DNA of 52,726 nt from Actinocrinis puniceicyclus (GTDB lineage: Bacteria > Actinomycetota > Actinomycetes > Streptomycetales > Catenulisporaceae), in assembly GCF_018283645.1 (NCBI RefSeq), contig NZ_JAGSXH010000034.1:1-52726 (forward strand), given 5' to 3'. Under the pieces are notes generated by a model. It made no database searches. It saw only the letters and a program-made list of their open reading frames with translations, and was not told the origin of the DNA. Below are positions 1 to 52,726 of the stretch, one piece after another (within the stretch, counting starts at the first letter, position 1; the number at the start of each line of letters is the position of its first letter). The position numbers and the translations under genes were made by a program.

Positions 1-1
1 G

Positions 2-1246
2 GGCAGCGGCGGCGAGGAGCCGCGGGGGCTGTGGCGCCGCTGGGCCGGTTCGGTCGAGCGGCGGCCGCGGATGACGAGCCTGCTGGCGCTGGGGGTGATG
101 GTCGCGCTGGCGGTGCCGGTGCTCACGCTCCGGCTCGGCGCCTCCGATTCGGGCAACGATCCCTCGGGCACGACCACGCGCAAGGCTTACGACCTGATGG
201 CGCAGGGCTTCGGGCCGGGAGTGAACGGACCTCTGGAGCTCGTGGCCGAGATGCCCGCCGGCCCGGGCCCGGGCTCCGGCTCGGGCGTCCGCGCCGCCGC
301 GGCCCGGGACGCGGCCGCGCTCAGCGCACTGGCGGGCGCGGTCGGGCGCACGCCGGGCGTGGCCGCGGTGCACGCCGGGCCGCGGTCCGCGGACGGCCGC
401 GTCGCGGTGTTCGAGGTGGTGCCGACCGGTTCTCCGGAGTCCAGCGCGACCGCGAAGCTGATCACGACGCTGCGCGGGCAGGTGGTCCCGGAGGCGCTGG
501 CGGGCACCGGCGTGCACGTCTACGTCGGCGGGCTGACCGCCGTGTACGCCGACTTCGCCTCGGTGCTCGGCGGCAAACTGCCGCTGTTCGTCGGGCTGAT
601 CGCGGCGCTCGGCTTCCTGCTGCTGGTGATCGCGTTCCGCTGCCTGGTGGTGCCGCTGACCGCGGCGGTGATGAACCTGCTGGCGGCGGCCGCCTCCTTC
701 GGCGTGGTCACCGCGTTCTTCGAGTGGGGCTGGGGCTCGGACAAGCTCGGCATGGGCGGGGCGGGGCCGGTGGAGGCGTTCCTGCCGGTGATGCTCGTGG
801 CGATCCTGTTCGGCCTGTCGATGGACTACCAGGTCTTCCTGGTCTCGCGGATGCACGAGGAGTGGGTGCGCCACCGGGACAACGCGCGCGCGGTGAAGAT
901 CGGGCAGGTGGAGACCTCGCGGGTGATCACCGCCGCGGCCACCATCATGATCTCGGTGTTCTGCGCGTTCGCGTTCGGCAGCCAGCGGGTGATCGGCGAG
1001 TTCGGCATCGGCCTGGCCAGCGCGGTCGCGATCGACGCGTTCGTGCTGCGCACGGTGCTGGTGCCGGCGGCGATGCACCTGTTCGGCCGGGCCAACTGGT
1101 GGCTGCCGGCCTGGCTGGACCGGATCCTGCCGCACCTGCACGTCGAGTCCTGTGACCCGGATCACACCACGATCCCGGGGCAGCGGCGCCCCGCGCGCGT
1201 TGGAGCAATCGCCAGCGCGCCGGCGCCGGCGGCCGGCTACGAGTGA
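2..1246 (+). CDS. MMPL/RND-family transporter, C-terminal half (5' truncated by window edge)
   Basis: The reading frame is open from base 2, so the first in-frame ATG (71) is internal and the true start lies upstream. What remains is the second repeat of an MMPL transporter. A basic stretch (RRWAGSVERRPR) precedes a membrane helix (LLALGVMVALAVPVLTL). Next comes an extracytoplasmic loop with the GNDPSGTTTRKAYDLMAQGF pattern typical of actinobacterial MMPL proteins. A bundle of about five membrane helices follows, containing the family signature LFGLSMDYQVFLVSRMHEEW. MMPL proteins are inner-membrane, proton-driven exporters of lipids or small molecules. The substrate cannot be read from this half. 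It ends in TGA with a proline/arginine-rich cytoplasmic tail. No partner gene is visible downstream. Confidence 0.9.
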   Translation, partial: GSGGEEPRGLWRRWAGSVERRPRMTSLLALGVMVALAVPVLTLRLGASDSGNDPSGTTTRKAYDLMAQGFGPGVNGPLELVAEMPAGPGPGSGSGVRAAAARDAAALSALAGAVGRTPGVAAVHAGPRSADGRVAVFEVVPTGSPESSATAKLITTLRGQVVPEALAGTGVHVYVGGLTAVYADFASVLGGKLPLFVGLIAALGFLLLVIAFRCLVVPLTAAVMNLLAAAASFGVVTAFFEWGWGSDKLGMGGAGPVEAFLPVMLVAILFGLSMDYQVFLVSRMHEEWVRHRDNARAVKIGQVETSRVITAAATIMISVFCAFAFGSQRVIGEFGIGLASAVAIDAFVLRTVLVPAAMHLFGRANWWLPAWLDRILPHLHVESCDPDHTTIPGQRRPARVGAIASAPAPAAGYE

Positions 1247-1516
1247 ACCGCGCGGCAAGCCGCGCACGACGCCCGCTCGTAGGCCGGCGGCGTCGCGGGC
1301 GGCGCGGTTGGAGGAACCGCCGAATTCTCGACGCGGCGTGTCCACACGGACACCCGTGGTGTTCGCGGCCCGCGCGGCGCGTCAGGAAGATTTAGCGCGC
1401 GGTGTGGTTCGCCGATCTGCGGTATCGGGCATCATCTTGCCCTCCACCAGCATCATCGGCGCCGATCCGGCCGCGCGGGCGGCAGGGCGCGCGCGGGCGC
1501 CGCGGCGCAGGGTGGG

Positions 1517-3082
<1,566 letters not shown>

Positions 3083-3125
3083 GCGGCATTCCATGGAGTC
3101 GGAACCCGGTGTTCGGAAGGACGTG

Positions 3126-3974
3126 GTGAGGGTGTCGCAGATCGTGCGGGCGGCGCTGGTCCAGCAGAAGTGGACCGGCGAGAAGAAGACCATGATCGAG
3201 AACGCGGTGGCGCACGTGCAGGCGGCCGCCGCCCGGGGCGCGCAGGTCGTCTGCCTTCAGGAGCTGTTCTACGGGCCGTACTTCTGCCAGGTGCAGGAGC
3301 CCGAGTACTTCTCCTACACCGAGGCGATCCCGGACGGGCCGACGACCCGGCTGATGCGGGAGGTCGCGCGGGACAACGGCGTGGTGCTGATCGTGCCGAT
3401 GTACGAGCAGGAACAGCCCGGCGTCTACTACAACACCGCGGCCGTCATCGACGCGGACGGCGCCTTCCTGGGCAAGCACCGCAAGAACCACATCCCGCAG
3501 GTGCGCGGGTTCTGGGAGAAGTTCTACTTCCGGCCCGGCAACCTCGGCTACCCGGTGTTCGACACCGCGGTCGGCCGGATCGGGGTGTACATCTGCTACG
3601 AGCGGCACTTCCCGGAGGGCTGGCGGGCGCTGGGCCTGGCCGGGGCGCGCATCGTGTTCAACCCCTCGGCGACCAGCAGGGGCCTGTCACAGTACCTGTG
3701 GCGGCTGGAGCAGCCCGCGGCGGCTGTGGCCAACGAGTACTTCATCGGCGCGATCAACCGGGTGGGCGTGGAGCCGCTGGGCGACAACGACTTCTACGGC
3801 CAGTCCTACTTCGTGGACCCGCGCGGGCAGCTGGTCGGCGACGCGGCGTCGGACACCGAGGAGGAGGTCGTCGTGCGCGACCTGGACATGGGCGCGTTGC
3901 AGGAGGTGCGCGACCTGTGGGCGTTCTACCGCGACCGGCGCCCGGACACCTACGGCCCGCTGACGCAGGCCTGA
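3126..3974 (+). CDS. Beta-ureidopropionase / N-carbamoyl amidohydrolase (nitrilase superfamily)
   Basis: A nitrilase-fold amidohydrolase that cleaves N-carbamoyl-beta-alanine to beta-alanine, CO2 and ammonia, the last step of reductive pyrimidine degradation. The Glu-Lys-Cys triad is visible: Glu in VVCLQELFYGPYF, Lys in GKHRKNHIPQVRGFWEKF, and Cys in GVYICYERHFPEGWRALG. The FWEKFYFRPGN segment and the overall length match beta-ureidopropionases and N-carbamoyl-D-amino-acid hydrolases better than generic nitrilases. An ATG at 3093 is in frame, but GGAAGGA at about 3116 places the start at GTG 3126 or 3132. Those starts also give the usual family N-terminus (VSQIVRAALVQ). The gene begins about 40 bp after the permease and is followed 16 bp later by dihydropyrimidinase, so the three are probably co-transcribed. 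Confidence 0.93.
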   Translation: MRVSQIVRAALVQQKWTGEKKTMIENAVAHVQAAAARGAQVVCLQELFYGPYFCQVQEPEYFSYTEAIPDGPTTRLMREVARDNGVVLIVPMYEQEQPGVYYNTAAVIDADGAFLGKHRKNHIPQVRGFWEKFYFRPGNLGYPVFDTAVGRIGVYICYERHFPEGWRALGLAGARIVFNPSATSRGLSQYLWRLEQPAAAVANEYFIGAINRVGVEPLGDNDFYGQSYFVDPRGQLVGDAASDTEEEVVVRDLDMGALQEVRDLWAFYRDRRPDTYGPLTQA

Positions 3975-3990
3975 GCGGGGGCGCGGGCAG

Positions 3991-5394
3991 ATGAGCATCC
4001 TGATCCGCGGCGGCCTGGTCGTCTCGGCCACCGGCTCGGCATCGGCGGACGTCCTCGTGGAGGGCGAGCGCGTGGCGGCGCTCGCCGCGCCCGGCACCCC
4101 GGCGGCCGACTCGTGGGCGGCGCTGGCCGACACGGTCCTCGACGCGACCGGGAAGTACGTGATCCCCGGCGGAGTCGATGTCCACACGCACATGCAACTG
4201 CCCTTCGGCGGCACCTTCGCCTCCGACACCTTCGAGACCGGCACGATCGCGGCGGCCTGGGGCGGCACGACCACGATCGTGGACTTCGCGGTGCAGAGCA
4301 AGGGCGCGTCCCTGCTCGCCGGCATCGAGTCCTGGCACGCCAAGGCTGCGGGCAACTGCGCGGTCGACTACGGTTTCCACGCGATCCTGTCCGACGTGAA
4401 CGAGGCCGCGCTGAAGGAGATGGACGCCGCGGTGGCGGCCGGGGTCACCAGCTTCAAGATGTTCATGGCGTACCCGGGCGTGTTCTACAGCACCGACGGC
4501 GAGATTCTGCTGGCGATGCAGAAGGCGAAGGCCAACGGCGCGGTCATCATGATGCACGCCGAGAACGGCATCGCGATCGACCAGTTGGTCGCGCAGGCGC
4601 TCGCGCAGGGCCACACCGACCCGGTGTACCACGGCCTGACCCGCCCGCCGCAGCTGGAGGGCGAGGCCACCAGCCGCGCGATCGCGCTGGCGGAGGTCAC
4701 CGGCGCGCCGCTGTACGTCGTGCACCTGACCGCGTCGCAGGCCCTTGACGCGGTGGCGGAGGCGCGCGACGGCGGGCAGAACGTGTTCGCGGAGACCTGT
4801 CCGCAGTACCTGTATCTGGCCCTGGAGGACCTGGCCAAGCCCGGCTTCGAGGGCGCCAAGTACGTCGCCTCCCCGCCGCTGCGCCCGCGCGAGCACGCCG
4901 CGGCGCTGTGGAAGGGTCTGCGCACCAATGACCTGGCGGTGGTCTCCACCGACCACTGTCCGTTCTGCTTCAAGGACCAGAAGGAGCTGGGCCGCGGCGA
5001 CTTCTCCAAGATCCCCAACGGGATGCCGGGCGTCGAGCATCGCATGGACCTGATCTACCAGGGCGTGGTGGCCGGGAAGATCAGCAGGCAGCGGTGGGTC
5101 GAGCTGTGTTCGACGACCCCGGCGCGCATGTTCGGGCTCTACGGCCGCAAGGGTGTGATCGCCCCCGGCGCGGACGCCGACATCGTGGTCTACGACCCGG
5201 ACGCGCAGCAGACCATCAGTGCCGCGACACACCACATGAACGTGGACTACTCGGCGTATGAGGGCATGGAGATCACCGGCCGGGTGGAGACGGTGCTCTC
5301 CCGCGGTGCGCTCGTCGTGCGCGACGGCGCGTTCCACGGCAGGCCGGGGCACGGCCGGTTCGTGCCCAGGGGCTTGTCCCAGTACCTCGTCTGA
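3991..5394 (+). CDS. hydA: Dihydropyrimidinase / D-hydantoinase
   Basis: A 467-aa cyclic amidohydrolase. It opens the ring of dihydrouracil, dihydrothymine or hydantoins to the N-carbamoyl amino acid that the preceding gene product hydrolyses. Metal ligands of the amidohydrolase TIM barrel are present: GGVDVHTHMQLPF (two His), VTSFKMFMAYPGVFYS (carbamylated Lys), MMHAENG, LYVVHLTAS, and STDHCPFCFKDQKELG (metal Asp plus the dihydropyrimidinase-type loop). The C-terminus has the usual GADADIVVYDPD return strand. The length is typical. There is a short gap to both neighbours. The family alone cannot separate dihydropyrimidinase from hydantoinase activity, but the neighbouring beta-ureidopropionase and NCS1 permease fit either. 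Confidence 0.95.
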   Translation: MSILIRGGLVVSATGSASADVLVEGERVAALAAPGTPAADSWAALADTVLDATGKYVIPGGVDVHTHMQLPFGGTFASDTFETGTIAAAWGGTTTIVDFAVQSKGASLLAGIESWHAKAAGNCAVDYGFHAILSDVNEAALKEMDAAVAAGVTSFKMFMAYPGVFYSTDGEILLAMQKAKANGAVIMMHAENGIAIDQLVAQALAQGHTDPVYHGLTRPPQLEGEATSRAIALAEVTGAPLYVVHLTASQALDAVAEARDGGQNVFAETCPQYLYLALEDLAKPGFEGAKYVASPPLRPREHAAALWKGLRTNDLAVVSTDHCPFCFKDQKELGRGDFSKIPNGMPGVEHRMDLIYQGVVAGKISRQRWVELCSTTPARMFGLYGRKGVIAPGADADIVVYDPDAQQTISAATHHMNVDYSAYEGMEITGRVETVLSRGALVVRDGAFHGRPGHGRFVPRGLSQYLV

Positions 5395-5414
5395 CCCGGG
5401 AAAGGCGGCAGGTC

Positions 5415-6431
5415 ATGGACTTCGGCGTGGTGATGCAGACCGATCCGCCGGCCACCCGGCTGGTGGAGACGATGCGGCAGGCGGAGGAACTGGGCTTCGG
5501 CTACGGCTGGACCTTCGATTCCACGGTGCTGTGGCAGGAGCCGTTCGTGATCTATTCGCGGATCCTGGCGGCCACGCAGCGGCTGCGGGTCGGGCCGCTG
5601 GTGACCAATCCGGGCACCCGGGACTGGTCGGTACTCGCCTCGCTGTTCGCGACGCTGAACGACATGTACGGCAACCGCACGGTCTGCGGCATCGGCCGCG
5701 GCGACTCGGCGCTGCGGGTGATCGGCCGCAGGCCGCAGAGCCTGGCCGAGGTCGCCGCGTGCATGCGGACGGTCAAGGACCTGGCGGAGGGCCGCGAGGC
5801 GCTGCTCAACGACGTGACGGTCAAGATCCCGTGGGTGCGCGAGGGGCGGCTGCCGATGTGGATGGCCGGTTACGGGCCCAAGGCGCTGAAGCTGGCCGGC
5901 GAGCAGGCGGACGGCTTCGTGTTGCAGTGCGCGGATCCCGACATCGCCCGCTGGACGATCGGCGCGGTGCGCGACGCGGCCGGCGAGGCGGGCCGCGACC
6001 CGGACGCGATCACGATCTGTGTCGCGGCGCCCGCGTACGTCGGGCCGGACCTGGAGCACGCCCGGGAGCAGACCCGCTGGTTCGGCGGGATGGTCGGCAA
6101 CCACGTGGCGGACCTGGTGGAACGCTACGGCACGCACGGGCCGGTGCCGAGGGCGCTGACCGATTACATCAAGGGCCGGGACGGCTACGACTACGCGCAC
6201 CACGGCCGGGCCGGCAATCCGTCCGCCGAGTTCGTCCCGGACGAGATCGTGGACCGCTTCTGCCTGCTCGGCCCGGCGTCGGCGCACCGGGACCGCCTCG
6301 CCGAACTGGCCGAGCTCGGGGTGAACCAGTTCGCGCTGTACCTCATGCACGACCAGCCGCAGCAGACGCTCTGGGCCTACGGTCAGGACGTCGTTGCGCA
6401 GATGGGTCAGAGCGGGATTAGACCGGATTAG
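5415..6431 (+). CDS. LLM-class F420-dependent oxidoreductase (TIGR03842-like)
   Basis: A 338-aa luciferase-like TIM-barrel oxidoreductase. The N-terminus MDFGVVMQTDPPATRLVETM, the segment GYGWTFDSTVLWQEPFV and the substrate loop GIGRGDSALRVIGRRP resemble the TIGR03842 subfamily of F420-dependent enzymes. It starts 20 bp after dihydropyrimidinase, behind a GGAAAGGCGG-type ribosome site, and closes the pyrimidine operon. No PreA/PreT-type dihydropyrimidine dehydrogenase is nearby, so it may supply the uracil/dihydrouracil redox step using F420 instead of NADPH. This is inference from position. A luciferase-like monooxygenase using FMNH2 on the pyrimidine ring, as in RutA, is a second possibility. 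The TAG stop lies inside a short imperfect tandem repeat. Confidence 0.85.
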   Translation: MDFGVVMQTDPPATRLVETMRQAEELGFGYGWTFDSTVLWQEPFVIYSRILAATQRLRVGPLVTNPGTRDWSVLASLFATLNDMYGNRTVCGIGRGDSALRVIGRRPQSLAEVAACMRTVKDLAEGREALLNDVTVKIPWVREGRLPMWMAGYGPKALKLAGEQADGFVLQCADPDIARWTIGAVRDAAGEAGRDPDAITICVAAPAYVGPDLEHAREQTRWFGGMVGNHVADLVERYGTHGPVPRALTDYIKGRDGYDYAHHGRAGNPSAEFVPDEIVDRFCLLGPASAHRDRLAELAELGVNQFALYLMHDQPQQTLWAYGQDVVAQMGQSGIRPD

Positions 6432-6458
6432 ACCGAGGATCAGACCAAGGATTAGACC
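6415..6458. repeat. Imperfect tandem repeat, GGATTAGACC x4
   Basis: The 10-mer GGATTAGACC occurs at 6415-6424, 6425-6434 and 6449-6458, and as GGATCAGACC at 6437-6446. The period drifts from 10 to 12 bp. The array overlaps the last codons and the stop of the LLM oxidoreductase gene. It lies between that gene and the convergent VOC gene. No T-tract or strong hairpin is present. Slipped-strand expansion at a gene end is the simplest reading. Confidence 0.8.
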
Positions 6459-6516
6459 AGGTTTGGAGCAGGGCCAGCGCGTCGAACGCGGCTGTGGGAC
6501 CGGTCCGGCGGCGCGG

Positions 6517-6960
6517 CTACGGGGTCAGTCCGGCCGCGCGCCGCGCCGCGGCGGTGACCGGGTTCTCCCCCGGCGCCCAGGCGATCTCCCAGTAGTTGCC
6601 CTCCGGGTCCGCGAAGTAGGCGTCGCGGCCATCGAAGAACTCGGGCTCGGTGGGCGCCTTGGTCAGGCGGCCGCCGGCCTGTTCTACGCGCGCAGCCATT
6701 TCGTCGACCTGCTCGGGCGTCTCGGCGCTGATGATGACGGCGAAGCGGATTCCCTCCCGTTCGGTCTGCGCCCGCGCGCGGGCGTCCTGCGCGAGCTTGT
6801 CCGCCGGGAACAGGGCCAGCAGCGCGCCGCGCAGTTCGAAGACGGCGAAGTCGTCCGAGTCGAAGGCCAGCGGCCAGCCCAGAGCGCGGTAGAAGGCCCG
6901 CTCCCGCTCGATGTCCAGCACTCCGAGCGTGATGGTGTTCGCAAGGGGAAGCTTTTGCAT
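6517..6960 (-). CDS. VOC (glyoxalase/bleomycin-resistance-type) family protein
   Basis: A 147-aa protein with the vicinal-oxygen-chelate fold. It has an N-terminal strand NTITLGVLDIERERAFYRALGW, a middle region FAVFELRGALLALFPADKLA, and a second beta-alpha-beta module ending AYFADPEGNYWEIAWAP. The last is the hallmark DPDGNxWEI motif carrying the metal-ligand Glu. GGAG precedes the ATG at 6960. It is a single gene, convergent with the pyrimidine operon. The substrate is unknown. Members of this subgroup are usually annotated only as VOC proteins. Confidence 0.9.
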   Translation of the reverse strand: MQKLPLANTITLGVLDIERERAFYRALGWPLAFDSDDFAVFELRGALLALFPADKLAQDARARAQTEREGIRFAVIISAETPEQVDEMAARVEQAGGRLTKAPTEPEFFDGRDAYFADPEGNYWEIAWAPGENPVTAAARRAAGLTP

Positions 6961-7100
6961 GGCGGCTCCGCTCGCCGGTCGGGGTCGACACAGGCCGGTT
7001 CGGCCGTTGCGCGACGATTATCCCGCTCTTGCGCCCACGCGCGCATCACGCGCTGTACTTGATCACGCATCGTTGCGCCGCGCCGGTGCCTACGAGCGCT

Positions 7101-7574
7101 TCATCCCGCGCTGCCCGGAGCCGCGGACTCGGTGACGGTCTTGATGTGCTGGTTGCGGATCCGGATCAGCCGAATCAGGTAGCGGCGCAGAACCACGACC
7201 TGCGCGAAAGCGCCGAGCAAGCCGAAGGGGGCTTCGAAATCCACCTCGTCGCGCATCACGGTGCCGCCGCGTGAGTCGGCTTCGAAGCGATGTTCGTGCC
7301 GCCAGTACTTGAAGGGCCCGACGACCTGCTCGTCGGTGAAGTGCTCGGGAGGGGCGCAGGCGCTGATCTTCGAGGTCATCCGCCACCAGATCGCGAAGTG
7401 TCGCGCCCGCCAGGTGACGCAGTCGCCGAGTTTGAGGCGCCCGGCGGTGACCCCGCCGACCGCGCGCTCGGCGGACTTGGCCATGGACCCGGTGTGTACC
7501 TCAACGTCCAGCGACGCACCGAAGACCTCGGCCGGCGCAGCGGCGATCGAGGTGACGAGTTCGAAGCGCGGCAC
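7101..7574 (-). CDS. SRPBCC (START-like) ligand-binding family protein
   Basis: A 157-aa protein. The first strand and alpha segment (MPRFELVTSIAAAPAEVFGASLDVEVHTGSM) are typical of polyketide-cyclase/START-like domains. The later run FKYWRHEHRFEADSRGGTVMRDEVDFEAPFGLLG forms the antiparallel sheet before the long C-terminal helix (VVVLRRYLIRLIRIRNQHI). These proteins hold a hydrophobic ligand in a helix-grip cavity. No ligand can be assigned. It is divergent from the hypothetical gene pair starting at 7634. Confidence 0.85.
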   Translation of the reverse strand: MPRFELVTSIAAAPAEVFGASLDVEVHTGSMAKSAERAVGGVTAGRLKLGDCVTWRARHFAIWWRMTSKISACAPPEHFTDEQVVGPFKYWRHEHRFEADSRGGTVMRDEVDFEAPFGLLGAFAQVVVLRRYLIRLIRIRNQHIKTVTESAAPGSAG

Positions 7575-7633
7575 GTGCGAAGCCTACCCGCCCAGGTGTC
7601 CGGCCCCGATGGTATCCGTGGCATCCTTGCTGC

Positions 7634-8035
7634 GTGACGGAATCAGGGGTCGGTCAATCCATGCCGTCCAAGCGCAGTCGTCGCCGAGTGGCGGCGATCA
7701 TCGTTTGGCTGTTCTCCGGCGCGCTCGTGCTCGCGGCTGCCAGCTGGCTGCTGTACTACAGGGTCACGTTCCACACATTCGCCTGGTGGTCGGTACCTCC
7801 GTCGGTGACTTACTGCGGACGCGACTACCTCGAGGGCCGTACGGTGGACGCATTGTTGCCCGGGTATACGTACCCGCAGGTGATGACGGTCGAACCGGCC
7901 GGCTGGCCGGTGTATGCGCAACTTCCCGTTGGCACCACGCGAGTGCAGGCGGCGGGCCTGCCGTGCACGATGGGGCTCGTGCTGAAGCGGGGCGGCGGCC
8001 AGTACATCCTGTACGGACTGAGCGGCGGGCCGTGA
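7634..8035 (+). CDS. Hypothetical membrane-anchored protein
   Basis: 133 aa, family not recognised. A basic N-terminus (KRSRRR) is followed by one membrane helix, roughly residues 18-41 (VAAIIVWLFSGALVLAAASW). A small exported domain with two cysteines (SVTYCGRDYLEG and GLPCTMGLVLKR) comes next. The charge pattern predicts that the C-terminal domain is outside. The GTG at 7634 gives the full frame. The ATG at 7661 (MPSKRSRRR), with AGGGG about 10 bp upstream, is an equally good start. The TGA overlaps the GTG of the next gene, so the two are translationally coupled. Confidence 0.7.
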   Translation: MTESGVGQSMPSKRSRRRVAAIIVWLFSGALVLAAASWLLYYRVTFHTFAWWSVPPSVTYCGRDYLEGRTVDALLPGYTYPQVMTVEPAGWPVYAQLPVGTTRVQAAGLPCTMGLVLKRGGGQYILYGLSGGP

Positions 8036-8574
8036 ACCGCGACGAAGTGGATGCAGCCATGTTCGACGAGGCGGGCGAGGACGAACTGCTCCTCGCGGCG
8101 ATGATGCGCCTGGGCGCGGCCGGCGGGTCCATCGGCGCGGGCATCGGCGGATCGATCACCGGACAGCACGGGCTCGGCGCGGCGGGCGGCCGGGGCGGCG
8201 CGCGCGGCGCGGCGCGGGGTTACAAGTGGACGAAGAAGGACGTCAGCACCGGCGCGGTCTCGCTTGACGGCCCGATCGGGACGGCGGCGCACACGGTCGC
8301 CGAGACCCTCGCGACCGTCGGCGAGCCGGTGGGCACGCAGACGCGCGAGGACGGCGCGATCGCCCTTCGCGCGATGCTCGGCGTCGGACTCGGCGGCCTG
8401 AATCCCGTCGTCGTCACCGCCGTGCTCAGCCCGGCCCGGGACGGCTCTGTACAGGTGGCGCTTCGTACGGCGGGACGCGAGGGCTTGATCAAACGGCATC
8501 CCGCCGACAAGGCGCTGGCGAAAGTGATCGCGGCGTTGAACGATCGGCGCCGGGGACCGGACGTCGTCGCATAG
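8032..8574 (+). CDS. Hypothetical glycine-rich protein
   Basis: 180 aa, no family recognised. The frame is open much further upstream, but a GTG at 8032 overlaps the previous stop (GTGA). This is the natural start and gives an acidic N-terminus (NRDEVDAAMFDEAGEDELLL). Next is a Gly/Ala-rich stretch (GGSIGAGIGGSITGQHGLG) that could be a membrane hairpin or flexible segment. It is followed by a globular part of about 110 residues (YKWTKKDVSTGAVSLDGPIG onward). It is probably co-expressed with the membrane protein encoded just before it. Its role is unknown. Confidence 0.65.
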   Translation: MNRDEVDAAMFDEAGEDELLLAAMMRLGAAGGSIGAGIGGSITGQHGLGAAGGRGGARGAARGYKWTKKDVSTGAVSLDGPIGTAAHTVAETLATVGEPVGTQTREDGAIALRAMLGVGLGGLNPVVVTAVLSPARDGSVQVALRTAGREGLIKRHPADKALAKVIAALNDRRRGPDVVA

Positions 8575-8589
8575 GCCCGCCCCGCGCGA

Positions 8590-9153
8590 CTACCGGGCGA
8601 CGGGCATCCCGAGACCGGGCAGGACCTCGGCGTTCGGCAGCAGGGTCAGCGCGCCGCCGGGCAGCCACAGCTTCGAGCCGCGGATGCCGGAGCCGACGAC
8701 CACGCGGGGCGCGGCGGCGACCGCCTCGTCGATGAGGACCGGCCAGTGCGCGGGCAGGCCGACCGGGGTGATGCCGCCGTACTCCATGCCGGTCCGCGCG
8801 ACCGCCTCGTCCATCGGGGCGAAGGAGATCTTGCGCGCGCCGAGGTGGCGGCGGACCAGCCCGTTGATGTCCGCGCGGGTCGTGGCGAGCACGAGGCAGG
8901 CCGCGAATGCCGTCTGGCCGGCCCGCTTGGCCGCGACGACGACGCAGTTCGCGGACTCGTGCAAGGCGACGCCGTACTCGGCGCAGAAGGCCGCGGTGTC
9001 CGCGAGCGCGGGATCGATCGCGCCGACCTCGATGCGGGCGAGCGGGAGCGCGTCCGCGTGCTCGGCCAGGGCCTTGGCCGTGGGCGCGGCGAGCAGTTCG
9101 GGATGGTCGGCGGCCGGCCGCAGGACGACGTTCACAGTCACGCAGCCCAGCAT
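8590..9153 (-). CDS. YbaK/EbsC-type aminoacyl-tRNA deacylase domain protein
   Basis: About 187 aa with the YbaK/ProX editing-domain layout. It has ANCVVVAAKRAGQTAFAACLVLATTRADING around the conserved Lys/Arg strand, then VRRHLGARKISFAPMDEAVARTGMEYGGITPVGLP. The latter is the signature loop contacting tRNA and substrate in YbaK, ProX and INS domains. The C-terminus RVVVGSGIRGSKLWLPGGAL is also canonical. These freestanding proteins hydrolyse mischarged aminoacyl-tRNAs such as Cys-tRNA-Pro. An ATG at 9153 (MLGCVTVN) or the GTG at 9141 is a likelier start than the more upstream in-frame ATG at 9198. It is convergent with the hypothetical pair. Confidence 0.85.
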   Translation of the reverse strand: MLGCVTVNVVLRPAADHPELLAAPTAKALAEHADALPLARIEVGAIDPALADTAAFCAEYGVALHESANCVVVAAKRAGQTAFAACLVLATTRADINGLVRRHLGARKISFAPMDEAVARTGMEYGGITPVGLPAHWPVLIDEAVAAAPRVVVGSGIRGSKLWLPGGALTLLPNAEVLPGLGMPVAR

Positions 9154-9217
9154 GCCACGCGCGGGCGCGCCCGCGACCGTCCCGGGACGCCGCGCCACAC
9201 CGCTCGCGGCGGTCTCG

Positions 9218-9271
9218 CAGTTCGCAACGCCGGCACAGTTCGCAACGCCGCCACAGCCTGCGACGCACTCA
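9218..9271. repeat. Degenerate 18-bp tandem repeat
   Basis: The unit CAGTTCGCAACGCCGGCA (9218-9235) is followed by a copy with one mismatch (9236-9253) and a diverged copy (9254-9271). A fourth partial copy begins at 9272. The array fills the gap between the YbaK-like gene and dhaM and runs into the dhaM stop codon. No function is evident. It may be a slippage product. Confidence 0.7.
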
Positions 9272-9718
9272 CAGCTTGCGGAAGGCGCGGGCCTCCTCGG
9301 CCGCCGCGCGGACCGCCTCGAGATCAGCGCCCGACGATGCCGCGACCGCCGCCGAAACCGCGCCCTCGACCAGCGGCGCGTCGGCGATCAGCACGGCGGG
9401 CAGCCCCGCCGCGTCGTCGAGCAGCAGCTTGACCGTCAGCACCGCGCTGCCCAGGTCGGCCAGGATGACGACGCCCGCGCCGCGGTCCGCGGTGCGAACC
9501 GCCTGCTCGACCAGCTCGATGCTGGTGCCGAGGCCGCCTTCGGGCAGGCCGCCGGCCGGCTGCACCGCGACCTCGCCGCCGGCGAGCTGCCGGACGAGCT
9601 CGGCCGTGCCTTCGGCGATCAGCGCGCTGTGTGAGACCAGAACCATGCCGACCGGTCCGGGCGCGGGCGCCGGCCGGCTTTCGAGGTGCCGCGGTTGTTC
9701 AGTCACCGTCATCGCCAT
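9269..9718 (-). CDS. dhaM: Dihydroxyacetone kinase phosphotransfer subunit DhaM (EIIA-Man type)
   Basis: 149 aa. After a short non-conserved leader comes GPVGMVLVSHSALIAEGTAE, the EIIA-mannose fold start with the phosphorylated His (SHS). Next are GTSIELVEQAV and GVVILADLGSAVLTVKLLL, both typical of DhaM. It passes a phosphoryl group from the PTS (HPr) to ADP bound on DhaL. It is a single-domain DhaM with no fused HPr or EI domain, so the general PTS proteins must come from elsewhere in the genome. It overlaps the 3' end of dhaL by 20 bp and is the last gene of dhaK-dhaL-dhaM. Confidence 0.92.
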   Translation of the reverse strand: MAMTVTEQPRHLESRPAPAPGPVGMVLVSHSALIAEGTAELVRQLAGGEVAVQPAGGLPEGGLGTSIELVEQAVRTADRGAGVVILADLGSAVLTVKLLLDDAAGLPAVLIADAPLVEGAVSAAVAASSGADLEAVRAAAEEARAFRKL

Positions 9719-10406
9719 CCGGCTCTTTCTCGACGTCGGGACCGCTGCGCGCGGCGGCGGCCGCCGTGTCGCGCAGCGCGGTCAGGATGAGCACCGTCGA
9801 GGCAGCGCCAGGGTCCAGGTGCCCGATGCTGCGCGGCCCGAGGTAGCTGGCGCGTCCCTTGGAAGCCTGCATCGGGATCGTCGCTTCGGCGCCCGCGTTC
9901 GCCGCGTCGACCATCGCGTCGAGCGCGTCGAGCAGGGCGGCGCCGTCGGCGGCGGCCGCGCCGAGAGCCGCGACCGCGGGTGCCAGCGCGTCGACCATCG
10001 TCTTGTCCCCGTCGCGCGCGGCGCCGAGCTTGCGCACTGCGGCCAGGGCCGCCTCGAGCGCGGCGGCCAGACCCGGCAGGTCGACCTGTTCGGCCTCGCC
10101 CAAGATGTTGGCCGCGCGGCGGAACGCGCTGCCGTACAGCGGCCCCGAGGCCCCGCCCACCTTCGAGATCAGCGTCGTACCGGTCAACGCCAGCACGTTC
10201 GCCGGGGTGCGCGCGTCGGTGCTGTCCAGGACCCGCAGCACTCCGGCGAAACCACGGTCGAGGTTCGTGCCGTGGTCGCCGTCGCCGATGGCCGCGTCCA
10301 GGTCGCTCAGCCGGGCCCGGTCCGCTTCCACGGCCTCGGCCGCGCGCGTGATCCAGGCGGTGAAGAACGCAGTGTCCAGAATCGTGGAATGCCGCGGGGT
10401 GGTCAC
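9699..10406 (-). CDS. dhaL: Dihydroxyacetone kinase ADP-binding subunit DhaL
   Basis: 235 aa, all-helical nucleotide-binding subunit. The Mg-ADP ligands appear in DLDAAIGDGDHGTNLDRGF (the conserved Asp set), followed by SKVGGASGPLYGSAFRRAA, GAARDGDKTMVDALAPA, and GRASYLGPRSIGHLDPGAAS. All are diagnostic for DhaL. It holds ADP as a cofactor that is phosphorylated by DhaM and donates to dihydroxyacetone on DhaK, giving dihydroxyacetone phosphate for glycolysis. It begins 3 bp downstream of dhaK and overlaps dhaM, so the three genes form one transcript. Confidence 0.95.
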   Translation of the reverse strand: MTTPRHSTILDTAFFTAWITRAAEAVEADRARLSDLDAAIGDGDHGTNLDRGFAGVLRVLDSTDARTPANVLALTGTTLISKVGGASGPLYGSAFRRAANILGEAEQVDLPGLAAALEAALAAVRKLGAARDGDKTMVDALAPAVAALGAAAADGAALLDALDAMVDAANAGAEATIPMQASKGRASYLGPRSIGHLDPGAASTVLILTALRDTAAAAARSGPDVEKEPDGDDGD

Positions 10407-10409
10407 CGG

Positions 10410-11402
10410 CTACCGTCCCCAACGCAGCGCCGGCGTCTGCACGGGCGCGTCCCACAACTCGGTGAACTGCTCGGTGAGTTTGCACACGGTCAGGGAGAAG
10501 CCCTGCATCTCCAGGCTGGTGACGTAGTTGCCGACGAGGTTGCGCGCGACGGCCACGCCGCGGGCCGCGAGCAGGCGCCGCACCTCGCGGAAGACGATGT
10601 AGAGCTCGATCAGCGGCGTGCCGCCCATGCCGTTGACCATCACCAGCACCTCGCCGTCCAGCGGCAGATCCTGGTGGATCGCGTCGAGCGCGGTCTCGGC
10701 CAGCTGCGCCGCCGTGCCGATCGGACCGCGGCGGCGCCCGGGCTCGCCGTGGATGCCGACGCCGATCTCGATCTCGTCCTCGGCCAGCGTGAAACCGGGC
10801 CGGCCGGACGCCGGAGTGGTGGCGGGGCTCAGCGCGATGCCGAACGACCGGGTCCGGGCATTGACCTGCTCGGCGACGGTGACCAGCGCGGCCAGGTCCG
10901 CGCCCTGCTCGGCGAGCGCGCCGGCGATCTTCTCCACGAACACGGTGGCGCCGGTGCCGCGCCGGCCGGCCGTGTAGAGCGAGTCCTCCACCGCCACATC
11001 GTCGTTGACCAGCACGGAACGCACCTCGATGCCCTCCTCGCCGGCCAGTTCCCCGGCCATCTGGAAGTTGAGCACGTCGCCGGTGTAGTTCTTGACGATC
11101 TGCAGCACCCCGGCGCCGCCGTCGACGGCCCGCGCCGCGGCCAGCATCTGGTCCGGGACCGGGGAGGTGAACACCTCGCCGGGGCACGCCGCGTCGAGCA
11201 TGCCGTAGCCGACGAACCCCGCGTGCAGCGGCTCGTGACCGCTGCCGCCTCCGCTGACCAAGCCGACCTTTCCCGGTCGCGGCCCGCCCGCGCGCGTCAC
11301 CACGCGGCTGTCCATGTCCACGGCGAGTGAGGGATGCGCGGCGGCCAGTCCCTCAAGCGCGTCGGAGACGACGTCGTCGGGCGCGTTGATCAGCTTCTTC
11401 AC
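10410..11402 (-). CDS. dhaK: Dihydroxyacetone kinase substrate-binding subunit DhaK
   Basis: 330 aa with the DhaK fold. It has [20 protein letters not shown] at the N-terminal substrate site, [20 protein letters not shown], and the [19 protein letters not shown] segment. [18 protein letters not shown] contains the His that binds dihydroxyacetone covalently as a hemiaminal. [18 protein letters not shown] closes the domain. Translation starts at GTG 11402. It is first in the dhaKLM operon. The divergent neighbour is a chromate transporter gene, and no DhaR or DhaS-type regulator is visible. The pathway is use of dihydroxyacetone or glycerol. Confidence 0.96.
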
Positions 11403-11595
11403 GTCCCCAGATTATGCCCGTACGGGAGCACGGCGGTGTAATCGGCACAGCGGCCGGGCGTTCTGACGGCGCGTATGTTCACGCTGTGGCAACCCGTCGC
11501 CGTGTTCGGTGCTCGGCGAAGGAGTTCGAGACCGCACCGGTATCGTCGGGGGGATCAGCGTTGCCTGTCTGCCTGCCCAACACCGAGGACACGAT

Positions 11596-12801
11596 GTGAC
11601 CGATCCGCAGGTGCCGTATGCGCCGGCTCAGGCGGCCGGGCAGGACGGCGCGGCCCGGCCGCGGGTGGGCCTGGGCGAGATCGCGCGGGAGTGGGGCCGC
11701 ATCGGCTGCATCGGCTTCGGCGGTCCTCCGGCGCACATCGCGCTGCTGCGAGGGCTGTGCGTCGAGCAGCGCGGATGGCTGGCCGCGGACGAGTTCGAGG
11801 ACGGGATCGCCGCGACGAACCTGCTGCCCGGGCCCGCCTCGACCCAGCTGGCGATCTTCTGCGCCTGGAGGCTGCGCAGGGCGCCGGGGGCGATCGTCGG
11901 CGGGCTGTGTTTCATCGTGCCCGGACTTCTTCTGATCATCGGCTTGTCGGCGCTGTTCCTCTCCGAACATGCACCGCTGTGGGTGCGCGGGGCGGCCGCG
12001 GGGGCAGGCGCCGCGGTGGCCGCGGTGGCGCTGAACGCGGCGGCCACGCTGCTGCCGGCGAGCCGCCGGCGCGCGCACCGGCCGGGACAGCGGCGCCGGT
12101 GGGCCGGTTATCTCGGGCTTGGCGCGGCGGCGGCGATTCTGATCGGACCGTACCTGGTACTGGTCCTGGTGGCGTGCGGCGGCGCCGAGGCGCTGTGGCG
12201 CAGGCGCGCGGCACCGGGGGCGCAGGTCTCGCTGTGGCCGCTGGCCGCGGCCGCGGCGGCGCCGTCCGGCGTGCTCGGCGCGCTGGCCTGGACCGCGTTC
12301 AAGGTCGGCGCCCTCTCGTACGGCGGCGGCTTCGTCATCATTCCGCTGATGCAGGCGGACGCCGTACACCGGTACCACTTCCTGACCGCGGGCCAGTTCA
12401 CCGCGGCGGTGGCGCTCGGGCAGATCACCCCGGGGCCGGTGGTGCAGACGGTCGCCGTGGTCGGATACGGCGCGGCGGGGGCGCTCGGCGCGCTGCTCGC
12501 CGCGGCGGTCGCGTTCTCGCCCTCGTTCCTGCTGGTGTTGTTCGGGGCCGGGCGGTTCGACCGGCTGCGCGGCAGCCAGACCGTGCAGGCGTTCCTCGAC
12601 GGCGCGGGGCCGGCCACGATCGGCGCGATCGGCGGGTCGGCGTTCACGCTCGGGCTGGCGCTGGCCGAGCCCTGGCAGTTCGCGGTGCTGGCCGCGGCGG
12701 GTCTCTGGCTGCTGGTGCTGCGGCGCGGCGTGGTCAGCGCCCTGCTCGGCGCGGGCGCGTTGGGCGTGGTCGCGGCGCTGGTCGGTCTCGCGCTGTCCTG
12801 A
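11596..12801 (+). CDS. chrA: Chromate transporter ChrA (full-length, two-domain)
   Basis: 401 aa with two homologous CHR domains. The first has GCIGFGGPPAHIALLR and EDGIAATNLLPGPASTQLAIF. The second has AFKVGALSYGGGFVIIPLMQ and ALGQITPGPVVQTVAVVGY. The FGGP and PGP motifs match the long-chain ChrA family of anion transporters, which export chromate or take up sulfate-like anions. The frame is open upstream, but GTG at 11596 follows a plausible ribosome site (GAGGAC) and removes a low-complexity leader. The ATG two bases earlier is out of frame and meets a stop at once. It is monocistronic and ends at a strong hairpin shared with the convergent ABC operon. Confidence 0.9.
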   Translation: MTDPQVPYAPAQAAGQDGAARPRVGLGEIAREWGRIGCIGFGGPPAHIALLRGLCVEQRGWLAADEFEDGIAATNLLPGPASTQLAIFCAWRLRRAPGAIVGGLCFIVPGLLLIIGLSALFLSEHAPLWVRGAAAGAGAAVAAVALNAAATLLPASRRRAHRPGQRRRWAGYLGLGAAAAILIGPYLVLVLVACGGAEALWRRRAAPGAQVSLWPLAAAAAAPSGVLGALAWTAFKVGALSYGGGFVIIPLMQADAVHRYHFLTAGQFTAAVALGQITPGPVVQTVAVVGYGAAGALGALLAAAVAFSPSFLLVLFGAGRFDRLRGSQTVQAFLDGAGPATIGAIGGSAFTLGLALAEPWQFAVLAAAGLWLLVLRRGVVSALLGAGALGVVAALVGLALS

Positions 12802-12814
12802 CCGGGGTGCGAGC

Positions 12815-12849
12815 GGGCCGGGCGCGCTACGTCCGCGGGCGCCCGGCCC
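12815..12849. terminator. Bidirectional hairpin terminator candidate between chrA and the ABC operon
   Basis: A perfect 11-bp inverted repeat: GGGCCGGGCGC at 12815-12825 pairs with GCGCCCGGCCC at 12839-12849 across a 13-nt loop. It lies 14 bp after the chrA stop and about 75 bp past the stop of the convergent permease gene. It has no T-tract, as is common for actinobacterial hairpin terminators. Confidence 0.6.
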
Positions 12850-12922
12850 GAGGGCCGACAAGACGTGGCCCCCTTGTCTCCGCGCGATCCGGCGAGATCC
12901 GGTGCGCTCGGGCGGGCACCGG

Positions 12923-13756
12923 TCACGCGGTGCGGCGGCGCAGGGTGACCGCGCCGAGCGCGAGCGAGACGAGCGTGATACCGACGATGACGATCAGGTC
13001 CCTGACGACCAGGCCGTCCACGCCGGGCCGCGCGGTCAGCCGGTTCATCGCGTCGACCGCGTAGGACAGCGGCATCACGTCGGAGATCCACCGCAGCACC
13101 GGCTGCATGTCCCCGCGCGGCGTGAACAATCCGCACAGCAGGAACTGCGGCAGGATGAACGCCGGCAGGAACTGCACGGCCTGGAACTCGGTGGCGGCGA
13201 ACGCGGAGACGAACAGGCCCAGCGCGGTGCCGAGCAGGCCGTCGGCCAGCGCCACCGCGAACAGCAGCCAGGTCGGACCGCTCACGTGCAGCCCGAGCGG
13301 ACCGAGGGTCAGGCCGAAGGCCACGGCGGCCTGCACCAGGGCCAGCGCGCCGAAGGCGAACGCGTAGCCGAGCAGCAGATCCAGCTTGCCCAGCGGCATG
13401 GTCAGCAACCGCTCCAGGGTCCCGCTGGACCGCTCGCGCAGCGTCGCGACCGAGGTGACCAGGAACATCACGGTCAGCGGGAAGATGCCCAGCAGCGGCG
13501 CGCCGGAGTGGTCGAAGATGCGCGGTTCGGCGTCGAAGACGTACTTGAGCAGGATCAGCAGTACGCAGGGAACGACGATGAGCAGGCCGATGGTGCGCGG
13601 ATCGTGCCGCAGTTGGGACAGCACGCGCTGAGCGGTGGCCAGGGTGCGCAGCGCGCTGGCACGCGCCCGGGGCGCGGCTGCGGGGCGCTCGGGCGGACGC
13701 GCGGCCGTCGCAGCGCTCGTCGACTCACTTGTCGACTCACTCGTCGGGACGCTCAT
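12923..13756 (-). CDS. ABC transporter permease (ABC-2 family)
   Basis: 277 aa. The coding frame extends upstream through the ATPase gene, but the ATG at 13756 overlaps the ATPase stop (ATGA). It starts a Ser/Thr/Ala-rich tail followed by about six membrane helices. ERSSGTLERLLTMPLGKLDLLLGY is the conserved cytoplasmic coupling segment of ABC-2 exporters (the EKEEGTLE-type motif). LPAFILPQFLLCGLFTPRGDMQPVLRWISDVMPLSY is the typical C-terminal signature. It pairs with the ATPase encoded just before it to form an exporter, probably for a drug or lipid. Regulation is likely by the TetR protein encoded at 14653-15282. Confidence 0.92.
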   Translation of the reverse strand: MSVPTSESTSESTSAATAARPPERPAAAPRARASALRTLATAQRVLSQLRHDPRTIGLLIVVPCVLLILLKYVFDAEPRIFDHSGAPLLGIFPLTVMFLVTSVATLRERSSGTLERLLTMPLGKLDLLLGYAFAFGALALVQAAVAFGLTLGPLGLHVSGPTWLLFAVALADGLLGTALGLFVSAFAATEFQAVQFLPAFILPQFLLCGLFTPRGDMQPVLRWISDVMPLSYAVDAMNRLTARPGVDGLVVRDLIVIVGITLVSLALGAVTLRRRTA

Positions 13757-14571
13757 CGGGACGCCTCCTTCGCCGGTTCGGACCGATCGGACCCTGACAC
13801 ACCGGCGCTCGTGCCCGTACCCGTCGCGGTATCCGGGCGCTGATCCTCCTCGACGAGCGCGAGGAACGCCTGCTCGATCTCGCGGGCCCCGGTGCGCGCG
13901 AGCAGCGCGGCCGGTGTGTCGTCGGCGATGATCGCCCCGTCGCGCATCAGCAGCAGGTGGTCGCAGCGGGTCGCCTCGTCCATGACGTGGCTTGAGATCA
14001 GCAGCGTGGCTCCCGCGCCGGCCAGACGGTGGAACAGGTCCCACAGTTCGCGCCGCAGCACCGGATCGAGGCCGACGGTCGGCTCGTCGAGCACGAGCAG
14101 TTCGGGCTCGCCGAGCAGCGCGGCGGCGAGCGAGACGCGGGCGTGCTGCCCACCGGAAAGCCGTCCGACCACGTCGCGTTCCCGGCCCCGGAGCCCGACC
14201 TGCGCGGCCACGCGCTCGGCGTCGGCGCGCGGCACGCCGAGCACGGCGGCGAAGTAGCGCAGGTTCTCCGCGACGGTCAGGTCCGAATAGACCGAGGGCG
14301 CCTGCGTGACGTAGCCGACGCGGCGGCGCAACCGGGCGTCACCGGCCGGGCGGCCGAGCACGGTGACCCGGCCGCCGGCGGTCTTCTGGACCCCGACGAT
14401 CGAACGCATGAGCGTGGTCTTGCCGCAGCCGCTCGGGCCGAGCAGACCGGTCACGCTGCCGCGGGCGATATCCAGGCTCAGACCGTCGAGCACCGCCCGG
14501 CCGCCGCGCACCACGCGCAGCTCGCGCACTTGTACCGCCGGCTCGGGCGAGCCGGCCAAGAAATTAACCAC
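13753..14571 (-). CDS. ABC transporter ATP-binding protein
   Basis: 272 aa, DrrA-like exporter ATPase. It has Walker A GLLGPSGCGKTTLMRSIVG, Q-loop YVTQAPSVYSDLTVAENLRY, signature LSGGQHARVSLAAALLGEP, Walker B LLVLDEPTVGLDP, and H-loop LLISSHVMDEATRCD. The C-terminal tail is Asp/Thr/Gly-rich. Translation starts at GTG 14571. An imperfect 22-bp palindrome covers this start codon, so repressor binding there would block transcription or initiation. The 4-bp overlap with the permease gene implies coupled translation. Confidence 0.94.
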   Translation of the reverse strand: MVNFLAGSPEPAVQVRELRVVRGGRAVLDGLSLDIARGSVTGLLGPSGCGKTTLMRSIVGVQKTAGGRVTVLGRPAGDARLRRRVGYVTQAPSVYSDLTVAENLRYFAAVLGVPRADAERVAAQVGLRGRERDVVGRLSGGQHARVSLAAALLGEPELLVLDEPTVGLDPVLRRELWDLFHRLAGAGATLLISSHVMDEATRCDHLLLMRDGAIIADDTPAALLARTGAREIEQAFLALVEEDQRPDTATGTGTSAGVSGSDRSEPAKEASR

Positions 14572-14582
14572 ACGATTAGTTT
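14561..14582. promoter_or_regulatory. Candidate TetR operator over the ABC ATPase start
   Basis: AAATTAACC (14561-14569) and GATTAGTTT (14574-14582) form arms matching at 7 of 9 positions around a 4-bp centre (ACAC). AT-rich dyads of this size are typical TetR-family operators. The site is unusually AT-rich for this DNA, overlaps the GTG at 14571, and lies near the tetR gene that follows on the same strand side. The assignment to that regulator is inferred. Confidence 0.5.
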
Positions 14583-14620
14583 CGATGGGCGCGGCGGTCC
14601 TGTCAATCTCCGCGCGCGGT

Positions 14621-14660
14621 AGTCGGCGGTCGTCAGCGGTCGTCAGCGGTCGTCAGCCGA
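14621..14660. repeat. 10-bp tandem repeat at the 3' end of the tetR gene
   Basis: CGTCAGCGGT at 14631-14640 and 14641-14650, with diverged flanking copies AGTCGGCGGT (14621-14630) and CGTCAGCCGA (14651-14660). The last copy contains the tetR stop. There is no hairpin. It looks like simple slippage. Confidence 0.6.
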
Positions 14661-15282
14661 CGAGGTAACGCTGCAGCGTCGGCGCGAGCAGCGGCACCAG
14701 TTCCTCCACCGGCGCCGAGGCAAGCGGCTCGACGGCGAGCACATAGCGGCCCATGATCATGCCGACCATCTGCGTCATCGCCAGCTGCGCGCGCAGTTCG
14801 GGCTGCGGCAGGTCGAGCACGGCGGCGACCGGGCGGGCCAGCTCCCGCATGATGAAGCCGCGCATGAGCCTGGCCATCTGCTCGTTGGTGGCCGCGGCGC
14901 GCAGCACCGCCAGCACGCGGTCCCGCGCGGCGGGATTCTCCAGCAGCCCGAAGGCGAAGCGCACCAGGCGCTCGCCGACGGCTTCACGGCCGCCGCCGAC
15001 GATCCGGGCCACCAGTTCGCGCGGCTGGAGCGGGAACTCGAGTGCGGCGAGGAAGAGCTGGTCCTTGGTGCCGAAGTAGTGGTGCAGCAGGGCGGGGTTC
15101 ACCGCCGCGGCGCGGGCGATGGCGCGCATGCTGGTGTTCTCGTAGCCGCGCGCGGCGAATTCGGCGCGGGCCGCGTCGAGGATGACCTGGCGGGTGTCGC
15201 CGCCGCCGGGCCGCCGACCGGGCCTGCCCCGCCGTGCGGCGGCGTCCGCGTCCGCGACCCCGGCGTCACCCTGTGCGCTCAC
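14653..15282 (-). CDS. TetR-family transcriptional regulator
   Basis: 209 aa. After a Gly/Arg-rich leader the helix-turn-helix is clear: [20 protein letters not shown], then [35 protein letters not shown]. The C-terminal part ([20 protein letters not shown] onward) is the TetR_C_17-like ligand and dimer domain. The gene lies upstream of and codirectional with the ABC exporter genes. It is divergent from psuG, so it most likely represses the exporter and itself. Translation starts at GTG 15282 just downstream of a TTGATAATGAA-like AT-rich stretch and may be nearly leaderless. Confidence 0.92.
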
Positions 15283-15292
15283 AGGTTCATTA

Positions 15293-15334
15293 TCAATCAG
15301 GCGCAGTCAATCAGGCGCAGTCAATCAGGCGCAG
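15293..15334. repeat. Three exact tandem copies of a 14-bp unit in the tetR-psuG gap
   Basis: TCAATCAGGCGCAG occurs at 15293-15306, 15307-15320 and 15321-15334 with no mismatch and no spacer. It starts 11 bp upstream of the tetR GTG and ends 66 bp before the psuG ATG. Read on the minus strand each unit contains TGATTGA, and the unit junctions create two TTGACT hexamers resembling -35 elements. It could be an iterated regulator site or promoter element. Confidence 0.85.
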
Positions 15335-15400
15335 CGCGCCGACGCCGCGCGGCGGCCAACCGGCAGCGCCGCGGCGCGCCTTCGCGTCATCCGCGCGGTT

Positions 15401-16378
15401 ATGATCAACGGTATGGACGTACGCGGGCTGACTCGCCGCCCGGAGGATCCGGCGCTGCGGGTGGCGGCGGAGGTCGCCGAGGCGCTGGCCGCCGGCGCGC
15501 CGGTCGTCGCGCTGGAGTCGACCATCATCAGCCACGGCCTGCCCAGGCCGGACAACCTGCGTGTCGCGCGACAGATCGAGCAGGCGGTGCGGCAGGCCGG
15601 CGCGGTCCCGGCGACGGTCGCGGTCGTGGACGGGGTGGCCCGGGTCGGCCTCGACGAGGCGGCGCTCGCCGCGATCGCCGAACGCCAGGACGTGGCCAAG
15701 GCGAGCGTGCGCGACCTCGGCTTCGTCGTGGCGCGCGGCGGCAGCGCGGCGACGACGGTCGCGGCGACCGCGCATCTGGCCGAGCGGGCGGGGATCCGGC
15801 TGTTCGCGACCGGCGGGCTCGGCGGCGTGCACCGCGCGGCGCGGGAGAGCTGGGACGAATCGGCCGACCTGGTGGCGCTGGCGCGCACCGGGATCGCCGT
15901 GGTCTGCTCCGGGGTCAAGTCGATCCTCGACGTCGGCGCGACGCTGGAACGGCTGGAGAGCCTCAACGTTCCGGTCGTCGGGTACCGCACGCACGCCTTC
16001 CCCGGCTTCTACATCACCGATTCCGGCTTCCGGCTCGACTGGCGGGCCGACTCGCCCGCACAGGTCGCGCAGGTCATCCAAGCGCGCGCGGCGCTGGGGC
16101 TCGGGCACCAGGGTCTGGTGGTGGCCAATCCGCTGCCGCCGCACGAGCAGCTCGACGCGACGCTGCACGAGCAGGTGCTGGCCGCGGCGCTGGAGCAGGC
16201 GGCGGCGCAGCGGGTCGCCGGCAAGGCGGTCACGCCGTTCCTGCTGGACTTCTTCCACCGGCACACCGGCGGCGAGAGCCTGCGCGCGAACGTGCGTCTC
16301 GTGCTGCGCAACGCGCAACTGGCGGGGCGGATCGCCGTCGAACTGTCGGGCGGCGGCGCGCGGGCCGGCGCGGCGTGA
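15401..16378 (+). CDS. psuG: Pseudouridine-5'-phosphate glycosidase PsuG
   Basis: 325 aa from ATG 15401. It splits pseudouridine-5'-phosphate into uracil and ribose-5-phosphate. Family motifs are clear: [18 protein letters not shown] (the catalytic Glu of ALESTIIxHG), [59 protein letters not shown] (catalytic Lys), and [20 protein letters not shown]. The length is normal. Its stop overlaps the GTG of the PfkB kinase gene (GTGA), so the pair is coupled. The uracil produced could feed the pyrimidine operon at 1.5-6.4 kb. Confidence 0.96.
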
Positions 16379-17397
16379 ACCCGGGCCGCCCCGGCGGCGG
16401 GGGCCCGGCGGTCGTGCTGCTCGGCGACGTGATGACGGACCTGGTCGCCCGGCTCGACGGACCGCTGGTGCCCGCCGGCGACAGTCCCGCGCGCATCAGC
16501 GTCGAGGGCGGCGGGGCGGCGGCCAACACGGCCGCCTGGCTGGCCGGTCTGGGTGTGCGCACGGTGCTGCTCGGGCGGGTCGGCGACGACGCGGCGGGCC
16601 GGTCGGCCACGGGCGCGCTGCGCGCCGCCGGGGTCGAGACGCGCTTCGCGGTCGACCGCGAGCGGCCGACCGGGACGGTCATCGTCCTCGTCGAGCCGGG
16701 CGGCGAACGCACGATGGTGCCCGACGCCGGTGCGAACGCGGCGCTCGCGGCCGAGGACCTGCCGACGCAGGTCTTCCGCCGAGCTGCCCACCTGCATCTT
16801 TCCGGCTACACCCTGCTGCGGCCGGGCAGCCGCGGCGCCGGCCTGGCGGCTCTCGGCCTGGCGCGCGCGGCGGGTATGACAGTATCCGTCGACGCGGCGT
16901 CGGCCGGTCCGCTGGAGGCGGCGGGAGCGGCGCGGTTCCTCTCCTGGATCGGGGGGATCGAGATACTGTTCGCGAACCTGCCGGAGGCCCGGACGCTGGC
17001 CCGTGCATCGCAGGGTCCATCGACGGCTGTGACAGCAGCCGTAGGTTCCTCGCCGCTTGTCCACGGTGCGCAGCCGCGGACCATTGGCAGCGTTCTGACA
17101 GAGCACTGCCGCTTGGCCGTGGTCAAGCTCGGCGCCGAGGGCGCGTTGGCATGTACCTCCGGCGGCGAGTGTGAGCACGTTGGGGCCGTGCCACTCGACC
17201 CCGGCGCCGCGGTCGACAGCACCGGGGCGGGTGACGCGTTCGCCGCCGGTTTCCTGCGCGCGTGGCTGGCCGGTCGTCCGGTGGGCGATGCGCTGCGGTC
17301 CGGCAGCGCCCTCGCGGCGCGGGCCGTCTCGGGAGTCGGCGCCCGGCCGGCACTTCCCTCCATCGGTACCGAATCGCAATCCACTCAATCTAGATGA
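16375..17397 (+). CDS. psuK: PfkB-family carbohydrate kinase, probable pseudouridine kinase PsuK
   Basis: 340 aa from GTG 16375. It is a ribokinase-fold enzyme with N-terminal [28 protein letters not shown] (PfkB signature 1 region) and C-terminal [20 protein letters not shown] (signature 2, with the anion hole and catalytic Asp). Coupled translation with psuG makes pseudouridine the natural substrate, giving the phosphate that PsuG cleaves. By family alone it could act on other ribosyl substrates. An insertion of lower codon bias lies at about residues 205-255 ([20 protein letters not shown] and on), in a lid-proximal region. The stop is followed by AT-rich DNA. Confidence 0.88.
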
Positions 17398-17446
17398 AAA
17401 TACTCGTATGTGATATGATGTCAGTTTACCGGTCTAATCTGGCGGC

Positions 17447-18235
17447 ATGTGTTACGAAGCCGATGCCATTCCGCCGTTCTACGGCCCCGCACTGACCACG
17501 ACGACCAGCGCCGGCCTGCTGCTGACCGCCTCCGACGGCGCTTCGTGCGCGGCCTATCTCTCGCTGCCGGCCGAGCCGAGTGGGCCGGGCGTGCTCGTGC
17601 TGCCCGACAACCGAGGGCTTTCCCGGTTCTACGAGGAGCTGACCCGACGCCTGGCCGAGCAGGGCCTGCCCGCGCTCGCGGTCGACTACTTCGGGCGCAG
17701 CGCCGGAACCGACTACCGCGCCCGCCCCGCCGACTTCGGCGCGCTGCCGCGGCACATGACGCATCTGCGTGCGCTGACGCGCGAAGCGCTGTCCGCGGAC
17801 TTCGACGCCGCGCTGGCGCACCTGCGCTCGCCCGCGGGCGGGGCCTGCCGCGCGGTGATCTCGCTCGGTTTCTGCATGGGCGGCCGGTTCGCCTTCACCG
17901 CCGCGCACCGCCGCTTCGCCCTGGCCGGCGCGATCGGGCTGTACGGCTTCCCGGACGCGCTCAACGGCGCGCCCGGCCCGATCCAGCTGGCCCGCGAGCT
18001 GACCGCCCCGATCCTGGGCCTGTTCGCCGGGCAGGACGAGGGAATCCCGGCGAGCATGGTCGCGGCCTTCGACGAGGCGCTGGCCGCCGCGGGCAACGCG
18101 CACGAGATCGTCACCTACCCGGGCACGACGCACGGTTTCTTCGAGGCCGACGCGCTGGCCTTCCAGGAGGAGTGCGCGGACGTGTGGCGCAGGGTGCTCG
18201 ACTTCGCGCACAGGCACCGCGACGCCGAGGCCTGA
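17447..18235 (+). CDS. Dienelactone hydrolase family protein
   Basis: 262 aa, alpha/beta-hydrolase of the dienelactone hydrolase type. The Cys-His-Asp triad is visible: nucleophile Cys in SLGFCMGGRFAF, Asp in LFAGQDEGIPASM, and His in YPGTTHGFFEAD. The N-terminus MCYEADAIPPFYGP is common in actinobacterial DLH proteins. It may hydrolyse lactones or esters, but the natural substrate is unknown. The 50-bp upstream region is AT-rich with a TATGAT hexamer at 17414-17419 that could be its -10 element. Confidence 0.92.
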   Translation: MCYEADAIPPFYGPALTTTTSAGLLLTASDGASCAAYLSLPAEPSGPGVLVLPDNRGLSRFYEELTRRLAEQGLPALAVDYFGRSAGTDYRARPADFGALPRHMTHLRALTREALSADFDAALAHLRSPAGGACRAVISLGFCMGGRFAFTAAHRRFALAGAIGLYGFPDALNGAPGPIQLARELTAPILGLFAGQDEGIPASMVAAFDEALAAAGNAHEIVTYPGTTHGFFEADALAFQEECADVWRRVLDFAHRHRDAEA

Positions 18236-18295
18236 CGGGGGAAGGCCGCATGCGGCGCTCCCCGACGCGGTACCGCCTCGGCCTATGCTGGGGCG

Positions 18296-18886
18296 GTGCC
18301 CGCACTCCGCATCACGCCGCGTGAGTTCCAGCTCGTGCTGCTGCGCCGGATGGCCGACTACCACCCCGAGCTGGTCGAACAGGCCCGTCGCGTGCTCGGC
18401 GCCACGGTCAGCGAGCAGCGCGAGGTCAACGCGCATTGGCAGCGGATGCAACGCTCGCGCTCGTATCGCGGCGCACTGCCCGCGTTGCGCGGATTCCTCG
18501 GCGAGCCGCTGGCGCAGGAGCAGCGCCGGATAGGAGACCTGACCTGCCACATCACGCGCTGGAAGCTGCCGCTGTGGCCGGATCTGCTGTTCGAGGCGCT
18601 GACCGGCCCCGGCGGTGTCATGCTGACGGAGCAACTGGTGCGCGATCCCGCCGCGGCCAAGCCCCGCCTGGAGACGATCGACGACCTGACGCCGTGGTCC
18701 TGCGTGATCGGCGACGTCGAACGGGCGTTCGCCTCGGTCAGGCACCGCGACGGCTCCGCGCCGAGCCGCTGGACCATGGACTTCACCGCGCCGGACGGCG
18801 CGGGCACGCCGGTGGCGGTGACCGCTGAATTCGTCTGGGGTCTGCTGCAGACGGCCCGGACCGCCGCGGGGAGCGAGCCGCGATGA
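18296..18886 (+). CDS. Hypothetical protein
   Basis: 196 aa, not recognised. Translation starts at GTG 18296, 60 bp after the hydrolase. The first half is helical and basic (REFQLVLLRRMADYHPELVEQARRVLGATVSEQREV). A middle part is rich in aromatic residues (TCHITRWKLPLWPDLLFEAL). A C-terminal beta-rich segment ends VAVTAEFVWGLLQTARTA. There is no signal peptide, membrane helix or clear motif. Codon use is strongly actinobacterial, so it is a real gene. It is convergent with the LuxR-type gene. Confidence 0.7.
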   Translation: MPALRITPREFQLVLLRRMADYHPELVEQARRVLGATVSEQREVNAHWQRMQRSRSYRGALPALRGFLGEPLAQEQRRIGDLTCHITRWKLPLWPDLLFEALTGPGGVMLTEQLVRDPAAAKPRLETIDDLTPWSCVIGDVERAFASVRHRDGSAPSRWTMDFTAPDGAGTPVAVTAEFVWGLLQTARTAAGSEPR

Positions 18887-18968
18887 TCGCCGGAACCCGG
18901 CCGGGCCGCGCGTCAGAACGTGTTCGAGAAGTATCGCCGGGGCGGCCCCAAAGGGCCATGATCCAGCG

Positions 18969-19961
18969 TCAGACGGCCTTGATCCAGCCGCGCTCGACTG
19001 CGCGCGCCCCGGCCTGGAAGCGGCTGCGCGCGCCGAGGCGGGCGGTCAGCTCCGCGGTGACGCGGCGGCTGGTGCGCACCGAGACGCCGAGCTTGCGGGC
19101 TATCACGTCGTCGGTCCAGCCCTCGGCCAGCAGGCTGAGCACCGCCTGCTCCTGGCCGGTCAGCCCCTGGCCGTCGCGGTGGCGCTCCTCGCCGACCGGC
19201 TTCGCGGTGTGCCATATCTGCTCGAACAGCGCGCACAGCGCCGCGACCATCCCCGGGCCGCGCTGCACGACCGCGCCGGCCTTGCTGTGCTCCGGGTTGG
19301 TCGGGATCAGCGCCTGCTTGCGGTCGAAGATGACCATGCGCAGCGGCAGAGTCGGCGCGGTGCGCACCTGCCCGCCGGCCTCGGCCAGCCAGCGCAGGTA
19401 GTTCAGCGTCGGCGGGTCGTTGCGGGCGCTGTCGAGGTAGATGGTGCGCATGATCGTGCCGCGGTCCAGCGCCTCCTGGTCCAGCGGCCGGCTGGCCTCC
19501 ATGCTGGCCTCGCTCTGCGCCCCGCCGGTGTTGAAGCCCATCACCTCGGTCAGGCCCGCGTGCGCGCGTTCCTCCAGCCAGGAGCGCACCGCGTCGACGC
19601 CGGCGAGCTGCTCGATGTCGGAATGCTGCCGCGAGGGGTGCAGGTTGGCGTAGTTGGCCACCACCGCGGCGACCGCCGCCCGGCTGGCCGCGATCTGCCG
19701 CTGCTGTTCCAGCACCGCGGCCTCGCGCTGCGCGAGCAGCGAGGACAGGCCGACCTCGGGGCTGACCAGCCGCAGCATGCCGGGATTCTCGTCGGAGGGC
19801 CGCAGCAGGGAGAGCCGGGCCAGTTCGTCCAGCCCCCGGCGGACACGCTCGGTGGAGAACCCCAGGCGTTCCGCCAGAGCGGAGACCCCGATGTGCGGCT
19901 CCGCGAGCATTGTCTTGTAGACGTTCTCCGCGTCGAGACTGACGCCCAGTGCTTCCAGCAT
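18969..19961 (-). CDS. LuxR-type regulator with N-terminal TrmB-like winged helix
   Basis: 330 aa with two DNA-binding regions. Residues about 12-58 (VYKTMLAEPHIGVSALAERL, GFSTERVRRGLDELARLSLL) resemble a TrmB winged helix. Residues 75-105 are Ala/Gln-rich and probably coiled coil. Residues about 120-255 form a sensor-like core (TEVMGFNTGGAQSE, LPLRMVIFDRKQALIPTN). The C-terminus is a LuxR/GerE helix-turn-helix (GLTGQEQAVLSLLAEGWTDD, KLGVSVRTSRRVTAELTARL). It is divergent from the 101-aa small protein, with a perfect palindrome in between. Its core and tail parallel the shorter regulator at 20732-21442 (for example LPLRMVIFDR vs LPYPVIVRDR), so the two are paralogues. Confidence 0.9.
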   Translation of the reverse strand: MLEALGVSLDAENVYKTMLAEPHIGVSALAERLGFSTERVRRGLDELARLSLLRPSDENPGMLRLVSPEVGLSSLLAQREAAVLEQQRQIAASRAAVAAVVANYANLHPSRQHSDIEQLAGVDAVRSWLEERAHAGLTEVMGFNTGGAQSEASMEASRPLDQEALDRGTIMRTIYLDSARNDPPTLNYLRWLAEAGGQVRTAPTLPLRMVIFDRKQALIPTNPEHSKAGAVVQRGPGMVAALCALFEQIWHTAKPVGEERHRDGQGLTGQEQAVLSLLAEGWTDDVIARKLGVSVRTSRRVTAELTARLGARSRFQAGARAVERGWIKAV

Positions 19962-19998
19962 GGCAAGCCCCCAACGATCGGTTGCTCCTCAGTGAAGC

Positions 19999-20014
19999 GT
20001 GCAGGTCCCTGCAC
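19999..20014. promoter_or_regulatory. Perfect 16-bp palindrome between divergent LuxR gene and small ORF
   Basis: GTGCAGG-TC-CCTGCAC at 19999-20014 has perfect 7-bp arms. It lies 37 bp upstream of the LuxR-type start (19961) and 62 bp upstream of the small-protein start (20077). Its size fits a dimeric helix-turn-helix operator. Autoregulation is inferred, not shown. Confidence 0.5.
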
Positions 20015-20076
20015 CGCAAGATTCTGCCACACCGAAATCCTGGCCCGTGGCCTTCGGCTGACGGAACATCGGGAAT

Positions 20077-20382
20077 ATGTATCTCATCAATTCGCGCCTG
20101 ACCGCCGAGGACAGCTGCATTAGCGCCGACGATCTTCGCCGTCTATTGACGGATATCGCGGACCCCGGCGACTGCCTGGAACACCTCTACGCCGAGACCG
20201 ACCCACGCGAGGCGCGCCTGGCGCTGTTCCTGTGCCACCCGGATCTGGCGGCGGCCGAGTCCGCCGCGGCGCAGCTGTGCATGCGGGCCCTCAAGACCTG
20301 CCCCGAGCTGCGTGGATGGTCCATGCAGTACTGCGGGGCCGGGGTGGTGCCGGGGGCGGAGAAGATCCTGCTGGGTGTGTGA
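20077..20382 (+). CDS. Small Cys-containing hypothetical protein
   Basis: 101 aa, not recognised. It has no signal peptide. It carries six Cys (in EDSCISADD, GDCLEH, LFLCHPD, QLCMRALKTCPEL, MQYCGAGV) and ends in a hydrophobic tail (AEKILLGV). The first half is helical with DLRRLLTDIADPGDCLEHLY. It is divergent from the LuxR-type gene and upstream of a secreted-peptide gene and a second LuxR-type gene. The ribosome site is weak (CGGGAAT). Codon use is less extreme at the 5' end and then typical. It could be an accessory or anti-regulator of the neighbouring proteins. That is only inference. Confidence 0.65.
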   Translation: MYLINSRLTAEDSCISADDLRRLLTDIADPGDCLEHLYAETDPREARLALFLCHPDLAAAESAAAQLCMRALKTCPELRGWSMQYCGAGVVPGAEKILLGV

Positions 20383-20388
20383 CACCGG

Positions 20389-20405
20389 GGCAACAGCTTG
20401 TTGCC
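20389..20405. promoter_or_regulatory. Palindrome / short hairpin downstream of the small ORF
   Basis: GGCAACA-GCT-TGTTGCC has perfect 7-bp arms and a 3-nt centre. It sits 7 bp after the stop at 20382 and 162 bp upstream of the secreted-peptide ATG. It may be a terminator (no T-tract) or an operator for the downstream peptide-regulator pair. Confidence 0.45.
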
Positions 20406-20566
20406 ACCGCAGGGTCATGTCAGCGCGCAACGGTGACAGGGGCGGGCGCACTCCGGCAAAATCCTGCCTCGGATAAAGGTTCTTGCGAAGCACCGCGGGC
20501 TTCGAATTACCTACCGTTCCGGCAATTACCACCCTGCGTTTGAAGTTGTGCGAAAGAGGCATTCCC

Positions 20567-20728
20567 ATGAAGCGTGCCACCCGTTCCGCGGGCCTGCTGG
20601 TCGCCGCTGCTCTCCTCTCGGCCGCACCCGCGGTCGCCGTCGCCGCGGCCGTCGACTCGCCCACCGCCGCCCCGGTCGCCGTGACCACCGCCCAGGCGTC
20701 CACGGCCACCAACATCTCCTGGGACTGA
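20567..20728 (+). CDS. Small secreted peptide precursor (53 aa)
   Basis: A short gene with ribosome site AAAGAGG seven bases before ATG 20567. The product has a classic Sec signal: basic MKRATR, hydrophobic GLLVAAALLSAAPAVAVAA, and a likely AxA cleavage near residue 28. This leaves a mature peptide of about 25 residues, VDSPTAAPVAVTTAQAS plus TATNISWD. There is no Cys, so it is not a lanthipeptide, and no modification enzyme is adjacent. The stop is followed three bases later by the ATG of a LuxR-type regulator, so the two are co-translated. A secreted signal sensed by, or controlled by, the regulator is the most interesting reading. It is an inference from gene order and the conserved-looking charged/aromatic C-terminus. 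Confidence 0.7.
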   Translation: MKRATRSAGLLVAAALLSAAPAVAVAAAVDSPTAAPVAVTTAQASTATNISWD

Positions 20729-20731
20729 CCG

Positions 20732-21442
20732 ATGACAGAGACCCTTTCCGCTCCGGTGCGGCTGCACCGCCGCGAACCCGCGACGGCGCGCCGCGTCTGG
20801 AATGACGCCGCGGCCGAACGCTCCGGCCCGGCGCGCGGGGCCGCTGCGCTGCTCGGCGCGGAGCTCGAGGAGCTGACACGGGACGAGTTGATCGCGCTCG
20901 TGCCGGAGCCCTGGCTCTTCGACCGGCTGGTGCCGGCCGGGTTGTTCTCCAAGCTGCTGCGCCAGGGGCTGACCGTGCGGGTGCTGCACGGCCCGGCCCG
21001 GCCCGGGGATCCGGCGCCCTTCCCGGCGCTCACCCGGCTCGGCACGGCCGCGCCGACCACGTTCAGCCTGCCGTACCCGGTGATCGTGCGGGACCGCTCG
21101 GTGCTCTACATGCCGCACCCCGACCCGCGCCACCCGATGGCCGGGCGCCTGGCCCCGCAGCCCCACGTCGTCGCGGCCCGCTCGCTGGCGGTCGCCTTCG
21201 ACCTGGCCTGGGCCGCCGCGTGCGGGCAGCCGCCGAACAGCCCGCCGCCCGGGCAGGTGACCGCCGAGCAGCGGGAGATCCTGCAGGTGCTCAGCAACGG
21301 GGTCACCGACGACCACGCGGCGGCGCAACTGCACATGAGCCGGCGCACCTTCGCCCGCCGGGTGGCCTCGCTGATGGACAGCCTCGGGGCGACCAGCCGG
21401 TTCCAGGTCGGCGTGCAGGCCGCGCGCCGCGGACTGGTCTGA
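20732..21442 (+). CDS. LuxR-type helix-turn-helix regulator lacking the winged-helix domain
   Basis: 236 aa. Residues about 40-160 match the sensor-like core of the larger regulator encoded at 18969-19961: LVPEPWLFDRLVPAGLFSKL, LPYPVIVRDRSVLYMPHPDP and VVAARSLAVAFDLAWAA, compared with LPLRMVIFDRKQALIPTN and VAALCALFEQIWHTA. Residues about 172-236 form the LuxR/GerE helix-turn-helix (VTAEQREILQVLSNGVTDDH, QLHMSRRTFARRVASLMDSL, GATSRFQVGVQAARRGLV). The N-terminal TrmB winged helix of the paralogue is missing. The gene starts 3 bp after the secreted-peptide gene with only a weak ribosome site, so its translation is probably coupled to the peptide. Confidence 0.88.
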   Translation: MTETLSAPVRLHRREPATARRVWNDAAAERSGPARGAAALLGAELEELTRDELIALVPEPWLFDRLVPAGLFSKLLRQGLTVRVLHGPARPGDPAPFPALTRLGTAAPTTFSLPYPVIVRDRSVLYMPHPDPRHPMAGRLAPQPHVVAARSLAVAFDLAWAAACGQPPNSPPPGQVTAEQREILQVLSNGVTDDHAAAQLHMSRRTFARRVASLMDSLGATSRFQVGVQAARRGLV

Positions 21443-21911
21443 CCCGGGCGCCCGGTCCGGCAGCGGGGGACGGATCGGCCGATCTACGACCCTGGCCGCG
21501 TCGCCGGAGCGCTGCTCCCGGCGCCGCCCGGCGCCAGCGCGACCGCATGCCCGAAGTGCGGAAGCCGCGGCACCGCGCCAGGCTCGCCGCTCAGCCGATC
21601 CGTGCCGCGTTTTCGGCACCGTGACGTCGCCCGGCAACCGACGCCGTGCGGTTTACGCAAGCCTCGCCGTTACCTGGAGCGGCGTTGCCCCGCGATGCCG
21701 TGCGGTCATGCCGAAGAAGCACTGGTGCGAAGATGCACTGTCGTGTGAAGAAGCACTGTCGTGTGAAGAAGCACCACAGAGCGAAGCAGGGCATCCCGCG
21801 GTCGACCGACTCGTCCGCGCGGCCGTGCAATCAGGCCGAGCGCCCTCTACGCGCGCCGCTGCGGCACCAGGGCCGGCCCCGCGGTACCCGGCTACCCCCG
21901 CCCCGGCCGGC
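21443..21911. other. 469-bp intergenic stretch without a supported gene
   Basis: Between the short LuxR-type gene and the convergent adenylation-domain fragment. Several frames are open, but none has both a ribosome site and consistent codon bias. GC falls in the middle, where an 18-bp tandem repeat lies. Probable decayed or regulatory DNA. Confidence 0.5.
21735..21770. repeat. Two exact tandem copies of an 18-bp unit
   Basis: GCACTGTCGTGTGAAGAA at 21735-21752 and 21753-21770 is preceded by a diverged copy (GCACTGGTGCGAAGAT) and followed by GCACCA. It is lower in GC than its surroundings. In one plus frame it reads ALSCEE repeated. No gene could be supported. Confidence 0.8.
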
Positions 21912-22658
21912 TCAGCCGTAGCGCCGGGTGGTGTCGAGCAGGCTCAGCACGTTGCGGTGCGAGGCCATGATGGCCGGCGCGGTGCCCGGCCCGGAGGGGT
22001 AGCTGAGGTAGGCCAGGTCGTCGGGCCCGGCGGCCCAGGGGTCGTCCTCGAAGAGCCCTGCGGTCTCCAGATCGGTCAGCATCGCCGGGTCGCAGTCCAC
22101 GATCACCGTGCGCAGCAGCGCCGGGCGGTACGGGCCGCCGGGCAGTTCGATCCCCGCCTGAGCCACGATCACACGCAGCCCTATCTCCTGGCGCATGAGG
22201 TTAAGGCGCTCGGCCGAATAGCTGGGGTCCAGCGGCACGTATGCGCCCCCGGAACGCAGAATGCCGAGCATTCCGATCACCAGCTCTATGGAACTTTCAC
22301 AGCACAGCCCGACCGGATGGCCCCGACGCACACCGGTCAGACGCAACTTCGCCGCCACCGTCCCCGCACGGCTCCACAACTGCCCGTAGGTGAGCTCGTG
22401 GCCGTCGAAGGCCACCGCCACCGCATCGGGGTCGATGCACACCTGTTCGGCGATCAGCTGCGGAATGCTCGCTTCGAGGAGAAGGTCCTCCCAGTCCGGA
22501 CCGGCACACGCGGTCAACAGCGCCCACTCCGCCTCGGGCAGGCTGGACAGTTCGCCGACGGCCTCCTCCTGCGCGCCGTACGGCTTGATCCGCTGCGCGC
22601 GGATCACGCCGACCGGCGGTCCGTCGACGCGGTCGGTGAATCGGATGAACATCCCCAT
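21912..22658 (-). CDS. Truncated, motif-degenerate NRPS adenylation-domain fragment
   Basis: 248 aa. After a linker that looks like the end of a condensation domain (ELSSLPEAEWALLTACAG), the adenylation domain begins (PQLIAEQVCIDPDAVAVAFD). Motif A1 is ELTYGQLWSRAG and A2 is LRSGGAYVPLDPSYSAERL. Motif A3, normally YTSGSTGxPKGV, reads YPSGPGTAPAIMASHRNV, so the nucleotide loop has lost its TGxPKG signature including the conserved Lys. The reading frame stops about 15 residues later. Specificity motifs A4-A10 and any carrier domain are absent. It cannot activate an amino acid in the usual way. It is either a decaying relic of an NRPS cluster or a repurposed A-domain N-subdomain. The clean start and intact codon bias leave the second open. 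Confidence 0.75.
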   Translation of the reverse strand: MGMFIRFTDRVDGPPVGVIRAQRIKPYGAQEEAVGELSSLPEAEWALLTACAGPDWEDLLLEASIPQLIAEQVCIDPDAVAVAFDGHELTYGQLWSRAGTVAAKLRLTGVRRGHPVGLCCESSIELVIGMLGILRSGGAYVPLDPSYSAERLNLMRQEIGLRVIVAQAGIELPGGPYRPALLRTVIVDCDPAMLTDLETAGLFEDDPWAAGPDDLAYLSYPSGPGTAPAIMASHRNVLSLLDTTRRYG

Positions 22659-22875
22659 CCCTCCGCTTGGCTTCCCCGAGTGAACCCGGAACCCGGGAAC
22701 GCGGTGCTCAGGAAGCTAACAGTCCGGGTTCGACCGCTTGCGTTGCGTGGAGGAAAGTGGCAAAAGTGTGCCAGTGACGGCCTCCGGCCGCCCGAACACC
22801 TTGACGGAGCGGTAAGGGGTCTGACGCGTCAGGGCTCTGTGCGGCGCTCGGGCAGGTGGGCGGATCGCCCAGGAC

Positions 22876-23442
22876 TTAGAACAAAGTCGGTTGCAAGGAA
22901 CCTTCAAGGGTGAGCAATCGGCGCTTGGTCTCCAGTCCGCCGCCGAATCCGCCGATGCCCCCGTCGGCCGCGATGACACGGTGGCAGGGCACGACGATCA
23001 CAATCGGGTTGCTGCCCATGACGGTGCCGACGAGCCGGGAGGCGCCCGGTGTGCGGCCCGCCAGCACCGCGAGGTCGCCGTAACCGATGGTTTCGCCGTA
23101 GTGCACCTCGGCGTGCAGGGTCGACAGGATCGCGCGTTGCGCCCCCGAGGTCAGCGACCAGTCCACCGCGATGGTGAAGCTGGTGCGGCGCCCGGCGAAG
23201 TACTCCCCCAGTTCGCGGATGATCGACGCGCCGTGTTCGTGGTCGGACAGCGACGGCGCGCCTTCCGCGGGCGCACCGGGCGCGCACGCCGCGAGGCCGT
23301 CGGCGAAGCGCGCCAGCGAGCCGAAGGTGAGGCGCAGCAGTCCGTGCGGGCCGACCACGGCGCCGAGCGGCCCGACGGGCGAGTCGATGTCGCCCCGGGC
23401 CGAGCCCGCGGGCAGTGGGTGATGCGAACCCGGCGCCGGCAT
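22876..23442 (-). CDS. ogt: Methylated-DNA--protein-cysteine methyltransferase
   Basis: 188 aa suicide DNA-repair protein that removes O6-alkyl groups from guanine. The active-site motif IVIVVPCHRVIAADG is intact, preceded by YGDLAVLAGRTPGASRLVGT (recognition helix with the Arg finger). The N-terminal ribonuclease-like domain starts DIDSPVGPLGAVVG. The length is normal. It lies downstream of the Prim-Pol gene on the same strand with an 84-bp gap, so the two may share a transcript. No Ada-type activator domain is present. Confidence 0.95.
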   Translation of the reverse strand: MPAPGSHHPLPAGSARGDIDSPVGPLGAVVGPHGLLRLTFGSLARFADGLAACAPGAPAEGAPSLSDHEHGASIIRELGEYFAGRRTSFTIAVDWSLTSGAQRAILSTLHAEVHYGETIGYGDLAVLAGRTPGASRLVGTVMGSNPIVIVVPCHRVIAADGGIGGFGGGLETKRRLLTLEGSLQPTLF

Positions 23443-23525
23443 CCGACCGCTCCCTTCTCACGTCCGGGGTCCAGCCTAGGAAGCGGTGCCGACAGCGCCG
23501 ACAGCGGCGACAGTGCCGCTCGGCG

Positions 23526-25019
23526 TCACGCGCCGGGCGGACGGGGCGAGGAGGGTGGTCTCGCTCGGCCGACGCGGGTGCCGCCCTCGCCGCTCACCGT
23601 CGCACGGGCTTCATCCGCGCGGGTTTCGAGTTCCCGCAGCGCCCGGGCGAGCGGTGAGCGCGGACGTTTGCGGCCCGGTGCGCGGCGAGCCGGGCCCGGG
23701 ACCGCGCGCCGGATGGCGGCGGCCGACTGTGACACGGCCGAGCACAGCGCCGCTGCCCGGGCGCGCAGGGCCGCGGTGAAGTCTCCGAGGTCGCCCATGT
23801 CGCGCAGGGCGTCCATGAGGGCGCGTATACGTCTCCAGTCGCTGTTGGAACCCAGGGAAGCGGCGCAAAGTGCCACGGCGTCATACGCCGCGTCCAGTGC
23901 CCGCAGGGAACCGAGCGCCGCGAGGTCGGCCTGGTCGCGGATCGGCTCCGGCTCGGATCGCCACGCGCCGGCCGCGGCCGCGTCGCGAGCGGCGCCGCGA
24001 GGGGTGCCGCGAGGGGTGCCGCGAGGGGTGCCGATCTCCTCGCTCGCCGCGGTGAAAGTGGAAGGCGTCGGCTCGGCCGCGCGATGTTCTCCGGGCCGTC
24101 GCCGCGCCGGGAATCGCGGCCGGGCGGTGCCCGCGTTCAGGCCGGAGGCGAGCGTCGAGGCGCACTCGCGAGCGGGCAGCCCGGCGCGGCGCGCCGCGAG
24201 GAACAGTTCCGCGGCCACGAGGTCGCGGTCGAGCAGCCCGGCCCCGACGAGCCGGCCGAGGGCGTATGCCGTGCGATTGAGGGTGTCGTTGCGCGTGCCG
24301 ACTCTCGCGGCGAGCATTCGTTCGACCTCGTTGTGCAGCGCGGCCGCGCCGTAGGCCGCCGCGGCGGCGCCTGACGTCCGTGCGCCGGCCACATCGGGGC
24401 GGCGGTTCGGTGCGGGAGACGCCGGTGGCTCGGCGGTGCGCGTTCGATAGCTGAGCTCGCGCACGATCCAGTGGGGTACGGGCGCGATCGGCACGCCATC
24501 GGCGATCTCGTAACGCTTGCCGTGGATCTGCGAGCCGGGCGCGACGACGTAACCGCCGGCCGCGCGGGTGTCGATCAGCGGTCCGAGGCGCCCGACCGTG
24601 TTGCGAAGTCGCAGTCCCGCAGGCACACGGAAGTATAGGTGTACACCTCCTGATGGCGTGTGCACGGTGAACGTACGCGGTATCGGCCGTCCTGCTGCCA
24701 GCTCCCTGAGCACCCTCGCGCCGTCGCGTGTCTCTGCGCCGCCGGGCGCGTAAGGCTCCTTCGGCACATCGAGGTCGAGCACGAGCAGCCCGCTCGGCCC
24801 GCACGCTATGCCGATGTTGCCGCCGGCGGGCCAGCCCAGTTCCCGCAACCGCCGCGGGTCGCGCACGGCCGCGCCCTCCCAGTTCTCGCGCAGCGCGGGC
24901 TGCTTGCTGTCCGGGCGCAGCGGGAAGAGCGCGAATCCGCGCTCTGCCAGCGACAGCGCCCAGCGGAGCCGGTCGGCCCCGGAAGACGGCGGCGCCGGGG
25001 ATACCGCGATCGTGGACAT
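23526..25019 (-). CDS. Bifunctional DNA primase/polymerase (Prim-Pol) domain protein
   Basis: 497 aa. The N-terminal part (about 1-190) is the archaeo-eukaryotic primase-like Prim-Pol domain: [20 protein letters not shown], catalytic acidic pair in [11 protein letters not shown], the Ser-Gly-Gly-His motif [14 protein letters not shown], and [20 protein letters not shown]. The middle (about 230-310) matches a primase C-terminal helical module ([20 protein letters not shown]). The tail is low-complexity with three TPRG copies and a helical Ala-rich region. No helicase domain follows. Such proteins occur on actinomycete integrated plasmids but also as lone chromosomal genes. No integrase is near here. 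A LexA-like sequence lies upstream. Confidence 0.9.
23997..24032. repeat. 12-bp tandem repeat x3 inside the Prim-Pol gene
   Basis: GCGAGGGGTGCC is repeated exactly at 23997-24008, 24009-24020 and 24021-24032. It encodes successive TPRG units on the minus strand. The 12-bp period keeps the frame, so copy number can vary without inactivating the protein. Confidence 0.9.
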
Positions 25020-25057
25020 GGCCGACCCTCCCGGTGTGGCGTTCGCAAGAATGTTCG

Positions 25058-25073
25058 TCGTACGTATGTTCTA
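25058..25073. promoter_or_regulatory. Near-consensus LexA (SOS) box upstream of Prim-Pol
   Basis: Read toward the Prim-Pol gene the sequence is TAGAACATACGTACGA. The actinobacterial LexA box is GAAC-N4-GTTC, often TCGAAC-N4-GTTCGA. Here the left half is exact (GAAC) and the right half is GTAC, one mismatch. It lies about 40-55 bp upstream of the ATG at 25019 and 56 bp upstream of the divergent dtd gene. Moderate evidence only. Confidence 0.3.
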
Positions 25074-25128
25074 TACCCTTCCGCCGACAGATTCCGCGCT
25101 CGCGCCACGACATGGCACGATCTGCGGC

Positions 25129-25554
25129 ATGCGCGCAGTCGTTCAGCGGGTGACCGAGGCGTCGGTGCTGGTCGAGGGGAAAGTCGTCGGCCGCATCGAC
25201 GAACCCGGGCTGTGCGTGTTGGTCGGTGTCACACACGACGACACGCCGGAACACGCGCGCAGGCTGGCGGCGAAGCTGTGGACGCTGCGGATCCTGCGGG
25301 ATGAGCGGTCGTGCTCGGACATCGACGCGCCGATCCTGTTGGTCTCGCAGTTCACCCTCTACGGAGACGCGCGCAAGGGGCGGCGGCCGACGTGGCAGGC
25401 TGCCGCGCCGGGCCCGGTGGCCGAGCCGCTGGTCGAGGCGACGGCCGCGGCGCTAAGGGGTCTCGGCGCGCGGGTGCAGGAGGGCGTGTTCGGCGCGCAG
25501 ATGAAGGTCTGCCTGGTCAACGACGGACCGGTGACGTTGATCGTCGAGGTCTGA
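25129..25554 (+). CDS. dtd: D-aminoacyl-tRNA deacylase
   Basis: 141 aa from ATG 25129. It removes D-amino acids (and glycine) mischarged on tRNA. It has the start [20 protein letters not shown], the active-site motif [20 protein letters not shown] (SQxxL) and the C-terminal cross-subunit motif [15 protein letters not shown]. The latter supplies the Gly-cisPro element, seen here as GP. Length and motifs are canonical. It is divergent from Prim-Pol and monocistronic. Confidence 0.97.
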
Positions 25555-25645
25555 TCTGCCCGGTGCCCCACTCCCGGAACTGATGCGGCGACCTGCTTGG
25601 CGGGCGCCGTCCTCGCGGCTCACCGCGGCGCCGACGAAGCGATGC

Positions 25646-26440
25646 TCAGCCGGCGCCGAGGCGCGCGTGCATCTCCCACACCAGGATCTCGGCGGCCTGC
25701 GTCGCGATGACCCGCTGCCCGTCACCGGCCGTGATGCGGGCGGCGGCCCCGGCGGCGAGCGGGCCGGCGCCTTCCAGGTCGATCGAGCCGCGCGCGACGA
25801 ACAGGTGCAGGTATGGCGCTGCGGGCAGAGCGACCGAACCGCCCGGCTCCAGCCGGGCGGCGTACAGCGCGGCGTCCTTCTGCTTGATCCGGATCGCGGC
25901 CGCGCCGTCGTGCCGGGCCATCCCGGAGGCGACCGGCACCAGGCCGCCGCGCAGCGATTCGTCGCCGATCTCCGACTGCTCGTAGCCGGGGTCGATGCGG
26001 GCTTCGTCGGGCACGACCCACATCTGCACGAAGTGCACCGGCTCGTCGTGCTGCGCGCCTCCGGTCAACCGCCAGCAGTCGTTCTTCTCCGAGTGCAGGA
26101 TGCCGCGGCCCGCGCTCATCCGCTGCGCGAGGCCCGGGTAGATGACGCCGCCGTGTCCCTCAGAGTCCTGATGCACGAGTGCTCCGCGCAGCACCCAGGT
26201 GACGATCTCCATGTCCTCGTGCGGATGGGTCTCGAACCCGGTGCCGGCACGGACCACGTCGTCGTTGTTGACCAGCAGCAGCCCGAAGTGGGTGTCGCGC
26301 GCGTCGTAGTGGCGGCCGAAGGAGAACGAGTGCTTCGAGTCCAGCCACGGGAGCCGGGTGGCGAAACGGTCCTGCGGGCGGCGCAGCTCGAGCGCCGGCT
26401 TCAGGTCCTTCGGTGCCGTCGTGGTCGGAAACGCGGGCAT
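25646..26440 (-). CDS. Pirin family protein
   Basis: 264 aa bicupin. The N-terminal cupin has FGRHYDARDTHFGLLLVNND, then the metal-binding THPHEDMEIVTWVLRGALVHQDSEG and SAGRGILHSEKND, giving three His and one Glu. The C-terminal cupin ends ILVWEMHARLGAG. Its layout matches bacterial YhaK/YhhW-type pirins, some of which have quercetinase activity. It is followed upstream on the same strand by a second, frameshifted pirin gene, with a gap of about 125 bp. Confidence 0.94.
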   Translation of the reverse strand: MPAFPTTTAPKDLKPALELRRPQDRFATRLPWLDSKHSFSFGRHYDARDTHFGLLLVNNDDVVRAGTGFETHPHEDMEIVTWVLRGALVHQDSEGHGGVIYPGLAQRMSAGRGILHSEKNDCWRLTGGAQHDEPVHFVQMWVVPDEARIDPGYEQSEIGDESLRGGLVPVASGMARHDGAAAIRIKQKDAALYAARLEPGGSVALPAAPYLHLFVARGSIDLEGAGPLAAGAAARITAGDGQRVIATQAAEILVWEMHARLGAG

Positions 26441-26564
26441 GGCGGCCTCCTGCTCGTCCTCGCCTCGACCCTACGCCCGCGCCGGGTGGTGCACGACGGC
26501 GGTTCCGATCGAACGCGGCGGTTGCCCGGACGGCGGTCTACCGCGCGATAATCCGGTTGACGGT

Positions 26565-27528
26565 CTACCGCTCCCGGCCGCGCGGCTTGAGCGGCGTGGC
26601 GGGCATCTCGGGGGCGCTGAGACGCCGGCCGGCGTAGCCGTGGACCTCCCCGAAGCGGTCACCGGTCATCCAATCCTCACGCGCCTGCGCCATCTCCTGC
26701 CCGGTTCGCCCCACGAAGTTCCAGAACATCACGATCCGCTCCTCGAAGGGCTCGCCGCCGAGCAGCATCAGGCCGGCAGCCGTCTCGGCGCGCAGCGGCA
26801 ACTCCCGTCGCCCGCACCCGAGATAGAGCATCTCGCCCCGCACGGGCACCCCGTCCACCTCGGCCGCGCCCTGCATCGCGAGGACCGCGTGCTCGAAGTC
26901 GGGCTCGACGGGCAGGGCGACCCGCGCGCCCGACTTCGAGCGCGAGGTCGGCGCCCACCAGCGCGGAGAAGACCGTACCGGGTGAGCGCGCGCCGTCGAG
27001 CGCACCGAGGATCAGCGTCGCGCGCAGTCCGGGCGCGGTGATCGCGGGCAGCGCCGGGTGGTGCTCGAAGCTCGGCTCGGTGTCGCGGTGCGCGTCCGGC
27101 AGCGCCACCCACAGCTGCGCCCCGTGCAGGACCGCCGGGTGGTCCGCCGGGCTTTCCTCGGAGTGCGCGATGCCGCGGCCCGCGGTCATCAGGCCGAGCT
27201 GGTACGGGCGCACGGTCTGCAGGCTGCCGAGACTGTCGCGGTGCAGCACCTCGCCGTCGTGCAGCCAGCTGACGGTCTGAAGACCCATGTGCGGATGAGG
27301 CGGGACCTGCATGCCAGGTCCGTGCGCGATGTCGTCGGGGCCGTAGTGGTCGACGAAGCACCAGGCGCCGACCATCCTGCGGCCCAGGTTCGGCAGCAGC
27401 CGCCGCACCTTCGTGCTTTCGCCCAGGGGGACGACTTTGCCGGTCAGCAGCTCGTGTACTGGGCGCGCGGACACGTCCTGTCGTCCTCCGCAGACCGTGG
27501 CCGCGGGGCGCACGTCGAGGTTGCTCAT
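26565..27528 (-). pseudogene. Second pirin family gene, interrupted by a frameshift
   Basis: From ATG 27528 (MSNLDVRPAATVCGG) the frame encodes a normal pirin N-terminal cupin: MVGAWCFVDHYGPDDIAHGP, then VPPHPHMGLQTVSWLHDGEV with metal His, then LMTAGRGIAHSEESP. It continues to SALVGADLALE near 26940. There the frame turns into Arg/Gly-rich nonsense, while the expected continuation SGARVALPVEPDFEHAVLAM sits in another frame. That frame runs to RRLSAPEMPATPLKPRGRER and its stop at 26565. A single base gain (or two-base loss) at the GAAGTCGGGC stretch near 26935-26942 explains this. It may be a recent pseudogene or a sequencing error. Both halves keep good codon bias, which favours a recent event. 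Confidence 0.85.
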
Positions 27529-27600
27529 GCCGGCCACGCTACGCCCGGCATACGTGGGCATACGCGCGATACTGTTCCCTACGATCACAGGAGGGTCTGA

Positions 27601-28665
27601 ATGAGCGACCGCGTCAGGCTATTCATCGGCAGGTATACCGAGGGCGACACATCACCGCAGCCCGCTCCCGGGATCACCGTCGCCGAGTTCGATCCTGAGC
27701 GGCTCACGATCGAGCCACTCGGCGGCGCTCAGCTGCCCGAGGCGTCCTTCCTCGCGCTCAATCCGTCGGGCGGCGTGCTGTACGCCGTTCAGGAGGATGA
27801 GACGGACGGCCGGGCCGCGGCGTTCTCGATCGACGCGGGCACCAGCGCGCTGACCTTCCTCGGAAAGCAGCCCACGCACGGCGGGCTGCCGTGCCATCTG
27901 CTGGTCGAGCCGGGCGGGAGCCACCTGCTGACCGCGAACTACGCCGCCGGGAGCGTGGCGGTGCACCCGATCCGGCCCGACGGCGCCTTGGGCCCGTCGA
28001 GCGACGTCTCGCAGCACGTCGGTTCCGGACCGCGGCGCGATCGCCAGGCCGGCCCGCACGCGCACATGACCGCGGCAGCGCCGGGCGGCGAGGTGCTGCT
28101 CGCGGTCGACCTGGGCACCGACAGCATCTACGCGTACACCCTCGACGGGCTGTCGGGGCGGCTCACGCTCATCACGCAGAACCGGCTGCGGCCGGGCAGC
28201 GGCCCGCGGCACCTGGTCTTCCACCCGTCCGGCGAGTACTTCTACCTGGCCAACGAGCTCGGCAACTCGGTATCCGTGTGCGCATACGATCCCGGGACCG
28301 CCGCGGTGAAGGAACTGGCCGAACTGCCGGCCGTCGGCGAAGGCGGGGCCGGGCAGAACGCACCGGCGGGGATCGTGCTGTCCGCGGACGCGCGGTTCGC
28401 GTACCTGTCGAACCGGGGCGACGATTCGATCACCGTATTCGAAGTCTGCGACGGCGGCGCGCGGCTGCGCCCGGTCGGCCGCCACCCTTGCGGCGGGAGC
28501 CGGCCGCGGCACATCGTCTTCAGTCCGGACGGCCGCTTCCTGTTCGTGGCGAATCAGCAGTCGAACGACATCGCGGTGCTGCGGTTGGACCCGGAGAGCG
28601 GCGCGCTTTCACCGACCGGGCTCTCGTACCCGGTCAAGCAGGTCGCGCACGTGATCTTCGGATGA
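27601..28665 (+). CDS. Lactonase family protein (7-bladed beta-propeller, 6-phosphogluconolactonase-like)
   Basis: 354 aa with the cytosolic lactonase propeller (PF10282). Repeated blades are visible, such as ASFLALNPSGGVLYAVQEDE, GPRRDRQAGPHAHMTAAAPG, GPRHLVFHPSGEYFYLANEL and RPRHIVFSPDGRFLFVANQQ. The PHAH and RPRHI segments carry conserved catalytic or metal-near residues of the family. It probably hydrolyses 6-phosphogluconolactone or another sugar lactone. It is divergent from the frameshifted pirin, with AGGAGG seven bases before the ATG. The stop lies at a short GAGACC/GGTCTC stem (28664-28680). Confidence 0.93.
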   Translation: MSDRVRLFIGRYTEGDTSPQPAPGITVAEFDPERLTIEPLGGAQLPEASFLALNPSGGVLYAVQEDETDGRAAAFSIDAGTSALTFLGKQPTHGGLPCHLLVEPGGSHLLTANYAAGSVAVHPIRPDGALGPSSDVSQHVGSGPRRDRQAGPHAHMTAAAPGGEVLLAVDLGTDSIYAYTLDGLSGRLTLITQNRLRPGSGPRHLVFHPSGEYFYLANELGNSVSVCAYDPGTAAVKELAELPAVGEGGAGQNAPAGIVLSADARFAYLSNRGDDSITVFEVCDGGARLRPVGRHPCGGSRPRHIVFSPDGRFLFVANQQSNDIAVLRLDPESGALSPTGLSYPVKQVAHVIFG

Positions 28666-28716
28666 GACCGGCGGGGTCTCGCGGCGCCCGGCCTGCGGCC
28701 GGATGCAGTAGCAGAG

Positions 28717-28914
28717 GTGGCCGGCTCGACCGGGACGCCGTTCGACCAGTGGCGTGTCGAGGGCCCGGGCTTCCGCTCGGGCGACCTGGCCACCAGGGAC
28801 GAGGCCGACGACCTGCTCACGGACGAAAGCGGCCTGATGATCGCGCTGCTGCAGCCCGACCCGCAGTTCCGGCCGATCGTCGGCCCGCAAGAGGGCCGCG
28901 CCGCACCCGCTTAG
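28717..28914 (+). CDS. Small hypothetical protein
   Basis: 65 aa from GTG 28717, ending at TAG 28914. It is not recognised. The sequence is acidic (DLATRDEADDLLTDESGLMI) with strong third-position GC, which supports real coding. It lies in the same frame as the lactonase gene, and the frame is open from the lactonase TGA onward. It could therefore be a separated C-terminal piece, a readthrough extension, or an independent gene. The ribosome site is weak. Confidence 0.45.
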   Translation: MAGSTGTPFDQWRVEGPGFRSGDLATRDEADDLLTDESGLMIALLQPDPQFRPIVGPQEGRAAPA

Positions 28915-29012
28915 GCCGGCTTGGGATCCCGCAATCTCGCGCCGCGAGCTGCGACATACGCGATCACGTTGCGTATGCTGCAACAGGACGCTGTCCGGGG
29001 AGGAGGGGCGCT

Positions 29013-30272
29013 GTGGACGCCGCAGCACTCGGGGCGCTGGCCGCTGAGCGGATCGACTGGCGTTTCAAGGGATTCCCGGCCCGCTTCGACGGCCTGACCG
29101 TCGGCGAACTGATCGCGGCCGAGCCGCCGGTGGCCGAGTTCGGCACCCCGTTGCTGACGCTCGACGGCCCGGCGCTCACGCACAATCTGGCTTCGATGGC
29201 GCGGTACTGCGCGGCGCACGGCGTCGACCTGGCGCCGCACGGCAAGACCACGATGGCTCCCCAATTGTTCGCGCGGCAGTTGGACGCCGGCGCCTGGGGA
29301 ATCACCGCCGCCACGATCGCACACGTGCGCGCATACCGGGCGTTCGGCGTCGAGACGATCGTTTTGGCGAACCAGTTGATCGACGCCGACGCGCTCGGCT
29401 GGGTGGCCGGAGAACTGCGCCGCGCGCCCCGTCTGAGGTTGCTGTGCTTCGCCGACTCGCTCGCGGGGGTCGCTCTGATGCAGGCGGCGCTGTCGGCAGC
29501 GGAAGCGCCCCGGCCGCTTGAGGTGGTCATCGATCTGGGCGCGCCCGGCGGCCGGACCGGCTGCCGGACGGCGGACGAAGCCGAGGCGGTGGCCCGCGCC
29601 GTGCACGCGGCGGATCGGCTGCGCCTGGTCGGCGCCGGGGGCTTCGAAGGGGCTCTCGCTCCGGACCGCGAACCGCGCAGCATCGAGCGTATCCGCGAAT
29701 ATCTGCGTTCCTTGCGGGAGCTGGTGATCAGGATCGACGACGCCGGGCTGTTCGACGAGACCGATGAGATCATCGCGACCGCCGGCGGCAGCGCCTACTT
29801 CGACGACGTCGTCGAAATCCTGGCCGGGGCGTGGGAAGCGTCGCGACCGGTTCGCACAGTGCTGCGCAGCGGCGCGTACATCACGCATGACGACGGTCAT
29901 TATCGAAGGCTGACACCGATGGGGGACGGCCTGCGGGCCGCGCTGAGCATCCGCTCCCGCGTCGTGTCCGCGCCCGAGCCGGGGCTCGTGCTGCTCGACT
30001 TCGGCAAACGCGACGCTCCGATGGACCTGGGCCTGCCCGAGCCGCACTCGGTGCAGCGCGCGGACGGTTCGGTGGAAGTGCTCGCGCACTGCACTGTCAG
30101 TGCTCTGGCGGACCAGCACGCGTTCCTGCGATACGGCGGCGACACGGTCTTCCGGATCGGTGAGATCGTCTCCTGCGGCATCTCGCATCCGTGTACGGCC
30201 TTTGACAAGTGGCAACTGATCCCGGTCGTCGAGGACGGGCACGTGGTGGACGTGGTGCGCACCTTCTTCTGA
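29013..30272 (+). CDS. Amino acid deaminase / D-threonine aldolase-D-serine dehydratase family (PLP, DSD1-like)
   Basis: 419 aa from GTG 29013, behind GGGGAGGAGG. It is a fold-type III PLP enzyme. An alanine-racemase-like barrel has PLP Lys in DLAPHGKTTMAPQLFARQLD. The C-terminal D-serine-dehydratase domain carries the zinc-site motif GISHPCTAFDKWQL, together with FRIGEIVSCG. It is likely to act on a D-amino acid or D-hydroxy amino acid. The next gene region contains the tail of a D-aminoacylase and a KDPG aldolase, so release and deamination of D-amino acids was probably its context. The length is normal and no catalytic residue is obviously missing. Confidence 0.9.
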   Translation: MDAAALGALAAERIDWRFKGFPARFDGLTVGELIAAEPPVAEFGTPLLTLDGPALTHNLASMARYCAAHGVDLAPHGKTTMAPQLFARQLDAGAWGITAATIAHVRAYRAFGVETIVLANQLIDADALGWVAGELRRAPRLRLLCFADSLAGVALMQAALSAAEAPRPLEVVIDLGAPGGRTGCRTADEAEAVARAVHAADRLRLVGAGGFEGALAPDREPRSIERIREYLRSLRELVIRIDDAGLFDETDEIIATAGGSAYFDDVVEILAGAWEASRPVRTVLRSGAYITHDDGHYRRLTPMGDGLRAALSIRSRVVSAPEPGLVLLDFGKRDAPMDLGLPEPHSVQRADGSVEVLAHCTVSALADQHAFLRYGGDTVFRIGEIVSCGISHPCTAFDKWQLIPVVEDGHVVDVVRTFF

Positions 30273-30315
30273 CCGACGCACTCCGCCACGACCGGGCGCG
30301 GGTGGCAGAGCACCG

Positions 30316-30480
30316 GTGGCGCTCGAACGCGGCCGCGGAAGGGTCGCGCAGGCACCGGCCGCGGACGTAGTGTGGTTCGACCCCGTGACGGTGGCGGACA
30401 GGCTCACCTTCGAACGGCCGTGCCGAACCGTTTGCGGGGCCGCGTACGTTCTGGTCGACGGCACGGCACGGCACGGCGCT
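30316..30480 (+). pseudogene. C-terminal remnant of an N-acyl-D-amino-acid deacylase (D-aminoacylase)
   Basis: About 55 in-frame codons resemble the end of D-aminoacylases: GRGRVAQAPAADVVWFDPVT followed by VADRLTFERPCRT and AYVLVDGTARHG. This corresponds to the family pattern G.I..G..ADLVVFDP.TVADRATFE.P.R and a final VLVNG. No upstream catalytic domain exists, because the previous gene stops at 30272. The frame happens to run on into the KDPG aldolase. It is best explained as a deletion that removed the body of the gene. Matching is by recognition, not alignment. Confidence 0.7.
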
Positions 30481-30540
30481 GCGGCGCGGCACCCGGCAAC
30501 CACGGCAACCACGGCAGTCCCGACCGAGGCGGAGGTTCGG

Positions 30541-31218
30541 ATGCAGGCACCGCAGGCGCACTCCCCGGCGCACGCGCAGGCGTTCGCGTCGTCGGCGCGT
30601 CTCGACCCGCTGGAGGTGTTGGCCGGCGACCGCGTGCTGTGCATCGTGCGGGCCAACCAGGTGGCGGACCCGGCCGGGCTGGCCGCCACGCTGGCCGGCG
30701 CCGGCATCCGGCTGGTGGAGTTCACCTTCACCATCCCGGGGGTGCTCGACGTGATCGAGGCGGCGGCGGAGGTACCGGGCAGCGTGGTCGGCGCCGGGAC
30801 GGTGCTCACGGCCGGCCATGCGCGCGACGCTGTGGCCGCGGGCGCGCGGTTCCTGCTGACGCCGGACGTCCGCCCGGAGGTGGCGACCGCGGCACGGGCC
30901 TGCGGCGTCCCGCTGATCATGGGCGCGTTGACGCCCACCGAACTGAGCCGCGCCGTCGACCTGGGCGCGGCGGCGGTGAAGGTGTTCCCCGCGCGGCTCG
31001 GCGGTCCCGCCTACCTGCGCGACCTTCTCGGCCCGTTCCCGGACGCGCGGCTGATCGCGACCGGCGGGGTGAACGCGGCCAACGCCGGGGACTTCGTGGA
31101 GGCCGGGGCGCTGGCCGTGGGCGCCGGAGCGGACATCGTGCCGCCGACCCTGGTGGAGCAGGGCGAGCACACGGCGATCGCGGAACGGGCCGAGGCGTTC
31201 GTACGCGCGCTGCGGTAG
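30541..31218 (+). CDS. eda: 2-keto-3-deoxy-6-phosphogluconate / 4-hydroxy-2-oxoglutarate aldolase
   Basis: 225 aa from ATG 30541, preceded by GAGGCGGAGG. The frame is open further upstream, but that part is the D-aminoacylase remnant. Class I aldolase motifs are present: IRLVEFTFTIPGVLDVIEAA (catalytic Glu), SVVGAGTVLTAGHARDAV, FLLTPDVRPEVA, AAVKVFPARLGGPAYLRDLL (Schiff-base Lys), and RLIATGGVNAANAGDFVEAG. It cleaves KDPG to pyruvate and glyceraldehyde-3-phosphate. The N-terminal 20 residues are a variable leader. No KDG kinase is adjacent, although one usually accompanies this gene. Confidence 0.93.
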   Translation: MQAPQAHSPAHAQAFASSARLDPLEVLAGDRVLCIVRANQVADPAGLAATLAGAGIRLVEFTFTIPGVLDVIEAAAEVPGSVVGAGTVLTAGHARDAVAAGARFLLTPDVRPEVATAARACGVPLIMGALTPTELSRAVDLGAAAVKVFPARLGGPAYLRDLLGPFPDARLIATGGVNAANAGDFVEAGALAVGAGADIVPPTLVEQGEHTAIAERAEAFVRALR

Positions 31219-31256
31219 CGGCGGGCGCCGCACGGCCGCACGGCCACACGGCCGGC

Positions 31257-32420
31257 TCAGCCGCGAGCGTGCGCGTCCTTCGTGGTTTCGGCCGCGATGA
31301 AGCGGACCAGTTCGGGCAGCCCGTTTCCGGCCACCGCGTCGCGCTGGCGCCGGCTGCCGTTGCCATCGCGCAGGGTCTGCTCAAGCAGTGCGGCCACCTG
31401 CTCCCCGTCTCCGTGCGCCGCCAGTGCGGGTGACACGTGACGCAGCAGCCCGCGCGCCGCCGAACGCGCGTCGACCGGCTTTCCCTCCGGGCTGATCAGC
31501 GAGCCGTCCAGGCCGTGACGGGCCGCGTGCCAGCTGGAGGCCGCGGTGACCTCGGGCAGCGGGGAGGGCAGCGGCCCGCCGGCCTCATGTTCCCAGACCG
31601 CGGTCTGTGCCAGCCCCCTGACCAGGCCCGCGATCATCACCGCCTGTTCCACTCGCAGCTGGACGTCGGCCGCGCGTACCTCAAGAGTGCGGTAGCGCTC
31701 GGACAGCCGGGCGTGCCAGTACATCTGGTGCGCGTCACGTACCGCTCCCCCGTCCACCAGCGCGCGCACCCGGCGTTCGTAGTCGGCGCCGTCGGCGAAC
31801 ACCGGGGGCGGGCCGCTGACGGGCCAGCGCCCGAAGACCACTGTGCGCCAGCTGGCGAATCCGGTGTCACGGCCGCGCCAGAACGGGGAGTTGCCTGAGA
31901 GCGCCACCAGAACCGGTAGCCAGGGGCGCAGCCGGTTGAGCATGACGACGCCGGTGTCCCGGTCGGGAATCCCCACGTGCACATGCATCCCGTTGATCAG
32001 TTGCTCCTCGACGAGCTGCTGCGCGTCGCGGTACATGACCTGATAGCGCGGGGTGTCGGTGATCACGGCCGGTCCGGCGTCGCTGAACGGGGCGGCCGCT
32101 GTGGCCGCGAGCAGGCATCCGCTCTGCTGGGCGGCCTCGCCGAGCGCGTGGCGCAGGCGCAGCAGGTGGCCGCCCACCTCGTTGAGCGACTCGCACACCG
32201 GGGTGGCCACCTCCAGTTGCGCGAGCAGCAGCTCATGCTGCACCTCGGCAGCGGCGAGAGCCGGTTGCAGACCGGCGGCCTTGCACACCGCGTCGGCCGC
32301 TGCGACCGGGTGGCCGCTGACCGGATCGAGCAGCAGGTACTCCTCCTCGACCCCGAGCGTGATCACCCGGTTCAAGTACCCGCCCGGCGACGTTGAAACC
32401 GGCGCCGGGAAGCGGTTCAC
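31257..32420 (-). CDS. ybdK: Carboxylate-amine ligase, YbdK/glutamate-cysteine ligase family 2
   Basis: 387 aa ATP-dependent ligase with the GCS2 fold. The N-terminal ITLGVEEEYLLLDPVSGHPV is the YbdK signature. It is followed by the metal and substrate segments CLLAATAAAPFSD, NGMHVHVGIPDRDTGVVMLN, ALSGNSPFWRGRDTGFASWR and RYRTLEVRAADVQLRVEQAV. It joins a carboxylate to an amine, classically glutamate to cysteine with weak activity. The true role of YbdK proteins in actinomycetes is unsettled. It is monocistronic, 38 bp after the convergent aldolase. Confidence 0.93.
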   Translation of the reverse strand: MNRFPAPVSTSPGGYLNRVITLGVEEEYLLLDPVSGHPVAAADAVCKAAGLQPALAAAEVQHELLLAQLEVATPVCESLNEVGGHLLRLRHALGEAAQQSGCLLAATAAAPFSDAGPAVITDTPRYQVMYRDAQQLVEEQLINGMHVHVGIPDRDTGVVMLNRLRPWLPVLVALSGNSPFWRGRDTGFASWRTVVFGRWPVSGPPPVFADGADYERRVRALVDGGAVRDAHQMYWHARLSERYRTLEVRAADVQLRVEQAVMIAGLVRGLAQTAVWEHEAGGPLPSPLPEVTAASSWHAARHGLDGSLISPEGKPVDARSAARGLLRHVSPALAAHGDGEQVAALLEQTLRDGNGSRRQRDAVAGNGLPELVRFIAAETTKDAHARG

Positions 32421-32539
32421 CCGAGTGCACGAGCGTCGAACCCGGGTACGGCCCGCGCGCTCGGTCTCGTCGTGTGCCGTGTACCGTGCGCCGCCGACAG
32501 AACCCTGTCACCCGTGTCGGGTGGGTTCTCACGGGGTCG

Positions 32540-33577
32540 TCAACGTGCGGACGGGTCGAGCGGCCGGTGGGTAGGCGCGACGTATGCCAGCAGCGGCACC
32601 GGACGCAGGCCGCAGCGGCGCTTGAACTCGCCGTAGCGCCGTCCGCATTCGAACCGCGTCACACCGAGCCGCGCGGCGTACTTCAGCGCCTCGTAGAAGA
32701 GCACGTAGAACGGGCTGAACTCGTCGGCGGACCGGTCGGCCGCGCAGGTCCACAGGTGCAGGCTGCGCTCGTCGAGCAGGCAGATCCCGAGGCCCACCAC
32801 GCGACCGGAGACGCAGACCTCGATGATCCGCGCGGCCGGTCCGAGCAGGCGGTGTAAGCGGTGCAGGCCGCCCGGCGCGAAGTATCCGGCCTCCATGGAC
32901 GCGACCAGCCCGTCGTGCGCCGCCGGCTGCCCGCGGCCGGGTTCCAGGATGCGGGTGACCGCCCCGGCGCGTTCGGCGCGGCGGCGGTGCAGGCTCAGCG
33001 TGTAGCGCTGGTGGCCGGGGAGGGCCGCGAGGTGGTCGGCCGGATCGAATCCGGGCGGCAGGTCGAGGACGTAACGCTGGTCGATGGGCACGCCGTGTGC
33101 GCCGAGGCCGGTCAGCGCGGCGGCCAGCGGTCCGGTGGCGTCCACGTTGACCAGGCCGTACCAGGGTGCTGACAATTCGGCGGCCAGGCTCTGGAACGCG
33201 GCCAGGACGGTGCGCACCGCGTCGAGGTCCGCGGGCCCTTCGCGGGACGGCAGCCAGGTGTCGTAGCAGTGCCAGGTGTGGCTGATCAGCCCGCGCTCAG
33301 TGGCGATAGAGGGTTCGTATACGGCGAGCGCGCCGAGCGGGTCCATCCGTGGCAGCAGCGCGACCGGAAGCGCGGCGCGGGCGCGGCGGTCGGCGTCGCG
33401 CAACACGAGGTAGGCGTAGGCGTCCGCGGGCAGCAGCCGGGACTCGCGGTACGCGGACAGGAAGGCGCTGCGGTAGAAGACCGGCGCTCCGCTGTCCGCC
33501 GCGAGGTCGTCCCAGTCGGGCACGGCGGCGACGTCGTCGTGTATCTCTACGGTGCCGGTCACCGGGGTTGGGCGCAC
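32540..33577 (-). CDS. GNAT/FemAB-fold acyltransferase (Acetyltransf_6 type)
   Basis: 345 aa with the double-GNAT layout of FemAB/BioF2-like proteins. The N-terminal part is FYRSAFLSAYRESRLLPADA. The central linker is LPPGFDPADHLAALPGHQRYTLSLHRRRAE (the family LS...R...R segment). The C-terminal half has VSGRVVGLGICLLDERSLHLW and SPFYVLFYEALKYAARLGVT RFECG. Members transfer acyl or aminoacyl groups, for example in cell-wall or polyamine modification, and the substrate here is unknown. It is followed by a 413-bp intergenic region upstream. No obvious partner. Confidence 0.8.
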   Translation of the reverse strand: MRPTPVTGTVEIHDDVAAVPDWDDLAADSGAPVFYRSAFLSAYRESRLLPADAYAYLVLRDADRRARAALPVALLPRMDPLGALAVYEPSIATERGLISHTWHCYDTWLPSREGPADLDAVRTVLAAFQSLAAELSAPWYGLVNVDATGPLAAALTGLGAHGVPIDQRYVLDLPPGFDPADHLAALPGHQRYTLSLHRRRAERAGAVTRILEPGRGQPAAHDGLVASMEAGYFAPGGLHRLHRLLGPAARIIEVCVSGRVVGLGICLLDERSLHLWTCAADRSADEFSPFYVLFYEALKYAARLGVTRFECGRRYGEFKRRCGLRPVPLLAYVAPTHRPLDPSAR

Positions 33578-33990
33578 GCGATGCTGCGGGTCGTGCGTTG
33601 GGCCATCGCTTCGAACACTCCGTCCATCGGCGGGTTGCGGCGGCGCCGGCGCCGCGTCCTCGGTAAGGGACGGCGCGGGCCGCTCGCGCAGCGGTCGCGA
33701 GCCGGGCGGTAGCTCGGACGCTAAAACAGGGTTCGAAGACTGTCAAGAGTCCGGTGCTCGGCGGCGCCACAATGCCTCACGCGGCCCAGCCGAAGCGGCG
33801 GTGAGTCACCTGCGGGCGACCTTCTTGCGCACCGGGACACACCCATGCGCTTCCCCCGTCAGCACCCTGCAATGCCGGCCGACAAGGCGACCACGAAGCC
33901 GGCGGGACGCTGGGGGTCAGGTCGCATGGGCCGCGGAGCTTGCGACGCGGCCCATGCGAGTCCGTACATCCCTGGCGGCCTGCGATGCGG
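33578..33990. other. 413-bp intergenic region with a strong hairpin
   Basis: No supported gene. It contains a hairpin after the xylA stop, and upstream DNA of the acyltransferase gene with a somewhat AT-richer stretch near 33720-33745. Confidence 0.6.
33923..33958 (-). terminator. Hairpin terminator downstream of xylA
   Basis: A perfect 13-bp inverted repeat: CGCATGGGCCGCG at 33923-33935 pairs with CGCGGCCCATGCG at 33946-33958 over a 10-nt loop. It begins 33 bp past the xylA stop (minus strand). It has no T-tract. Confidence 0.65.
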
Positions 33991-35184
33991 CTAGCGCGCA
34001 CCGAGCAGGTGGTCCAGTGCGAGCTGGTCGAGGTGCTCGAAGGCCATGCCGCGCTCGGCGGCGGCGTTCGGGTCGAAGTCCTCGAACGCGCTGCGGTCGG
34101 CCAGCAGGTCGGCGATCGTCTCGCCTTCGGCCAGCGTGGTCTGCGCGAGCTGGTCGAGCCGGGAGGCACGCAGCGCCGCCTGGACCTCGGGGTCGGCGCG
34201 GAACGCCGCGGCCTTCTGCTTGAGGATCAGGTAGTTGCGCATGCAGCCGGCCGCCGAGGACCAGACACCGGAGTAGTCCTCGGTGCGCGGCGGCTTGAAG
34301 TCGAAGTGCCGCGGGCCCTGGTACCCGGCCGACTCGAGAAGGTCCACCAGCCAGAACGCCGCCCGCAGGTCACCGGCGCCGAAGCGCAGGTCCTGGTCGA
34401 ACTTGATCCCGGACTGGCCGTTGAGGTCGATGTGGAACAGTTTGCCGTGCCACAGCACCTGCGCGATGCCGTGCGGGAAGTTCAGCCCGGCCATCTGCTC
34501 GTGGCCGACCTCCGGGTTCAGGCCCACCAACTCGGGGTGCGCGAGCTTCTCGATGAAGGCCAGGCCGTGACCGACCGTGGGCAGCAGGATGTCGCCGCGC
34601 GGCTCGTTCGGCTTGGGCTCGATCGCGAAGCGCAGGTCGTAGCCCTGGTCCAGGACGTACTGGCCAAGCAGGTCGAAAGCCTCCTTGAGCCGGTCGAGCG
34701 CGACGCGCACGTCCTTGGCCGCGCCCGACTCCGCACCCTCGCGCCCGCCCCACGCGACGTACGTCTTGGCGCCCAGCTCGACCGCCAGGTCGATGTTGCG
34801 GATGGTCTTGCGCAGCGCGAAACGGCGCACGTCGCGGTCGTTCGCGGTGAAGGCGCCGTCCTTGAACACCGGGTGGGTGAACAGGTTCGTGGTGGCCATG
34901 GGGACCTTCATCCCGGTCTCGTCGAGCGCGGCGCGGAAGCGCTTGATGTGCGCCTCGCGATCGGCGTCGGCGGAGCCGAAGGGGATCAGGTCGTCATCGT
35001 GGAATGTGACTCCGTACGCACCGAGCTCGGCGAGGCGGTGTACCGACTCGACCGGGTCGAGCGGCGCGCGCGTGGCGTCGCCGAACGGGTCGCGGCCCAC
35101 CCAGCCGACCGTCCACAGTCCGAAGGTGAACTTGTCGTCCGGTGTGGGCGTGTACTGACCCTGGTCAGTGTGGGACTGCGTCAT
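33991..35184 (-). CDS. xylA: Xylose isomerase
   Basis: 397 aa class I xylose isomerase converting D-xylose to D-xylulose (and glucose to fructose). It starts at ATG 35184 ([19 protein letters not shown]). The active site is complete: [12 protein letters not shown] (catalytic His), [17 protein letters not shown] (metal Glu, Lys), [16 protein letters not shown] (Glu, His), [20 protein letters not shown] (Asp ligands), and [13 protein letters not shown] (Asp). The length matches the Streptomyces enzymes. It is divergent from xylB across a 150-bp gap with a perfect palindrome, so both are probably controlled by the ROK repressor encoded at 36912. Confidence 0.97.
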
Positions 35185-35228
35185 TGCTTGCTCCCAGCGG
35201 TGTCGGAGGGCTAGCCTCATTCGTAAAC

Positions 35229-35246
35229 GCGGAATACAAATTCCGC
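35229..35246. promoter_or_regulatory. Perfect palindrome, candidate XylR (ROK) operator
   Basis: GCGGAAT-ACAA-ATTCCGC has exact 7-bp arms. It lies 45 bp upstream of xylA and 89 bp upstream of xylB in their divergent promoter region, which is AT-rich here. It is a likely site for the ROK-family repressor encoded downstream of xylB. Binding is inferred. Confidence 0.6.
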
Positions 35247-35334
35247 TCCCAACTTACTCCTTCGCGGCCCCGGGCGGTATCCGTCCCCCACCGGATCCCC
35301 CCGGGCGGCGAATCGACCGACCGAGGGGACGAAG

Positions 35335-36822
35335 ATGTCACCGGCCGCAGCGCGCATCGTCATCGGCGTGGACAGCTCCACCCAGTCGACCAAGGCCCTG
35401 GCCGTGGACGTCGACTCGGGCAAGGTGGTGGGCACCGGGCGGGCGCCGCACACGGTCAGCGGCGGCGCGGGCCGGGAGAGCGATCCGCAGCAGTGGTGGG
35501 AGGCGCTGGTCTCGGCGCTGGAACAGACGCGACACGCCGGCTCGGCGCAGGCGGTCGCGATCGGCGGGCAGCAGCACGGCCTGGTGACGCTCGACGAGAA
35601 GGGCGTGCCGGTGCGCCCGGCGCTGCTGTGGAACGACGTGCGCAGCGCCCCGCAGGCCGCGGCGCTGGTCGAGCGGTTCGGCGCCGGGTGGTGGGCGCAG
35701 CGGGTCGGCAGCGTGCCGGCCGCATCGTTCACCGTCACCAAGTGGGCGTGGCTGCGCGAGCAGGAACCGGAGGCCGCCCAGCGGGTCGCGGCCGTGCGGC
35801 TTCCGCACGATTATCTGACCGAAAGGCTGACCGCGGAGGCGACCACGGACCGCGGCGACGCCTCGGGCACCGGCTGGTGGACGCCCCAGGGCTACGACGA
35901 CGAGGTGCTCGACCACGTCGGCCTCTCCCCCGAGTTGCTGCCCCGGGTGGTCGAGCCCGGCCAGGCTGCCGGGCAGGTGCGGGTGCGCGACGGCGCCGCG
36001 GCACTCGGCAGCGCCGTGCCGCTGCGCGAAGGCACGCTGGTCGCCGCGGGAACCGGCGACAACATGGCGGCCGCGCTCGGCCTCGGTCTCGCGCCGGGCG
36101 TCCCGGTCCTCAGCCTCGGCACATCAGGGACCGTATACGCGGTCACCCGGGGCCGGCCGACCGACCCGAGCGGCATCGTCGCAGGGTTCGCGGACGCGCT
36201 CGGCGGCTGGCTGCCGCTGGCCTGCACGCTCAACTGCACCCTCGCGGTGGACCGGTTCGCCGCCCTGCTCGGGCTGGACCGGCAGGCCGTGGAGCCGGCG
36301 GGTAGCGCCGTGGTGCTGCCGTACCTCGACGGCGAGCGCACCCCGAACCTGCCGCTCGCCTCCGGCCTGGTGACCGGGCTGCGCCACGACACCACGCCGG
36401 GCCAACTGCTCCAAGCGGCCTACGACGGAGCGGCGTACTCGCTGCTCGCAGCCCTCGACGACGTGCTTCGCGCCGGCGGGCAGCAGCCGGAGTCCGACAC
36501 CCCGCTGCTTCTGATCGGCGGCGGCGCCCGCGGCCCGGCCTGGCAGGACACGGTGCGCAGGCTTTCCGGCCGCGCGGTCCGCATCCCGGCGGCCGAGGAG
36601 ATCGTCGCGCTCGGGGCCGCGGCGCAGGCTGCGGGACTGCTGACCGGCGAGAGCGCGGACGCGGTGGCCCGGCGGTGGAACACGGCGGCCGGGCCCGTGC
36701 TCGAACCGTTGCCTCGCGACGACACCGCCCGCGCCCTCATCGCGGCTACCCTGCAACGTGCCGAGCAGGGCGGCCTGTTCGCGGGCGGTCATGACATCGG
36801 AAGCGCTTCCGCGGACCGCTGA
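35335..36822 (+). CDS. xylB: Xylulokinase
   Basis: 495 aa FGGY-family kinase that phosphorylates D-xylulose to xylulose-5-phosphate. The N-terminal ATPase motif is IVIGVDSSTQSTKALAVDVD. Xylulose site: AVAIGGQQHGLVTLDEKG and ALLWNDVRS. Catalytic Asp and hinge region: VAAGTGDNMAAALGLGLAPG and VLSLGTSGTVYA. The C-terminal motif is TPLLLIGGGARGPAWQDTVR. GAGGGGACGAAG precedes the ATG. The ROK regulator gene follows 89 bp later. The product can feed the phosphoketolase encoded at 44.9-47.3 kb. Confidence 0.96.
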   Translation: MSPAAARIVIGVDSSTQSTKALAVDVDSGKVVGTGRAPHTVSGGAGRESDPQQWWEALVSALEQTRHAGSAQAVAIGGQQHGLVTLDEKGVPVRPALLWNDVRSAPQAAALVERFGAGWWAQRVGSVPAASFTVTKWAWLREQEPEAAQRVAAVRLPHDYLTERLTAEATTDRGDASGTGWWTPQGYDDEVLDHVGLSPELLPRVVEPGQAAGQVRVRDGAAALGSAVPLREGTLVAAGTGDNMAAALGLGLAPGVPVLSLGTSGTVYAVTRGRPTDPSGIVAGFADALGGWLPLACTLNCTLAVDRFAALLGLDRQAVEPAGSAVVLPYLDGERTPNLPLASGLVTGLRHDTTPGQLLQAAYDGAAYSLLAALDDVLRAGGQQPESDTPLLLIGGGARGPAWQDTVRRLSGRAVRIPAAEEIVALGAAAQAAGLLTGESADAVARRWNTAAGPVLEPLPRDDTARALIAATLQRAEQGGLFAGGHDIGSASADR

Positions 36823-36911
36823 ACCCGGCAAGCCCGACAGACCGTCTGATCCCTGGTGCGGCGGACGACGGATCACAAAACAGGACGGCACGACAGGGCA
36901 GGAGACGCAGC

Positions 36912-38375
36912 GTGAGCGAGGAGAGCGGCGCGGAGTCCGCGCTACCGGCGCGGGCCAGTCGGCGCGCTGCGGCGCGCGGCGGCTCGACGCGGTCAACGCA
37001 GCCGCGTGACGGCGAGAGTGGCGCCAGCGCGCGCGGCCCGGATGAAATACCGGCCGCGGACGCCGCCGATCCGGGCGAACAGGGCAGTGCGGGCGGGCTG
37101 GGCCGGACCGACGTCGCACGCCCGCAGCGCTCGGCCGGGCACCGCGCCGCCGGCCCGGCGTCGCAGCAGGGCATGCGCAGACAGAACCTCGCGCTCGTCA
37201 TGAACGCGCTGGCAGCGCTCGGACCCAGCTCGCGCGCCGAGGTCGCCGAACGCACCGGGCTGACCCGCGCCGCGGTCGGCAGCCTCGTCAACGAACTGGC
37301 CGCGGCGGGCCTGACCACCGATCTCGGCCTGGCCCCCAGCGGGCGGGTCGGGCGGCCGGGCACCGCGCTCGCGCTCAGCGAGCACGGACCGGCCGGCCTG
37401 GGTCTGGAAATCGGGGTCGAGCGGCTCGGCGCGTGCGTCATCGACCTGCACGGCACGGTGCGCACCTGGGTCGAGACGGAGGCGCCGAACCGGAGCCGCG
37501 CGCCGCGCGAAGTGCTGGCCGAGCTGAGCGACGTGGCGGCGGCGGCGCTCCAGCACGCCGCCGCGCAGGGCCTGCACCCGGTCGGAACGGTCGTCGCGGT
37601 GCCCGGCCTGGTCGACGCCGCGAACGGCGCGGTCGAGCAGGCGCCGAACCTCGGCTGGCGCGCGGTGCCGGTCGCACAGTCGCTCGGCCAGTGGCTGCCC
37701 GCGCCGCTGCGGCCGGTGCCGATCGAGCTGGAGAACGAGGCGAACCTGGGGGCGCTGGCGGAACTGTGGCACGCCCCGGCCCGGCCGCCCGACTTCATCC
37801 ACATCTCCGCGGAGGCGGGCATCGGCGCGGCGCTGGTGATCGACGGGCGGCTTTTCCGCGGCGCGCGCGGCTTCGCGGGAGAACTCGGGCACGTGCCCGT
37901 GCACCCGGAGGGCCCGCTGTGCAGTTGCGGCGCCCGCGGCTGCCTTGAGCAGTACGCGGGCGAGGAGACCGTGCTGCGCGCCTCGGGCCTGGCGGACGCC
38001 GGCGGCGACCGTATCAGGCTGTTGACCGATCAGGCGCTGGGCGGCAACCCGCTGGTGCTGGAGGCGCTGGAGGAGGCGGGCCGGGCTCTGGGCACGGCGT
38101 TGTCAGGCGCGGTGAACCTGCTGGATCCCTCGGCTCTCGTACTCGGCGGCGCGTACGCCGAACTGGGCGAGTGGCTGCTGCCGCAGATGCGGCGGGAGCT
38201 GGCCGCGCGCGTCACGGTGCGGCCGTGGAGCCCCGATGCGCTGCGGCTCTCGCAACTGGGCCGGCGCGGCCCGCTGCTCGGTGCCGCCACCGTGACGATC
38301 CGCCGGATCATCGAGGATCCGGCCCGCTACGCCGACTGGCGCAAGGCGCGTGAGCTCGCCGCCGCCGGTCGTTAG
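36912..38375 (+). CDS. xylR: ROK-family transcriptional regulator (probable XylR)
   Basis: 487 aa. After a long low-complexity N-terminus of about 85 residues comes a winged helix (RRQNLALVMNALAALGPSSR, AEVAERTGLTRAAVGSLVNE). A ROK sugar-kinase-like domain follows: GLGLEIGVERLGACVIDLHG, GTVVAVPGLVDAANGAVEQA, ENEANLGALAELW, and the zinc-binding CSCGARGCLEQYAG. The arrangement with xylA and xylB matches XylR repressors that release DNA when xylose binds. An alternative start near residue 76 would remove the non-conserved leader. Gene order, not sequence alone, supports the xylose assignment. Confidence 0.9.
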   Translation: MSEESGAESALPARASRRAAARGGSTRSTQPRDGESGASARGPDEIPAADAADPGEQGSAGGLGRTDVARPQRSAGHRAAGPASQQGMRRQNLALVMNALAALGPSSRAEVAERTGLTRAAVGSLVNELAAAGLTTDLGLAPSGRVGRPGTALALSEHGPAGLGLEIGVERLGACVIDLHGTVRTWVETEAPNRSRAPREVLAELSDVAAAALQHAAAQGLHPVGTVVAVPGLVDAANGAVEQAPNLGWRAVPVAQSLGQWLPAPLRPVPIELENEANLGALAELWHAPARPPDFIHISAEAGIGAALVIDGRLFRGARGFAGELGHVPVHPEGPLCSCGARGCLEQYAGEETVLRASGLADAGGDRIRLLTDQALGGNPLVLEALEEAGRALGTALSGAVNLLDPSALVLGGAYAELGEWLLPQMRRELAARVTVRPWSPDALRLSQLGRRGPLLGAATVTIRRIIEDPARYADWRKARELAAAGR

Positions 38376-38386
38376 GGTGCTGAATC

Positions 38387-39064
38387 ATGGACGCAGACGG
38401 ACGGGGCGCGGACCGACAAGGCAGCGACAAACAGGGTATTGATACTGATAGACAAAGTACTGACAGGCCGGGTGCCGACAGTCCGGGCGCTGAAGCGCAG
38501 GGCCCTGACAGCCAGAGCACTGACAAACAGTGCACTGACCGGCCCGGCGGGTGCGGGCCGCTGCGCGGCGCGCTGGTCACGCTGCGCCAAGCGACCACGG
38601 GTGACGTACCCGCTTTGGCCGCGATCCGCGCGCAGCCACAGGTCTATCGGTGGTGGCGCGGCGGCCCGGACCTGACCGCCGCCGTCACCGAGGAGTTGTC
38701 CGTCGAGGACGAGTACGGCTTCGTCATCGAGCACGCGGGCCGGACCGTCGGCCTCGTCCAGTGGTCGGCGCAGGACGAACCGGACTACCGCCACGCAAGC
38801 ATCGACATCTACCTCGACGCGGCTTCACACGGCCGCGGCCTGGGCGCCGACGCGGTGCGTACGCTCGCGCGGCACCTCATCGTCGAGCACGGGCACCATC
38901 GGATCACGATCGACCCGGCGGCGGACAACACGGCCGCGATCCGCTGCTACGCCAAGGTCGGTTTCAAGCCGGTGGGGATCATGCGAGGCTACGAGCGCGG
39001 GCCGGACGGGACCTGGCACGACGGCCTGCTGATGGATCTGCTCGCGGACGAGCTGATCGACTGA
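38387..39064 (+). CDS. GNAT N-acetyltransferase with a repetitive Asp/Gln/Ser/Thr-rich N-terminus
   Basis: 225 aa. Residues about 63-225 form a GNAT domain of the aminoglycoside 6'-acetyltransferase-like type: VTLRQATTGDVPALAAIRAQ, ASIDIYLDAASHGRGLGADA (CoA pyrophosphate loop), DPAADNTAAIRCYAKVGFKP, and a C-terminal GTWHDGLLMDLLADEL. Residues 1-55 are a degenerate repeat of short DRQ/DKQ/STD/PGAD units encoded by DNA of visibly lower GC. There is no start codon between this leader and the domain, so translation should include it. The leader looks disordered. The substrate is unknown. Confidence 0.85.
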   Translation: MDADGRGADRQGSDKQGIDTDRQSTDRPGADSPGAEAQGPDSQSTDKQCTDRPGGCGPLRGALVTLRQATTGDVPALAAIRAQPQVYRWWRGGPDLTAAVTEELSVEDEYGFVIEHAGRTVGLVQWSAQDEPDYRHASIDIYLDAASHGRGLGADAVRTLARHLIVEHGHHRITIDPAADNTAAIRCYAKVGFKPVGIMRGYERGPDGTWHDGLLMDLLADELID

Positions 39065-39147
39065 TTGACTGTTGATCGCAGCGGGCGAGACAACCGGGCG
39101 ATCGCCGGCGGTGAACAGACGGCGTCGGAGAGCGGAGGCGGCCAATC

Positions 39148-39438
39148 ATGGCAGTACGAGCGGTATGGAACGGCAAGGTGCTCGCGGAGAGCGCGGAAAC
39201 CGTCGTAGTCGAGGGCAACCACTACTTCCCTCCGGCCGCGGTACATCGGGAATACTTCACACCGAGCGACACGCACACCACCTGCCCGTGGAAGGGTGTG
39301 GCGAGCTACTACACCGTCACCGTGGACGGCGAGAGCAACGCGGACGCGGCCTGGTACTACCCCGAGCCCAAGGACGCGGCCGCGCAGATCCGCGACCACG
39401 TGGCATTCTGGCGCGGTGTGACCGTAGAGGACGCATGA
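39148..39438 (+). CDS. DUF427 domain protein
   Basis: 96 aa. It matches DUF427 (PF04248): AVWNGKVLAESAETVVVEGN, HYFPPAAVHREYFTPSDTHT, TCPWKGVASYYTVTVDG and AAWYYPEPKDAAAQIRDHVA are all characteristic. The function is unknown. The conserved C-P-W-K motif is intact. A small single gene 83 bp after the GNAT gene and 40 bp before the phosphoesterase gene. Possibly co-transcribed with both. Confidence 0.95.
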   Translation: MAVRAVWNGKVLAESAETVVVEGNHYFPPAAVHREYFTPSDTHTTCPWKGVASYYTVTVDGESNADAAWYYPEPKDAAAQIRDHVAFWRGVTVEDA

Positions 39439-39478
39439 CCATGGACGAACCGGCGACGCAGTAGCCTGGCCGGCCGGA

Positions 39479-39970
39479 ATGCGGGTCGTCGTCCTGTCGG
39501 ACACACACGCGCCCCGGCGGTGGCGCGGCTGCCCGCCCGGGGTCGCCGAACACCTGCGCGAGGCGGACCTGATCCTGCACGCCGGCGACGTGTGCACATC
39601 CGACGTGCTCGACGAGTTGTCCGCATTCGCTCCGGTCCGTGCGGTACTCGGCAACAACGACGGGCCGGACGTCGCGGTGTGGGGCGCTTGCGACGTGGAC
39701 CGGTTCGAGATCGACGGGCTCGCGGTCGCGATGATTCACGACGCCGGTCCGGCGGCGGGCCGTATCGCGCGCATGCACCGTCGTTTCCCCGAAGCGCGGC
39801 TGGTCGTATTCGGGCACTCGCACATACCGCTCGACGAGAGCGGCGAGGGCGTGCGGATCTTCAATCCCGGTTCGCCGACGGACCGCAGGCGGCAGCCGCG
39901 CGGGACGCTCGGCGTCCTGGAGATCGGCGGCGGTGCGCTGGTCCACGCGCGCATCGTCCCGGTGACCTGA
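39479..39970 (+). CDS. YfcE/MJ0936-type metallophosphoesterase
   Basis: 163 aa calcineurin-like phosphoesterase. The dinuclear metal motifs are all present: VVVLSDTHAPRR, LILHAGDVCTSDVL, VLGNNDGPDV, AMIHDAGP (His replaced context), VVFGHSHIPLDE and NPGSPTDRR. Such small enzymes act on phosphodiesters in vitro, and their in vivo substrates are mostly unknown. It starts at ATG 39479 close to the upstream gene and is convergent with the ArsR gene, 10 bp apart. Confidence 0.93.
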   Translation: MRVVVLSDTHAPRRWRGCPPGVAEHLREADLILHAGDVCTSDVLDELSAFAPVRAVLGNNDGPDVAVWGACDVDRFEIDGLAVAMIHDAGPAAGRIARMHRRFPEARLVVFGHSHIPLDESGEGVRIFNPGSPTDRRRQPRGTLGVLEIGGGALVHARIVPVT

Positions 39971-39980
39971 CCCGCGCAGC

Positions 39981-40409
39981 TCAGCAGTCCGCGCGGTCCG
40001 GGGCATCGATCGCGGCATCGACCGGGCCGGCCGCAGTACCCGGATTCGCCGCGTCGGGGCGATCCGCGGCGAGATCGAGCAGCGCGGCCACCGTCTGGTC
40101 CACGAGCCGGTAGCGCACGATCCGTCCGTCCTTGCTCGCCGCGACCGCGCCCGCGACGCGCAGCAGTCGCAGCGCCTGGGAGACCGCGGTGTCGTTCATG
40201 CCGGCGGCCACCGCCAGGTCCGAGACGCTGATGCCGGGGACGCGGCGGATCGCCCGCAGCAGCGTGAGGCGACCCGGGTCGGACAGCAGCGCGAAACGCT
40301 GCGCCCAGGCGCGCACCGCAGCCGGGTCGCCCACCCCCTCGATCGCCTCGCAGACCCGGTGCCCGTCGATGGTGCGGCGATGGGCGTGTTCGGCCGGCAC
40401 GAGATGCAT
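39981..40409 (-). CDS. ArsR/SmtB-family regulator, possible nickel/cobalt sensor
   Basis: 142 aa. Helix-turn-helix: QRFALLSDPGRLTLLRAIRR, GISVSDLAVAAGMNDTAVSQ, ALRLLRVAGAVAASKDGRIV. The C-terminal helix (RYRLVDQTVAALLDLAADRP) lacks the usual His ligands of the alpha-5 metal site. The N-terminus, however, is rich in potential ligands (MHLVPAEHAHRRTIDGHRVC: four His and one Cys), as in sensors using an N-terminal site. It is divergent from the NiCoT permease gene, so nickel or cobalt control is likely. The permease is in addition preceded by a cobalamin riboswitch. Confidence 0.88.
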   Translation of the reverse strand: MHLVPAEHAHRRTIDGHRVCEAIEGVGDPAAVRAWAQRFALLSDPGRLTLLRAIRRVPGISVSDLAVAAGMNDTAVSQALRLLRVAGAVAASKDGRIVRYRLVDQTVAALLDLAADRPDAANPGTAAGPVDAAIDAPDRADC

Positions 40410-40487
40410 GCGCCCATTCTCGCCCTTGGGCCGGAGCGCGGCGCGACACCTGCATAACTGATGAGGCTTGCAGCAGGTGGCGCTCCC

Positions 40488-40705
40488 CAGTACGTTGGCG
40501 GTGCCGTGGTGATCGGGAAGACCGGTGCGCGGCGGGCGCGGCCGTCCGACGGCGGGGGCGCCCGCGGCAAGTCCGGAGCGGCCCTCGCCACTGTGATCGG
40601 GAAGTTCCCGCTCCCTCGCCCCTCGGGGCGGCCACTGGACGCGTGTGTCCGGGAAGGCGGAGCCGGAACGTTCGACCCGTCAGCCAGGAGACCGGCCGCG
40701 GCACT
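40488..40705 (+). promoter_or_regulatory. Cobalamin riboswitch upstream of the NiCoT permease gene
   Basis: The B12-box elements of the class are readable in order: GGTGCCGTGGTGATCGGGAA with ACCGGTGCG at 40499-40530, CGCCACTGTGATCGGGAAG near 40589-40600, GGCCACTGGA with CCGGGAAGGCGGAG near 40635-40665, and the hallmark GTCAGCCAGGAGACCGGCCG at 40679-40697. Spacing and order match cobalamin riboswitches in front of actinobacterial cobalt transporters. In high B12 the element should lower permease expression. Limits of the aptamer are approximate, and the regulatory end (terminator or ribosome-site masking) was not resolved. Confidence 0.87.
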
Positions 40706-40743
40706 GTACTCGACCATCCACGAGGTGCTGGAGGCGGTCCCGC

Positions 40744-41862
40744 GTGAGCGTGCCCGAGCAGTGCGTCAGCAGCGCAGTCCCCCGTCCCGCCGTCCCCTGG
40801 CAGCGTTCGGACACCTACCGCGTCGCGGCGCTGGCGCTGGTCATCCTTCTGATGCACGCGCTGGCGTTCGGTGTGCTCGCGCTGCTGGTCGCGCCGCACC
40901 ACTACGCGGTGGGAAAGCAGGTCTTCGGCTTCGGCCTCGGGCTGACCGCGTACACGCTCGGCATGCGGCACGCCTTCGACGCCGACCACATCGCCGCGAT
41001 CGACAACACCACGCGCAAGCTGATGGCAGAGGGCAAGCGGCCGATCTCGGTCGGGTTCTGGTTCGCGCTCGGACACTCCACCGTGGTGGTGCTGCTCGCC
41101 GCGCTGATCGCGGCCGGGGCGCGCGAGGCCACCGCGCTGACCGGTCAGACCTCGGATACGCACCGGACGCTGGAGATCATCGGCACGGGCGCCTCCGGCG
41201 TCTTCCTGTACCTGATCGGCCTGCTGAACCTGGCCGCGCTCGTCGGCATCGCCCGGCTCTACCGGGCCGCGCGCGCGGGAGCGCACGACGAGGCGGCGCT
41301 CGACCAGCGCCTGGCCCGGCGCGGCCTGCTCAACCGGCTGCTGGGCCGGCTGACCCGTTCGGTCGGCCGGCCCGGGCAGATGTACCCGATCGGATTACTG
41401 TTCGGCGTCGGATTCGACACCGCCTCCGAGGTGCTCCTGCTCGGCATGGCGGCCGGCTCGGCGGCAGCCGGGCTGCCCTGGTACGCGATCGTGTGCCTGC
41501 CGCTGCTGTTCGCCGCCGGGATGTCGCTGTTCGACACGCTCGACGGCACGTTCATGAACTTCGCCTACCACTGGGCCTTCGCCCACCCGGTCCGCAAGAT
41601 CTACTACAACCTGGCCGTGACCGGGCTTTCGGTCACCGTCGCGCTGGTCGTCGGCACCGTGGAACTGGTCGGGGTGGCACACGACCGCTTCGGGCTGCGC
41701 GACCCGGTCTCCGGCTGGGTCGCCGGGCTGGACCTGAACAACGTGGGCTTCCTGATCGTCGGCGCGTTCGCGGCGGTGTGGGCGGCCGCGCTGGCTTACT
41801 GGAAGCTGGCCGGGGTCGAGCGGCGCTGGTCTCGGGCCCTCGGCGCGGGCGAGAAGCGATAG
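40744..41862 (+). CDS. HoxN/HupN/NixA-type nickel/cobalt permease (NiCoT)
   Basis: 372 aa from GTG 40744. An eight-helix permease with all NiCoT signatures: GMRHAFDADHIAAIDNTTRK in helix II (the metal His/Asp motif), GFWFALGHSTVVVLLAALI, GLLFGVGFDTASEVLLLGMA, and GMSLFDTLDGTFMNFAYHWA. It imports Ni2+ or Co2+ across the inner membrane. Control by a B12 riboswitch favours cobalt for cobalamin synthesis. The frame is open upstream into the riboswitch, so the GTG after it was chosen. The divergent gene encodes an ArsR-type regulator. Confidence 0.95.
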   Translation: MSVPEQCVSSAVPRPAVPWQRSDTYRVAALALVILLMHALAFGVLALLVAPHHYAVGKQVFGFGLGLTAYTLGMRHAFDADHIAAIDNTTRKLMAEGKRPISVGFWFALGHSTVVVLLAALIAAGAREATALTGQTSDTHRTLEIIGTGASGVFLYLIGLLNLAALVGIARLYRAARAGAHDEAALDQRLARRGLLNRLLGRLTRSVGRPGQMYPIGLLFGVGFDTASEVLLLGMAAGSAAAGLPWYAIVCLPLLFAAGMSLFDTLDGTFMNFAYHWAFAHPVRKIYYNLAVTGLSVTVALVVGTVELVGVAHDRFGLRDPVSGWVAGLDLNNVGFLIVGAFAAVWAAALAYWKLAGVERRWSRALGAGEKR

Positions 41863-41870
41863 CGGCGGCC

Positions 41871-42266
41871 TCAGCGGTGCAGCCCGGCCGCGTCGAGCGC
41901 GGCCTGCAGGGAACTGATGTAGCCCTGCGAGGTGTAGGTCGCGCCGGAGACGATGTCCACTTCGGCGCTCTGCTTCGCGAGCACCTCGCCGCGCAGCCTG
42001 GTCGCCGCGTAGTTGCCGCCGGCCCAGGAGTGCGGGTTGTCGTGCGGCAGCGACACTGCGTCGACGTCGACGATACGCCCGCCGGTGATCGTCACGCGCA
42101 CCTGCACGATGCCGTGCGCGAGGACGACCTGCGGGCCGGTCACGGTCATGGTGTCGTTGCCGCGCACGACCTTCGCGGCGTACCCGGCGCGCGCACCCTC
42201 CTTCATACCGAGCAGGGCCAGCATCGCGAGTACGGTCGTGGTGATGAAGACGGCGGTTCGGCGCAC
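41871..42266 (-). CDS. FMN-binding domain protein with N-terminal membrane anchor
   Basis: 131 aa from GTG 42266, with GGGAGAGG about ten bases upstream. An N-terminal hydrophobic stretch (TAVFITTTVLAMLALLGM) can anchor or export it. The rest is an FMN_bind domain: GIVQVRVTITGGRIVDVDAV, EVLAKQSAEVDIVSGATYTS and QGYISSLQAALDAAGL. The SGATYTS motif is where FMN is covalently attached to a Thr by ApbE in related proteins. It likely transfers electrons outside the membrane. Convergent, 8 bp past the permease stop. Confidence 0.9.
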   Translation of the reverse strand: MRRTAVFITTTVLAMLALLGMKEGARAGYAAKVVRGNDTMTVTGPQVVLAHGIVQVRVTITGGRIVDVDAVSLPHDNPHSWAGGNYAATRLRGEVLAKQSAEVDIVSGATYTSQGYISSLQAALDAAGLHR

Positions 42267-42440
42267 GGTGACGGTTCCTCTCCCATCCGGCGGACGGCGG
42301 CTCGGCCGCGCGCGATGCGCCCGGCGCCGGTGCACACGTGGAATCAGCCTCCCGCGATCGCTGCCGGCGCGAAGCTTGACCGAGTCTTTGCCCGGGACGC
42401 GCGCCTCGAACGCCGCGGCGGGCCGGCCGCCGGTTCAGCA

Positions 42441-42923
42441 TCAGGCCGCGGGAACCTCCAAGCGCAGGCCGGAGAGCGGTTCGCGGTGGTACGGAAGCCA
42501 GCGGCGGCGGCGAACCTCGGCCGACGGCTGCGGTCCCGGCACGATCAGCACCGGGCACTGCGCCTTGCGCGCACAGTCGCGGCTGATGGAATGCACCCCC
42601 AGGCCGTGCCGGCGGCCGGAGCCGTCGGTGCCGACGACCAGCAGGTCCCTCGGGTCGCGGGCGCGACGCACCAGCGTTTCCGCGACCGGGCCGATCAGCA
42701 GTTCGCGATGGACGACCAGATCGGCCGGCACGCCGCCGAAGACGTCCGCGAACGCCGCGTCGATCAGCGTCACCTCCCCCGGCGAGATGCCGCGCGCGAC
42801 GCGGACCGCGTAGAGTGCGCCGTCGCGCCGCCTGGCCTGGTCGACCGCGAAGCGCAGCGCGGCCAGTCCCGGAAGGCGGCGGTCGATGCCCACGAACACC
42901 CGCGCAACCGCAGCGTTGTCCAT
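42441..42923 (-). CDS. Universal stress protein family (UspA)
   Basis: 160 aa from ATG 42923. A single Usp domain: RVFVGIDRRLPGLAALRFAV at the N-terminus, VVHRELLIGPVAETLVRRAR, and the nucleotide-binding loop VVGTDGSGRRHGLGVHSISR (G-x2-G-x9-G-S type) followed by CPVLIVPGP. It is probably ATP-binding. An upstream in-frame ATG at 42971 would add 16 basic residues of no conserved character. Single gene with no partners. Confidence 0.9.
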   Translation of the reverse strand: MDNAAVARVFVGIDRRLPGLAALRFAVDQARRRDGALYAVRVARGISPGEVTLIDAAFADVFGGVPADLVVHRELLIGPVAETLVRRARDPRDLLVVGTDGSGRRHGLGVHSISRDCARKAQCPVLIVPGPQPSAEVRRRRWLPYHREPLSGLRLEVPAA

Positions 42924-43191
42924 GCGCCGCTCTCCTTCCTCGCGACCGGTGCGTGCGGCCGACGTTTTCACGGTACCCGCGAGCGTGGCCGATGGGGGCG
43001 GTTTCCTGCGGATTCAGCACTGTGCGCCCGCATGTGCAGCCGCCGGGTGCGGCGCGTTCGTTCAGCCGTGCGTGCCCGTCCGCCACGGTCCGGCGACACG
43101 CCGGGAACGGGCCGGGAACGGGCCGACGGCGACCGAACGACGAGCGACCCCGGATTAGCACCCCGCTTCGGCTGGGGGCAGACTTGCGCCC

Positions 43192-44001
43192 ATGGATTCG
43201 AGTGACGGGCTGCCCGCCCTCAGCCCGGCGGACATCGAGCGGCCCAGCCCGGCGCGCATCTACGACTACTGGCTGGGCGGCAGCAACAACTTCGCCGCCG
43301 ACCGCGAGGTGGCCGAGCGGGCCGCCGCGGCCATGCCGACGCTGCGCGCGGCGATCTGGGCCAACCGCGCGTTCCTGCGCCGCGTGGTGAAGGCGCTGGT
43401 CACCGAGTACGGGGTCACCCAGTTCCTGGACCTGGGCTCGGGGGTGCCGACGGTCGGGAACGTGCACGAGATCGCGCAGGACGCCGATCCGTCGTGCCGG
43501 ATCGTATACGTGGACATCGACCCGGTGGCCGTCGCGCACGGGCACGCGCTGCTGACCGGCAACGAGCAGGCCGTGGTGATTCACGGTGACCTGCGGCACC
43601 CCGCGACGGTGCTGGAACACCCGAAAACCAGGCGTCTGCTCGACTTCAGCCGTCCGGTGGGCGTGCTGATGAACGCGGTACTGCACTTCATGCCGGACGA
43701 GGAGCAGCCGGAGCAGATCGTGCACGCCTACCGGGACGCGCTGTGCCCCGGCAGTTTCCTCGCCCTCTCGCACGCCGCGCCGGACCTGGACCATCCCACC
43801 GAGCAGGCGGGCATGGTGGACGACTACCAGCGCTCGACCAGGGTGCGGTTCATCCACCGCACGCCGGAGCAGTTGGCCGGCTGGCTCGACGGCTTCACGC
43901 TGGAGCCTCCGGGCATCGTGCAGGTCAACGAGTGGCGCCCGGACGTGGAGAGCCACCAGCACATTCTGCGCACGTACGGGCTGCTGGCGCGCAAGGACTG
44001 A
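43192..44001 (+). CDS. SAM-dependent methyltransferase, DUF574 (PF04672)
   Basis: 269 aa. Typical of the actinobacterial family: IERPSPARIYDYWLGGSNNF near the N-terminus, AIWANRAFLRRVVKALVTEY, the SAM-binding QFLDLGSGVPTVGNVHEIAQ, VDIDPVAVAHGHALLTG and FSRPVGVLMNAVLHFMPDEE. Most genomes of this group carry many copies, and their substrates are unknown. It is monocistronic, convergent with the following GNAT gene. Confidence 0.94.
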   Translation: MDSSDGLPALSPADIERPSPARIYDYWLGGSNNFAADREVAERAAAAMPTLRAAIWANRAFLRRVVKALVTEYGVTQFLDLGSGVPTVGNVHEIAQDADPSCRIVYVDIDPVAVAHGHALLTGNEQAVVIHGDLRHPATVLEHPKTRRLLDFSRPVGVLMNAVLHFMPDEEQPEQIVHAYRDALCPGSFLALSHAAPDLDHPTEQAGMVDDYQRSTRVRFIHRTPEQLAGWLDGFTLEPPGIVQVNEWRPDVESHQHILRTYGLLARKD

Positions 44002-44032
44002 GCCCGGTCCGCAGCAGGCGTCCCGCCCCGCG

Positions 44033-44761
44033 TCAACGCAGCCGGAAGCCGGTGACCCAGGCGCGGCGGCGCAGCGTGAAGCCGAGCGACTCGTACACGC
44101 GGACGGCACCCGTGTTCGACGCCAGCGCGTGCAGGTAGGCGTGCTCGCCGCGCTCGCGGATGCCGGCGACCACGGCGCGCACCAGGCGCGTGGCCAGCCC
44201 CTGGCCGCGGTAGGCCGGATCGGTGCACACGGCGCTGACCTCGGTCCAGCCCGGCGGACGCTGCCGCTGCCCGGCCATCGCCACGAGCCGGCCCTCACGC
44301 CTGGCACCGAGGAAGGTGCCCATCGCGAGGGTGCCCGGCAGGAACGGGCCCGGCCGGGTGCGCTCGATCAGGTCCAGGATCTCGGGCAGGTCGCCGAGGC
44401 CGAGGACGACGGCCTCGGGATCGGGCCGCGCGTCGACCGCGTCATCGGTCAACTGCACGCACTCTTCGGCGAATACCGGCTCCCAGCCGGCGGGCGCCTC
44501 GGTGGTCCCGGGCAGGCAGAACAGTGTCGCGCCAGCGCCGAGCAGCGCCGCCGCGTCGGCCCAGCATTCCTCGTCGGCGGGGTCCTCCAGGGCGGCGAAG
44601 GGCGAGACCTCCGGCCGGTAGCGCACGGCGCGCCCGCGGCGTTCGGCGAGGTGCGCGTGCGGGCCGCCGACGAGCGCCGACCAGGCCGGACGGTCCAGCA
44701 CGTGCCCGGCGCCGGCGGCCGGGCCGCGGTTCCTCAGGCTGCTGATCTCCCCCGTCGTCAT
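44033..44761 (-). CDS. GNAT family N-acetyltransferase
   Basis: 242 aa from ATG 44761. The N-terminal half (GHVLDRPAWSALVGGPHAHL and the next 100 residues) resembles the FR47-like leader domain. The C-terminal GNAT domain has GTFLGARREGRLVAMAGQRQ, AVCTDPAYRGQGLATRLVRA (acetyl-CoA loop QGLATRLV) and HALASNTGAVRVYESLGFTL. The substrate is unknown. The frame is open further upstream but without conserved sequence. It is followed by a terminator serving the phosphoketolase gene. Confidence 0.88.
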   Translation of the reverse strand: MTTGEISSLRNRGPAAGAGHVLDRPAWSALVGGPHAHLAERRGRAVRYRPEVSPFAALEDPADEECWADAAALLGAGATLFCLPGTTEAPAGWEPVFAEECVQLTDDAVDARPDPEAVVLGLGDLPEILDLIERTRPGPFLPGTLAMGTFLGARREGRLVAMAGQRQRPPGWTEVSAVCTDPAYRGQGLATRLVRAVVAGIRERGEHAYLHALASNTGAVRVYESLGFTLRRRAWVTGFRLR

Positions 44762-44853
44762 CCTGCGCCTCCGGTCTCGGCCGTTCGGTGTCGCATCGTG
44801 CGCGCCGTCGCACGCGACCAACTTATCCGGTCGGGTTCTCGCAGGGCACGCCG

Positions 44854-44895
44854 ATAAAACGGCGGCGGCCTCGGCACGAGCCGTGACCGCCGCCG
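44854..44895 (-). terminator. Intrinsic terminator of the phosphoketolase gene
   Basis: On the minus strand CGGCGGCGG (44895-44887) pairs with CCGCCGCCG (44868-44860) and is followed directly by TTTTATCGG. The loop holds a further CGGC/GCCG pair. This is a GC-rich stem plus T-tract, 19 bp past the stop at 44914. Confidence 0.8.
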
Positions 44896-44913
44896 CTGTC
44901 AAGCGGGCCGTGA

Positions 44914-47319
44914 TCAGTTGTACGGCCACACCCAGTCGCGCACCTCGGGAAGGTCGTCGCCGACCTCACGGGTGTACGCGCGGGCGCGGGCGCGCGCGTC
45001 GATCATCGCCTGGCGCAGGTGCGCGCCGCGCACGGCCAGGCCGGGAACCCGGTCGATCACGTCGATGACCAGGTGGTAGCGGTCCAGGTCGTTGAGCATC
45101 ACCATGTCGAACGGCGTCGTGGTGGTGCCCTCCTCCTTGTATCCGCGCACGTGGATGTTGTGGTGGTTGGTGCGCCGGTAGGTCAGCCGGTGGATCAGCC
45201 ACGGATAGCCGTGGTACGCGAACACGACCGGCCGGTCCGTGGTGAACAAGGAGTCGAACTCCCGGTCGGACAGGCCGTGCGGGTGCTCGGTGTCCGGTTG
45301 CAGGCGCATCAGGTCCACGACGTTGACCACGCGCAGCTTCAGGTCGGGGAACGCCTCGCGCAGGATCGCGCAGGCGGCCAGAACCTCCAGTGTCGGGATG
45401 TCGCCGGCGCAGCCGAGAACCGCGTCGGGCTCGGCGCCCTCGTCGGTGGAGGCCCAGTCCCAGATGCCGATGCCGCGGGTGCAGTGCAGCACCGCCTCGT
45501 CCATCGACAGCCAGTTGTGCGTGGGCTGCTTGCCCGCGACGACCACGTTGACGTAGTGGCGGCTGCGCAGGAGGTGGTCGCCCACGGACAGCAGGGTGTT
45601 GGTGTCCGGCGGCAGATAGACCCGTACGATCTCGGCCTTCTTGTTGATCACGTGGTCGATGAAGCCGGGGTCCTGGTGCGAGAAGCCGTTGTGGTCCTGC
45701 CGCCACACGTGCGAGGTCAGCAGGTAGTTCAGCGAGGCGATCGGGCGGCGCCACGGGATCTCGCGGGTGGTCTTGAGCCACTTGGCGTGCTGGTTGAACA
45801 TCGAGTCGACGATGTGGATGAACGCCTCGTAGCAGGAGAAGAAGCCGTGCCTGCCGGTGAGCAGGTAGCCCTCCAGCCAGCCCTGGCACATGTGCTCGGA
45901 GAGCACCTCCATCACCCGGCCGTCGGGGGCCAGGGCGGCGTCGTCGTCGGGCTCGGTGCCGGCCAGCCAGGTGCGGCCGGTGGCCTCCAGCACCGCGCCG
46001 AGCCGGTTGGAGGCCGTCTCGTCCGGGCCGAAGACCCGGAAGTTGGCGCTGCGCTCGTTGCGCTTCATCACATCGCGCAGGAACACCCCGAGCACGCGGG
46101 TGGCCTCCGTGAAGGTGGTGCCGCGCTCCTTGACGTCGACGGCGTAGTCGCGGAAGTCGGGCAGGTCCAGGTCGCGCAGCAGGATGCCGCCGTTGGCGTG
46201 CGGGTTGGCGCTCATCCGGTGCGCTCCCCGCGGCGGCAGCTGCGCCAGTTCCGGGATCAGCGCGCCGGCCTCGTCGAACAGCTCGGCGGGCCGGTACGAG
46301 GCGAGCCACTGCTCCAGCTGGGCCAGGTGCGCCGGGTTCTCGCGCAGGTTGGCCAGCGGCACCTGGTGCGAGCGCCAGTTGCCCTCGGTGCGCTTGCCGT
46401 CGACGGAGGGCGGACCGGTCCAGCCCTTGGGCGAGCGCAGGATGATCATCGGCCAGCGCGGCCGTTCGACGACGCCGCCCTCGACGGCGCCCGGGCCGGA
46501 GCGCGCCGACTGCTGAATGGCCCTGATGTCGTCCAGGGCGTCATCGAAGGCCGCGGCCATCGCCTGGTGCGCCGCGTCGTGGTCCTTCGGGTCGGTGATC
46601 TCGACCGTGATCGGACGGTATCCGTACCCTTCGAAAAGCTTCTCCAGCTCTTCGTGCGGGATGCGGGCCAGCACGGTCGGGTTGGCGATCTTGAACGCGT
46701 TCAGGTGCAGGATCGGCAGCACCGCGCCGTCGCGCACCGGGTCGAGGAACTTGTTCGAGTGCCAGGACGCGGCCAGCGGCCCGGTCTCGGCCTCGCCGTC
46801 GCCGACCACGCAGGCGACCAGCAGGTTCGGATTGTCGAATGCCGCACCGTAGGCGTGCGCGACCGAGTAGCCCAGTTCGCCGCCCTCGTGGATGGAGCCC
46901 GGGGTTTCCGGGGCGACATGGCTGGGGATGCCGCCGGGGAAGGAGAACTGGCGAAAGAGCCGCCGCAGTCCCTCCTCGTCCCGGCCGATGCGCGGGTAGA
47001 CCTCGGTGTAAGTGCCCTCCAGGTACGCGTTGGCGACCAGGCCGGGGCCGCCGTGTCCGGGCCCTGTGATGTAGATGGCTTCCAGCTCGCGCGCCTTGAT
47101 CTGCCGGTTGAGATGCGCGTAGAGGAAGTTCAGGCCGGGAGTGGTACCCCAGTGGCCCAGCAGCCTCGGCTTGATGTGCTCCTCGCGCAGCGGTTCGCGC
47201 AGCAGCGGGTTGTCGAGCAGGTAGATCTGTCCCACCGACAGATAGTTGGCGGCACGCCAATAGGCGTCGATCAGGTCCAGGTCGCGACGGGATAGCGCCC
47301 CCGCCTCGCGGTCGGCCAT
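44914..47319 (-). CDS. xfp: Phosphoketolase (xylulose-5-P / fructose-6-P)
   Basis: 801 aa thiamine-diphosphate enzyme that splits xylulose-5-P (or fructose-6-P) into acetyl phosphate and glyceraldehyde-3-P (or erythrose-4-P). Motifs in order: [90 protein letters not shown] (ThDP/Mg motif), [11 protein letters not shown], and the C-terminal [20 protein letters not shown]. The ATG 47319 is preceded by AAAGGGG. Its length is typical. It is divergent from ackA, which uses acetyl phosphate, and it can accept xylulose-5-P from the xyl genes. It ends at a clear intrinsic terminator. Confidence 0.97.
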
Positions 47320-47551
47320 GGCCGGTGCCCCTTTCGGCTTCACATTCCCTCTTCGGATCTTCTGCCTTCAGTATTTCGTCTAGACCAGCGTGGTGGCTCA
47401 GTCCGGTGATCTGGATGGGTCGTTGGTCCTACCGGCGCCGGGTCGAACGCACCTGGGGCGGGTACACGGCAACGGCGAACGTAAAGATCGGGCGCGCTAA
47501 GCGTCTCGACGAGGCGGCCGGGCGGGTCCCGGACGACGGCGGAGGTGGCGG

Positions 47552-48760
47552 ATGGGGCGGGCCGTGCTGGTGTTCAACGCGGGATCGTCGTCGGTGAAGT
47601 ATCAGCTGATCGACCTGGACGGCGGGGGGCGGCTGGCCACCGGGCTGGTCGACCGGATCGGCGAGGGCGGCGAAGGGCTGCTGAAGCACCGTGCGGGCGA
47701 CGGCCCGCCGCACGAGACGCGGGAGCGCTTCGCCGATCACGCGCAGGCCCTGGACGCGATCCTGGCCGCGTTCAAGCAGGCCGGGCCGGACCTGGACCGG
47801 ACGGCGCCGGTGGCGGTCGGACACCGGGTCGTGCACGGCGGGACGCGTTACGGCCGGCCGACGCTGATCGACGACGCGGTGCTCGCGGGTATCAGGGAGC
47901 TCAGTGCGCTCGCCCCGCTGCACAATCCCGCGAACGCGGCCGGGATCGAGGTGGCTCGCAAGGCCTTCCCGGACATCGCGCACGTCGCAGTGTTCGACAC
48001 CGCCTTTCACCGCACGCTGCCCGCGGCCGCCTACACCTATGCCGTGCCGCGCGAGTGGCGGGAAGAGCACTCGGTGCGGCGCTACGGCTTCCACGGCACC
48101 TCGCATCAGTACGTGGCGAGGCGGGCGGCGGCGCTGCTGGGCAAGCCCGCGCAGGAGGCGAATCTGATCGTGCTTCACCTCGGCAACGGCGCGAGCGCCT
48201 GCGCGGTCGAAGGCGGGCGCAGCGTGGAGACCTCGATGGGTCTGACGCCGCTGGAGGGCCTGGTGATGGGTACCCGCAGCGGGGATCTCGACCCGGCCGT
48301 GCCCGAGTACCTGCGCCGGGTCGCGGGTCTTGACGCCGAGCGGATCGACGCGGCGCTGAACCACGACAGCGGGCTTCGCGGCCTGGCCGGCAGCAACGAT
48401 CTGCGGGATCTGCACGAGGCCCGCGAGCGGGGCGACGAGGATGCGCGACTGGCCCTGGACGTGTACTGCCATCGCATCAAGAAGTACGTGGGTGCCTACT
48501 ACGCGGTCCTCGGCCGCCTCGACGCGGTCGTGTTCACGGCGGGCGTCGGCGAGAACGACCCCGAGGTCAGGGCCCGGTCGCTCGCGGGGCTGGAACGGCT
48601 GGGCATCACGCTCGACGACGGGCGCAACCGGTCGGGCGGGCGCGGCGAGCGGTTCGTCTCCCCCGACGGGGCGCCGGTGCCGGTGCTGGTCGTGCCGACC
48701 GACGAAGAACTCGAAATCGCCGTTCAGGCCCTCGAAGCGGCCGGGCTGGGCGCGTCGTGA
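47552..48760 (+). CDS. ackA: Acetate kinase
   Basis: 402 aa. It transfers phosphate between acetyl phosphate and ADP. The ASKHA fold motifs are present: VLVFNAGSSSVKYQLIDLDG, AVGHRVVHGGTRYG, AVFDTAFHRTLP, RRYGFHGTSHQYVARRAAAL, IVLHLGNGASACAVEGGRSV, TSMGLTPLEGLVMGTRSGDLDP and VVFTAGVGENDPEVR. There is no pta gene beside it. Instead phosphoketolase, the other source of acetyl phosphate, is encoded divergently. GGAGG six bases before the ATG. Confidence 0.97.
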   Translation: MGRAVLVFNAGSSSVKYQLIDLDGGGRLATGLVDRIGEGGEGLLKHRAGDGPPHETRERFADHAQALDAILAAFKQAGPDLDRTAPVAVGHRVVHGGTRYGRPTLIDDAVLAGIRELSALAPLHNPANAAGIEVARKAFPDIAHVAVFDTAFHRTLPAAAYTYAVPREWREEHSVRRYGFHGTSHQYVARRAAALLGKPAQEANLIVLHLGNGASACAVEGGRSVETSMGLTPLEGLVMGTRSGDLDPAVPEYLRRVAGLDAERIDAALNHDSGLRGLAGSNDLRDLHEARERGDEDARLALDVYCHRIKKYVGAYYAVLGRLDAVVFTAGVGENDPEVRARSLAGLERLGITLDDGRNRSGGRGERFVSPDGAPVPVLVVPTDEELEIAVQALEAAGLGAS

Positions 48761-48792
48761 TCCAAACCTGAGAGTGGTGGCGGCCCCTACGC

Positions 48793-50535
48793 CTACGCCT
48801 CAGGCCGTGGCTTCTTCTCGCGGGCCAGACAGGCGAGGGCCGCGATCAGGGACATGACGATGGCGAGCGAGAAGACGACGACCAGGCCGGTGTGAAAGGG
48901 GCCTGATATAAGGGTGGGGAAGAACTGCCGGCCGGTGAGCGTGTGCGCGTTCGCGGCCGGCAGTTGCCCGAGCACGCGCGGGCCGAGCAGCTGCTGGATC
49001 GGGTTGTAGCCGAGGAACGCGGCGAACAGCGTGCCGACCGGAGGCAGCGCGGCCACCGTGCGCGCGTCGGCGAGCGGCACGCCCTGCGCGGTCAGGCCGG
49101 AGGTGAGCGTGTGCGGCAGGGAGCCGGCCAGGCCCGCGACCATCAGCGAGAAGAAGATTCCGATCGAGAGCACCATGCCGGCGTTCTGGAAGGTCGCGCG
49201 CATCCCGGAGGCGGCGCCGCGCAGTTCGGCCGGCACGTTCGACATGATGATCGAGGTGTTGGGCGCGGCGAACAGGCCGCCGCCGAGCCCGTTGAGGAAG
49301 ACCAGCAGCGCGAACCACAGGTAGCCGAAGTCCGTCGGCAGCAGCAGCAGGCCGGCGAAGGACGCGGCCATCACCACCAGTCCCCCGGCCGCGAACAGCC
49401 GGGCGCCGAACAGGTCGGACAGGTGCCCGGATATGGGGCCGGCGGCCAGGAACCCCACGGTCAGCGGCAGCAGGTAGATCCCGGCCCACAGCGGCGTGCG
49501 CGCGTAGTCGTAGCCGTGTAGCGGCAGCCAGATGCCCTGGAGCCAGATGATCAGCATGAACTGCATGCCGCCGCGCCCGATCGAGCCGAGCAGCGCCGCC
49601 GCGTTGCCGCCCGTGAAGGCCGCGTTGCGAAACAGCCGCAGCGGGAACATCGGCTCGGCCACGCGCATCTCGACCACGCAGAACACCGCCAGCAGCCCGA
49701 GGCCGCCGGCCAGCCCGGCGATGACCCACGGATCGGTCCAGCCCATGGTGTGCCCGCCGTAGGGCTGGATCCCGTAGGTGATGCCGGCCAGCAGCGCGGT
49801 CAGCCCGACCGCGAAGGTGATGTTGCCCCACCAGTCGATCCGCGCGGCCCTGCGCACGCCGGTCTCGTGCAGCGAGCGGTACGCCCAGACCGTGCCGATC
49901 AAGCCGATCGGCACGTTGACCCAGAAGATCGTGCGCCAGTTCCATTCCGCCAGTACGCCGCCGAGGACGAGCCCGATGAAGGAGCCCGCGATCGCGGCGA
50001 CCATGTTCACGCCGAGCGCCATGCCGCGCTGGGCGGCCGGGAACGCGTCGGTGATGATCGCGGCGGAGTTCGCCATGAGCATCGAGCCGCCGACCGCCTG
50101 GGCGATGCGCCACAGGATCAGCCACAGCGCCCCGCCGCCGCCGTGTAGCGGGTCGAGGGATAGGATGACCGAGGTGACCGCGAAGATCAGGAATCCGGCG
50201 TTGTAGATGCGCACCCGGCCCCAGATGTCGCCGAGGCGGCCGAGGGCGACCACCAGCACCGCCGAGACCAGCATGTAGCCCATGAGCATCCACAGCAGGT
50301 AGCTGACATTGCCGGGCCGCAGCGGATCGAGGCGGATGCCGTTGAAGATGGCCGGCAGCGAGATCAGCACGATGGAGCTGTTGATCGTCGCGATCAACAT
50401 GCCCAGGGTGGTGTTGGACAGCGCGATCCACTTGTAGCGCGGGTGGTCGACGCTCACCCACCCGCGCCGCCGGCCGCGGATCGCCTCCTGCGTCTCTCCC
50501 GGCGTGGTCTCGCCCTGAGTTCCCGTGCTCGTCAT
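48793..50535 (-). CDS. MFS transporter, DHA2 (14-TM drug exporter) family
   Basis: 580 aa from ATG 50535. The EmrB/QacA-like layout has about 14 helices. Motif C-type segments are IATINSSIVLISLPAIFNGI at helix 1, ALGRLGDIWGRVRIYNAGFL (motif A), and NMVAAIAGSFIGLVLGGVLAEWNWRTIFWVN (motif C with the WRWxF ending). The C-terminal half is also typical. GAAAGGG gives better spacing for 50535 than for the ATG two codons upstream. The substrate is unknown. The upstream region contains a TTTGCT-T-AGCAAA palindrome of the kind bound by MarR-type repressors, but no MarR gene is close. Confidence 0.92.
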   Translation of the reverse strand: MTSTGTQGETTPGETQEAIRGRRRGWVSVDHPRYKWIALSNTTLGMLIATINSSIVLISLPAIFNGIRLDPLRPGNVSYLLWMLMGYMLVSAVLVVALGRLGDIWGRVRIYNAGFLIFAVTSVILSLDPLHGGGGALWLILWRIAQAVGGSMLMANSAAIITDAFPAAQRGMALGVNMVAAIAGSFIGLVLGGVLAEWNWRTIFWVNVPIGLIGTVWAYRSLHETGVRRAARIDWWGNITFAVGLTALLAGITYGIQPYGGHTMGWTDPWVIAGLAGGLGLLAVFCVVEMRVAEPMFPLRLFRNAAFTGGNAAALLGSIGRGGMQFMLIIWLQGIWLPLHGYDYARTPLWAGIYLLPLTVGFLAAGPISGHLSDLFGARLFAAGGLVVMAASFAGLLLLPTDFGYLWFALLVFLNGLGGGLFAAPNTSIIMSNVPAELRGAASGMRATFQNAGMVLSIGIFFSLMVAGLAGSLPHTLTSGLTAQGVPLADARTVAALPPVGTLFAAFLGYNPIQQLLGPRVLGQLPAANAHTLTGRQFFPTLISGPFHTGLVVVFSLAIVMSLIAALACLAREKKPRPEA

Positions 50536-50873
50536 CCGCATCCGCCCTTTCGCCGGCGCCCCGGGCGGCGCGGGCCGCTCACCCTGCCGCGGCTCACCGG
50601 ACACCCGCGCCAATTTGCTTAGCAAAAGTAACCTTATTATCCCCATCGCCGGTGGCCGCGTCCATGCGGATGCGCCCGCGGATCGGCCGTGCGCTGCGCG
50701 CAGGAGCGGCTCGTCCAGGTAACCGCGTGGCGGACTCGTTAATCACGGCTTGGTCAACGACCCCGGCCGCGTGTATCACCGGCCGCATACCGCACCTCTT
50801 CTAGATGCAGCGCGGCTTAGCGCGGCGTCCCGACGGCACGGCCGCGGGGATCACCCGAACCCGGAGGCGGTCC
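50536..50873. other. 338-bp divergent promoter region
   Basis: Between the DHA2 exporter and the hypothetical gene. AT-rich around 50610-50640 with a palindrome, otherwise GC-rich with no gene supported. The plus frame is open from 50805, but GGAGG at 50862 favours the start at 50874. Confidence 0.6.
50614..50626. promoter_or_regulatory. Palindrome TTTGCT-T-AGCAAA, candidate MarR-type operator
   Basis: An exact 6-bp dyad with a one-base centre, embedded in an AT-rich patch 79 bp upstream of the DHA2 exporter start. Similar TTGCTTAGCAA sequences serve as operators for MarR-family repressors of exporters. The regulator is not encoded in this window. Confidence 0.5.
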
Positions 50874-51800
50874 ATGATGTTTCGCCACCTTCCGTTCCAT
50901 GAGCCGTCGGGCGGCCGAGGCCGCGACCGCGGCGCGGCAGTGGAACAGACCGACGTGCCGACGGCCGTCGACGGTGCGCCGCGGATCGTCACGCGACTGC
51001 GTGGCGTCGCGCACGGTCACGCCGTGCTCAGCCGCCTCGCCGTCGGCGACCGGGGCGCGTTGTCGGATGCGGGGCTGCCGAGCCGGCGGCCGTACGACAC
51101 GCAGCGGCACGCATGGGGTCTGGGCCACGACCGCGCGAACGAAGCGTCCTACCTCGTGTCGGGCGGCCCGCATCGCATCGACTGGAGCCATCCGGCGCTG
51201 CGCGGGCTCGAACCGCTCGGGCACACCCGGCCGCGACACCGGATCGACCCGGGCGAGGTGCGCCGGGACCTGGCGCCGACGCTCGCCGGGGCGCTGTCCG
51301 AGTGGCTGGTGCAGATGGCGGGAGTGCCGCTGGGGTTCATGCCCGGGGATCTGTGGTACCTCTTCCCGTCCAACGCCGACCTCGGCGCCGCCTACGCCGA
51401 AAACCATCAGGAGCCTGAAACGCTCTATACGCCCTTCCGGCTCGGCCAGGACGGCTGGCTTTCGGCCGCGGCCGGCCCGACGGTCAACGTGCAGTACGGC
51501 CCGGTGCTTGCGCGGCCGCGCGACGACGCGGCCGACATCGCCAGGCGGTTGGCCCTCGACCCACGGGACGAGGCGAGCATGCAGCGCGCGGAGGAAGCCT
51601 GTCTGCTGTACCTGTGGGCGCCTATCACGTTCCGGGCCGGGGAAGTGCCGCTCGTCTCGGGGGTGCTCCAGGTCGATCCGGTACGCGGCAGCGACGGGCG
51701 CGCACCGCAGTTCGCGTGGTTCCGTCCGCAGTCCCCGAACGGGCTGCGCAGCCGCGCGCAGGTGCGCATGCTGCTCGCGAACGTCTGCGCGGGCCGCTGA
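50874..51800 (+). CDS. Hypothetical protein
   Basis: 308 aa from ATG 50874 behind GGAGGCGG. Not recognised. It has no signal peptide or membrane helix. It contains segments with many His, Asp and Trp (YDTQRHAWGLGHDRANEASY, SGGPHRIDWSHPALRGLEPL, MPGDLWYLFPSNADLGAAYA) and a C-terminal part with PQFAWFRPQSPNGLRSRAQ. This suggests a soluble enzyme or binding protein. Codon bias is strong. It is followed by a convergent P-loop kinase gene with a gap of about 97 bp. Confidence 0.7.
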   Translation: MMFRHLPFHEPSGGRGRDRGAAVEQTDVPTAVDGAPRIVTRLRGVAHGHAVLSRLAVGDRGALSDAGLPSRRPYDTQRHAWGLGHDRANEASYLVSGGPHRIDWSHPALRGLEPLGHTRPRHRIDPGEVRRDLAPTLAGALSEWLVQMAGVPLGFMPGDLWYLFPSNADLGAAYAENHQEPETLYTPFRLGQDGWLSAAAGPTVNVQYGPVLARPRDDAADIARRLALDPRDEASMQRAEEACLLYLWAPITFRAGEVPLVSGVLQVDPVRGSDGRAPQFAWFRPQSPNGLRSRAQVRMLLANVCAGR

Positions 51801-51897
51801 ACGCCGGCCGTCCTCGTCGCGGTTCGCGCACACGCACCTGCCCCTCGGCCGCCTGAACGGCGCGGCCGGCGCACGCGTTCCGGCTTCGGGACGCCGT

Positions 51898-52443
51898 TCA
51901 GCTCCTGTGCTGACCGATCCACGCCGCGACCTGTTCGACGTCCACCTGCACGCCGGTGTTCACGCGAAGAACCGGCCCGAGACCGATCGGCCTGGCGGTG
52001 CGCCGCCAGTGCTCCCATTCCTCGTCGTCGGCGAGCGCCCCGTGGATGGGATGGCGGGGAAGGCGCTGCTCGTAGCGCTGCCTGGCCAGTTCGGGCGGCA
52101 CCTCGCACCAGAGCTCCAACGGCCGCTCGACGCCGGCGCGGGCCAGACCTCCGGCCGCGAGGCGGTGATAGTCGGCCGGCCAGAAGGACTCCAGGATCGC
52201 GCCGCCGGGCGCGTCGGCGAGCAGCGCCCACATCGTCTCGCTCGCGGCCGCGCCGAAGGCCTGGTTCCAGCGCCGCTGCGGGAGGCCGTCCGCGGGCTGC
52301 GCGCCGAACACGTCGGCGTGCGCCTCCTTGATCACGTCCTTGCTCAGCAGCGGCAGCAGCATCCTGCGTGACAGGGCGCGGGCGAGAGTCGTCTTGCCCG
52401 CCCCCGGCAGGCCGTTGACAAGAATCGCGGTGAGCGGGTCCAC
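51898..52443 (-). CDS. AAA_33-type P-loop kinase/ATPase
   Basis: 181 aa from GTG 52443. Walker A is LTAILVNGLPGAGKTTLARA. A following LLSKDVIKEAHADVF, LESFWPADYH (acidic Walker B-like) and the Arg-rich lid ELARQRYEQRLPRHPIHG resemble small-molecule kinases related to zeta-type and chloramphenicol phosphotransferases. The frame is open 40 codons upstream, but that leader has no conservation and begins within the next gene's promoter. The substrate is unknown. Confidence 0.85.
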   Translation of the reverse strand: MDPLTAILVNGLPGAGKTTLARALSRRMLLPLLSKDVIKEAHADVFGAQPADGLPQRRWNQAFGAAASETMWALLADAPGGAILESFWPADYHRLAAGGLARAGVERPLELWCEVPPELARQRYEQRLPRHPIHGALADDEEWEHWRRTARPIGLGPVLRVNTGVQVDVEQVAAWIGQHRS

Positions 52444-52586
52444 ACGGTGATGATCGCAGGACCGCGCGGTGAACGGCGCGGTGAACCGGGTGGCGGACCG
52501 CGCGGCGACCGGGCGAGCACCGGGCGGCAACCGGTTCTTTACCGGATGCTTACGGAAAATCACCGTCAGCTCGCAGTACTCTGATG

Positions 52587-52607
52587 GTGTCCGTTCTGTC
52601 CGGACAC
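52587..52607. promoter_or_regulatory. Inverted repeat upstream of the secreted-protein gene
   Basis: GTGTCCG (52587-52593) and CGGACAC (52601-52607) flank a 7-nt loop. It lies 22 bp upstream of the ATG at 52629 and could be an operator or a 5'-leader hairpin. Confidence 0.35.
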
Positions 52608-52628
52608 ACCCACTATATAAGGACGCAT

Positions 52629-52726
52629 ATGAAGAGCTTCGGGCGTCCGCGGCCCACCCACGCCGCGACCCGCCGCAAGAGTGCCGCGCTGACCGCGACG
52701 GTGCTGTTCGGAACGCTGCTGACCGC
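52629..52726 (+). CDS. Secreted protein, N-terminus only (3' truncated by window edge)
   Basis: The start at ATG 52629 follows AAGGACG. The first 32 residues look like a signal peptide: a long basic part (MKSFGRPRPTHAATRRKSAA) and then a hydrophobic segment (LTATVLFGTLLT). The window ends before the cleavage site, so the product cannot be named. Confidence 0.65.
   Translation, partial: MKSFGRPRPTHAATRRKSAALTATVLFGTLLT

Follow-up and report, generated by a model that had tools for sequence, protein, structure and literature searches.

Among the described systems closest to the locus reported here are the RRNPP systems, for which five criteria have been set out: a propeptide of 10-100 aa, export of this propeptide via Sec, a receptor of 250-500 aa, peptide binding through TPRs, and adjacency of the two genes (PMC10075063). 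In contrast with the peptide signals of Bacillota, the signals of Actinomycetota are typically small molecules made by enzymes (PMC10075063). Here, we analyzed a stretch of 52,726 nucleotides from the actinomycete Actinocrinis puniceicyclus (contig NZ_JAGSXH010000034.1; the whole stretch is referred to below as the window), in which a preliminary description had proposed a regulatory locus linked to a secreted peptide. The features of the locus are as follows:

18969 to 19961, minus strand: R1, a putative receptor of 330 aa with a TrmB-type winged helix, a coiled coil, a phospholipase-D-like (PLD-like) domain, and a GerE/LuxR HTH
19512 to 19514, minus strand: codon 150 of R1 (Ser), which varies with the final residue of the tail of the cognate peptide
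19999 to 20014, no strand assigned: palindrome GTGCAGG-TC-CCTGCAC within the R1-S divergent promoter, a possible operator
20077 to 20382, plus strand: S, a predicted ferredoxin-like protein of 101 aa, the third component of the module
20389 to 20405, no strand assigned: palindrome GGCAACA-GCT-TGTTGCC between S and P, a candidate terminator or operator
20505 to 20511 and 20524 to 20530, plus strand: direct repeat AATTACC with a spacing of 19 bp, 5' of P, a candidate regulator site
20567 to 20728, plus strand: P, a predicted Sec-type prepropeptide of 53 aa with a charged N-terminus and hydrophobic core, matched in position and design in relatives
20711 to 20725, plus strand: predicted signal core NISWD, probably (T)NISWD, at the C-terminus of P
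20732 to 21442, plus strand: R2, a short LuxR-type paralog of R1 of 236 aa lacking the TrmB winged helix

R1 is thus transcribed divergently from S, P, and R2, which follow one another in that order. P (MKRATRSAGLLVAAALLSAAPAVAVAAAVDSPTAAPVAVTTAQASTATNISWD) ends in TATNISWD and contains no Cys, and 3 bp separate its stop codon from the ATG of R2, confirming in the sequence what had been reported of its length, its TNISWD end, its lack of Cys, and its position. When compared with RRNPP systems, both P (53 aa) and R1 (330 aa) fall within the ranges for propeptides and receptors, and P displays the basic N-terminus and hydrophobic core that, by a simple rule, predict Sec export. P and R1 genes are usually neighboring and divergent; in the window, S intervenes and P abuts R2. 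P had originally been coupled to the co-directional R2, an assignment that was not borne out, as conservation links P mainly to the divergent R1, and R2 was found only in two modules, both in this genome. P, S, and R1 constitute a conserved module, to which R2 is an add-on.

A protein search of the same genome identified a homolog 47-48% identical to R2 (R2') on contig C13 (locus L058), which also carries R1', S', and, encoded divergently, P' (MGFQKTAAASIVSVLAALIIGLGAVHGASSTRAGGFEWSGAQPVQTPATTATA), a Sec-like peptide of 53 aa. The third module, on contig C366 (L059), consists of R1, S, and a peptide whose C-terminus reads PADLTWG, and the tails of the three modules are all different (NISWD, GFEWSG, and DLTWG). 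These two further copies, together with homologous loci in many genomes, exclude chance as the origin of P and S. A scan of genome contigs with R2 as a single protein returned no relatives. The paralogy of R1 and R2, previously proposed from an alignment by eye, is supported by 32% identity (E 1e-17) across residues 71-236 of R2, comprising the sensory core and HTH. R2 differs from R1 at the loop matching R1 residue 150, and a role as modulator or as partner in a heterodimer is conceivable. Beside the module on C13 (L058, 3047-5988), ORFs resembling an SDR dehydrogenase, TauD/clavaminate synthase, and a SAM methyltransferase were recognized by eye, as in a small biosynthetic cluster.

The R1 ORF contains no stops. 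Pfam analysis detected GerE above the cut-off in R1 and in 44/44 family members, while the TrmB winged helix claimed for R1 was matched below threshold in the window but as PF01978 in 28/44 family members. In the AF2 model of R1 (pLDDT 84.7, pTM 0.56), a winged helix is followed by a long helix and then by an alpha/beta domain, with a GerE HTH at the C-terminus. Residues 1-255 match TrmBL2 (Foldseek E 1.7e-10), and residues 113-256 adopt, in the model, a PLD fold (NucT, Z 16.3, rmsd 2.5 over 137 residues; Nuc, Z 15.1; Foldseek and VIA-align), with a VIA Z of 13.0 to the TrmB sugar-binding domain 2f5t; the C-terminus aligns with LuxR-type HTHs at a VIA Z of about 11. In TrmB the PLD-like domain is the ligand-binding domain, and in known TrmB proteins it binds sugars, not peptides. 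To our knowledge, peptide sensing has not been described for transcription factors of this class. The HKD motif of PLD enzymes was not seen in the R1 sequence, and the PLD-like domain of R1 is therefore likely to be binding rather than catalytic.

Two other readings of R1 were rejected. An AHL receptor was discarded because R1 has the PLD-like fold in place of an autoinducer-binding domain, which was absent from the Pfam matches of R1, R2, and the 44 homologs. Likewise, a TPR receptor was discarded because Pfam finds no TPR in R1, where the PLD-like domain occupies residues 113-256.

Homologs of S were found at R1 loci by iterative profile search. A profile search of genomes of the same order detected S in 121/392 (31%), a lower bound given that the copy on contig C13 was itself missed by the profile, and in a phylum-wide sample S was found in 6/396 genomes, all six belonging to this order. 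No Pfam or NCBIfam family matched S. The AF2 model (pLDDT 90.9) displays a beta-alpha-beta-beta-alpha-beta fold, and its structural matches (best Z 9.4) reflect the common ferredoxin-like arrangement and carry no functional information. Judging from this model, S is a new ferredoxin-like family. The six Cys for which S had been singled out are present, but it is the fold and an LEH-centered motif that are conserved, not the Cys. Given that S is small, soluble, and inherited with P, its role is most likely that of a co-receptor, anti-activator, or stabilizer.

R1 homologs with the module occur in Streptomyces, Kitasatospora, Streptacidiphilus, Streptantibioticus, Actinospica, Catenulispora, and other genera. 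At these loci, short Sec-like ORFs with a Trp-containing tail lie divergent from R1, some 230-510 bp from its start. An enrichment test was applied to Sec-like ORFs of 40-100 aa with Trp within the last four residues in the divergent 700-bp window, with a simple hydrophobicity-based rule (a basic N-terminus followed by a hydrophobic core) deciding which ORFs counted as Sec-like. Such ORFs were present at 35/64 R1 genes compared to 5/624 windows elsewhere in the same loci (p 9e-36), and were found neither on R1's own strand (0) nor in shuffled sequence (0/1280). On a relaxed reading, a Trp-tail peptide, usually divergent, could be assigned to 76/107 distinct R1 genes, and about a quarter of R1 genes have no visible Trp-tail peptide. 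Among loci fetched via S, 57/74 encode a Trp-tail peptide by our own reading, with some overlap with the R1-anchored loci. A search with the peptide sequence alone across 119 relatives returned nothing significant; with so short a sequence and so freely evolving a linker, P has to be located via its neighborhood. The peptide-linked regulatory locus of the preliminary description is thus strongly supported by conservation of P beside R1, with signaling its putative function; loss of the peptide beside orthologous regulators, named there as the outcome that would count against it, was looked for and the opposite was found.

The tails comprise the motifs xISWD, xIGWD, SLGWG, AGWQ, TVWE, and CxxCW, with DAGWQ (twice), TTVWE (twice), NGFSWG, GLIWD, DMIWG, and CAGCWG as further examples at S-fetched loci. 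The NISWD of P shares its motif with SISWD, SINWD, VIGWD, and GIGWD of relatives, where up to five copies are present, and precursors, which range from 37 to 92 aa in relatives compared to 53 aa in the window, often contain 2-5 copies: five IGWD in L089, three VIGWD in L084, L086, and L159, three GIGWD in L101, two INWD in L091, two ISWD in L088, and two IIWD plus a degenerate copy in L082. AGWQ, VWE, and LPWT cores also occur in two copies, L214 carries a direct tandem (SMGWQ-SMGWQ), and a subset has CxxCW cores (L032, L036, L045, and L183). For 11 peptide pairs, core positions were identical at 80/80 compared to 112/222 for the linker (p 8e-20), a comparison that somewhat favors the core because the pairs were picked within one tail type. 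A codon-position test on P pairs gave 131/98/122 with no third-position excess, which is uninformative given the GC content and free linker. The informative part of the peptide is therefore a Trp tail of 5-7 residues, often in multiple copies, and not the whole 25-aa mature part.

The order seen in the window, with S preceding P, recurs in L198, L201, L209, L210, L211, L212, and L214, and switches between clades. Several variants of the module were also observed. Three S-anchored, otherwise unassigned loci (L142, L181, and L182) encode variants in which the Trp is internal or the C-terminus carries CxxC. In L096 (about 3347-3670), P appears degenerate and its signal peptide runs directly into the S frame. 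In L095 (about 3200-4010), an intact R1 stands without P and S, resembling a signal-blind receiver, and L105 of Streptacidiphilus jiangxiensis has two tandem R1 genes (1132-2103 and 4001-4966), an S, and no recognizable P. Plasmid pCLA1 of Streptomyces clavuligerus ATCC 27064 carries R1 and a peptide with two DLPWT motifs (L217, 4591-4854, minus strand) in a stretch of the record that has no annotated genes in the collection used. On a plasmid of Streptomyces europaeiscabiei (L219, 2513-3824), R1 is divergent from S and a peptide ending in NTTGWQ, followed by a LuxR-type response regulator in the place of R2.

Conserved elements were also found in the intergenic regions. In the clade with WD tails, the R1-P interval contains the palindrome TGGCACCNNGGTGCCA, in full or as its core (L084, L086, L090, L091, L097, L099, and L101), and the clade with WG tails has conserved elements of the GTCAACCGCGGGACG and GGCGAAGCT types. 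A search for a common operator found that the WD- and WG-clade elements match neither palindrome of the window, whose positions are comparable to those of the relatives' elements and whose sequences are not shared. Conservation of the AATTACC repeat was assessed by k-mer counts. Both palindromes and the repeat are present as claimed, but the promoter role ascribed to them is unproven, with perfect arms of at least 7 arising in 16% of intergenic regions once these were shuffled.

The identity of the final tail residue follows the R1 tree, with 13 changes compared to a shuffled mean of 37.4, an agreement that is partly expected from linked inheritance alone. Residue 150 of R1 immediately precedes a helix of the PLD-like domain. 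It is Ser in all receptors with a WD tail beside them (31/31) compared to 4/45 others, and is mostly Arg beside WG tails (20/26) and Thr beside WQ tails (7/9). Residue 153 is likewise mostly Ser, Asp, and Asn beside WD, WG, and WQ tails, respectively. The two main clades are separated by 26 columns, of which residue 150 alone replicates outside them: among 30 sequences there, Ser is found in 4/4 with WD tails compared to 3/26 with other tails (p 0.0013, or about 0.03 when corrected for 26 columns, with the four WD lineages being few and still related to each other). The window pair, with Ser150 in R1 and a P ending in WD, fits this rule and is one of the four. This covariation provides a lead, not proof, that residue 150 is a specificity position matching the last residue of the tail.

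Clustering of flanking genes found only R1 conserved, plus a family of secreted proteins in 15 loci near P-S (including L106, L083, L086, L087, L090, L097, L101, L108, L109, and L111-L114), with an NlpC/P60-like start followed by repeat or FG-GAP-like regions by eye. The divergent position of P is taken up in L048 by an exported protein resembling this family and in L029 by a papain/C39-like exported protein. Biosynthetic genes near R1 modules include type II PKS genes in L218 and aroA/gpmI in L216. Beside the module in the window (21912-22658, minus strand), a 248-aa ORF matches positions 7-193 of 384 of PF00501; it is the first half of an AMP-binding/adenylation domain, either a stand-alone fragment or the remnant of an NRPS gene.

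Based on these data, we regard the locus as probably a peptide-pheromone module, whose signal would be exported, processed, and reimported to be read by R1; processing, import, binding, and regulation are steps that we infer. P would be exported via Sec, and extracellular proteolysis would free a C-terminal Trp peptide of five to seven residues, here about NISWD, which could re-enter the cell through an oligopeptide importer. Eight SBP_bac_5 (Opp-type, oligopeptide-binding) proteins are encoded in the genome, making import possible, though they are non-specific as evidence. The imported peptide would bind the PLD-like domain of cytoplasmic R1, which would then bind differently to the divergent R1 / S-P-R2 promoters and to other targets, resulting in self-induction or in control specific to cell density or lineage. 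S would serve as a dedicated small partner (stabilizer, anti-activator, or co-receptor), and R2, as a duplicated and truncated regulator, may modulate the response. Whether the module represents a new class of peptide communication across the order, with often multi-copy Sec-exported Trp-tail pheromones, TrmB/PLD-LuxR receptors, ferredoxin-like S, several orthogonal channels per genome, and specificity set by residue 150, we judge to be evenly balanced. No earlier description of it was found in the open-access literature searched, and the module appears to be widespread among Streptomyces relatives and undescribed.

An alternative, which we regard as unlikely but deserving of weight, is that P is an output: R1 would sense another ligand (a sugar, nucleotide, or metabolite) and control secretion of a Trp peptide that acts externally, for instance as an antibacterial, metallophore-like, or surface-active peptide, with S as an accessory or immunity protein. 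The binding of small ligands by the PLD-like domain of TrmB relatives, the larger exported proteins opposite some R1-family genes (L029 and L048), and the secreted NlpC-like/repeat proteins near P-S in 15 loci are all consistent with such a role. However, the covariation of R1 position 150 with tail type points to contact between R1 and the tail, multi-copy cores of 5-7 aa amid freely evolving linkers suit pheromone precursors, and three tails in one genome suit orthogonal signals better than a single effector.

It is improbable that P is instead a RiPP precursor with Trp in its core (Trp-linked or C..CW), modified or recognized by S. While a leader followed by a short Trp-containing C-terminal core, and the CxxCW subset in particular, resemble such precursors, the flanks contain no recurrent family of modification enzymes, only R1 (and S) being conserved there, and the ferredoxin-like S has no enzyme or RRE match. 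Moreover, a Sec signal peptide would be an unusual leader for a RiPP. Less probable still, and to our minds scarcely tenable, is a toxin-antitoxin-like or other cell-killing pair formed by S and P under control of R1; small paired genes beside a divergent regulator would fit, but P is built for export and its mature part is conserved only in the tail, the S/P order switches between clades, and family searches found nothing toxin-like. Finally, a chance ORF, conceivable for 53 codons in a high-GC genome, is refuted by the conservation described above (35/64 R1 promoters against 0/1280 shuffled and 5/624 control windows, with cores 100% conserved between relatives) and was rejected.

Streptomyces and their relatives produce many antibiotics, and most of the signals known to control this production are small molecules made by enzymes. 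If the pheromone reading is correct, the peptides could be synthesized directly as inducers of silent gene clusters, and the module would provide a new class of peptide-sensing receptor with a testable specificity code; one copy is present in S. clavuligerus ATCC 27064, a strain that can be worked with in the laboratory, and another lies beside a type II polyketide cluster. A signaling system of the same order, gamma-butyrolactone (A-factor) of Streptomyces, shares the expected population or developmental role, but its signal is a small molecule made by enzymes, whereas that proposed for the module is a gene-encoded peptide. R1 has the N-terminal winged helix, coiled coil, and PLD-like ligand domain of TrmB/TrmBL2, and differs from these in its added C-terminal GerE HTH, its peptide gene partner, and the absence of any indication of a sugar ligand. 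The GerE HTH is common to R1 and LuxR-type proteins (AHL receptors and LuxR solos); unlike AHL-responsive LuxR, the sensory domain of R1 is PLD-like, and no LuxI was seen. Relatives of P resemble precursors of the yeast alpha-factor type, by analogy and not homology, in carrying several near-identical short cores per secreted precursor, but lack Kex2-like dibasic sites between the cores. A parallel in logic is offered by the RRNPP systems of Bacillota (Phr-Rap, PapR-PlcR, and NprX-NprR), in which, likewise, the gene for a small propeptide, apparently exported via Sec and with its short signal at the C-terminus, lies beside that for a cytoplasmic receptor or transcription factor, in cells with importers present. 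In contrast, RRNPP receptors bind through TPRs, which R1, being composed of wHTH, PLD-like, and GerE domains, does not, and the module is further set apart by its third protein S, its Actinomycetota host, its often multi-copy precursors, and its divergent transcription. We therefore propose that the module is RRNPP-like in logic while not a member of RRNPP, with a receptor class and a partner, S, that would both be new.
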